Shown here: positions 1 to 36,576 of the stretch, piece after piece
Numbering within the stretch: position 1 is the stretch's first letter
Layout of the letters: each line of letters opens with the position of its first letter
The notes under the pieces: generated by a model
Told to the model about the DNA's origin: nothing
Databases searched by the model: none
The model's input: only the letters and a program-made list of their open reading frames with translations
Position numbers and translations under genes: made by a program
Assembly (NCBI GenBank): GCA_003696425.1
Contig: RFHI01000225.1
Span: forward strand, 1-36,576
Direction of reading: 5' to 3'
Length of the DNA: 36,576 bases
From: Candidatus Dadabacteria bacterium
GTDB lineage: Bacteria; Bdellovibrionota_C; UBA2361; J046

Positions 1-212
1 CCATAAAGGTCTGGATTAAAATTGAAGCCGTAAATATTGGCTATGAAATTGCACGTGAGAAAAAGCGGGCTGTTGAGCTTGATATGCAACGTAGAGAGCT
101 TGCTCTTCAAAAAAGTGTACTCTTAAGGCCAATGGTGCTTAAGGCAGCTGCCCGAGAGCGCTTAAATTTGGGGGAGTTTGATCCACAACGGGCAATTAAG
201 ATTATTTATTAA
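1..212 (+). CDS. ftsL: Cell division protein FtsL, C-terminal part
   Basis: An open frame enters from the left edge (third base is the first full codon) and ends at TAA 210-212, six bases before ftsI. The visible ~69 residues are a charged, coiled-coil-like stretch (YEIAREKKRAVELDMQRREL) followed by a short tail ending in RERLNLGEFDP, a pattern found at the end of FtsL, where the periplasmic leucine-zipper-like helix pairs with FtsB. The order ftsL-ftsI-murE is the usual dcw order. FtsL is a small single-span membrane protein of the FtsQLB divisome complex. The N-terminal part with the membrane helix is outside the window. The identification rests on position and the coiled-coil character more than on conserved residues, because FtsL is poorly conserved. 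Confidence 0.75.
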   Translation, partial: IKVWIKIEAVNIGYEIAREKKRAVELDMQRRELALQKSVLLRPMVLKAAARERLNLGEFDPQRAIKIIY

Positions 213-217
213 TCAGT

Positions 218-2011
218 ATGGCGGTTATAAAAAAAAGAAAAAAACGTTTACCAGAGAGGCTGGGAGAAGGAGCTGTTATTCCGGCAGTTCGGCGGCACAG
301 GCTCTGGGTGGTTTTTTCGCTCTCACTGTTATGGGTGGGTATTGTTATATGGCGGCTATACAGTATTCAGATTGCTGATTTTGAGACCTGGCAAAACTGG
401 GCTTTAAGACAGCATTTTTCAGTTGTAAAACTTGCGTCTGAACGTGGACCGATATTGGACCGCAGCGGACAGATCTTGGCGGTTTCAGTGCCGGCCAGTT
501 CAATTTACGCCAGACCGCGCCAGATAAAGGATAAAAACAGAGTTGCATCGGAGCTTTCAGAGTTACTTGGGATAAGACGCAGTATAATTTTGGAAAAACT
601 TTCAAGCTCAGCACCGTTTGTCTGGATTAAACGTCAGTTGCCCCGCATTTATGCTGAGCGTTTAAAAGGGCTAAAGCTTGCGGGGGTTGGTAGTATGCTA
701 GAATCGCGAAGGTTTTATCCCTACAGCAGCGCGGCCGGAGTGCTTATTGGTAAAGTTGGTATTGATGGAAATGGACTTTCAGGTATTGAGCTGCTTTATG
801 AACCGCGTTTACATAAACCGTACCATAGAGCAAAGGTCTACCGTGATGCGCTTGGAAACTTAATTGATATTACTCCGGTGTCAAGTGCTGGGGTATTGAG
901 GTTACCCAAGGGGAATGCTCTGCAGCTTACAATCGACGCGGAGATTCAGGCTGTCGTAGATAGCGAGCTTGAACTGGGTCGCAAGAATGCTAATGCAAAA
1001 TCAGCTTTTGCAGTTATGATTGATGCTGATAGCGGCGATGTGCTTGCCATCAGCCAGGCTCCACAAATAAACCTTAATACTTCTATAAAACATTCCTCTC
1101 AGGTTCTGACAAATTTGGCTGTAGAGAGCGTATTTGAACCAGGCTCTATTTTAAAACCAATTGTTCTCGCTGCCGCACTGGAAGAGCGATTAGTTTCCTT
1201 AAACAGCAAAATTGATTGTGAAAATGGCGCATTTCGAATTGGTCGTCATGTTATCAGGGATGTCCATCCAGAAGGTATTCTGAGTGTTAGAGATGTTATC
1301 GTGCGCTCCTCTAATATTGGCATGAGCAAAATTGGAGCTATGCTAGGAAAGAATTTACTCTATAGCTATTTAAGACGTTTCGGACTGGGTGAAAAAAGTT
1401 CTCTCGGGCTTCCAGGGGAAAGTGCAGGAATTTTACGGCCCCCTGAGAAATGGGCAACTATTGATGTCGCCACGCATTCTTTTGGCCAGGGAGTTGCCGT
1501 AACACCTCTTCAAATCGTTAGAGCTGTTGCGGCGATAGCTAACGGGGGAAAGCTCCCGAGACTTAATCTCTTAATGCGGGAAAATAACATAGAGCTTAAA
1601 CCCGTTATATCGGAAGGTACTGCCGAAAAAGTAAGGCAGGCGATGCTGGCAGTTGTAGAAGATCCTCACGGAACAGGGAAAAGGGCTGCCATAGATGGAA
1701 TACTGATTGGCGGTAAGACAGGCACCGCTCAAAAACCAGTCAAGAATGGGCGTGGCTACCAACCCGGGGCTTATATAGCCTCGTTTGTCGGTTTTGCCGA
1801 TGGGGCCAATGCAGGCATAAACAGGAGGCTGGTACTGCTGGTATCCATAGATGAACCCGATACGGATTCCATATACGGCGGGATCTTGGCAGCCCCGGTC
1901 TTTAAACGCATTATTAAGAAGAGCCTGTATATTCTGGCAACCCGAAAAGAGCTTAAGACACCCGGTAATAAAGATAACCTGGTCCTTGCAAGTTATCACG
2001 CTGGTGCCTGA
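218..2011 (+). CDS. ftsI: Septal peptidoglycan transpeptidase FtsI (PBP3)
   Basis: This is a class B penicillin-binding protein of 597 residues, the normal size for FtsI. It cross-links septal peptidoglycan in the periplasm together with FtsW. A short basic cytoplasmic tail is followed by one membrane helix (about residues 29-50), then the pedestal domain with the RGPILDRSGQILA motif (about 76-88) and the transpeptidase domain. The three catalytic motifs are visible: SxxK at 310-313 (SILK, nucleophile Ser310), SSN at 364-366 and KTG at 500-502. There is no C-terminal PASTA domain. The ATG at 218 lies six bases after the ftsL stop. After the gene there are 179 bases before murE, the only sizeable gap inside this wall-gene run. 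Confidence 0.97.
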   Translation: MAVIKKRKKRLPERLGEGAVIPAVRRHRLWVVFSLSLLWVGIVIWRLYSIQIADFETWQNWALRQHFSVVKLASERGPILDRSGQILAVSVPASSIYARPRQIKDKNRVASELSELLGIRRSIILEKLSSSAPFVWIKRQLPRIYAERLKGLKLAGVGSMLESRRFYPYSSAAGVLIGKVGIDGNGLSGIELLYEPRLHKPYHRAKVYRDALGNLIDITPVSSAGVLRLPKGNALQLTIDAEIQAVVDSELELGRKNANAKSAFAVMIDADSGDVLAISQAPQINLNTSIKHSSQVLTNLAVESVFEPGSILKPIVLAAALEERLVSLNSKIDCENGAFRIGRHVIRDVHPEGILSVRDVIVRSSNIGMSKIGAMLGKNLLYSYLRRFGLGEKSSLGLPGESAGILRPPEKWATIDVATHSFGQGVAVTPLQIVRAVAAIANGGKLPRLNLLMRENNIELKPVISEGTAEKVRQAMLAVVEDPHGTGKRAAIDGILIGGKTGTAQKPVKNGRGYQPGAYIASFVGFADGANAGINRRLVLLVSIDEPDTDSIYGGILAAPVFKRIIKKSLYILATRKELKTPGNKDNLVLASYHAGA

Positions 2012-2141
2012 CTACTGAAGCTACTAACGAATTGAAGACACAATAATAAACCCCCTATTGTGCAGGTCGTTAGCGTAACGGTTGCATGCGTTTTGCACCC
2101 GGCATAACTATTTTTTCAGTGCTGCGCCCTGTTTTTTAGGA

Positions 2142-2171
2142 TACTTTATTTTTACCCGACTAAAGTATACT
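2142..2171 (+). promoter_or_regulatory. Possible promoter upstream of murE
   Basis: The gap between ftsI and murE (2012-2190) contains a good -10-like hexamer TATACT at 2166-2171, 19 bases before the murE ATG. The -35 region is poor (TACTTT at 2142-2147, spacer 18). The -10 box sits in an 8-base palindrome AGTATACT (2164-2171). An internal promoter would let murE-murG be transcribed apart from ftsI, but the evidence is only the hexamer and the location. Nothing else was seen in this gap. Confidence 0.3.
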
Positions 2172-2190
2172 CTTACTGTCCTGTAAGATA

Positions 2191-3669
2191 ATGATAACAC
2201 CCGGTAATACTTTTACAATCGCGGAACTGGCTGCTGAGCTCGACGGCGTTTATCTCTCCATTGAGGGAGGAGATATCGAACTGCCGTATGCGTCCAGTAA
2301 CAGTGAAAATGTCAAGGACGGCCTCTTTGTAGCAATTGCCGGCAGCCGCTTTGACGGGCACGATTTTATAGATAAGGCTTTTCAAAACGGAGCGCGGGCC
2401 GTGCTGCTCTCTAATCCTGAACGGCTGGGAACTAAGCCTGGAATTATTGTGCCTGACACACGCAAAGCTTATTCGGCCCTTAGTGCGCTCTACTATGGTA
2501 ATCCCTCTAAAGAGTGTAAGGTAATAGGGGTTACAGGCACAAACGGCAAAACCACCACAACTTCTATAATTTATGAGTTTTTAAAAAACTTTTCTTATTT
2601 ACCGCTAAGAATCGGAACACTTGGAGCAGAGGCCCAAGGGATTATAAGCCGCGGGCGTGGACTTACTACACCCGATCCAATGGAGCTGCAGGCATTAATC
2701 AGGGAAGCCGTTAACGGTGGAGCCAATGCCTGTGTGATGGAGGTATCCTCACATGCTCTCGATCAGGCCCGTGTAAATGATATTCAGTTTGACGTTGCAG
2801 TTTTTACCAACCTCACTCATGAACACCTTGATTATCACGGTAACATGGAGCGTTACTTTGATGCCAAACGCAGCTTTTTTCATTTACTAGCTGAAAAAAG
2901 CGGTTCTAGTGGTGTTGCTGTAGTTAATGCTGATTGTCGTTATGGTAAAAAGATTGTAAACGAAATACGGAGTCTTAAGCTATGTGATTATTCTTTTGGA
3001 AGAACGGAAGGGTGTAGTTGGCAGATAGTAAATTTTGAACAGGATATGAACGGCAGCGCGATCGCATTAAACTTCAATAACAGGGAGTTTACGCTTAAGA
3101 CCAACCTGATCGGCCGTTATAACGCTGAAAATCTGGTTGCTGCCGTGGCAGCCTGTCACGGAATTGGCTGCAATCTGGATAAGCTGATAGCTGCAGCAGA
3201 AAATGTGCCGCAGGTACCCGGCAGGTTACAGGCTATAGAGGGTGCACCCGGAGTATTTATAGATTATTGCCATACCCCTGACGGCTTCCAGGTAGTGCTT
3301 TCAACATTGAGAGAACTTACTGCAGGAGAGCTCTGGATAATTTTTGGTTGTGGAGGGGATCGCGATAGCTCCAAGCGGGCTCCAATGGGTAATATTGCCG
3401 GGCAGCTTGCAGATCGCGTTGTGCTGACCCTGGATAACCCCAGGTCGGAAGATCCGGAGCAGATTATTAAGGACATCACCAGTGATGGCCTTAAGCCTGA
3501 GTTTGTTGATTTGGACAGAGGCCGGGCAATTAAAAAGGTACTGGAAGCCAAATGCGATGATGATATTGTATTGATAGCCGGAAAAGGCAATGAAGATTAC
3601 CAGGATATTAAAGGTGTAAAGTACCCGTATTCTGATTTAGAAGAAGTTAAGAAATTTTACGGGCTGTAA
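2191..3669 (+). CDS. murE: UDP-MurNAc-tripeptide ligase MurE (meso-diaminopimelate adding)
   Basis: MurE adds the third amino acid to UDP-MurNAc-L-Ala-D-Glu in the cytoplasm, using ATP. The protein has 492 residues, typical for the family. The ATP loop is GTNGKTT at 116-122, followed by the central-domain pattern around EVSSHALDQ and TNLTHEHLDYHG. The C-terminal domain starts near YCHTPDGF. The residue-recognition motif is DNPR at about 415-418, the form that binds the carboxylate of meso-diaminopimelate in Gram-negative enzymes; lysine-type enzymes carry a different motif. This supports an A1-gamma type cell wall. The gene starts at ATG 2191 and ends five bases before murF, so the two are likely co-translated. 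Confidence 0.97.
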   Translation: MITPGNTFTIAELAAELDGVYLSIEGGDIELPYASSNSENVKDGLFVAIAGSRFDGHDFIDKAFQNGARAVLLSNPERLGTKPGIIVPDTRKAYSALSALYYGNPSKECKVIGVTGTNGKTTTTSIIYEFLKNFSYLPLRIGTLGAEAQGIISRGRGLTTPDPMELQALIREAVNGGANACVMEVSSHALDQARVNDIQFDVAVFTNLTHEHLDYHGNMERYFDAKRSFFHLLAEKSGSSGVAVVNADCRYGKKIVNEIRSLKLCDYSFGRTEGCSWQIVNFEQDMNGSAIALNFNNREFTLKTNLIGRYNAENLVAAVAACHGIGCNLDKLIAAAENVPQVPGRLQAIEGAPGVFIDYCHTPDGFQVVLSTLRELTAGELWIIFGCGGDRDSSKRAPMGNIAGQLADRVVLTLDNPRSEDPEQIIKDITSDGLKPEFVDLDRGRAIKKVLEAKCDDDIVLIAGKGNEDYQDIKGVKYPYSDLEEVKKFYGL

Positions 3670-3674
3670 ACTTA

Positions 3675-5063
3675 ATGCTTACGCTTACCAAGAAGCAGTT
3701 ACTTGAGGTTGTATCCGGCCAGTCGCTTGCCGACACGCAGGAGAAAGTATCATTTGCCGGCGTTGAATACGATTCACGTGAAATAAAGGGCGGGGATCTG
3801 TTTATTGCACTGCCGGGAGCAAAAGTTGATGGCCACCAGTTTGTGCGCCAGGCGTACGACCGTGGGGCGTCACTTATAATGATTAAGAATAAAGAAGCAC
3901 TAAAGGATATTCCGGAAAAGCACAGGGTAGTAGTGGTCAGTGATACGCTGGAAGCCTTTAAAAAACTGGCTTCCTGGTGGCGACGGGAGATTAATATACC
4001 GGTTCTTGCAGTTACAGGTTCAGCAGGTAAAACCACCATAAAGGAGCTGGCCGCTTCGATTGCCGTTCAGAAGAGCCGCGGGGTCTATTCACTTAAATCA
4101 CATAACAGCTCTATCGGCCTTCCTTACAGCATCTGCAGAATGGGCCGTGAGCATAACTGGGCCGTACTGGAAATTGGAATAAGCAGGCCGGAAGAGATGT
4201 TGGAGTTAAGTAAGCTGGCCGCACCTACGGCAGCAGTAATAAGTTGCGTAGCTCCCGCTCATACTGAGTCTTTTGGCAGCCTGGAAGAGATTGCCCGGGC
4301 AAAGCTTGATATCCGTCACGGACTTTTAGAGGGGGGGGATTTAATCTTAAACCGGGATGATAAGGTTCTTATGGTCGAGGCAGGCAAGCTGAATCTTGAG
4401 GCTGCAAAGTATTTTGGTTATTCCGGGGAGTGCGACTGCAGAATTATATCTGCCGGTCACAATTCGCTTGAAAAGCTGAGTGTGTCTTTAGAAATTCACG
4501 GAGAGGAAATTATGGCTGATGTTTCTCTTCCCGGAAAACACAATGCTGTTAATATAGCTGCGGCGGTTTTGGGCGTAAAAACAATCATGCCGGACATCAG
4601 TAATGAAGAGATTAAACAGGGGCTTGAGCTATTTCGTGCTCCTTACATGAGAATGAATATACGCAAGCTGGAATCAGGGCAGGTGATAGTCGATGATGCC
4701 TATAATGCCAATCCGGCATCGATGCTGGCAGCGCTTGAATACATGAAGGATCTTAAATCGGGCGGGAAAAAGATCGGGTTTGTTCTTGGAGATATGCTTG
4801 AGCTTGGAAGTTTTGCGGAGGATTACCATAAGCAGGTTGCCTCTGTAGCTGCAGGTATAAGACCTGAATTTATTATTGCCTGCGGTGAATATGCGCGTGT
4901 ATTTTTTGAGCGCGCTACTACAAACGGAGTGCCTGCATTTGTAGTGGAATCCCCTGAAGCTGCCGGGCATACGGCAAAAAAGCTAAAATTTGATGTTCTG
5001 CTGGTTAAGGCTTCACGCGCTGTTGGCCTTGACCGGACAGTAGCAGTATTAACAGGAGAATAG
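3675..5063 (+). CDS. murF: UDP-MurNAc-tripeptide:D-Ala-D-Ala ligase MurF
   Basis: MurF attaches D-alanyl-D-alanine to the UDP-MurNAc-tripeptide, completing the cytoplasmic pentapeptide precursor. The protein has 462 residues, close to the usual ~450. The ATP loop is GSAGKTT at 115-121; the MurF-typical segment IVDDAYNANPASM lies in the C-terminal third, and the N-terminal domain has the YDSREIKGGDLFIALPG pattern shared by MurE and MurF. It begins five bases after murE and is followed one base later by mraY. No key residue appears lost. Confidence 0.96.
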   Translation: MLTLTKKQLLEVVSGQSLADTQEKVSFAGVEYDSREIKGGDLFIALPGAKVDGHQFVRQAYDRGASLIMIKNKEALKDIPEKHRVVVVSDTLEAFKKLASWWRREINIPVLAVTGSAGKTTIKELAASIAVQKSRGVYSLKSHNSSIGLPYSICRMGREHNWAVLEIGISRPEEMLELSKLAAPTAAVISCVAPAHTESFGSLEEIARAKLDIRHGLLEGGDLILNRDDKVLMVEAGKLNLEAAKYFGYSGECDCRIISAGHNSLEKLSVSLEIHGEEIMADVSLPGKHNAVNIAAAVLGVKTIMPDISNEEIKQGLELFRAPYMRMNIRKLESGQVIVDDAYNANPASMLAALEYMKDLKSGGKKIGFVLGDMLELGSFAEDYHKQVASVAAGIRPEFIIACGEYARVFFERATTNGVPAFVVESPEAAGHTAKKLKFDVLLVKASRAVGLDRTVAVLTGE

Positions 5064-5064
5064 C

Positions 5065-6141
5065 TTGTTTTATCATTTGCTTTATCCGCTGCACGAAGTT
5101 TACAGCTGGCTTAATGTCTTTCGTTACCAGACATTTCGGGCCATGCTGGCTTTTCTCTTTTCTTTTATTATTGTATTAGTGCTTCAGCCGGTATTTATAA
5201 GGAAACTGCAGCGTAAAGGCGTCAAGGGACAGCCAATTAGAGGAGAAGGCCCCAAAGATCACCTTGCTAAGCAGGGCACACCAACCATGGGTGGCGTGGT
5301 TGTGATTCTGGCAGTTACATTGTCCACTTTGTTTCTCGCCGATCTTACCAATAAATATGTTTGGTTAACTTTGGGGGTTATGCTGTCTTTTGCTGCACTG
5401 GGCTTTGTTGACGACTGGCGTAAAGTCAATCAGCAAAACAGCCGAGGAGTGCCGGGGAAGGTGAAACTTTTCTGGCAGATCTGTATTTCAGCATTGGCAG
5501 GCTGGCTGCTGTTGAAGATGGGGTTTTCCACCGAGCTCACTTTTCCATTTTTTAAAAATTTATCATTTGATCTGGGGTACTGGTTTGTGCCTTTTGTTGT
5601 GTTAGTTGTGGTGGGTACTTCCAATGCTGTTAATTTAACAGATGGACTCGACGGTCTTGCAATTGGACCGGTTATGACAGTCGCTACTCTTTATGCGTTA
5701 CTGGCTTATTTGGCGGGGCATAAACAGCTGGCCGATTATCTTGCCATAACGCACATAAGCGGCATGGGTGAGATAAGTATCATTCTTGCCGCCATTACCG
5801 CGGCGGGGCTTGGCTTTCTCTGGTATAATACTTTTCCGGCTCAGATATTTATGGGCGATACCGGGGCGCTCTCTTTGGGAGGGGTGCTCGGTTTTATTGC
5901 TGTGCTGGTAAAGCATGAAATACTACTGGTAGTAGCCGGTGGCATTTTTGTGGTAGAAGCTCTGTCGGTTATTATCCAGACCTATTCTTTTAAACTTACC
6001 GGTAAACGGGTCTTTAAAATGGCTCCAATTCATCATCACTTTGAACTGAAAGGCTGGGCTGAACCGAAAATTATTGTACGCTTCTGGATTATATCAATTG
6101 TGCTGGCACTGGTTTCTCTGGCCACTCTAAAGCTGCGCTAA
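5065..6141 (+). CDS. mraY: Phospho-MurNAc-pentapeptide translocase MraY
   Basis: MraY transfers phospho-MurNAc-pentapeptide to undecaprenyl phosphate, making lipid I at the inner membrane. The 358-residue protein is predicted to have about ten membrane helices. Family motifs are clear: VDDWRK early, NLTDGLDGLAIG with the aspartate pair near 193-196, FMGDTGALSLGG, and the histidine loop APIHHHFELKGW. The start is a TTG codon at 5065, one base after the murF stop; AGGAGA at 5054-5059 is correctly placed for it, and the length fits the family. Translational coupling to murF is likely. Confidence 0.97.
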   Translation: MFYHLLYPLHEVYSWLNVFRYQTFRAMLAFLFSFIIVLVLQPVFIRKLQRKGVKGQPIRGEGPKDHLAKQGTPTMGGVVVILAVTLSTLFLADLTNKYVWLTLGVMLSFAALGFVDDWRKVNQQNSRGVPGKVKLFWQICISALAGWLLLKMGFSTELTFPFFKNLSFDLGYWFVPFVVLVVVGTSNAVNLTDGLDGLAIGPVMTVATLYALLAYLAGHKQLADYLAITHISGMGEISIILAAITAAGLGFLWYNTFPAQIFMGDTGALSLGGVLGFIAVLVKHEILLVVAGGIFVVEALSVIIQTYSFKLTGKRVFKMAPIHHHFELKGWAEPKIIVRFWIISIVLALVSLATLKLR

Positions 6142-6145
6142 TATC

Positions 6146-7636
6146 ATGGTTAGGAAGAGACCGGATCTCCGTACACTTCTGTTTCAAGCAAAAGAACGTG
6201 ACAGCTATGTACTGGTTGTCGGGTTGGGTCTGTCGGGACTTTCAGCCTGCCAGCTGTTTATAAGCGCAGGTTTTAGGGTGATTGGACTAGAAGATCTTAG
6301 AAGAGATGAGTTTGTCGAAAAATGTGTTGATTTAAAAAGTTTTTATGAGCTGGAAAAGAAAGGGCTTAAGCTAGTTTTTTCCCCAGTGGTTAACGATTAT
6401 CCCACGATTTTGGATCAGGTTGCTCTGGCAGTTTTAAGCCCGGGCATAAATTTAAAATCACCGCTGCTATCTGCTTTAAGACAGCTAGACATTCCGTACT
6501 GGGGAGAGCTGGAGTTGGGGCTTTTGCTGTCAGGTGCAAAAAGTGTGGTAGTTACCGGTACCAACGGTAAGAGTACAACCACGTCACTGATAGCTAATTT
6601 ACTGTCTATGGCAGGGATGCCGGCCAGGCTTTGTGGTAATATCGGGCTTCCGATTAGTGAGGTTTTGCAGCCGCAACAACTTGATGGCGAGTCCATGCTG
6701 AAGGATTTTCTGGTGGTTGAAGCCTCAAGTTATCAGCTTGAGAGCTTTGCTGATTATGAGGCTGATATAGCAGTTTTTATGAATCTGTCAAACAATCATC
6801 TGGCGCGCCACGGTACAGAAGAAGAATACCTGAAGGCCAAGCTTAAATTATTCGAACTCCAAAGCAGTTGTGCTTACAGTGTTATCAATGCTGATGAACC
6901 GTGCCTGGATCAAATAAAATCATCGCTTAGGGGTAGGGTCGTTTATTTTGGAGAACTTCTCGCCTCGCGAGAAAAACATCCAGGAGTCTGGTTTGATTAC
7001 AGACCGTCGGAGGGTATAGACCGTCTGCTATTGGTGTCAGACGCTGGATGTTTTGAGACCAATATAAGCGGAGCAGAGCTTAAAGGAAGGCACAATAGGT
7101 ATAATATAGCAGCAGCTGTCTGTGTAGGAGAGATTTTAAATATTCCCGTTGATACTACAATTAAGGCTGTTACAGCCTTTAAACCGCTTTCTCATCGCAT
7201 GGAGCTGGTCAGTACGGGTTGGCCACTTATTATTAATGATTCAAAAGCAACTACTGTTGAGGCAACCCGCGTTGCGCTTAGCAGTATACTTGAGGCTTAT
7301 CCAGATGCCAATGTGCTCTTGTTACTTGGAGGGCTGTCCAAGGGAAGTAGCTGGCAGCCGCTGATTAATTTAATCCAGTTAGTGCCAGAGGATCAGGTTA
7401 AGGTTGTAGCTTTTGGGAGTGCAGCTCCGGAGATTCATGAGAGTTTTTTAGAGGAGATGATCGAGGTGGAGGTTTTTTCTGAGATGCAATCAGCCGTTCG
7501 GCATGCCGTAAATCTGCTTGATAAAAAATCGGTGTTACTATTTAGCCCGGCTTGTGCCAGTTTTGATCAATTTACCGATTTTGAGCAGCGTGGAAATGTG
7601 TTTAAATCATTAGTAATAAGATTGATTGAACATTAA
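6146..7636 (+). CDS. murD: UDP-MurNAc-L-Ala:D-Glu ligase MurD
   Basis: MurD adds D-glutamate to UDP-MurNAc-L-alanine. The N-terminal Rossmann-like domain begins with VLVVGLGLSGLSACQLF (about 22-38), the ATP loop GTNGKST is at 138-144, followed by EASSYQLE and the NLSNNHLARHGTEEEY segment; the C-terminal domain opens with PLSHRMELV and INDSKATTVEAT. At 496 residues it is about 50 longer than many MurD proteins, owing to a longer N-terminus and some loop extensions. It starts five bases after mraY. In the pathway it acts before MurE and MurF although encoded after them, as is normal in dcw clusters. Confidence 0.95.
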   Translation: MVRKRPDLRTLLFQAKERDSYVLVVGLGLSGLSACQLFISAGFRVIGLEDLRRDEFVEKCVDLKSFYELEKKGLKLVFSPVVNDYPTILDQVALAVLSPGINLKSPLLSALRQLDIPYWGELELGLLLSGAKSVVVTGTNGKSTTTSLIANLLSMAGMPARLCGNIGLPISEVLQPQQLDGESMLKDFLVVEASSYQLESFADYEADIAVFMNLSNNHLARHGTEEEYLKAKLKLFELQSSCAYSVINADEPCLDQIKSSLRGRVVYFGELLASREKHPGVWFDYRPSEGIDRLLLVSDAGCFETNISGAELKGRHNRYNIAAAVCVGEILNIPVDTTIKAVTAFKPLSHRMELVSTGWPLIINDSKATTVEATRVALSSILEAYPDANVLLLLGGLSKGSSWQPLINLIQLVPEDQVKVVAFGSAAPEIHESFLEEMIEVEVFSEMQSAVRHAVNLLDKKSVLLFSPACASFDQFTDFEQRGNVFKSLVIRLIEH

Positions 7637-7655
7637 CCAGCATCTGGAGTTTCTA

Positions 7656-8819
7656 ATGGGGAGAGTTGCTACTTTTGATAACAGCAAGCTTGAAAGTCTT
7701 AGCAAACCTAGGCATTTTGACGTAATTCTGCTTTTAACGGCGATTGCATTGGTTGGGTTCAGTGTTGTCATGGTGTATTCAACCACAGGAGTAATGTCAC
7801 AGGAAAAATTTGGTGATCACCTTTATTTTGTGAAGCGTCAGCTATTGGCGATTGTGATAGGATTGACCTTAATGGCTGCCTGTTCGAGAGTGTCGCTAAG
7901 GCATTTGCAGGTGCTCTCACCCTTCCTCCTTTTCTGCGCTGCTGCCGGCACTCTTTTGCCGCTTTTGCCTGGATTGGGGCTTGCCGGGGGAGGGGCATAC
8001 CGCTGGGTAATGCTGGGGCCGATAAGATTTCAGCCTGCTGAATTCTCAAAGCTGTTTTTTGTAATATTTCTTGCCGGGTTTTTTGCAAGGCATGAATCGC
8101 AACTCTGCACTTTTAGTTATGGGATCTTTAAGCCGGGTCTTCTTACATTATTGGTAGCTGGTCCACTTCTCTTTCAACCTGATTTTGGAAGTTTTGCCAT
8201 TCTTTCAGTAGTTTCAGTCATTATGGCTATGCTGGCCGGAGTAAGGTTGCGGCATATTGTATTTTCGGTGATGACTTTGGCGGTAGGGATGGGGTCACTG
8301 ATAGCAGTTTCGCCTTATAGAATGAAGCGGGTACTTGCTTTTTTATCACCATTTTCTGATCCGGCAGGTAAGGGCTATCAGTTAATTCAGTCGTTAATTG
8401 CTATTGGAAGTGGGCAGACTACAGGTGTCGGCCTTGGGGCCGGACAGCAGAAACTATTTTATTTACCTGCAGCTCACACGGACTTTATCTTTGCGGTGGT
8501 TGGAGAAGAACTTGGTTTCGTAGGATGTAGTGTACTTTTGCTTGTTTTTGTAATTTTTTTGTGGCGTGGTCTGAAGCTTTCGTCAAGATTGGTTAATAAT
8601 GTATTTGCTTTTTCTCTTTCAGCAGGGCTCACACTGATTATCGTAGTTCCGGCGCTGTTGAATGTAGGAGTTGTGACAGGACTTTTGCCGACTAAAGGTT
8701 TGGTTTTGCCGCTGGTTGGTTATGGAGGATCAAGTATTGTAGCTTCACTTATGGCCGTAGGCCTGCTTCTGGCAGTGGCGAGAGAAGAACGGGCCGGCTT
8801 GATCCCGGAAAGATCATGA
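7656..8819 (+). CDS. ftsW: Septal peptidoglycan glycosyltransferase FtsW
   Basis: FtsW is a SEDS-family polytopic membrane protein that polymerises lipid II glycan strands at the septum with FtsI. About ten membrane helices are apparent. Family patterns include VVMVYSTTGV near the N-terminus, RWVMLGPIRFQPAEFSKLFF, and NVGVVTGLLPTKGLVLPLVGYGG near the C-terminus. The frame could open at TTG 7626, overlapping murD, but ATG 7656 has GGAG at 7646-7649 with six bases of spacing, so I take 7656 (387 residues, within the normal range). The stop overlaps the murG start (ATGA at 8816-8819), implying translational coupling. Confidence 0.95.
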   Translation: MGRVATFDNSKLESLSKPRHFDVILLLTAIALVGFSVVMVYSTTGVMSQEKFGDHLYFVKRQLLAIVIGLTLMAACSRVSLRHLQVLSPFLLFCAAAGTLLPLLPGLGLAGGGAYRWVMLGPIRFQPAEFSKLFFVIFLAGFFARHESQLCTFSYGIFKPGLLTLLVAGPLLFQPDFGSFAILSVVSVIMAMLAGVRLRHIVFSVMTLAVGMGSLIAVSPYRMKRVLAFLSPFSDPAGKGYQLIQSLIAIGSGQTTGVGLGAGQQKLFYLPAAHTDFIFAVVGEELGFVGCSVLLLVFVIFLWRGLKLSSRLVNNVFAFSLSAGLTLIIVVPALLNVGVVTGLLPTKGLVLPLVGYGGSSIVASLMAVGLLLAVAREERAGLIPERS

Positions 8820-9919
8820 ATCAAAAGCACAAGCATCAGCCGGTGAAGATTCTGATTGCAGCAAGTGGCTCTGGCGGACATCTTTTGCCTTCTCGCTTGG
8901 TAGCTGAGGAGATTAAGCAGCAGTGTCCGGCAGCAGTAATAGAGTTTATAGGTTCTGGCCGCCCGCTTGAGAAAGAAATTATTGAAAAATATGGTTTTGT
9001 AGTTCGACATATAGATGTTGTCAATCCTGCAGGCAGGTCAATTGTAAGGCTCTTAGGGTTTTCTTTGAGCTTCTTTAAAAGCATAGCGCAAAGCTGGAAT
9101 ATTATCAGTGAGTTTAAGCCTGATGTTGTTGTCGGTATGGGAGGATACGTAAGTATTGCGCCAGTTATAGTGGCGCGTCTAAGAGGAGTTCCTGTATGGA
9201 TTCATGAAGCCGAGCTGAAAGCTGGTGCTGCAAACAGATTGCTGGCCTATTTTGCAACCAGAATTTCAGTCGCCTTTGAGAAAACAGAAATACCGTGTAG
9301 CAAGAAGGTTTTTTACAGTGGTCACCCCCTCAGGAAGGAGTTAAAGACATTTAAAAATATGCTTGTTAAAGAAACGCCGGTCAAAAATATTTTAATACTG
9401 GGAGGCTCTCAGGGTGCAGAGTCCTTCGATAAACTTGGGGTGGCTCTTATTCCATTCTGGAAGGAAAAGAATCTCTCTATTTGGCACCAGTGCAGGCCTG
9501 ATAATCAGGAGATGCTTAAGAAGGCCTATGCTGAGGCGGGATGCAATGCCAGGGTGGAGAGTTTTATCCATGACATGGCTGAGGCCTATAGCTGGAGCGA
9601 TTTAATAATTAGCCGAGCTGGTGCAGGTGCGGTAATGGAAATCGGAGTTGTTAATAAACCTGCTATTTTAATTCCTTTTCCTTTTGCTGCTAATAATCAT
9701 CAGGTTGACAATGCGCGGGTGCTTGCAGAACGGGGGAAGGCGTTATTAATTATTGAGGAGCAGGGGCTTGAGCAAAAAGTTAAATCTGCTGTTTTAAAGC
9801 TTCTTAATCTTAAAAATTATAGATCAATGCAAAAACAGCCAGTGCTAAACCGTTCACTTAATGCCTCCGAAGAGATTGCCACACAGATTTTAACACTTGC
9901 TGGGACCGCGGCACTCTAA
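8816..9919 (+). CDS. murG: UDP-GlcNAc:lipid I GlcNAc transferase MurG
   Basis: MurG converts lipid I to lipid II on the cytoplasmic face of the membrane. It is a GT-B enzyme of 367 residues. The N-terminal glycine-rich loop SGSGGH lies at 17-22 and is followed by LLPSRLVAEEI; GGYVSIAPVIVARLRGVPVWIHEAE and GGSQGAESFDKL are typical. The donor-binding block RAGAGAVMEIGVVNKPAILI and PFAANNHQVDNA is complete. The start ATG overlaps the ftsW stop. It is the last gene of the wall cluster here: murC, murB, ddl and ftsQAZ, which often follow, are absent. Confidence 0.96.
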   Translation: MNQKHKHQPVKILIAASGSGGHLLPSRLVAEEIKQQCPAAVIEFIGSGRPLEKEIIEKYGFVVRHIDVVNPAGRSIVRLLGFSLSFFKSIAQSWNIISEFKPDVVVGMGGYVSIAPVIVARLRGVPVWIHEAELKAGAANRLLAYFATRISVAFEKTEIPCSKKVFYSGHPLRKELKTFKNMLVKETPVKNILILGGSQGAESFDKLGVALIPFWKEKNLSIWHQCRPDNQEMLKKAYAEAGCNARVESFIHDMAEAYSWSDLIISRAGAGAVMEIGVVNKPAILIPFPFAANNHQVDNARVLAERGKALLIIEEQGLEQKVKSAVLKLLNLKNYRSMQKQPVLNRSLNASEEIATQILTLAGTAAL

Positions 9920-9973
9920 AGTCATTGTAATTAATATCGGTAGTTAAAGCTTAATATAAGGATATTTTCTGTG

Positions 9974-10001
9974 TTTGCAGCGTAAAGGCAGTTTGTAATA
10001 T
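9974..10001 (+). promoter_or_regulatory. Possible promoter for the exported protein gene
   Basis: TTTGCA (9974-9979) and TAATAT (9996-10001) are separated by 16 bases, an acceptable sigma70-like arrangement 47 bases upstream of the ATG at 10048. The -35 match is weak. It lies in the 128-base gap after murG where a new transcription unit could begin. Confidence 0.33.
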
Positions 10002-10047
10002 ATTATCTCCGCTATATTGATCTGTTTTTTACTAACCGGAGGATGCC

Positions 10048-10644
10048 ATGAGAAAGCTAGCTGCAATGTTAACTGTAATCAGTTTGTTTTTACAATTTCC
10101 AGTTTTGGCTGAGGATCTGGGAGAAATTTTTAAACGTGCCAATGATTATGCCTCTTCGGGGAACTATGTAAAAGCTCTGGAAGAGCTGAAATGGGCCCAA
10201 AACGAGCTAAATAAGAAGCATAGTGCGAAACTTCAGCAGTTTCTGCCGGATACCTTGGGAGGTATGCAGGCCGGAAAAGCAGAAGTAAGTTCAGCGCTCG
10301 GAATCACAACGGTTGAGCGTAACTATACAGGAGATAATGGAATAAATGTTAAAGCCTCTATAATCGGTGGGGCAAATAATGCTCTAGGAGGCATTGCGGC
10401 TCTTGGTCAGAGTATGGCTATGTTGCAGGGGACCCCGGGGCAGGAGGCCTTTAGAATTGATGGTAAAACCGCAGCACTTAAAAGTGACCAGGATAATAAA
10501 GAAGCTGAACTGACAGTTTTTCTCGGAAATGGCGCAATGTTAAAACTGGAAATGGAAGGCTCCAGTAATGGTGAAAAACTGAAAGAAATAGCGAAAGGAA
10601 TTAAGCTTACCGACTTGGATAATTATCTAAAAGGGGCTGCTTAA
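10048..10644 (+). CDS. Small exported protein of unknown function
   Basis: I do not recognise this 198-residue protein. The start ATG has a strong site GGAGG at 10039-10043. Residues 1-21 form a classical signal peptide (MRKLAAMLTVISLFLQFPVLA, cleavage likely after the final Ala), so the mature protein is periplasmic or outer-membrane associated. Residues 24-55 (IFKRANDYASSGNYVKALEELKWAQNEL) look like one TPR-like helical hairpin. A Gly/Ala-rich middle (about 105-135, GGANNALGGIAALGQSMAM) and a C-terminal alpha/beta part ending in a probable amphipathic helix follow. It stands alone between murG and aspS. No catalytic motif is visible; a binding or scaffold role would be a guess. Confidence 0.8.
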   Translation: MRKLAAMLTVISLFLQFPVLAEDLGEIFKRANDYASSGNYVKALEELKWAQNELNKKHSAKLQQFLPDTLGGMQAGKAEVSSALGITTVERNYTGDNGINVKASIIGGANNALGGIAALGQSMAMLQGTPGQEAFRIDGKTAALKSDQDNKEAELTVFLGNGAMLKLEMEGSSNGEKLKEIAKGIKLTDLDNYLKGAA

Positions 10645-10689
10645 TTATTTTGAACCATTAGAGAGAGTATTTATTGTTAATTAAGTGCT

Positions 10690-10712
10690 GCTGGAGGTTT
10701 TAAGCCTCCGGC
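10690..10712 (+). other. GC-rich hairpin before aspS
   Basis: GCTGGAGG (10690-10697) and CCTCCGGC (10705-10712) form an 8-bp stem with one G-U pair and a 7-base loop TTTTAAG. No T-run follows, so it is not a standard intrinsic terminator. It sits 28 bases upstream of the aspS GTG and could affect the end of the preceding transcript or the aspS leader. It may equally be a fortuitous stem. Confidence 0.4.
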
Positions 10713-10740
10713 AGGCTTCGCTTATAGTTTAAAAGGTTTA

Positions 10741-12528
10741 GTGAAATACCTTAAAAGTAAATATCGCACACATCTTTGTTCAGAGCTTAGACTTGCGGAT
10801 CAGGGGAAACAGGTAACGCTTTCTGGCTGGATTTCTCGTAAGCGCGATCATGGAGGAGTTGTTTTTGTTGATTTGCGCGATAATTACGGCATCACTCAGG
10901 TAGTATTCCATGATGAGCTAAGGGAAAAAATACAGAAGTTACGACTTGAGGCAGTCATATCTGTTACTGGAAAAGTATTACCGCGCGGTGAGGGGCTTGA
11001 AAATCCGAAGCTGAAAACCGGTGAAATAGAGGTGCATTGTGATAGCTTTGAAGTGCTGGGCGGTTCCGATGTTTTACCATTTCAAGTTGCAGAAGATGAT
11101 AATGCTCCTGAAGCAATACGGCTTAAATACAGATTTTTAGAATTACGGAGGGATAAACTTCACAGTAACATTTTATTTCGCACAGAGTTTTTTAAGCGTG
11201 TAAGAGAAATTATGCAGGAGCTGGGGTTTTATGAATTTCAGACTCCGATTCTTACAAGCAGTTCCCCTGAGGGAGCGCGCGACTTCATTGTTCCATCAAG
11301 ACTTCATCCCGGAAAATTTTTTGCCCTACCGCAGGCCCCGCAGCAGTTTAAGCAGCTGATTATGGTAGCAGGCTTCGATCGCTATTTTCAGCTGGCTCCG
11401 TGTTTCAGGGATGAAGATGCCCGTGCTGACAGATCTCCAGGAGAATTCTATCAGATTGATATTGAGATGTCCTTTGTGGAACAGCAGGACGTTTTTGCTG
11501 TAAACGAAGAGCTGATGAGCAGGCTGTACGGCAGCTTTTCAGAGTGGAAGCTTGATAAGCCGCCCTTTAAGAGAATTCGCTACGAGGATGCCATTTTAAC
11601 TTACGGAACCGATAAGCCCGATCTCCGTAATCCGCTCAGGATAGACAAGGTAAACGATGTCTTTAAGGATACCGAGTTTCGGGTTTTTCGTACTCTGCTG
11701 GAACGCGGGGAGGATTTATTTGCCATAAAGGTTGAAGGCGCAGATCTTCCGTCGCGTAAGTACTTTGACGATACCATTAAGGAGTTTACAGCCTGGAGCA
11801 ATCTGGGGCTTGCCTACCTGGTAATTGAACACGATGGCTTTAAAGGGTCAATTGCCAAGTTTATAAGTGAAAGAGAAGTTACTTCCCTTAAAGCGGCGCT
11901 TTCACTGGATGGCCCCGGGATTGTCTTTATCGCTGGTGGTGAGAAGCAGCAGGTTTTGCCCTGGCTCGGTAAATTAAGGGATAAGCTTGGAGCGGATTTT
12001 AATTTGATTGAAGAGGGGGCGTTTAGGTTCTGCTGGATTACGGATTATCCGCTCTATGAGCGCGGTGAAAATGGGGAGATTGAGTTCAGCCACAATCCCT
12101 TTTCAATGCCGCAGGGAGGGCTAGAAGCTCTAAACTCCAGCGATCCGCTTGAGATTTATGCATATCAGTATGACCTGGTCTGTAACGGGCTTGAGCTTGG
12201 AAGTGGAGCCATAAGAAACCACCTGCCGGAGGTTATGTACCGGGCCTTTGAAATTGCCGGATATCCGCGTGAAGCAGTAGACGAAAAATTCGGCGCAATG
12301 ATTAGAGCGTTTCGCTTTGGCACACCACCGCATGGAGGAATAGCCTTTGGGATTGAGCGCATGATTATGCAGCTGGTTGGTGAAGCTGCTATCAGGGAAG
12401 TTATTATGTTTCCGCTGGCTCAGACAGGCGAGGATCTTATGATGGGAGCGCCGTCTGAGGTGAGTGAAAAGCAACTTGAGGAGGTTCATATCAGGGTGGT
12501 TTTACCGGAGAAACACCATAAAAAATAA
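10741..12528 (+). CDS. aspS: Aspartyl-tRNA synthetase, probably non-discriminating
   Basis: A class II bacterial-type aspartyl-tRNA synthetase of 595 residues: N-terminal OB-fold anticodon domain (about 1-110), catalytic core, and an inserted GAD domain. Visible blocks are PEGARDFIVPSRLHPGKFFA, QAPQQFKQL, the motif 2 region FRDEDARADRSPGEFYQID and the motif 3 region PPHGGIAFGIERM. In the anticodon domain, RKRDHGG places His at 37 where E. coli has Leu, and GEGLENP places Gly at 85 where E. coli has Lys. His and Gly at these two places are the residues implicated in tRNA-Asn recognition in the non-discriminating Pseudomonas aeruginosa enzyme. I infer that this one makes Asp-tRNA-Asn as well, for amidation by GatCAB. 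Translation begins at GTG 10741; no strong ribosome site is visible. Confidence 0.95.
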   Translation: MKYLKSKYRTHLCSELRLADQGKQVTLSGWISRKRDHGGVVFVDLRDNYGITQVVFHDELREKIQKLRLEAVISVTGKVLPRGEGLENPKLKTGEIEVHCDSFEVLGGSDVLPFQVAEDDNAPEAIRLKYRFLELRRDKLHSNILFRTEFFKRVREIMQELGFYEFQTPILTSSSPEGARDFIVPSRLHPGKFFALPQAPQQFKQLIMVAGFDRYFQLAPCFRDEDARADRSPGEFYQIDIEMSFVEQQDVFAVNEELMSRLYGSFSEWKLDKPPFKRIRYEDAILTYGTDKPDLRNPLRIDKVNDVFKDTEFRVFRTLLERGEDLFAIKVEGADLPSRKYFDDTIKEFTAWSNLGLAYLVIEHDGFKGSIAKFISEREVTSLKAALSLDGPGIVFIAGGEKQQVLPWLGKLRDKLGADFNLIEEGAFRFCWITDYPLYERGENGEIEFSHNPFSMPQGGLEALNSSDPLEIYAYQYDLVCNGLELGSGAIRNHLPEVMYRAFEIAGYPREAVDEKFGAMIRAFRFGTPPHGGIAFGIERMIMQLVGEAAIREVIMFPLAQTGEDLMMGAPSEVSEKQLEEVHIRVVLPEKHHKK

Positions 12529-12553
12529 TTATACTTTGAATGAGTTAATATTG

Positions 12554-12581
12554 TTGACTAATGCCGACAGATAGCTATACT
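12554..12581 (+). promoter_or_regulatory. Sigma70-type promoter of the leu operon
   Basis: TTGACT (12554-12559) and TATACT (12576-12581) are each one base from consensus, with a 16-base spacer. Transcription would begin near 12588, about 20 bases before the leader-peptide ATG. It lies between the aspS stop and the leucine leader. Confidence 0.8.
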
Positions 12582-12607
12582 GGCACTTAGTCGGGAAGTA
12601 ACGGATT

Positions 12608-12652
12608 ATGATTAATATTTTCGCACTGCTACTACTAGCTTTTGGTCCTTAG
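12608..12652 (+). CDS. leuL: Leucine operon leader peptide
   Basis: A 14-codon open frame encodes MINIFALLLLAFGP, with four consecutive Leu codons (CTG CTA CTA CTA, 12626-12637). It sits just downstream of a good promoter and just upstream of an intrinsic terminator preceding leuA, the arrangement of amino-acid attenuation leaders. When charged tRNA-Leu is scarce the ribosome is expected to stall on the Leu run and favour the antiterminator. The ribosome site is modest (GGGAAG at 12593-12598). The peptide itself need have no further function. Confidence 0.88.
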   Translation: MINIFALLLLAFGP

Positions 12653-12713
12653 AACCAGGGCTTCGCAGTGGTGCGTGTAAAAAAGGGCTCTGGTGTTCCA
12701 GGGCCCTTTTTTT
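12641..12713 (+). terminator. Leucine attenuator: pause stem, antiterminator and terminator
   Basis: The terminator is GGGCTCTGG (12685-12693) paired with CCAGGGCCC (12698-12706), loop TGTT, one G-U pair, followed by seven T (12707-12713) and preceded by four A. The antiterminator pairs ACCAGGGC (12654-12661) with GCTCTGGT (12687-12694), eight contiguous pairs that destroy the terminator stem. An upstream stem, TTTGGT (12641-12646) with ACCAGG (12654-12659), would sequester the antiterminator strand when the ribosome does not stall; CACTGC (12624-12629) over the Leu codons can also pair with GCAGTG (12665-12670). The pairs are read directly; the switching mechanism is inferred from the known class of leader-peptide attenuators. 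Confidence 0.87.
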
Positions 12714-12744
12714 ATTGGCAATTTTGCACTCAGGGGAGCTTAAG

Positions 12745-14340
12745 ATGCAGACGGGAGAGAGAATTTATATCTTCGATACCACGCTGAGAGACGGGCAGCA
12801 GTGCCCGGGCGCGGGAATGAGCGCTGACAAAAATATCGAATATGCCGAGCTGGCCTGTAAGCTTGGCGTGGATGTTCTAGAGGCAGGGTTTCCGTCAGCA
12901 AGCAAGACTGATTTTAGAATCGTTAAAAGTATTGTTGAGCGGCTAGCTGAGTACCGCTCAGCGCCAACGGTTGCTGCACTCTGCCAGCTTCGGGAAGAGC
13001 AGATAATAAAGACCATCGAGGCGCTTGAGCCCGGCATAAAGTCCGGACGGGTAAGGCTGCATACTTATGTTCCGGTTGATCCGGCGCTTATGCAGGCATC
13101 GCTCGGTGCCCGCGCCGAAAATAAGGCCAATATTATAGCTGAGCTTGAGCGCTGCGTAAGCATGGCGGTTTCTTCCGGTGTAGAGGTGCAGTTCAGCCCA
13201 GAAGGATATTCACGTATGGGGGAAAATTTTGACTTCGTGACGGATCTTATCAGAACGGCTGTATCGGCCGGTGCAACAGTAATTAACTGTCCAGATACTA
13301 TTGGTGGAGCCTGTGAACTAGAAGGAAAAGATTATTTTGTAAATCAAATGAACAGGCATGCAGAGATTATAAGGAACGAATTTCCGGAAGTAGAGCTAAC
13401 CTGGTCTGTACACTGTCATAATGACTTTGGTCTGGCTGTTCAAAATACAATCAATGCTGTTTTCAAAGGACCGGCCCGCCAGATAGAGGGGTGTATTAAT
13501 GGTGTTGGCGAGCGGGCCGGAAACGCATCGCTTGAGCAGTGCATAATGATAATTAAGCACTTTGCTGCATGCGTTGACCCTGAAAACCCTTACTATACCT
13601 GTGTTGATACAGAAAAACTTCAGGCAATTTCTGATTTCGTTTCGCGTCATATGCTTACTCGCCAGCCGCACTGGCCTATAACAGGTGATAACGCTGCACG
13701 GCACTCTTCCGGGGGGCACACCAATGCCATTTTGCGCAATCCGCTTGCCTATCAAGCTTTTGATCCGCGTGAAACAGGCAAGCAAATAACCATGTTGTTT
13801 GGGCCCTTAAGTGGAGGCAATCACGCCAAGGCTATTATCGAAAGTTACGGTTATCGCTGTGACGATTCTGAAAAAGCTGAAATAGCACAGTTTATTAAAG
13901 ACATGTATGCGGATCGCAGAAAGGGGATTACTGACGAGGAGCTTATTCGCGGCTATTTTGCTTACCGGCGCTCGGTAGAGATAGATAAGTTTAGCTACTC
14001 AAGGAAAAATGGAACAGCCTCTGTTCGCTGTCAGGGCCGCATATTTAATGAAGAGGGTGAGTTCAGGGCTGAGACTAAAGAGGGTAATTCAGCTCTTGCT
14101 GCTCTTAAAAGCCTGCTCGATAAAAAGGTTAGTGGGCTTTCGATTGAAAGCCACAGCAGCGAATCCGTCGGGAAAAGTGTTAGTGCTAAAAGCCTCTCCA
14201 GGATTGTTATACGGGACAGAAACAGCAATGCAACCTGTGTGGGTCTCGGAGAGGATCAGGATATTGAAATCTCTGCGATGAAAGCTTTGGTTGATGCGGT
14301 AAACCTCGCCTGTATTGAGCGCTACTACAGAATGCGTTAA
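12745..14340 (+). CDS. leuA: 2-isopropylmalate synthase LeuA
   Basis: LeuA condenses 2-oxoisovalerate with acetyl-CoA, the committed step of leucine synthesis. The TIM-barrel catalytic domain begins with DTTLRDGQQ at 11-19 and has the metal-binding HCHND at 223-227 and the GERAGNASLEQ motif; the C-terminal part (about 390-531) has the length and position of the leucine-binding regulatory domain, so feedback inhibition is expected. The frame can be opened at TTG 12715 inside the attenuator tail, but ATG 12745 has AGGGGAG (12732-12738) six bases upstream, giving 531 residues. It is the first enzyme gene after the leader. Citramalate or homocitrate synthases are related; the operon context favours LeuA. 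Confidence 0.95.
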   Translation: MQTGERIYIFDTTLRDGQQCPGAGMSADKNIEYAELACKLGVDVLEAGFPSASKTDFRIVKSIVERLAEYRSAPTVAALCQLREEQIIKTIEALEPGIKSGRVRLHTYVPVDPALMQASLGARAENKANIIAELERCVSMAVSSGVEVQFSPEGYSRMGENFDFVTDLIRTAVSAGATVINCPDTIGGACELEGKDYFVNQMNRHAEIIRNEFPEVELTWSVHCHNDFGLAVQNTINAVFKGPARQIEGCINGVGERAGNASLEQCIMIIKHFAACVDPENPYYTCVDTEKLQAISDFVSRHMLTRQPHWPITGDNAARHSSGGHTNAILRNPLAYQAFDPRETGKQITMLFGPLSGGNHAKAIIESYGYRCDDSEKAEIAQFIKDMYADRRKGITDEELIRGYFAYRRSVEIDKFSYSRKNGTASVRCQGRIFNEEGEFRAETKEGNSALAALKSLLDKKVSGLSIESHSSESVGKSVSAKSLSRIVIRDRNSNATCVGLGEDQDIEISAMKALVDAVNLACIERYYRMR

Positions 14341-14369
14341 AGGTTTGGGATTTACCAAAGGTTAAGCAG

Positions 14370-15770
14370 ATGGCCAGAAACATAATTGAGAAAATATGGG
14401 AGCGGCATGTAATAGCAGAGCAGGAAGGACATCCGGCGGTGCTGGGTATAGATCTTTTACTGCTTCATGAAGTTACATCCGCCCAGGCCTTTCAAATGCT
14501 GGAAGAACGGAACCTGACTCCCTTTGCACCTGATATGTGTGTTGCGACACTTGATCACAGCATTCCTACGCGACCTGACAGATTTAACATTATTGATCCC
14601 GAGGCCCGTATACAGGTAGAAACTCTACGCTCTAACTGCAGCCGTTATAACATCAGGCTGTATGACTTTGAGAGCGGCTACCAGGGAATTGTGCACGTTA
14701 TCGGGCCGGAGTTAGGGCTGACCAGGCCAGGAATGACAATTGTCTGCGGTGATTCTCATACGGCAACCCACGGGGCCTTTGGGGCGCTGGCGTTTGGAAT
14801 CGGCTCAACAGAGGTGGGGCATGTCCTGGCAAGTGGAGCGCTCCTGCAGCGTATGCCGCGTACCATTAAGGTGAATTTTAAAGGCGAACTTAAAGAGGGT
14901 GTATTCTCTAAAGACGTGGTGCTTGAGCTTATACGGCAAATAGGAACTGCCGGAGCAAATGGCCATGTCATTGAATATTGTGGCGAAGCTGTGAGGCGTA
15001 TGAGCATGGAAGAGCGCATGACAATATGCAACATGAGTATTGAGTGCGGCGCCAGAGCTGGTCTTATATCCCCTGATGAGATAACCATAGAGTATTTGCG
15101 AACTCGGCGCTATTCCCCGCGCGGAAAAGAGTTTGAAAGTGCAGTTGAAAATTGGCTGGCTTACGCAAGCGATCCGGACGCCTGTTATGATCGTGAAATA
15201 ACGATTGACTTAACCTCACTTGAGCCGCTTGTTACCTGGGGTACTAATCCTGCACAGGCAGCGCCGGTAAGTAAAAAAGTGCCGGATTTCTCTGAATATG
15301 TGGGCGGCGGCAGCAGTGCTGATTTTCAGGCAGCCTTAAATTACACCGGCTTAAAGCCGGGAGATGCGTTAGAGGGCGTACCTGTCGAGAGAGCTTTTGT
15401 AGGTTCCTGCACCAACGGGAGGATAGAAGATTTGAGGATAGTAGCTAACATTTTAAGAGGGCGCAGGGTAAAGGAGGGAGTGAAATTTTATATTGTGCCT
15501 GGCTCTGAAAGAGTACGGTCGCAGGCTATAGAAGAGGGGCTTGATAAGATTTTTAAAGAGGCTGGAGCTGATTTTAGAATGCCGGGATGTTCGATGTGCC
15601 TTGCCATGAACGATGATGTAGTACCGGCCGGTCAGCGTTGTATCAGCAGCTCTAACAGGAATTTTGTAGGACGCCAGGGGCCCGGAAGCATTACACACCT
15701 TGCCTCACCGGCAACAGTTGCTGCCAGTGCTGTTAAGGGATGCATTACAGACTGCAGGGAGTATTTATGA
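14370..15770 (+). CDS. leuC: 3-isopropylmalate dehydratase large subunit LeuC
   Basis: LeuC with LeuD isomerises 2-isopropylmalate to 3-isopropylmalate. The 466-residue protein matches the family size. The three [4Fe-4S] cluster cysteines are visible as Cys347 (VGSCTNGR), Cys407 and Cys410 (GCSMC). The substrate motifs VCGDSHTATHGAFGALAFG and STEVGHVLASG are intact, and LDHSIPT is near residue 60. It starts 29 bases after leuA; its stop overlaps the leuD start (ATGA), which fits equal production of the two subunits. Confidence 0.97.
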   Translation: MARNIIEKIWERHVIAEQEGHPAVLGIDLLLLHEVTSAQAFQMLEERNLTPFAPDMCVATLDHSIPTRPDRFNIIDPEARIQVETLRSNCSRYNIRLYDFESGYQGIVHVIGPELGLTRPGMTIVCGDSHTATHGAFGALAFGIGSTEVGHVLASGALLQRMPRTIKVNFKGELKEGVFSKDVVLELIRQIGTAGANGHVIEYCGEAVRRMSMEERMTICNMSIECGARAGLISPDEITIEYLRTRRYSPRGKEFESAVENWLAYASDPDACYDREITIDLTSLEPLVTWGTNPAQAAPVSKKVPDFSEYVGGGSSADFQAALNYTGLKPGDALEGVPVERAFVGSCTNGRIEDLRIVANILRGRRVKEGVKFYIVPGSERVRSQAIEEGLDKIFKEAGADFRMPGCSMCLAMNDDVVPAGQRCISSSNRNFVGRQGPGSITHLASPATVAASAVKGCITDCREYL

Positions 15771-16378
15771 TTAAAAAATTTATTGAACATACCGGTCTGG
15801 CGGCTGGTCTTGCGCGTGATAACGTTGATACCGATATGATCATTCCTGCACGTTATTTAACCAGCACTTCGCGTGAGGGCTACGGCAAGAACCTCTTTAA
15901 GGAGTTACGGGAAAAAGACCCTGATTTTTTTCTTAATCAGGAGCGTCTGGGGGAGGCCAGTATATTGATTTCCGGAAGAAACTTTGGCTGTGGCTCATCT
16001 AGGGAACACGCTGTCTGGGCATTGATGCAGGCCGGGTTCAGGGTGATTATTGCAGAATCATTTGCTGATATTTTTAAAAGCAATTCAGAAAGGAACGGCC
16101 TTATCCTGGTAAGTTTACAAAGAGAGATTATCCGGGAGCTTCTGGAACGGGCTGCCGCTTCGGAGTTGGTGTTAACGGTTAACCTGGAAAAACTATCAGT
16201 ATCTGACAGGCAGGGGAATTTAATCAGCACTTTTGAATACGATCCTTTCAGACGTTACTGCCTGCTTAATGAACTGGACGATCTGGATTATCTGCTTTCT
16301 TTTAAAGCGGAACTGATGAAATTCAGGACAGAACGAGCTGAAAAATTGTTTTTAGGTGGAGAAGATGGCGAAAGCTAA
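15767..16378 (+). CDS. leuD: 3-isopropylmalate dehydratase small subunit LeuD
   Basis: The swivelling small subunit of isopropylmalate isomerase, 203 residues. NVDTDMIIPARYL (19-31) and GRNFGCGSSREHA (70-82) are the signature segments. An in-frame ATG at 15740 lies inside leuC, but ATG 15767 overlaps the leuC stop and has CAGGGAG at 15755-15761, and it gives the usual N-terminus, so I take 15767. The gene overlaps leuB by 14 bases. Confidence 0.96.
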   Translation: MIKKFIEHTGLAAGLARDNVDTDMIIPARYLTSTSREGYGKNLFKELREKDPDFFLNQERLGEASILISGRNFGCGSSREHAVWALMQAGFRVIIAESFADIFKSNSERNGLILVSLQREIIRELLERAAASELVLTVNLEKLSVSDRQGNLISTFEYDPFRRYCLLNELDDLDYLLSFKAELMKFRTERAEKLFLGGEDGES

Positions 16379-17474
16379 AATAGCGGTGTTAGGTGGTGAT
16401 GGAATTGGGCCGGAGATTACAGAGCAGGCTCTAAGGGTCTTAAAAGCAGTTGCTGATTTATGCGGGCATTCGTTTGAAATAGTCAGAGGTTTAATTGGTG
16501 GGGCAGCCTTTGACCAGTACGGTGAGCATCTTCCGGCTGACACACTCAAGCTCTGCCGCACTTCAGATGCTGTTTTGCTTGGGGCCGTGGGCGGGCCGGT
16601 AGAACAGCGAAACCTTCCGCGCTGGAAAAACTGTGAAGTTAATTCGCTTTTAAGACTCAGGAAGGAGTTTCAGTTTGCTATAAATTTGCGGCCGCTAAGA
16701 ATTTATCCGGGGCTTACCCGTCTGTCTCCCTTAAAGATGGAGAATCTTGTTTCTGGAGTGGATATATTAATTGTAAGGGAGCTTATCGGAGATATTTACT
16801 TCGGGGAGAAATACCGCCGGCAGGAAAATGGTGTAACGGCTGCTTACGATCTTGCCCGCTACGATAAGAGTCAGATTCAAAAAGTAGCTGACTTTGCCTT
16901 TAAAGCTGCTGAAACAAGAAACAAAAGGGTCATCTCGGTTGATAAAGCCAATGTGCTTGAGACTTCAAAACTTTGGCGGGAAAGTGTAGAAGAGCTGATC
17001 AGTGACTATTCGAATATTAAACTTGAGCATATGTTTATAGATAATTGTGCTATGCAGCTGGTTAAAAATCCAGCTAAGTTTGATGTGCTGCTTACTTCAA
17101 ATTTGTTTGGTGACATTTTATCTGACCTGGCTGCCGGGATTGCCGGCTCTCTTGGACTTATGCCATCAGCCAGTTTGAACTATAATGGCTTTGGATTGTA
17201 TGAGCCTGCCGGTGGTTCAGCGCCTGATCTTGCCGGAAAGGGCATCGCTAATCCGATTGGTCAGATTCTCTCGATTGCTCTTATGCTGCGCTACTCGTTT
17301 GGACTTGAAAAAGAGGCCTGCATTATTGAGCAGGCGGTAGAAGATGCGCTTAACACAGGTGTTTTAACGCCCGATCTGGCTGGGAATCAGCAGGAGGCAG
17401 TTACCACAGAAGAGTTTGCGGACAGAATTATAGGCATTATTTCTGATAAGGATTATAGGGATGGAACCGACTGA
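16365..17474 (+). CDS. leuB: 3-isopropylmalate dehydrogenase LeuB
   Basis: LeuB oxidises and decarboxylates 3-isopropylmalate with NAD to 4-methyl-2-oxopentanoate. At 369 residues it has the usual length. GGDGIGPEIT lies at 10-19; the substrate/metal blocks VRELIGDIYFGEKY and LTSNLFGDILSDLAAGIAGS and the NAD region EPAGGSAPDLAGKGIANP are all present. REL[IT]G with FGE is the isopropylmalate rather than isocitrate type. A GTG at 16356 is in frame, but ATG 16365 follows AGGTGGAG (16354-16361) and gives the normal start. It overlaps leuD upstream and ilvE downstream. Confidence 0.96.
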   Translation: MAKAKIAVLGGDGIGPEITEQALRVLKAVADLCGHSFEIVRGLIGGAAFDQYGEHLPADTLKLCRTSDAVLLGAVGGPVEQRNLPRWKNCEVNSLLRLRKEFQFAINLRPLRIYPGLTRLSPLKMENLVSGVDILIVRELIGDIYFGEKYRRQENGVTAAYDLARYDKSQIQKVADFAFKAAETRNKRVISVDKANVLETSKLWRESVEELISDYSNIKLEHMFIDNCAMQLVKNPAKFDVLLTSNLFGDILSDLAAGIAGSLGLMPSASLNYNGFGLYEPAGGSAPDLAGKGIANPIGQILSIALMLRYSFGLEKEACIIEQAVEDALNTGVLTPDLAGNQQEAVTTEEFADRIIGIISDKDYRDGTD

Positions 17475-18366
17475 AAAGATCTGGTTTAACGGTAAATTTG
17501 TTAACTGGCAGGATGCAACTGTTCATTCACTTACCCATTCGCTTCATTACGGTGGCGGCGTATTTGAGGGTATTCGTTTTTATAATACCGAGAGGGGGCC
17601 GGCGGTTTTCAGGTTACGCGATCACATTAAGCGGCTGGCCTATTCGGCAGAGGCGCTTCAGGTTGAGATTCCGTATAGTATAGATGATTTATGTCGGGCG
17701 ACTACCGAACTTATTGCTGTAAATCAAATTTCAGAAGGTTATATTCGCCCGCTTGTATTTTTCGGGTACGGAAGACTCGGTTTAAATCCCCAGGATCTTC
17801 CTGTTGAAACTTTAATTGCCTGCTGGGCCTGGGGACGCTACCTCCCTTATGAAATGGTGGATGTAAAGGTAAGTAAGTACCGGCGGATTTCGCCTGATAC
17901 TACGGTAGCAGATGCTAAAATCTGCGGTAATTATGTTAACAGCATCCTGGCTGTGCTTGAAGTTCGCGGCACAAGCTACCACGAAGCTTTGTTTCTGGAC
18001 GCCAGCGGCAATATTGCGGAGGGGCCGGGCGAGAATTTTTTTATAGTAGAAAACAGAACCGTTGTTACGCCGCCTGAAGGAGCAATTTTACCCGGTATTA
18101 CCCGCGATACTGTAATGGAACTGGCACGGGGTGAGGGCCTTAAAGTTATGGAAGAAAAAATACCTGTAGAACGCGCGCAGGCGGCTGACGAGTGCTTTTT
18201 TACCGGCACCGCTGCTGAGGTTGTTCCGATTAGATCTATTGATGATAAGACCATAGGAGACGGAAAGCCTGGAGAGATAACAAGGATGTTGCAGGTAGAG
18301 TATAAAAAACTGGTTACAGGAAAGCTTGATAGTGAGAGTAATTATTTGAGTTACGTTAAAAAGTAG
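17461..18366 (+). CDS. ilvE: Branched-chain amino acid aminotransferase IlvE
   Basis: A PLP fold type IV aminotransferase of 301 residues that would carry out the last step to leucine, and likewise isoleucine and valine. Key segments are YGGGVFEGIRFY, the Lys of ADAKICGNY (Lys153, the PLP lysine by alignment), EGPGENFFIV, LPGITRDTVMELA and FFTGTAAEVVPI. It begins 14 bases before the leuB stop, so it is part of the same transcript and under the leucine attenuator. D-amino acid transaminases and 4-amino-4-deoxychorismate lyases share the fold; the neighbourhood and motifs favour IlvE. Confidence 0.94.
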   Translation: MEPTEKIWFNGKFVNWQDATVHSLTHSLHYGGGVFEGIRFYNTERGPAVFRLRDHIKRLAYSAEALQVEIPYSIDDLCRATTELIAVNQISEGYIRPLVFFGYGRLGLNPQDLPVETLIACWAWGRYLPYEMVDVKVSKYRRISPDTTVADAKICGNYVNSILAVLEVRGTSYHEALFLDASGNIAEGPGENFFIVENRTVVTPPEGAILPGITRDTVMELARGEGLKVMEEKIPVERAQAADECFFTGTAAEVVPIRSIDDKTIGDGKPGEITRMLQVEYKKLVTGKLDSESNYLSYVKK

Positions 18367-18386
18367 TTGAAGAAGCGGGTTTTGTT

Positions 18387-18450
18387 AGCTGTAGCCGGCT
18401 GCGGGGAGATTTTCAGGTTTCCCGGGGCTGTGACTGCATAAAAAAGCTGA
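18387..18450 (+). repeat. Interspersed repeat, copy 1
   Basis: This copy contains a 27-base stretch (18424-18450, GGGGCTGTGACT then GCATAAAAAAGCTGA) that is identical at 18576-18602. The similarity extends upstream in patches: TAGCTG, GGCTGC, TTTTC and GTTTCC recur in the same order. It begins 20 bases after ilvE. A diverged third copy lies at 23.3 kb. No protein is encoded. Confidence 0.8.
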
Positions 18451-18460
18451 ACTCCTAGGG

Positions 18461-18530
18461 CGTATGCGTCCACGGCGACGTTGCCGTCGACGTAAAACCG
18501 TATACGTAGACGGCTACGTCTACGAATTTT
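18461..18530 (+). terminator. Palindromic block with terminator-like hairpin after ilvE
   Basis: CGTAGACG (18505-18512), loop GCTA, CGTCTACG (18517-18524) is a perfect 8-bp hairpin followed by the T-rich tail AATTTTATTCTTTAT, so it could end the leu operon transcript. Just upstream are a second hairpin, CGACG (18476-18480) with CGTCG (18485-18489), and the palindrome CGTATACG (18499-18506), giving a dense CGT/ACG-rich block between two copies of the interspersed repeat. A mobile palindromic repeat is as likely as a dedicated terminator. Confidence 0.5.
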
Positions 18531-18538
18531 ATTCTTTA

Positions 18539-18612
18539 TAGCTGCAGTTGAATGCAGGCTGCTTTTCCGTTTCCTGGGGCTGTGACTGCATAAAAAAGCT
18601 GATATTACAATA
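18539..18612 (+). repeat. Interspersed repeat, copy 2
   Basis: This second copy carries the same 27-base core (18576-18602) and the upstream patches TAGCTG, GAATGC, GGCTGC and GTTTCC. Its right end continues GATATTACAA, which matches the diverged copy at 23.3 kb (GGTATTGTACAA). The rest of the 18367-18728 gap, 18613-18728, shows no gene or clear signal. Confidence 0.8.
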
Positions 18613-18728
18613 TGTTAGGCTTTACGGGGCGATAGCTGCCGCTATTTTAAATTCTTCTCCAGTTGCTATATATTCAAGAAACCTACCTGGCTGATTGACG
18701 AGAGCCAGGTATTTAAACGTTTGCTTAA

Positions 18729-18801
18729 GCGGGTGTAGCTCAGTTGGTAGAGCGCTTGCTTCCCAAGCAAGAGGTCACGGGTTCGAGACCCGTTACCCGC
18801 T
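18729..18801 (+). tRNA. tRNA-Gly(CCC)
   Basis: The 73-base sequence folds as a cloverleaf: acceptor GCGGGTG with TACCCGC (one G-U pair), D arm GCTC..GAGC, anticodon stem CTTGC with GCAAG around loop TTCCCAA (anticodon CCC, 18762-18764), and T arm ACGGG-TTCGAGA-CCCGT. The discriminator base is T. The 3' CCA is not encoded. It reads GGG glycine codons. It is single and lies 40 bases upstream of the permease gene. Confidence 0.96.
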
Positions 18802-18841
18802 TACCCCTGTTTTGTCTGATTGCTAATGAACAAGGGAATTG

Positions 18842-20656
18842 ATGATTATTTTGGGTGCGCTGCTGGCGCTGCTTTTAGGTCCGCTAATATATCAACTGGT
18901 TGAGAAAAAGCCGGTTATCATAAAAATTCTTGACGGTTTTGTCTTCCTTTCAATTGGTGGTCTTTTAATTCTTCATCTTGCGGTAAAGCTAAGGCCGGAT
19001 AATCTGGTTATGACAGCAGTTTTACTTGCTGCCGGTTTTATTGGGCCCACACTGGTTGAGAGAAGCTTTAAAAAAGCCCATCAGCGGATTCACGGTGGTG
19101 CGATACTGCTGGCATTTATAGGTCTTTTGCTGCACGCAGGTATTGATGGCGCTGCGCTTATACCGGAGATACACGATCATCATCACGAGCATTTGTCACT
19201 ACCGCTTGCAATTATTTTTCATAGATTGCCAGTCGGACTTATGCTCTGGTGGCTGATTTCGCCTCATTATGGGAAGTGGTGGGGCTGGCTGGGAATAGTT
19301 CTGATGTGTGCAGCTACTGTTGCAGGTGTCTATGCTGCTGAAGAAGTGCTTGTTCTGGGACAGGGGTATCTGCTTCATTATGTCCAGGCCTTCGTAAGTG
19401 GCGCGATACTGCACGTTGTTATTTTTCCGTTTCATCTTGAGCATGGCACAGAAGTAACAGGAGCGTCCTGCTGTAGCCATCAAGAGTCTGAGAGTCCTGA
19501 AAAGAGTTGTTGCCACCCAGGGTCGTCTTCTCCGGAAGATAAAAATTATCATGCTGCGCCAGAATTTTTTGGAAATCTGATTGCAGTCGTTATGTTGTAT
19601 CTGGTTGTGAGTTATCACGGCGAGATACCGGCTGCCAGCTCACAGATTATTAAGAATATTTCAGATGCTTTCATAAGTTTGGCATACATAAGTGCTCCGG
19701 CACTTATCATAGCTTATCTTTTGTCGGGGTTGATCCAGGCGCTTGTGTCGCCGGCCTCCCTGAAGTGGCTGGCAAAGGGAAGTCTATCAGTGCAGGCGCT
19801 TAAGGGACTGGTACTGGGGCTACCGCTTCCGGTATGCAGCTGCGGAATACTGCCGTTTTACCGGACTATTGTTAAAAAAGGGGCAGCTCCCGCTGCCGCT
19901 ATAGCGTTTTTAATAGCCACGCCTGAACTTGGTATAGATGCGATTTTAATTTCGTTTCCACTGCTCGGTATAAAACTTACACTTCTCAGGCTGCTGGGTG
20001 CGATAGCTCTGGCTTTTGTGGTTGCGCGTATTCTGGCTCCCGGGGTAAAGCCGCTTCCGCTAAAAGATGAGCACGCAGCCAGTAAGAGCTTTATGGAGAG
20101 ATTGAAGGAGGGACTTAAATTTGGAACCGGTGAGCTGGTTGATACAACCGGGCCGTGGATTCTGGCAGGTATTGCGCTTGCAGCAGTGCTGCATCCGCTG
20201 CTTAAAGAATATCCCATTAACATTAATCCGTTTATTCAGGTGCCGGTATTCGGACTTCTTGGGATTGTCGTGTATGTGTGCGCCTCAGGGGCAACGCCGC
20301 TAGTGGCAGTGCTTTTATTTGGTGGCCTCAGTCCCGGTGCAGCAATAGCCTTTCTGCTTACCGGGCCGGCAACAAATGTAAGTACCTTTGGAGTATTATC
20401 CGAACTTCATGGCAGACGCTTTGCTGTAATATTCGGAGTTACAGCCGCACTCACCGCGGTGATAATTGGTCTGATTGTTGACCTGTTTTTCCCGGATTTA
20501 AAGGCTGCTGTTTTGCCGGAAGCTGCTCATAGCCATGTGGAATTTTACCGCACAGTTGCCGTGTGGGCTGTTTCCATATTATTTTTGCTATCCATTGTTC
20601 GCAGAGGCGCACGCGCATTTTTTGGAGAGATTTTTTCAGGGAATATAAAAGATTAA
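18842..20656 (+). CDS. Cu/Zn efflux-type permease (SO_0444-like)
   Basis: A 604-residue polytopic membrane protein. The N-terminal part has several helices and a His-rich loop, EIHDHHHEH. A soluble linker carries two Cys/His clusters: Cys210-Cys211-Ser-His213 and Cys223-Cys224-His225, likely metal-binding. The C-terminal half is a duplicated permease of the UPF0718 type: CSCG at 332-335 followed by ATPELG, and Cys480 in YVCASGATPL followed by TGPATN. This layout resembles the SO_0444 family proposed for copper or zinc efflux. The substrate is inferred from metal ligands and family memory, not proved. ATG 18842 follows AAGGGA; TTG 18839 is an alternative. It converges on the propeller gene with only nine bases between stops. 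Confidence 0.82.
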   Translation: MIILGALLALLLGPLIYQLVEKKPVIIKILDGFVFLSIGGLLILHLAVKLRPDNLVMTAVLLAAGFIGPTLVERSFKKAHQRIHGGAILLAFIGLLLHAGIDGAALIPEIHDHHHEHLSLPLAIIFHRLPVGLMLWWLISPHYGKWWGWLGIVLMCAATVAGVYAAEEVLVLGQGYLLHYVQAFVSGAILHVVIFPFHLEHGTEVTGASCCSHQESESPEKSCCHPGSSSPEDKNYHAAPEFFGNLIAVVMLYLVVSYHGEIPAASSQIIKNISDAFISLAYISAPALIIAYLLSGLIQALVSPASLKWLAKGSLSVQALKGLVLGLPLPVCSCGILPFYRTIVKKGAAPAAAIAFLIATPELGIDAILISFPLLGIKLTLLRLLGAIALAFVVARILAPGVKPLPLKDEHAASKSFMERLKEGLKFGTGELVDTTGPWILAGIALAAVLHPLLKEYPININPFIQVPVFGLLGIVVYVCASGATPLVAVLLFGGLSPGAAIAFLLTGPATNVSTFGVLSELHGRRFAVIFGVTAALTAVIIGLIVDLFFPDLKAAVLPEAAHSHVEFYRTVAVWAVSILFLLSIVRRGARAFFGEIFSGNIKD

Positions 20657-20665
20657 GTTCTTTTG

Positions 20666-21610
20666 TTAAAGTTTCCAGTGTGGATCGCGTTCAGTCCCGA
20701 AATAGGAGTCATCGTAAAGCATGCGCTTTAAGCCTTCACGCCCGAGTCCGAGCGAATCAAGCAGCCCGCTTCTCATATCACTCTCCTGCTCCAGATCCTG
20801 AAATAAGGCGGTCCGTGAAAACTTAAGCGTGGTTGCATCGCTTTGAAGTAAGTCCAAAACACGCAAACGCTCCCTGGTTGTCCCTGGAGATGAGGTGCAG
20901 TAAACCAGGGCTGTTCCGTCAGGCGACCAGGCCACATAGCGATCCTGCCCGGAGTCGGACGTGAGACAACACTGTTGTGTGCCGTCGTCTTTCATAATCC
21001 AGATATGACAGCTGCCACTCTCCTTAGTTTGATCTTCAGGCTCTCTGGTGGAAAGAAAAGCAATTAAAACGCCGTCGGGGGAGAATGCCGGGGCGTAATT
21101 ATCAAAACTGTTGTCTATTAGTACAGAATGATCGCGGCTGGTAAGATTGAATGAGGAGATTATAAGTTTTCCGTTTCTATCTGCTGAGTAAACGATTGTA
21201 TCCCCTGAAGGATGTACTGTTATTTCAACCGGGGCATAATCACCGTCAAACAGCAGTTCTTTATCCCCGGATGCGACTGAAATGCGCCAGAGTCCCATAG
21301 AGCCGGAATCATTTGAGGTGTAGTAAACCCAGCTCCCGTCGGGCGACCAGTCCGGGCTGGCATGAAACTTCCCGCTATCGGTCAGTTGAACACTATTAGA
21401 ACCATCAGCATTAATTAGTTGGATCTCAGGGCTTCCACTTTCTGTTGAAACGTAGGCAATTTTCGTACCGTCCGGCGACCACTTTGGCGAATAGCAATCA
21501 AAGGGGCCGGTGGTTAATCTTTGAAGTAAAGAGCTATCAAGGTTTAGGATCCAGAGATCTAAAGCCCCCGGCCTGCCCGCACTAAAAACGATTTCACCCT
21601 TAAATCTCAT
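20666..21610 (-). CDS. TolB-like beta-propeller (PD40) protein
   Basis: A 314-residue protein with at least five WD40-like PD40 repeats: YSPKWSPDGTKIAYVST, ASPDWSPDGSWVYYTSN, ITVHPSGDTIVYSAD, YAPAFSPDGVLIAFLST and RYVAWSPDGTALVYCTS. This predicts a six-bladed propeller like the TolB C-terminal domain. Unlike TolB there is no signal peptide and no N-terminal TolB domain; translation from ATG 21610 starts right at the first blade, and no ribosome site is evident, so the true start or an upstream part could be missing. The last ~50 residues, containing LDSLGLGREGLKRML, are outside the propeller. The partner is unknown. The gene faces repeat-rich DNA at its 5' end. Confidence 0.75.
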   Translation of the reverse strand: MRFKGEIVFSAGRPGALDLWILNLDSSLLQRLTTGPFDCYSPKWSPDGTKIAYVSTESGSPEIQLINADGSNSVQLTDSGKFHASPDWSPDGSWVYYTSNDSGSMGLWRISVASGDKELLFDGDYAPVEITVHPSGDTIVYSADRNGKLIISSFNLTSRDHSVLIDNSFDNYAPAFSPDGVLIAFLSTREPEDQTKESGSCHIWIMKDDGTQQCCLTSDSGQDRYVAWSPDGTALVYCTSSPGTTRERLRVLDLLQSDATTLKFSRTALFQDLEQESDMRSGLLDSLGLGREGLKRMLYDDSYFGTERDPHWKL

Positions 21611-21650
21611 AGTGCAGCAAAGCTTAGAATATTTTGGCTGCCGGGAAAAG

Positions 21651-21670
21651 GTAACCGTTCACGGGGGTTA
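21651..21670 (+). repeat. Left outer inverted repeat
   Basis: GTAACCGTTCACGGGGGTTA here matches, imperfectly and in inverse orientation, the sequence at 22133-22151 (read on the minus strand as GTAACCATTCAGGGGTAA). The core AACCGTTCAC recurs inverted at 21752-21762. The pair encloses the two-hairpin copies and gives the block 21651-22151 the look of a single element. Confidence 0.6.
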
Positions 21671-21766
21671 AAAGGGGTACAACCTTCAGTGGTTAAGTAC
21701 AAATCATCTGGTGGTTCGCATTGCCAAAACCTAGTCGGTTTTGCAGTTTTTGTGAACGGTTAATGT

Positions 21767-21879
21767 TTAAACCCTGCGCGAACCAGTTTTAAGCGAAGCG
21801 AAAAACTGGGGAGCATGCAGGGCGAGGACCATCTTGGCTTTAGCCAAGTGGGCCCGTAGAAGATAAAAACCCGGCGCAG
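21767..21879 (+). repeat. Two-hairpin structured repeat, copy A
   Basis: The unit begins AAACCCTGCGC and ends AAACCCGGCGCAG. Hairpin 1 has outer stem CCCTGC (21772-21777) with GCAGGG (21817-21822) and inner stem CCAGTTTT (21783-21790) with AAAACTGG (21802-21809), closing on AAGCGAAGCG. Hairpin 2 is CTTGGCT (21833-21839) with AGCCAAG (21842-21848). Copy B (21948-22061) is the same unit inverted, with paired base changes in both hairpins. Function unknown. Confidence 0.85.
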
Positions 21880-21947
21880 CACTGGAAAAAGTAGTTATTT
21901 CAGATACAAAGTGCCTATAATTGTTACCTTAACTTCCACACATCAGT

Positions 21948-22061
21948 CGCGCAGGGTTTAATTATTTTTTACGGCAAAACTTGGACTACGTCCAAGATTT
22001 CGCTCGCCCGGCAAGCAGATAAACTTTTCGCTGCGCTCAAAATTAATCTGCGCCGGGTTAC
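21948..22061 (-). repeat. Two-hairpin structured repeat, copy B (inverted)
   Basis: Read on the minus strand it aligns with copy A end to end: TAACCCGGCGCAG, a loop GAGCGCAGCG, GGGCGAG, ATCTTGG..CCAAG, CCGTA, then AAACCCTGCGCG. The outer stem of hairpin 1 is CCCGGC/GCCGGG (22052-22057 with 22007-22012) where copy A has CCCTGC/GCAGGG; inner stem CAGAT/ATCTG replaces CCAGTTTT/AAAACTGG; hairpin 2 is CTTGGAC/GTCCAAG (21980-21986, 21990-21996). Stems are kept while sequence changes. Copies A and B also form 12- to 14-base perfect inverted repeats at their ends. Confidence 0.85.
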
Positions 22062-22063
22062 CC

Positions 22064-22151
22064 CCGATTTGCTCCGCAAATCGACCCCTTAGGGGTTGGT
22101 AGACAACTGAATTGGTTAACCAGCATTATGGCTTACCCCTGAATGGTTACG
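22064..22151 (+). repeat. Right flank hairpins and outer inverted repeat
   Basis: CGATTTGC (22065-22072) pairs perfectly with GCAAATCG (22076-22083) over a 3-base loop; ACCCC (22084-22088) pairs with GGGGT (22092-22096); TGGTTAACCA at about 22113-22122 is a palindrome; and 22133-22151 is the right outer inverted repeat. On the left side CAAAACC (21725-21731) with GGTTTTG (21737-21743) is a comparable hairpin. No open reading frame of note lies in 21611-22244. Confidence 0.6.
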
Positions 22152-22244
22152 GGAAAAGAAATATCTGGTAAAATATAAATGGGTTGTCCGATATTTATTC
22201 TTCTGGTGACAGCTGAGCGGATTTGCTTATAAAATAGCTAAATT

Positions 22245-23141
22245 ATGAATCTTCCCGATTTACGCAGTATCTTACACAGGAAATTTATTGCATCTAAGGT
22301 TTCACTGCTGAGCCTGCATGATCCGATTTATGTTTCTCCAAAAGCATCAATCGCCGAGTGTGTTAAAAAGCTCAGAGAAAAAAACATAGGTTGCCTCCTG
22401 ATTATGGAAAACGGCAACCTTAACGGGATAATTTCAGAGCGTGATATCTTGCGGCAGGGGGCTCTTCTGGGGGCACAGTGTGTAAGACTGGCGGCTGCAG
22501 AGATCATGACCAGGGATGTTAAGACTATTAAGAGTAATGCCAGTATAGCCAGGCTGCTCCATATGTTTGCAGTTAACGGTTTCAGGCACGCTCCTGTAAT
22601 TTGTGAGGACGGTATAAAGGTTATATCAGTTAAAGATTTTGTTGACTTTATTTATCTGGAGCTTACCAAAAAACTTACAGAGAAATTCCCCGTTGAGGTG
22701 GTTGAATACAGTAAGGTTGATGCATTCTTTGCTCAAACTGTCTCTGTTTTGGAGCCGGCAGCTCCCGTGGTTGTTCCGGAGCTTGAGCCTATTAGAGAAG
22801 CACTGAGACGTATCAATGATAACAGTGTCGGTGCGGTTATCGTAATTGATCATGACCAGCGTATTCGCGGTATATTTACTGAGCGTGATTATATTAAAAA
22901 AATAGCCTGTACTGATACGGATATTGAAACTACTCCGGTTAAAAAGGTTATGACAGAGAGTCCGGCTACAGCACAGCTTACTACCAGTGTGGCTTATGCT
23001 TTTAACCTTATGTCAGAGGGTAAATACCGCCATGTGCCTGTGGTGGACACAGAAGAAGATCTGGTCGGGATAGTTTCTGTCAAAAATTTTATTAATTATC
23101 TTGCCAGCGGAATTCTTGAAGAGCTTGAGAAGTATAAGTAA
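22245..23141 (+). CDS. Four-CBS-domain protein
   Basis: A 298-residue soluble protein consisting of two CBS pairs (Bateman modules): CBS1 about 28-72 with GIISERDILRQG, CBS2 about 84-137, CBS3 about 175-220 with GIFTERDYIKKI, and CBS4 about 232-286 with VGIVSVKNFINYL. Such modules bind adenosine nucleotides and regulate partner enzymes or channels. No attached catalytic domain is present, so it is likely a stand-alone sensor. ATG 22245 has no strong ribosome site. The gene follows the repeat block and no partner is evident from neighbours. Confidence 0.88.
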   Translation: MNLPDLRSILHRKFIASKVSLLSLHDPIYVSPKASIAECVKKLREKNIGCLLIMENGNLNGIISERDILRQGALLGAQCVRLAAAEIMTRDVKTIKSNASIARLLHMFAVNGFRHAPVICEDGIKVISVKDFVDFIYLELTKKLTEKFPVEVVEYSKVDAFFAQTVSVLEPAAPVVVPELEPIREALRRINDNSVGAVIVIDHDQRIRGIFTERDYIKKIACTDTDIETTPVKKVMTESPATAQLTTSVAYAFNLMSEGKYRHVPVVDTEEDLVGIVSVKNFINYLASGILEELEKYK

Positions 23142-23307
23142 ATTCAGTACGTTATCTCTTTCAGGATACCTGTCTTTCACGGCTCCACATAACCCTATTT
23201 AAGCGGCCGGCAGCAGCAAGATAATGCAGGCTATATTATTTGCTTACGGGCCGTTTAAAGGAGATTCATCAGGCACAGGTGCTGGCTTAGCCAACACAAA
23301 TTTGAAT

Positions 23308-23372
23308 GCTTTTAGTCCGGTTTCCGGCTGCCCGGGGCAGTGCTTCCGGTACTAAAAGCTGGTATTGTACAA
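23308..23372 (+). repeat. Nested hairpin, diverged copy 3 of the interspersed repeat
   Basis: GCTTTTAGTCCGG (23308-23320) pairs with CCGGTACTAAAAGC (23346-23359), one bulged base; inside it CTGCC (23328-23332) pairs with GGCAG (23336-23340). Similarity to copies 1 and 2 near 18.5 kb is patchy but ordered: GAATGC, TTTT, CCG, TTTCC, GGGGC, GTG, AAAAGCTG, TATT, ACAA. It ends 20 bases before the ATG at 23392 and so could lie in that gene's leader. The remainder of the 23142-23391 gap shows nothing clear. Confidence 0.6.
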
Positions 23373-23391
23373 CTGTCATTAAGGGGGAGAG

Positions 23392-24147
23392 ATGACAACC
23401 TCTTCAAAAGGGGCTTTTTCTGAGGCACAGGAAAGGCTTTTAGAAGATATTCAAGCTGTTCTCGATAGCACAGATCTTTCGCGCTGGAGATGTGGCGGCG
23501 AAGAGCTTGACGGGCCCAGAAAATGGCGCAGGCAACAGGAGATCTGGGAACATGCCTATGCAGTGCAGGTAGGAGAGAAAACCCTGGTGCTCCGCTCTAC
23601 ACAGGATCTAGATTGTGAATACGTAAGTGGGGGTTTTCAGATTACACCTCACGGTGAAAAGCGTTACCGCGTGGAGCTTCGCGAAGCCGGGTTTAATCCT
23701 AAAACGCTTTCAAATCCATCCATTGGCTGTGTCAGGACAGACAGTATTTGTGAGGTGCTGCTCGAAGGGGAGCTTGCTGAGAAAGTCTTTTTAAGACTGA
23801 ATAAGCGCTATAAGGTTTACCTTCAGGAAAAGCAGCGTAAGTTTAAAGAAGATTTAACTAAATTCCTTAAGAGCTTGCCGGAAATTGTCACTGAAACACC
23901 ACAGCTATTTGTTGAAGAGCAATCCGGAGAGCAGGAAATTTATAGGGCAGAGATAGATAAGTTCAGGGTTGAGCTTACACGGGCGGGAGATAAACCCAAT
24001 TATAAGTATAGCGGCACCGTCACTGCTGAGGGACAGGTATTTTCAATTCCAGCTGAAAACTGCAGTAAGCTCTTTGAAGAGATTGACAGCAGCTACAAGG
24101 TCAGTAAGCTTGAAGAGCTGTACGGGATGCTCAAGAAGATTGCCTGA
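23392..24147 (+). CDS. Hypothetical protein with an internal duplication
   Basis: I do not recognise this 251-residue protein. ATG 23392 is preceded by a strong purine-rich ribosome site (GGGGGAG, 23383-23389). There is no signal peptide or membrane segment. Residues about 55-145 and 180-245 look like two copies of one alpha/beta module: each has a charged strand-rich segment (RYRVELREAG; KFRVELTRAG), a short Cys-containing turn, and a helix ending with ..VFLRLNKRYKVY or ..LFEEIDSSYKVS. A linking helix (QEKQRKFKEDLTKFLKSL) separates them. Likely cytoplasmic. It converges on the next gene with 13 bases between stops. Confidence 0.75.
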   Translation: MTTSSKGAFSEAQERLLEDIQAVLDSTDLSRWRCGGEELDGPRKWRRQQEIWEHAYAVQVGEKTLVLRSTQDLDCEYVSGGFQITPHGEKRYRVELREAGFNPKTLSNPSIGCVRTDSICEVLLEGELAEKVFLRLNKRYKVYLQEKQRKFKEDLTKFLKSLPEIVTETPQLFVEEQSGEQEIYRAEIDKFRVELTRAGDKPNYKYSGTVTAEGQVFSIPAENCSKLFEEIDSSYKVSKLEELYGMLKKIA

Positions 24148-24160
24148 CATTTTAAACTCA

Positions 24161-25216
24161 CTAATCCGGATTTCCAAAAAGCCGTTTCCTTACCTCTGTA
24201 AGCTGCCTCTTTTCATAAGCCCTGTGAGCAGCGCGGCCGCGCTGAGCATCTAGCCAGGCTTTCTGATCAAGTATTTGAATTTCATAGGGCGTAAAAACCC
24301 TGCGGTTTTTACCGATCCTTACCAAAAGCCTCTCTGTAAGTTTTATCATTCTGTAATTCTTATCGGAATGCGGATTGGGTTTTATATTCAAATCCGACTT
24401 GGGAAGGGCTTCTTCAGGAGTATCATCAACAATAAACTGTGATGTACCGTCCTTATAGAGTTCGCGTATCTCTTTAAGTTCGGCCAGCGAGTTCCTGGTA
24501 TGCTCAGGCATGGTATTGGCAGGTGATATAATGTTTCTTGAGCGAAGATACTTAATTAACAATATTGCTGAAAAAATATCGTAAGTGACAAACCTAACCC
24601 CGAGCCGGTCATGCAGGTGCAGAGCAAGGTTGCCGGGCTTATGGAGAAGTTTAGTCATTGAACGCGCAAAGGACTTATCCTCCTTAATGGTAAAGTCAAC
24701 CAGAGGAATTAAACAGTTTTGGTCACCAAACCAGAGATCGTTTCCAGTTTTTTGAAGATGTCTTGTGAAGCGTTCTCTTATAAGCTCAAGAGCCTTATCG
24801 TGAACCAGTCTGTCATGAGTCAGCAGGGCGTGTGCTGCGCAGTGAAGCAGTTTAAGTTGCACACACGGCCAGTATGGCCAGGTATGCCTTTGTGGGTGCG
24901 AAGCTTCAATAATAAGATCTTCGATACTGTAGGAGAGGTACTGGGAAGGAATTTCCCTGAGACTTCCGTACGGCAGAAGAGTATCGGTTAAATATACCAG
25001 CGCAAGATCTTTTATCTCATTAATAAGATTAAAGTCTCCCGAGTCATTAAGATCGAATCCGTAGGCCAGAAGATATTTCCTGGCCTCTTCCCTAGAGTTA
25101 ACATGCAGTCTGCCGGAATCAATAACCGACCTGCCCCCGATTATCGTCATAAGGCTTTCCCAGGGAACTGTAAGTTCCGAAGAGGAGCGAACTACGGGGA
25201 CGCGGTATTTTGACAT
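24161..25216 (-). CDS. Conserved-looking protein, unknown function (possible RelA/SpoT-like fold)
   Basis: A 351-residue soluble protein I cannot name with confidence. It resembles the TIGR04552-type proteins I associate with myxobacteria and relatives, but this is memory, not a search. The segment HDRLGVRFVTYDIFSAILLIKYL (about residues 202-224) resembles the synthetase core of RelA/SpoT proteins, where a D-x-x-x-x-R-x-x pattern is followed by a helix. No HD hydrolase motif is evident. The middle is helical and His/Trp rich (HPQRHTWPYWPCVQLKLLHCAAHALLTHDRL); the C-terminus is basic. Start ATG 25216. It diverges from the exported protein gene across about 145 bases. Confidence 0.7.
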   Translation of the reverse strand: MSKYRVPVVRSSSELTVPWESLMTIIGGRSVIDSGRLHVNSREEARKYLLAYGFDLNDSGDFNLINEIKDLALVYLTDTLLPYGSLREIPSQYLSYSIEDLIIEASHPQRHTWPYWPCVQLKLLHCAAHALLTHDRLVHDKALELIRERFTRHLQKTGNDLWFGDQNCLIPLVDFTIKEDKSFARSMTKLLHKPGNLALHLHDRLGVRFVTYDIFSAILLIKYLRSRNIISPANTMPEHTRNSLAELKEIRELYKDGTSQFIVDDTPEEALPKSDLNIKPNPHSDKNYRMIKLTERLLVRIGKNRRVFTPYEIQILDQKAWLDAQRGRAAHRAYEKRQLTEVRKRLFGNPD

Positions 25217-25361
25217 TTTGAAAATCTGCTTAAGCTGTTATCATCAATATATTAGCCCAAATTTACCGTATGGGGAATAATACCAGAATTATAATGCCGA
25301 ATTATTAAGCTGTCCTCTTAAGCTGCCGAATCTATTTCAGGGAAATTTTTTGAGGGAAGCC

Positions 25362-27059
25362 ATGAGACCAGTTGCTTATATATTCTGTGCAGTATTTCTG
25401 TGTGTATCATCGGTACAGGCTCTGCCGACTCTAAGCGGTAAGATAACAGTAAACTCAATTAGCCGTCTGGTTGTTCAGAACCAGAAAAGAAACAGCTCTG
25501 CAAATATAAAAAAGAGCCGCTTTAAAGCACGTGCACGGGATCGCGGCAATCGAGCAGCGCTTATATCATCCAATGGCAAGGCCGCAGGTGCTATTGTTTT
25601 TGGTATTAAGAGTGGTGGTAAAGTTTACACTTTTAAAAAAGCCCAAGAACAGAATATTTGCTCAGCTTCATCTGCTAGAGCTGTAATGGCAGTTAAACGC
25701 AAACTTAAAAGTAGACGCAGACGAACCAGGCAAATACGGCTCAGGGGATTAACTTATGATAGCGAAAACTCTATAGCGTATCCTACGAGTATTAATGGCG
25801 GAAAGCCTGATACTGCCGCGAGAAATCTCGCACTTGTTGATTCAAATTGTGTGCCTGTAGGATCTCATCTCGGTTATAATACTAACAAATTACAATCATC
25901 AGTATCTTTATCAGGTTTTGAAGCTTTTGCCAGTAATGATACTGATGGTGATGGTATAGAAGATTCCAAAGATCTTGATGATGACGGTGACGGCATGCCG
26001 GATGCCTTTGACATAGACGATGATGGTGACGGGATTCTCGATAACGACGATAGTGATTCAGATTCAAAAGATAGTTCTACGCTGCCAGTCCACAAAAGGC
26101 AGTTTTTCATATTCTCCAACTTTCACCTGGATATGGAGGAGTCGCTTAATGCCAATGTAATGACGGTTACAAAGTCAATGATTGACAGTGCGCTTGTGGA
26201 TAATGCCGGGCTGGCTATTCAGGTTATTGGTGATGGAACGCTGGAGGTCGAACTAGATTGCGGTTCACTTTCGTACTGTTCAACTGGTGGCACAGGCAGG
26301 ACTCTTGAGCCGTATCCGGATGGGCTTAAATTTCCTGAAGACCTTGATTCAGATGGGAACGGCTATGGTAAAATTGAACCAGGCTCAACAGGAGATTTCC
26401 AGCTGAAAACCGGCGCAACGTCTGATGAGATTAAAGCCGGTGATGTTTTAATTCAGCGGGTGAAGACCAAAAAAGGTAAAACAGTTCAGGTTCCTGGGAT
26501 GCTGAATTTTATCTTTCATACGGTGCCTGCTGCTACAAAGGTAGTTACTGGAGTTAAAACTTATAATATTACTTATCCTGTGTCGGCAGGCGATCCCGGC
26601 ACAGCTACAAACTGTTTTAAAGTTCCGGCAAGTGGCACTGTGTCGGTAACTGTAACAGCGCAGCGGCCACAACGAGCCGGTATTACAGAAGCTGGCGAAG
26701 CTACCCTAATGGATATGGGGAATCTTAAGCTTATAACTAATATACCGAATGCGCCGTGTACTACGGATGCAAATGGCCAGTGTACTACAGATCCTGGCAG
26801 TGGGCCCGGTTTATGTAGCGGCAGTGTTTACAGCACATCAGATCCGAACTTAACAGTTGTGTCTGACGGGCTTCAGGATTCTTTAGGCGATCAGGCAGCC
26901 GATCCTTCGCATACATTTACATACACAATAGATCTTACTGCCTGTCTTAGCGCTAAAAGCATCAGCTGGAATTCGGGTGAGACGCTGAAAGTTCCGCTCC
27001 AAATGATGAATGTCTATGGCGATAATGCTGCACAGGATCTCTGCTTTACCAGGCAGTAA
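25362..27059 (+). CDS. Exported calcium-binding-type protein with thrombospondin type 3 repeats
   Basis: A 565-residue secreted or surface protein. A signal peptide (MRPVAYIFCAVFLCVSSVQA) begins at ATG 25362, supported by GAGGG at 25352-25356; the frame also permits TTG 25350. Residues about 25-130 are strikingly basic (for example KRKLKSRRRRTRQIRLRG). Residues 193-240 hold acidic DxDGDG repeats (DTDGDGIEDSKDLDDDGDGM..), the thrombospondin type 3 or OmpA-associated calcium-binding kind. The remaining ~320 residues are beta-rich with scattered Cys pairs and resemble no domain I know. A -10-like TATAAT is at 25290-25295 but no good -35. It converges with the di-haem protein gene. Confidence 0.8.
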   Translation: MRPVAYIFCAVFLCVSSVQALPTLSGKITVNSISRLVVQNQKRNSSANIKKSRFKARARDRGNRAALISSNGKAAGAIVFGIKSGGKVYTFKKAQEQNICSASSARAVMAVKRKLKSRRRRTRQIRLRGLTYDSENSIAYPTSINGGKPDTAARNLALVDSNCVPVGSHLGYNTNKLQSSVSLSGFEAFASNDTDGDGIEDSKDLDDDGDGMPDAFDIDDDGDGILDNDDSDSDSKDSSTLPVHKRQFFIFSNFHLDMEESLNANVMTVTKSMIDSALVDNAGLAIQVIGDGTLEVELDCGSLSYCSTGGTGRTLEPYPDGLKFPEDLDSDGNGYGKIEPGSTGDFQLKTGATSDEIKAGDVLIQRVKTKKGKTVQVPGMLNFIFHTVPAATKVVTGVKTYNITYPVSAGDPGTATNCFKVPASGTVSVTVTAQRPQRAGITEAGEATLMDMGNLKLITNIPNAPCTTDANGQCTTDPGSGPGLCSGSVYSTSDPNLTVVSDGLQDSLGDQAADPSHTFTYTIDLTACLSAKSISWNSGETLKVPLQMMNVYGDNAAQDLCFTRQ

Positions 27060-27078
27060 ACTGCCATACGGCCAGGTT

Positions 27079-28404
27079 TTAAAGCGAGCGCAGGAATTTT
27101 ATCAGCTGGCTGCGCTCGTCTTTTGTAAGCTTTGCAAAGTTATCTCTTGATGTTTTAGCTTCGCCTGAGTGCCAGATAATAGCCTCTTCAAGTGTTCGGG
27201 CGCGGCCATCGTGCAGGTATCCAGGTTTATTTTTGTTAAATACTCCGGTCATACCTAGACCCCATAGAGGGGTTGTGCGCCACTCGCTTCCCTTTGCACT
27301 GAATTCAGGGTGTTTATCTGCCAGCCCGCGTCCCATGTCATGTAAAAGCAGGTCACTAAAGGGATGAAAAGTTTGATTAGCGACTTCAACAACTGAGCTA
27401 TTTCCAGTTGTTAGGGTTATAATATGACATTTATTACAGCCAATCTGCTGAAAGAGGATTTTACCTGCTTTTACCTCAGGATCATCCTGGTTTCTGGCTA
27501 TCGGAACCCCGGCGGCCTGAAGATAAAATGTTATCCGATTAAGCGTATCATCAGAGACCTCCTGCTGCTGCCTGGGATCCTGAAAAAGAGATGAGGTCAT
27601 ACCCATATCATTAAAAAAAGCTGCTGCCGTTTGTTGTTTAACGGAAGGCTGCCCGGCCTTAAAGCCGAAGCGGCCGACTGCAAGTGTGCCTGTTTCCTTA
27701 TTCATTACATAATTAATGCGGCCAGATATTCCATCGCCGTTCTGGTCTTCCGGATCGGCAAGTGACTTAAGCGTATCTTCACTGACTGCTTCAATAAGCC
27801 CCATCCCGACCATAGGTGGTGCCATTCTAAGCGAATATCTTATTCTACGGCGCTGTCTTCTTGTAAGTCCGGGTATTCTAAAGGTAAGCCGCGGCTTTCT
27901 AAGCCTTACTCGTTTTCCATCGGGATATTTAAAGATTCGCTTTTTCCAGCTAAGTCGGATTTTATAGCGCTTTTTACCTTTAATTGTGTGATCCTGCAGC
28001 TGCCCGCCTGCTCCGGGCACCTGTTTTGGACTTCCATCGGCCTCTGTCCCGGGGAGGCTGACACGTACAATCATAGAGCTGGTTTCCGCGCGTGGGAAAA
28101 ACCCGATTTTACCCTTTCCATTTTGAGTGTGGCAGCCGCCACAGGAGTTGTGATTAAAGCGGGGGCCCAAGACTTTTTTACCGTTTAATTTTACAAGAGC
28201 AAAGGAGCGGTGAAATTCCACAAAGCCTGTAAGATGATAATCAAAAAATTCGTCTGAGCGAATATTTGGTGCCGGGAGCTGCACTGAAAAGCGCCCGGGC
28301 CGGTCCGTAGATAGATCGCCACCGAGGTTGGTAATGTCCTGCGAAAAGACAACAGCCGGAAAAAGCAGCAGAGCTGCATACAATGTAAATAACAATCTCT
28401 TCAA
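27079..28404 (-). CDS. Di-haem oxidoreductase-like cytochrome c (DUF1111 type)
   Basis: An exported 441-residue protein with a signal peptide (MKRLLFTLYAALLLFPAVVFSQ) and two c-type haem sites: CGGCH at 88-92 and CNKCH at 323-327. The C-terminal region with TPLWGLGMTGVF, LHDGRARTLEEAIIWHSGEA and KFLRSL is typical of the di-haem (DUF1111, thiol oxidoreductase-like) family related to MauG and cytochrome c peroxidases. It would act in the periplasm on an electron donor or substrate not known here. An unusually basic stretch lies at about 142-192 (KGKKRYKIRLSWKKRIFKYP.., TRRQRRRIRY), beyond what I expect of the family. An NnrS-like membrane protein gene lies just upstream on the same strand. Confidence 0.85.
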   Translation of the reverse strand: MKRLLFTLYAALLLFPAVVFSQDITNLGGDLSTDRPGRFSVQLPAPNIRSDEFFDYHLTGFVEFHRSFALVKLNGKKVLGPRFNHNSCGGCHTQNGKGKIGFFPRAETSSMIVRVSLPGTEADGSPKQVPGAGGQLQDHTIKGKKRYKIRLSWKKRIFKYPDGKRVRLRKPRLTFRIPGLTRRQRRRIRYSLRMAPPMVGMGLIEAVSEDTLKSLADPEDQNGDGISGRINYVMNKETGTLAVGRFGFKAGQPSVKQQTAAAFFNDMGMTSSLFQDPRQQQEVSDDTLNRITFYLQAAGVPIARNQDDPEVKAGKILFQQIGCNKCHIITLTTGNSSVVEVANQTFHPFSDLLLHDMGRGLADKHPEFSAKGSEWRTTPLWGLGMTGVFNKNKPGYLHDGRARTLEEAIIWHSGEAKTSRDNFAKLTKDERSQLIKFLRSL

Positions 28405-28489
28405 CGCACGGAATCCGTAAATAGAATACTTATTACTTATCAGTATAATAGTATAAAATGCTTCAGTCTATAGCAGTAAGGTAAAAAGC

Positions 28490-29857
28490 TCAGTTGTTAT
28501 AGGGGGTTCTCACAATATTTACTGTAAAAATTATAAGAGCTGAAAGTGCCAGAGTCCCGGATATGCCAAACAGCCATGATGGAAGGACTATCCCGAATTT
28601 AGCGGTCAGGCCCGGAAGTATCCTAAAAAGCGTGCCGCTAAAGAGCAGGACAAATGACATCAGCGTAAGTTTGGGAGAGTAAAGCGATTGTTTAATCAGA
28701 TTCGGTAGCAGCCTGGTTCCTACGCCAAAAACAATGTGGGCTGCAAAACCAGCCAGAAAAATATGACGAATGTTAACCGGCTCAATATATTTCGGGTAAC
28801 CGCTAATCATCAGTACAGAGTTTAAAAGTTCAAGCGCAGCGCCGATTAAAGCCCAGCCAAAACCTGCAATGATAAATAATTCAAAGCGTCCGAATTCCCC
28901 GCGGTCACCGAAACGACCCCGCAGGCTACTGGCATCACTTCTATAAATTTTAAGTGAAACCCGCTCCGGCTTTACTCTAAAAAAGAGGGCATCAAGCTCC
29001 CAGATATACCAGATAAGGCCAAGTGACATAAAAGCCAGCCCGGCTGCATTAATAAGAATGATAAGGTGAATGTTTCCAGCGCTAATAATGTTTGCAGCAT
29101 AAGCTGCAAAATATATTAATGCTCCGGACGCATATGTCAGCCCAACTGCTTTTACCGGCCAGAGAGGGGCTCTAAGCCCTAAAAAATTAGGGAGCATTTT
29201 AAGCCCAAAGCCCATTATGGCCGGAGTAATAATCAGACGCTGAAATATTTCCAGCAGAAAATTGTGCCACTCAGGATCAGAGTGTGGAAAGACCGGATTA
29301 AAGGCTGAAAAACTTATAGCAGCGTTGCCCACTGCAAACACAAGCCAGCCGCAAAAGACCGGGGCAAAGTAGGGTAGCAGCCTTTTGGTTTCACTGCGGT
29401 CAAAGGGCTTGCCAGTAAAGGTTCCAAGCGCAAGATAGAGGTAGAGCAGGATAGCAAGTGTTTCAAGGAATGTGCCTGCTGTACCAACCAGGGTTATGAC
29501 GAAACGTGTACTGCCGGTAAAATAAGGCACCAGTATTTTTGCTGTAGCAAATATTACAACACCTGCCAGCAGCAACTTAAAAATTACCGGGATAAGGTTA
29601 TTATTCGAAAAGGCTTTGCTTTGCAGGCGCGGAAATACATAGAGACTGATTCCGATTATCAGCATACCAATCCAGCCGAGAAGCTGTACGTGGCCGTGAG
29701 CTCGAATCAGGCCGATTGTTACATCGCCGCGCACCAGCCCAAGCGCCATTACTGAAGATAGGTGCGCAGCCAGGCCAAAGCCTGCTAAGATTGAGAGAGT
29801 AAGCGAACCCCATAGAAACGGCCTGTAAAACTCAGGATACTGGTCAGCTGAATTCAT
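28490..29857 (-). CDS. NnrS-like / haem-copper oxidase subunit I-like membrane protein
   Basis: A 455-residue protein with about 12 membrane helices. The early RAHGHVQLLGWIGMLIIGISLYVFPRL (His54, His56) and the late FAAHIVFGVGTRLLPNL are patterns I associate with NnrS-family proteins and the stand-alone relatives of haem-copper oxidase subunit I. NnrS binds haem and copper and is linked to nitric oxide or nitrosative stress. No partner subunit genes are adjacent, so a respiratory terminal oxidase is unlikely. It lies 85 bases upstream of the di-haem gene and could form a redox pair with it. The function is inferred. Confidence 0.6.
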   Translation of the reverse strand: MNSADQYPEFYRPFLWGSLTLSILAGFGLAAHLSSVMALGLVRGDVTIGLIRAHGHVQLLGWIGMLIIGISLYVFPRLQSKAFSNNNLIPVIFKLLLAGVVIFATAKILVPYFTGSTRFVITLVGTAGTFLETLAILLYLYLALGTFTGKPFDRSETKRLLPYFAPVFCGWLVFAVGNAAISFSAFNPVFPHSDPEWHNFLLEIFQRLIITPAIMGFGLKMLPNFLGLRAPLWPVKAVGLTYASGALIYFAAYAANIISAGNIHLIILINAAGLAFMSLGLIWYIWELDALFFRVKPERVSLKIYRSDASSLRGRFGDRGEFGRFELFIIAGFGWALIGAALELLNSVLMISGYPKYIEPVNIRHIFLAGFAAHIVFGVGTRLLPNLIKQSLYSPKLTLMSFVLLFSGTLFRILPGLTAKFGIVLPSWLFGISGTLALSALIIFTVNIVRTPYNN

Positions 29858-29887
29858 GTCTAAAGCTCACATAAATCGGAACTGTTA

Positions 29888-30505
29888 TTAGCACCAGTCA
29901 TAATTAAAACTTATACTGATACGATCCTGTGGAGCGCTGCCGGGTTCAACTTCGTGTCTTAACCAGCTCTCAAAAAGTATTAAGTCACCGGCCCGCGGTT
30001 TATACCTAACTGTTTGAAGATTTTTTTCGCTGCAGGGACTCTTACGAGGGGGCGCTGCCATAAAACGGTCCAGGCGCGGATCTTCAAACTTTATAGCGCC
30101 GCAGTTTCTGGGAGTCTTAACATAGTAAGTGCCACTAATAACTGAGAGGGGGTGGATGTGATTGCTGTGAGTTGTACCGGCCGGCATAATGTTTACCCAG
30201 CAGGAAGTCATCTTTAACTTTCCAGAGCCGAGATCAAATTCCAATTTTTTGCTAAATTTTATAACATGTCGATCAATTAATTTTTCAAGCTCCATAAAAA
30301 GACTTGAAAGTTTGTTTAGTTCTGACATGCTGGCATATGAAGTGTAGCCACCATAGTAATTGTTTTTTGACCATACCTGGCCGCGTTTGTCGGCGGTTTT
30401 AATGCGGTAACAGTCTTCGGTTAACTTCCGGTTAAAAGCTCCAAGCGGCTTTTTATGCAGTTTTTCATGGTAAATAAATGTTGGAAACCATGCTTTAATG
30501 GTCAT
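29888..30505 (-). CDS. Putative 2-oxoglutarate/Fe(II) oxygenase (TIGR02466-like)
   Basis: A 205-residue cytoplasmic protein of the cupin-fold oxygenase kind. HSNHIHPLSVISGTYYV (His116, His118) and the later LRHEVEPGSAPQDRISISFNYDW (His184, Arg195) match the layout of TIGR02466-type proteins in which a first His pair, a distal His and an Arg bind Fe and 2-oxoglutarate. The classical H-x-D is here H-x-H, so the metal ligand set is uncertain. The substrate is unknown. The gene diverges from the VIT transporter gene across 99 bases. Confidence 0.78.
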   Translation of the reverse strand: MTIKAWFPTFIYHEKLHKKPLGAFNRKLTEDCYRIKTADKRGQVWSKNNYYGGYTSYASMSELNKLSSLFMELEKLIDRHVIKFSKKLEFDLGSGKLKMTSCWVNIMPAGTTHSNHIHPLSVISGTYYVKTPRNCGAIKFEDPRLDRFMAAPPRKSPCSEKNLQTVRYKPRAGDLILFESWLRHEVEPGSAPQDRISISFNYDWC

Positions 30506-30538
30506 TTTAACTGGCTCTCTGCTTTTTCCATAAACAGG

Positions 30539-30566
30539 TTGTAGAAAAGTTCTGGCGTAATATAAT
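30539..30566 (+). promoter_or_regulatory. Promoter of the VIT transporter gene
   Basis: TTGTAG (30539-30544) and TATAAT (30561-30566, consensus -10) with a 16-base spacer lie 39 bases upstream of the VIT gene ATG, in the short divergent region shared with the oxygenase gene. No clear Fur box or other operator was seen. Confidence 0.6.
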
Positions 30567-30604
30567 GGCTTTCGGCTTTTTTGTCACATCTTTAAGGTTA
30601 AATC

Positions 30605-31393
30605 ATGCTTTTTAGTGGAACGGCACGGACTAAAAAAGTTTCAGATGCAGAGCTAATGGCTGAGCATACCAGTGATGCAATAGCCACCCGGCTCGACAGT
30701 CAGGAAGCGCATGAAACCACAGGGGATGTGGTGCTTGGTGCTCTGGATGGAATTATTACCACCTTTGCCATTGTAGCTGGAGTTGCCGGGGCCGGAATGA
30801 GCGAGAGTGCCCTGGTGGCTTTAATATTGGGTCTGGCCAATGTGCTGGCAGATGGCTTTAGTATGGGGGCAAGTAATTACTTAAAGGCCCGTTCGGATCA
30901 GCAGACGCTTGAAAAATTCAGGCGCATGGAGGAAGAGCATATTGAGCGCATCCCGGAGTCGGAGCGGGAGGAACTAAGGCAGATTTTCTTAAGAAAGGGC
31001 TTCTCCGATGAAATTCTTGAAGACATTATAAAAGTTATTACGGCGGATAGAAAACTCTGGGTTGATACTATGCTTACGGATGAATGGGGGCTTAAGCTCT
31101 CTATGCCGCATCCGCTTCGCTCAGCGCTGGTTACCTTTTTTGCTTTTATTGCAGCCGGTATGGTTCCGGTAATTCCTTTGGCTGCACGTCTTTTTTATCC
31201 GCTAACAGATGAGCTGGTGTTTCGCTACTGTGGCCTGCTTACCGCAGTTGCTTTCATAGTTCTCGGCGCCTGGCGGGGAAGAGTTTTGCACCGCTCTGTG
31301 CTGGTAAGCATTGCTGAAACTCTTTTTGTTGGCGGGGCTGCAGCTTTTTTAGCCTATTTTGTCGGTAATGTGCTTGGGGCTTTGCTGCTGTAA
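30605..31393 (+). CDS. VIT1/CCC1 family iron/manganese transporter
   Basis: A 262-residue membrane protein with about five helices: two near the N-terminus (GDVVLGALDGIITTFAIVAG; ALVALILGLANVLADGFSMG), a charged cytoplasmic segment rich in Glu (RRMEEEHIERIPESEREEL) with metal-binding character, and three C-terminal helices. GDVVLGALDGIITTFA and LADGFSMGASNYL are the VIT1/CCC1 signature blocks. The family moves Fe(II) or Mn(II) out of the cytoplasm. ATG 30605 has a weak ribosome site (AAGG). Metal specificity is not readable from sequence. Confidence 0.87.
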   Translation: MLFSGTARTKKVSDAELMAEHTSDAIATRLDSQEAHETTGDVVLGALDGIITTFAIVAGVAGAGMSESALVALILGLANVLADGFSMGASNYLKARSDQQTLEKFRRMEEEHIERIPESEREELRQIFLRKGFSDEILEDIIKVITADRKLWVDTMLTDEWGLKLSMPHPLRSALVTFFAFIAAGMVPVIPLAARLFYPLTDELVFRYCGLLTAVAFIVLGAWRGRVLHRSVLVSIAETLFVGGAAAFLAYFVGNVLGALLL

Positions 31394-31517
31394 CCACGAA
31401 GCCCGCTAATTTACTGATTACACCAGACTTTAATTGACTTAAACTATCTTGTGCCCCTCTTAAAAATATGAAACTGTGGTATGAAACTGCAGCGAACCGC
31501 AGCCTTTGTGTAACCGA

Positions 31518-31539
31518 GTGATAATATTTATATTATCAC
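31518..31539. other. Near-perfect 22-bp palindrome upstream of an exported protein gene
   Basis: GTGATAATAT (31518-31527), two central T, and ATATTATCAC (31530-31539) form a 10-bp dyad. It lies 82 bases upstream of the ATG at 31622, after a tandem ATGAAACTG pair (31468-31476 and 31481-31489). A second imperfect dyad, GGCAGGCG with CGCCTACC, follows at about 31553-31571. The AT-rich symmetric form fits an operator better than a terminator. Confidence 0.5.
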
Positions 31540-31621
31540 GAGATGTTTGCTTGGCAGGCGGGACGCCTACCGATTAACATTTAACTTAATTTAGAACCTT
31601 TTAAAACAGGGAGAAATACCA

Positions 31622-32467
31622 ATGACCAGGAAAACTCTAACCTTATTGGCAGGACTGCTACTGGTAACAGCCCCGTCAGCTCTCCTGGCCCAGAGTGACG
31701 AGTGCGTTGATACAACAGCGATCAGTACAAATACAGTGATTTCCAATGCGGTAAATGTCTGTAAATCCACCCGCGGCAGGCGTCGTAAAAATGCCTTTGC
31801 CAAACTGAAAGGCGGTGCGATGCAACTCGCCGGCGGAATAGGTAAATCTAATGCCCGTCAGATCAAAAATCTTTTAAATCAGGTGCGGCGCAGAAACTGT
31901 AGTGTTCCATCCGGTACTCCGCAGTGCAGTAATGACACAGCATATACTGTTAATGAGATTCAGACAGCGCTTCTTGCCGGCGTATGTACAGCAAAGCTTC
32001 AATCAAAACGCAAAGCCGGGCTTAAGAAATTTAAGCGCGGAGTAAAAAAGCTTGAGCGGGTTCTGGATGCAACGCTTGTAGCTTCACTAAACAGCATGAT
32101 TGACGCTTTGTTGGCATCGGATCAGTGTGGCGCTGGCGGAGAGAAGAGCAGTAATCCCTCACAGTGCAAGCAGATAGTAAAATACCGGAATAAAGATCTT
32201 TGGAAACCAGTCTCAGATGCTAATGGTAACCCCGTTTTTCTGGAGAACCAGTTCAGAACACCTTCTTCCTGCTCAGTTATTAAAAACTCTGGCCAGAAGA
32301 TTGTTAATCTTAGAAATACCGGTCCCTCTAATGGCAGAAATTCAACCTGGCGTGTATTTAGCAGGCGCTGCACAGCGTTTCCTAATAACATTTTTGTGGC
32401 CTGTAAGATTCCAGGGCAGGGTACAAAGTGCTGGAAGGTTCCGAGGGCCTGCAGCCGCTATGAATAG
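31622..32467 (+). CDS. Exported basic protein with two Cys-bounded repeats
   Basis: I do not recognise this 281-residue protein. A signal peptide (MTRKTLTLLAGLLLVTAPSALLA) is clear, with a GGGAG ribosome site at 31609-31613. Two helical repeats of nearly equal length follow, each opening and closing with Cys: CKSTRGRRRKNAFAKLKGG.. to ..RRRNC (47 residues) and CTAKLQSKRKAGLKKFKRGV.. to ..SDQC (48 residues). Both are strongly Lys/Arg rich. The C-terminal ~110 residues hold eight or so further Cys-containing turns and are probably disulfide-bonded, beta-rich. A strong terminator lies just after the stop, so it is a single-gene unit. Confidence 0.8.
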   Translation: MTRKTLTLLAGLLLVTAPSALLAQSDECVDTTAISTNTVISNAVNVCKSTRGRRRKNAFAKLKGGAMQLAGGIGKSNARQIKNLLNQVRRRNCSVPSGTPQCSNDTAYTVNEIQTALLAGVCTAKLQSKRKAGLKKFKRGVKKLERVLDATLVASLNSMIDALLASDQCGAGGEKSSNPSQCKQIVKYRNKDLWKPVSDANGNPVFLENQFRTPSSCSVIKNSGQKIVNLRNTGPSNGRNSTWRVFSRRCTAFPNNIFVACKIPGQGTKCWKVPRACSRYE

Positions 32468-32490
32468 TTATCTTTAACCTAATGCTAAAA

Positions 32491-32525
32491 AGCCGGGGCT
32501 GTTGAAAAAGCCCCGGCTTTTTTTT
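32491..32525 (+). terminator. Strong intrinsic terminator
   Basis: AGCCGGGGCT (32491-32500) pairs perfectly with AGCCCCGGCT (32509-32518) over an 8-base loop, followed by a run of eight T (32518-32525). Five A precede the stem, so it may work in both directions. It ends the transcript of the exported Cys-repeat protein. Confidence 0.93.
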
Positions 32526-32565
32526 ATCTTTACTGGAAGAAAACCGCTGTCCGGTAAAAATATCT

Positions 32566-32796
32566 ATGAACAGACAGATTGATATAGAAACTCTAAAACA
32601 GCTCTACCTTAAAAAACAGCAGGAAAAGGAGGTGGAGCAGTACCGCCAGTTTTCCGCAAGTGAGCTGTTTTGTCCGGTATGCAGGCAAGCCATGCCGGTG
32701 CGTGAGCGCCTCTTGTTGGTGCTTCCGGATGGGCGCGAAGTGTATGATTATGTATGCCGCTCGTGTGGTGAATCGCTGGGAAGAAAAGAAGGCTAA
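32566..32796 (+). CDS. Small zinc-ribbon-like protein
   Basis: A 76-residue protein with two CxxC pairs (FCPVCRQAM at about 44-52; YVCRSCGES at about 65-73), the layout of a treble-clef or zinc-ribbon fold. The N-terminal half is a charged helix (QLYLKKQQEKEVEQYRQF). The ATG lies 41 bases after the terminator with no strong ribosome site. It could bind zinc and act in protein or nucleic acid contacts; no family name is offered. Confidence 0.6.
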   Translation: MNRQIDIETLKQLYLKKQQEKEVEQYRQFSASELFCPVCRQAMPVRERLLLVLPDGREVYDYVCRSCGESLGRKEG

Positions 32797-32934
32797 GTTT
32801 TTTAATAAAGCCTTTAATTAGCTGATAATGCAAATAATTTTTCAGGAAACTTTTTTCTCCTGTCGCCGATGATTTTAGCTGAGAGGATAAAATTCTCTTG
32901 GTACAAAAAAACTTACAGAACAGGAGACTAAAAG

Positions 32935-33300
32935 ATGAGTAGAATCCACAGAAAAAATGCCTTTATAAGACTGAAAAATCGTATTAACTGCATTCCGGCC
33001 GGGGTATATGAGGTTTTGGGAGAAAAGGACGAAACTATAATTCTGGCAGTAAGCAGCAGAATACAGTTTTCTGTTTCAGGCGCAGATCGGGAGATGCTTG
33101 AGTGGTTACCATACTCTTCTGGAAAGCTGAGAAAGACGAGCGAGGCCAAGTTTGTAAAATCTTACTTCCATTTACTTTACCGCTTTGGAGAAAATATTGA
33201 ACACCAGCCGCTACTTCCATTTACATCGTGCTGGATGGATCGATCTGTTTATGAAGATTACCCGCACTGGTCTATGGCTGGCCGGGAGCTTGCGGCTTAG
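32935..33300 (+). CDS. Hypothetical protein
   Basis: A 121-residue protein I do not recognise. ATG 32935 has CAGGAG at 32920-32925, a convincing ribosome site. There is no signal peptide or membrane helix. The N-terminal ~75 residues look like a small beta-rich domain (GVYEVLGEKDETIILAVSSR); the rest is helical then aromatic (FHLLYRF, WMDRSVYEDYPHW). The gene stands alone after the zinc-ribbon-like protein. A long-loop ATACCCC/GGGGTAT pair after the stop is too weak to call a terminator. Confidence 0.65.
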   Translation: MSRIHRKNAFIRLKNRINCIPAGVYEVLGEKDETIILAVSSRIQFSVSGADREMLEWLPYSSGKLRKTSEAKFVKSYFHLLYRFGENIEHQPLLPFTSCWMDRSVYEDYPHWSMAGRELAA

Positions 33301-33354
33301 TAAGTTTTATTTAGATACCCCTTTTTCAGGAGTTTTCATTTGTGGAGGGGGTAT

Positions 33355-34026
33355 TTAGAGTCTATAGAGGTGCAGCACGTGGTTTTTATGCCAGCCGTTT
33401 AGCTGAAAGAGAAGCTCTTTTCCCTCAAAAAGCTCACGGTAAACCGGATTGTTATAGATGTAGTAAACGGTTTTTCCGGCTTTTGCGCCTTCTATGCTTG
33501 CAAGGGTTTTTCCGGTAATTGCTTTATCAAAGGAATTTTTGTTGTGAACTATAACTGTATCAAAGCCGTCAAATAGCTCGTTAAAGTCAACTTCGAGCAC
33601 ATTCTGCTGAATAAGTTTAAAGTTGCTTACGCCGCAGGCTTTAAGATTACTTTCACAGATCGAAAGCAGCTCGGATGAGAGATCAACACCTACAATTCGG
33701 CAATCTTTAAGCTGCTTGGCTGCAATTATACACGGCTTACCTTTTCCTACTCCCAAATCAATAAAAAGAATAGTCTTATCTGCCGGAAGTTCACGTTTTT
33801 TAAGAAAGGTAAAAGTTTTAACAAGCGGGCTTGCATAAGTGGGCTGATACCACATGGCGCCCGCAGATTTATCCTGACCGACGTGATTGTAATATTCATT
33901 ATGGGTGAGAATCCCAGCGGTTTCTACCCCGTAACGGAGATCAAAAAGACGATTCTCAAAAATCTCCTCTTTAAACCTTCTCAGACCGTTTTTCAGGCCG
34001 TGATGTTTAATCATTTTAATAAGCAT
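33355..34026 (-). CDS. SAM-dependent methyltransferase (class I)
   Basis: A 223-residue protein with the Rossmann-like SAM-binding motif I, FIDLGVGKGK at 88-97, a following acidic residue Asp115 (IVGVDLS) to hold the ribose, and a later IVHNKNSFDK segment where class I enzymes often bear the catalytic loop. The C-terminus ends with GWHKNHVLHLYRL. The substrate is unknown; its neighbours suggest a glycan or small-molecule acceptor. Start ATG 34026 has AAGGA about eight bases upstream on the minus strand. The glycosyltransferase-like gene lies 57 bases upstream. Confidence 0.75.
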   Translation of the reverse strand: MLIKMIKHHGLKNGLRRFKEEIFENRLFDLRYGVETAGILTHNEYYNHVGQDKSAGAMWYQPTYASPLVKTFTFLKKRELPADKTILFIDLGVGKGKPCIIAAKQLKDCRIVGVDLSSELLSICESNLKACGVSNFKLIQQNVLEVDFNELFDGFDTVIVHNKNSFDKAITGKTLASIEGAKAGKTVYYIYNNPVYRELFEGKELLFQLNGWHKNHVLHLYRL

Positions 34027-34083
34027 CCGATAGTCCTTATATGTGTCTTGTATTTTGTGCTGCTCGGTAAGTATTATGATACA

Positions 34084-35358
34084 TCATTCAGACAGGAGTT
34101 CACCATACATTTTAACTAGCCGCCTGGCCCAGTAATCGGTGGTCAGAACCTCTGGAATTTCAGGAAATGGCTCGCGATAGCGGCGGTGTGCTTCCTGTGC
34201 GATCTCATCAAATGATTTTACCTGGAGCCCCAGCTTATAGCGCTCAAGTATGCGTTTACAGGTCTTAGAGTTATGAGAGAAGGTAAATAATCCGGCGCTT
34301 ATATAATCAAACAACTTGTTATCAACGCCATAGTCAGTATTGTCAAAGTTGTAAAAAGGGTGATCATCGGGAGTGCGATCAACGGATGTGCTGATAACAT
34401 CTATACCAAAATGATATTTTGAAATTTCTGGAATTAATTGGTCAGCAGGAAGGGTTTCATGAATGTGAATCAGATCTGGTCTCGAATACCTGGGAGCAAG
34501 CTGATTCATTACGGCTTTGTACTTATGATAATCGTCCATATAGGAGGGATAGATGTGGTAGTGAATTGAACTGTTTGATAGTACCCGTGCAAGCTCGAAA
34601 TGAAAGTTTCTTGGACGGGTAGATGTTGGATCGCACAGATTCCCAACGTACACCGCATGTATTCCATCTGTAAGTTTTGGTTGCCTGAGTTTACGGGCTT
34701 CCTCTTCGGTACAAGCTCCGTCCAGACATAGTGCCAACTTATTAGGTTTAAGATTTGCCCGTCTTTTAGCGACAGCGATTCTAGCATCTCGTAATGATAA
34801 AGCTGTCGCATTTTCAAGACAAAATCGCTCCATAAGCAGCATTTCATCACTAGGATAGTTGTCAGGGCGATCTTCAATTACACAGCCACTCATTACATCA
34901 TAATCATCGAATACAACCGGTTTTAGTCCCGATGCGATTAAAAAAGCTGGAAGTTCGAATTTCCAGCTTGTAAAAAGGTGGTAAGCGGATGGTCGGAATT
35001 TAAGGGCCAGTTCAAGAGTTTGAACAGGATCCTGACTTTGGATTATTTGACTAAAATTGTTTCTGTTATTAACCGAAGGTTCTACTTCTGAAATAAGTAT
35101 CACTTCCCAACCCAGCTTTGTAATGGCTCGGGCGTACTTGTACTGTCGGGCAGTTAGATTTGGGCTTATCATCACTACCTGCTTTTCCTGCCGTGGAAGT
35201 TGTGCGTGCTGGTATGTTGCAAGCCTGCGTTTTAATTCGGATGAAAAGGAAGAGTTGACGCGGTTAACTTCGGAGACAAGAAAGTTAATAAGCTGCTGTA
35301 CTTTAGCAGGTGTTCTTTGCCAATCGTTCTGGTCAATCAGTATTGTCTGTTGGTCCAT
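34084..35358 (-). CDS. Glycosyltransferase-like protein (GT-B fold)
   Basis: A 424-residue soluble protein. The N-terminal part has the KVVMIS..ARQYKYARAITKLGWEVILIS pattern of a Rossmann half, and the C-terminal part contains AVYVGNLCDPTSTRP, HIYPSYMDDYHKYK, and DNKLFDYISAGLFTFSH, the last resembling the nucleotide-sugar binding block of GT-B enzymes (E/D-N-K..YL..G.P). The exact family is unclear and donor and acceptor are unknown. It sits between a carbamoyltransferase and a methyltransferase on the same strand. The N-terminal helix is charged and longer than usual. Confidence 0.65.
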   Translation of the reverse strand: MDQQTILIDQNDWQRTPAKVQQLINFLVSEVNRVNSSFSSELKRRLATYQHAQLPRQEKQVVMISPNLTARQYKYARAITKLGWEVILISEVEPSVNNRNNFSQIIQSQDPVQTLELALKFRPSAYHLFTSWKFELPAFLIASGLKPVVFDDYDVMSGCVIEDRPDNYPSDEMLLMERFCLENATALSLRDARIAVAKRRANLKPNKLALCLDGACTEEEARKLRQPKLTDGIHAVYVGNLCDPTSTRPRNFHFELARVLSNSSIHYHIYPSYMDDYHKYKAVMNQLAPRYSRPDLIHIHETLPADQLIPEISKYHFGIDVISTSVDRTPDDHPFYNFDNTDYGVDNKLFDYISAGLFTFSHNSKTCKRILERYKLGLQVKSFDEIAQEAHRRYREPFPEIPEVLTTDYWARRLVKMYGELLSE

Positions 35359-35463
35359 CGGTTCGTTTGTAAAATATATTAACTAGTTGGATAAGATTTA
35401 GATGTTAAGAAGATTTATACAGATGCGTTCTGTTTTAAGTAAAAAACAAGCGTAGTCAATATA

Positions 35464-36576
35464 TTACGAACAGCAGGGCTGTTTTTCTAGAAGAAAGGGA
35501 CCAATAAAAACTGCATCCATCCCTGATGCGGCAAAGGTGGTAAGAGCGTCCTTTACAGTTTCTACAATTGGCTGTCCGCGAACGTTATAACTGGTGTTAA
35601 GAACGCAGGGAATTCCAGCAGCAGCGTGAAAGTGAGTGATAAGATCGTGGAACAGAGGATTAGTATCCTTTGAAACCGTTTGAACGCGGGCAGTATTGTT
35701 AACGTGATTGACTGCCTGTAATTTATTACGCCACTCAGCCCGGGTTTTAAATGTTATAGTCATGAAGGGAGAGGCATAGGGGATTTCAAATAGTTCAGCT
35801 GCATGCTCTTCCAATACTGCGGGGGCAAATGGGCGGAAGCTCTCCCGGAATTTGATTTTAGCGTTCACTAAATCTTTCATTTCAAGACTACTCGGATCGG
35901 CTAAAATTGAACGATTTCCCAAAGCCCGTGGACCAAATTCGGAACGTCCCTGGTACCAGCCGACAATTTTACCTTCGCAGAGAAGTCTGGCAGCTTTTTC
36001 AGCTGGATTGTTACATTCGCAAAAAGTAGCTCCAGTGAGCCTTAACGTTTCGCGCAAGTCATCCAGACTATATGTTGGTCCATAAAAAGCGTGTTTCAAT
36101 GGCTGTGCAGGACAGCCCTCTTGATTGGCCATATACAAAGCACAGCCGAGCGCCAATCCTCTGTCACTTGCAGCAGGTTGTACAAAAAGCCGATCAATAA
36201 AGGGCAATTCCGTAATTATTCGGTTGGCGGCGCAATTAAGCGCTACGCCACCGGCCAAAGCAAGGTTTCTCAGGCCGGTACGCGAATGTAAATACTGAAT
36301 CAGAGAAACAGCTGCGCGTTCAAGGGCAAACTGGACAGCTGCTGCGATATCCATATGTCTCCGGGTAATTTCAGATCCTGGTTTCCGTGGTTCCCCTAGT
36401 AATTCAACCAGTTTTTCAGAGTAACTTGGCTCATATACTGAACGGGCCGGAGGGTTACTCCTAATAAATGATACATCACAATAGTATCCAGTTTCTGACA
36501 CAGATAAAAACGGACTAAGATCATACTTTTCAGGATTACCATAAGGTGAAAGACCCATTACTTTATACTCACCTTC
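35464..36576 (-). CDS. Carbamoyltransferase, C-terminal part (NodU/CmcH/TobZ family)
   Basis: The frame runs off the right edge; the visible ~370 residues begin EGEYKVMGLSPYGNPE, part of the N-terminal ATP/carbamoyl-adenylate (YrdC-like/Kae1-like) half. Within them LALAGGVALNCAANR and GRSEFGPRALGNRSILADP, then FRPFAPAVLEE, are highly characteristic of the family, which transfers carbamoyl from carbamoyl phosphate to a hydroxyl on sugars or antibiotics. The real start lies outside the window. It is the first gene of the apparent minus-strand group with a glycosyltransferase and a methyltransferase. No ending anomaly is seen: the TAA is at 35464-35466. Confidence 0.88.
   Translation of the reverse strand, partial: EGEYKVMGLSPYGNPEKYDLSPFLSVSETGYYCDVSFIRSNPPARSVYEPSYSEKLVELLGEPRKPGSEITRRHMDIAAAVQFALERAAVSLIQYLHSRTGLRNLALAGGVALNCAANRIITELPFIDRLFVQPAASDRGLALGCALYMANQEGCPAQPLKHAFYGPTYSLDDLRETLRLTGATFCECNNPAEKAARLLCEGKIVGWYQGRSEFGPRALGNRSILADPSSLEMKDLVNAKIKFRESFRPFAPAVLEEHAAELFEIPYASPFMTITFKTRAEWRNKLQAVNHVNNTARVQTVSKDTNPLFHDLITHFHAAAGIPCVLNTSYNVRGQPIVETVKDALTTFAASGMDAVFIGPFLLEKQPCCS

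Follow-up and report, generated by a model that had tools for sequence, protein, structure and literature searches.

The window in this study is a stretch of 36,576 nucleotides from a Candidatus Dadabacteria contig (RFHI01000225.1), in which the only Rfam match at gathering score is a tRNA gene at 18729–18801. Between a pair of divergent genes in the window lies a mobile element resembling a MITE, here called the host element, and within it sits an inverted pair of structured units, A and B. Each unit has three stems (P1, P2 and P3), which were assigned by fold and covariation, and an inner repeat. The features of the locus are as follows, with scores from R1, a covariance model for which A and B were the sole input.

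21643–21650 and 22151–22158: the two copies, identical to each other, of the 8-bp target duplication of the host element, GGGAAAAG
21651–22150, plus strand: host mobile element, MITE-like, with ends GTAACCGTTCACGGGGGT ... ACCCCTGAATGGTTAC, interrupted by the inserted element
21768–21769: left flanking TA
21770–22058, plus strand: inserted element (left unit, 67-nt spacer, inverted right unit), not present in the sister host repeats
21767–21879, plus strand: unit A, the left end module (R1 match of 123.9 bits; homologous to B)
21772–21777 (CCCTGC) with 21817–21822 (GCAGGG), plus strand: P1 of unit A, enclosing P2
21783–21790 with 21802–21809, plus strand: P2 hairpin of unit A, nested in P1
21823–21856, plus strand: P3 hairpin of unit A, CGAG...CTTGGC/GCCAAG...CCCG
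21867–21879, plus strand: inner repeat of A (AAACCCGGCGCAG), which reproduces the right terminus (the start of B) and forms inverted repeat I2 with 22048–22059
21880–21946: the 67-nt spacer separating A and B
21947–21959, minus strand: inner repeat of B (AAACCCTGCGCGA), which reproduces the left terminus (the start of A) and forms inverted repeat I1 with 21762–21781
22061–21948, minus strand: unit B, the right end module (R1 match of 124.0 bits)
21972–22006, minus strand: P3 hairpin of unit B
22007–22057, minus strand: P1 of unit B (CCCGGC/GCCGGG), with P2 inside
22059–22060: right flanking TA, with GGGT-TA in place of the expected GGGTT-TA (one T fewer)

Comparison of the two units bore out the end-to-end alignment of the original prediction, in that A and B are homologous over ~110 nt each. 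The stem changes that it quoted are present (in P1, CCCTGC/GCAGGG in A vs CCCGGC/GCCGGG in B), and both units fold in the manner described, with P2 nested inside P1 and P3 forming a separate hairpin bordered by CGAG and CCGTA. Folding z-scores were −2.6 for A and −4.5 for B when folded as RNA, and about −3.0 and −3.1, respectively, when folded as DNA. Blocks of the form AACCC[T/G]GCGC occur at both boundaries of each unit, as had been noted, and we observed a further property of these end blocks, which is that they are swapped between the units. Unit A starts with ...CCCTGCGCGA and ends with ...CCCGGCGCAG, and unit B starts with ...CCCGGCGCAG and ends with ...CCCTGCGCGA.

The host element extends from GTAACCGTTCAC at 21651 to GGTTAC at 22150 and is unrelated to the ~290-bp element inserted in it. 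A search of the genome of origin (G000) with the flanks identified a host-repeat copy (G000:C40:6813-7051) in which the sequence at window position 21774 is joined directly to that at 22060 and the A/B pair is missing, and the insert-free stretch was also found in contigs C125, C130 and C127. The junctions in the window read TGTT-TA-AACCC...GGGT-TA-CCCCC; at the corresponding point, the insert-free sister copies have TTTTCACCCC or a similar sequence that lacks TA. As the host repeat exists without the insert in the same genome, we conclude that A and B together form one ~290-bp element inside an older element. The description of the locus as an inverted pair of homologous units therefore stands, except that these are the two ends of one element rather than two independent repeats.

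The host repeats constitute a family in their own right (window 21643–22158; G000 contigs C40, C125, C127 and C130), with ends GTAA[CG]CGTTCAC...GGTTAC and 8-bp target duplications. Duplications were seen at the C40 copy (TTAAACTG, 8/8 positions identical) and at the C125 copy (7/8). In its GTAA ends and 8-bp duplication, this family is reminiscent of IS66-family elements.

Copies, forms and ends in other genomes

In the 2.98-Mb genome of origin R1 matched only A and B, and searches of that genome by DNA, pattern and model found no copy beyond this pair. Relatives did contain the further copies that the original prediction had made its test, as these were found in five other genomes of the class. 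R1 matched 24 units in G004, 13 in G039 (Deltaproteobacteria SJ607, JADZAE01), one to two in each of G021 and G035, and two in G012 (CALJRW01), the last of which were missed under stricter filters and found in separate searches. The best of these matches had E values down to ~1e-15 and 52 of the 58 genomes had no R1 match at E ≤ 0.1, and the match between A and B is thus beyond chance. With a broader model (R1/R3 searches), 2, 36, 58, 6, 2 and 15 copies were counted in six genomes of six families. These carriers are 6 of the 46 genomes searched in the class, and the copy-rich ones are G004 (36) and G012 (58).

Many of the G012 copies were observed at contig ends (C59, C76, C137, C146, C157 and C160). 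The repeat probably breaks assembly there, and so the counts from draft genomes are likely too low. An exact-pattern scan of genome contigs returned 29 stretches, with recognizable units only in SJ607 and CALJRW01; the remaining stretches look like chance occurrences, mostly in coding-like DNA. The single match in a scan of viral contigs also looks like a chance occurrence, and the plasmid and phage collections contained no match to the element.

Copies took three forms. Convergent inverted pairs separated by a spacer, like that of the window, were often found in G004, G021 and G035. The commonest form among the copies that we read has one unit with a terminal hairpin after it (CTATACTCAAAAC...GTTTGGTATAG in G004 and TATACTGCTCGA...TCGAGCAGTATA in G012), and such copies are ~175–220 nt in these two genomes. 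The third form is a bare hairpin of ~45–65 bp that has the termini only (G039, G004 L191, G021 L178, G025 L183 and G012 L258), and in several genomes these solo hairpins are near-perfect palindromes. At one site in G004 (L190, G004:C9:83041-83060) two termini are joined directly as a 20-bp perfect palindrome, TAAACCCTGCGCAGGGTTTA, which is perhaps an extreme deletion product or an excision scar.

The boundaries of the copies are sharp, and similarity ends at TA-AACCC/GGGTT-TA or at TA-TACCC/GTA-TA. Elements end as TA-AACCC...GGGTT-TA in G004, G021, G035 and G039 and as TA-TACCC...GTA-TA in G012, and TA flanks nearly all copies (G004, G012, G021 and G039). The flanking sequence varies between copies wherever we looked at it. 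In G012, the copy L227 lies within a related unit, and the undisturbed site inferred from it has a single TA, as expected. In the genus of G021, orthologous intergenic sites share ~72% identity, which is too diverged for an exact target duplication to be read. Two G012 loci, L246 and L248, represent a related subfamily of units that starts with TATAGTCACCGATTTTGAG, has its own P1/P2 and P3 (TTTGGCTTTAGC) and adjoins normal units.

Covariation and the opposite-terminus rule

The matched stem changes that were first seen between A and B extend well beyond this pair, with strong stem covariation across genomes. We tested this on 34 units, aligned with MAFFT without fitting to any structure. In that alignment, P1 and P3 had standard pairs in 90.7% of cells, and double changes were seen in 71 cells, compared with 21 in shuffles and no more than 26 when the partners were slid. 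Covariation in the model-fitted alignment agreed with this result. A further model, R2 (RNAalifold on A5), was left out as it had lost P1/P2, probably because MAFFT misaligned P2. P3, with its CGAG and CCGTA borders, is conserved as a separate hairpin in six families. Mispairs in the unfitted alignment showed no excess of G-T (15) over A-C (17), and for this reason they do not clearly point to any one folded strand or, consequently, to an RNA. The corresponding counts in the model-fitted alignment were 33 and 17, although that alignment leans to its model. Selection on a folded form, as originally proposed, is likely, although correction templated by the hairpins could contribute to the matched changes.

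The swapped end blocks of the window also proved to be an instance of a wider pattern, as the repeat 3' of P3 in most cases reproduces the terminus of the other end rather than that of its own. In the window, A carries CCCGGCGCAG, the terminus of B, and B carries CCCTGCGCGA, the terminus of A. By eye, this rule was kept in the G004 pairs L080, L083, L086 and L198, in one arm of L084, in G035 and in G039 L052. In G012, the inner repeat and right terminus occur in two sequence classes that match within copies at 143 of 154 positions; of 20,000 shuffles, 43 reached 143, although class members are related and this is no strict probability. The rule was broken in one arm of L084, in G021 L053 and in a chimeric G012 copy (L250), and for G039 L058 no right terminus clearly matches. 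On one strand, the inner repeats could pair with the opposite terminus, and P1 with the near terminus.

Recognition of the ends and rival explanations

The units are homologous and dispersed, their ends are flanked by TA, their stems covary, copies nest, and the opposite-terminus rule holds with few exceptions. From this we infer an element that is mobilized in trans, through a single-stranded intermediate and by a particular class of enzyme. The original prediction had left the choice between a mobile palindromic repeat and an RNA. The former is favored by the copies, covariation, precise ends and nesting, and that the pair is a mobile element is close to certain; a functional RNA is not supported. 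Our explanation as a whole, in which the pair is a gene-less element with ends that are read as a folded single strand by an enzyme supplied in trans, is probably correct. Of its parts, we consider the recognition of folded single-stranded DNA ends to be evenly balanced, and the involvement of a Y1 enzyme to be a tentative suggestion.

We propose that a ~290-bp non-autonomous DNA element entered a TA inside an older mobile element, and that its two ends are inverted versions of one recognition module. The module comprises, in order, a terminus (TA-AACCCNGC...) pairing with an internal arm (P1, closing P2), then P3, and then the copy of the opposite terminus. Because of this layout, on either single strand the left terminus can pair in P1 and the right terminus with an inner repeat. 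A transposase supplied in trans would recognize this folded single-stranded form, and the internal arms would act as guides to the two points of cleavage, in a manner like that of HUH transposases (Y1, IS200/IS605, REP-type). We favor folded single-strand recognition because the conserved feature of the ends is the fold with its matched letters. Y1 transposase genes are present in all six carriers, which says little as they are present in 37 of the 46 genomes of the class. Around 26 Y1 loci from seven genomes, neither a flanking unit (E < 0.1) nor a terminus hairpin was found, a scan of six genomes for the termini 1–3 kb apart revealed no autonomous element, and we found no gene-bearing copy and no adjacent transposase.

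The TA flanks and terminal inverted repeats are compatible with a DDE transposase too, and the pair could be a classical MITE of a TA-targeting enzyme (IS630/Tc1-mariner) that binds the ends as double-stranded DNA, with the hairpins being incidental or subterminal binding sites. The TA that borders nearly every copy at either end, the inverted repeats TAAACCC...GGGTTTA and the short, internally deleted copies of ~45–60 bp are all as such a MITE would have them, although strand-specific insertion after TA would look identical to a duplicated TA target. TA is likewise found at the ends of the ERIC/RU-1 and Correia-type MITEs. However, an IS630-type DDE_3 domain (PF13358) was undetected in five of the six carriers, including G004 with its 36 copies, and the sole DDE_3 gene, in G012, has inverted repeats (ATATAGTAAAGACAGAAAG...) that are unrelated to the element, which weakens the case for a MITE of this type. 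Compensatory stem changes, and a single-unit form with a different hairpin as its right end, would also be unexpected, and we regard this explanation, although it is the main rival, as unlikely.

Alternatively, the element could be a palindromic mobile repeat in which the matched changes arose mainly from hairpin-templated correction at replication, and not from selection on the fold. Inverted repeats are known to acquire matched changes by quasi-palindrome correction, and the near-perfect palindromes of the solo hairpins would be in keeping with such a process. It accounts less well for the inner repeat of the other end, a third and non-adjacent sequence that changes with each P1; simple hairpin copying is insufficient here because the pairing of P1 with the inner repeat would be crossed, not nested. 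Nor would it lead us to expect that P3 stays a separate hairpin with its CGAG and CCGTA borders in six families. Overall, we think it distinctly unlikely that correction is the main source of the changes. A structured RNA or cis-regulatory element, spread within a repeat, would have the strong covariation and conserved loops and linkers that we observed, and the unit-plus-hairpin copies of G004 and G012, at ~175–220 nt, would make compact RNAs. However, Rfam 15 gave no match at the element at gathering or relaxed thresholds, the mispairs of the unfitted alignment lack a G-T excess over A-C, the pair lies in another mobile element between divergent genes, form and flanks vary among copies, and the bare hairpins are without half of the fold. 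These observations make an RNA very improbable.

Relation to known elements and significance

One close likeness is to the REPINs and BIMEs of RAYT (TnpA_REP) transposases, which are also inverted palindromic pairs with a short spacer, intergenic and mobile without genes of their own, and in which compensatory stem changes have been described (PMC3116915). Dispersed inverted pairs were observed in the window, G004, G021 and G035, and copy numbers reach 36–58 in G004 and G012. Short "double foot" versions of REPs that arose by central deletion have been described as well (PMC3116915, PMC2817692, PMC6006769). In contrast to REPIN units, which have 20–65 nt and one hairpin, the units described here have ~110 nt and two hairpins. 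The GTAG/GGAG tag at the hairpin foot is missing, with TAAA or TATA in its place 5' of P1, and GTAG/GTAA occurs in the units only 3' of P3. The TA flanks, the inner copy of the opposite terminus and the lack of any unit beside the Y1 loci searched are further differences.

IS200/IS605 and REP-type Y1 transposases read folded single-stranded ends, and guide sequences have been described (PMC6006769). Like IS200/IS605, the element has subterminal hairpins at its two ends, together with internal stretches that have the potential to pair with terminal cleavage sites. It differs in that its pairings are 6–12 bp, rather than tetranucleotides, in that the putative right-end guide is in the left module, and in having no linked transposase. 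PATEs of Haloquadratum are small, palindrome-ended, non-autonomous elements related to IS200/IS605. These are archaeal and longer than the element. The bacterial MITEs ERIC/RU-1 and Correia-type (PMC2229807) are similarly short, gene-less, bounded by terminal inverted repeats and mostly intergenic, but share no recognized sequence similarity with the element, which has multi-stem, covarying ends and no cognate IS630. In G012 and in one SJ607 copy, the P1 arms ACCCAAC/GTTGGGC fit the integron attC consensus RYYYAAC/GTTRRRY by chance. We rejected an attC identity because most copies, including those of the window and G004, have GCAGGGC or GCCGGGC and the GTT core is not conserved in the other genomes.

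By a limited search of open papers, this is apparently an undescribed family of small mobile DNA. Its kind, miniature mobile palindromic DNA, is known, and it is set apart by multi-stem ends of ~110 nt, by its TA flanks and by the inner copies that it carries of the opposite terminus. A more specific hypothesis, which we regard as rather doubtful, is that the family represents a separate single-strand transposition system with two guides built into each end, P1 for its own terminus and the inner repeat for the opposite one. If so, base pairing would fix both cleavage sites, in the paired form on whichever strand is taken and in the single-unit form on one strand, and the ends would be free to diverge provided that guide and site change together.

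Overall, the analysis points to a family with unusually elaborate folded ends that is scattered through one class of uncultured bacteria. As guide and terminus stay matched while their letters change, swaps of matched letters could test whether DNA pairing sets the cuts of a transposase. For genomes of this kind, covariation that appears to signal a non-coding RNA can instead belong to the ends of mobile DNA.
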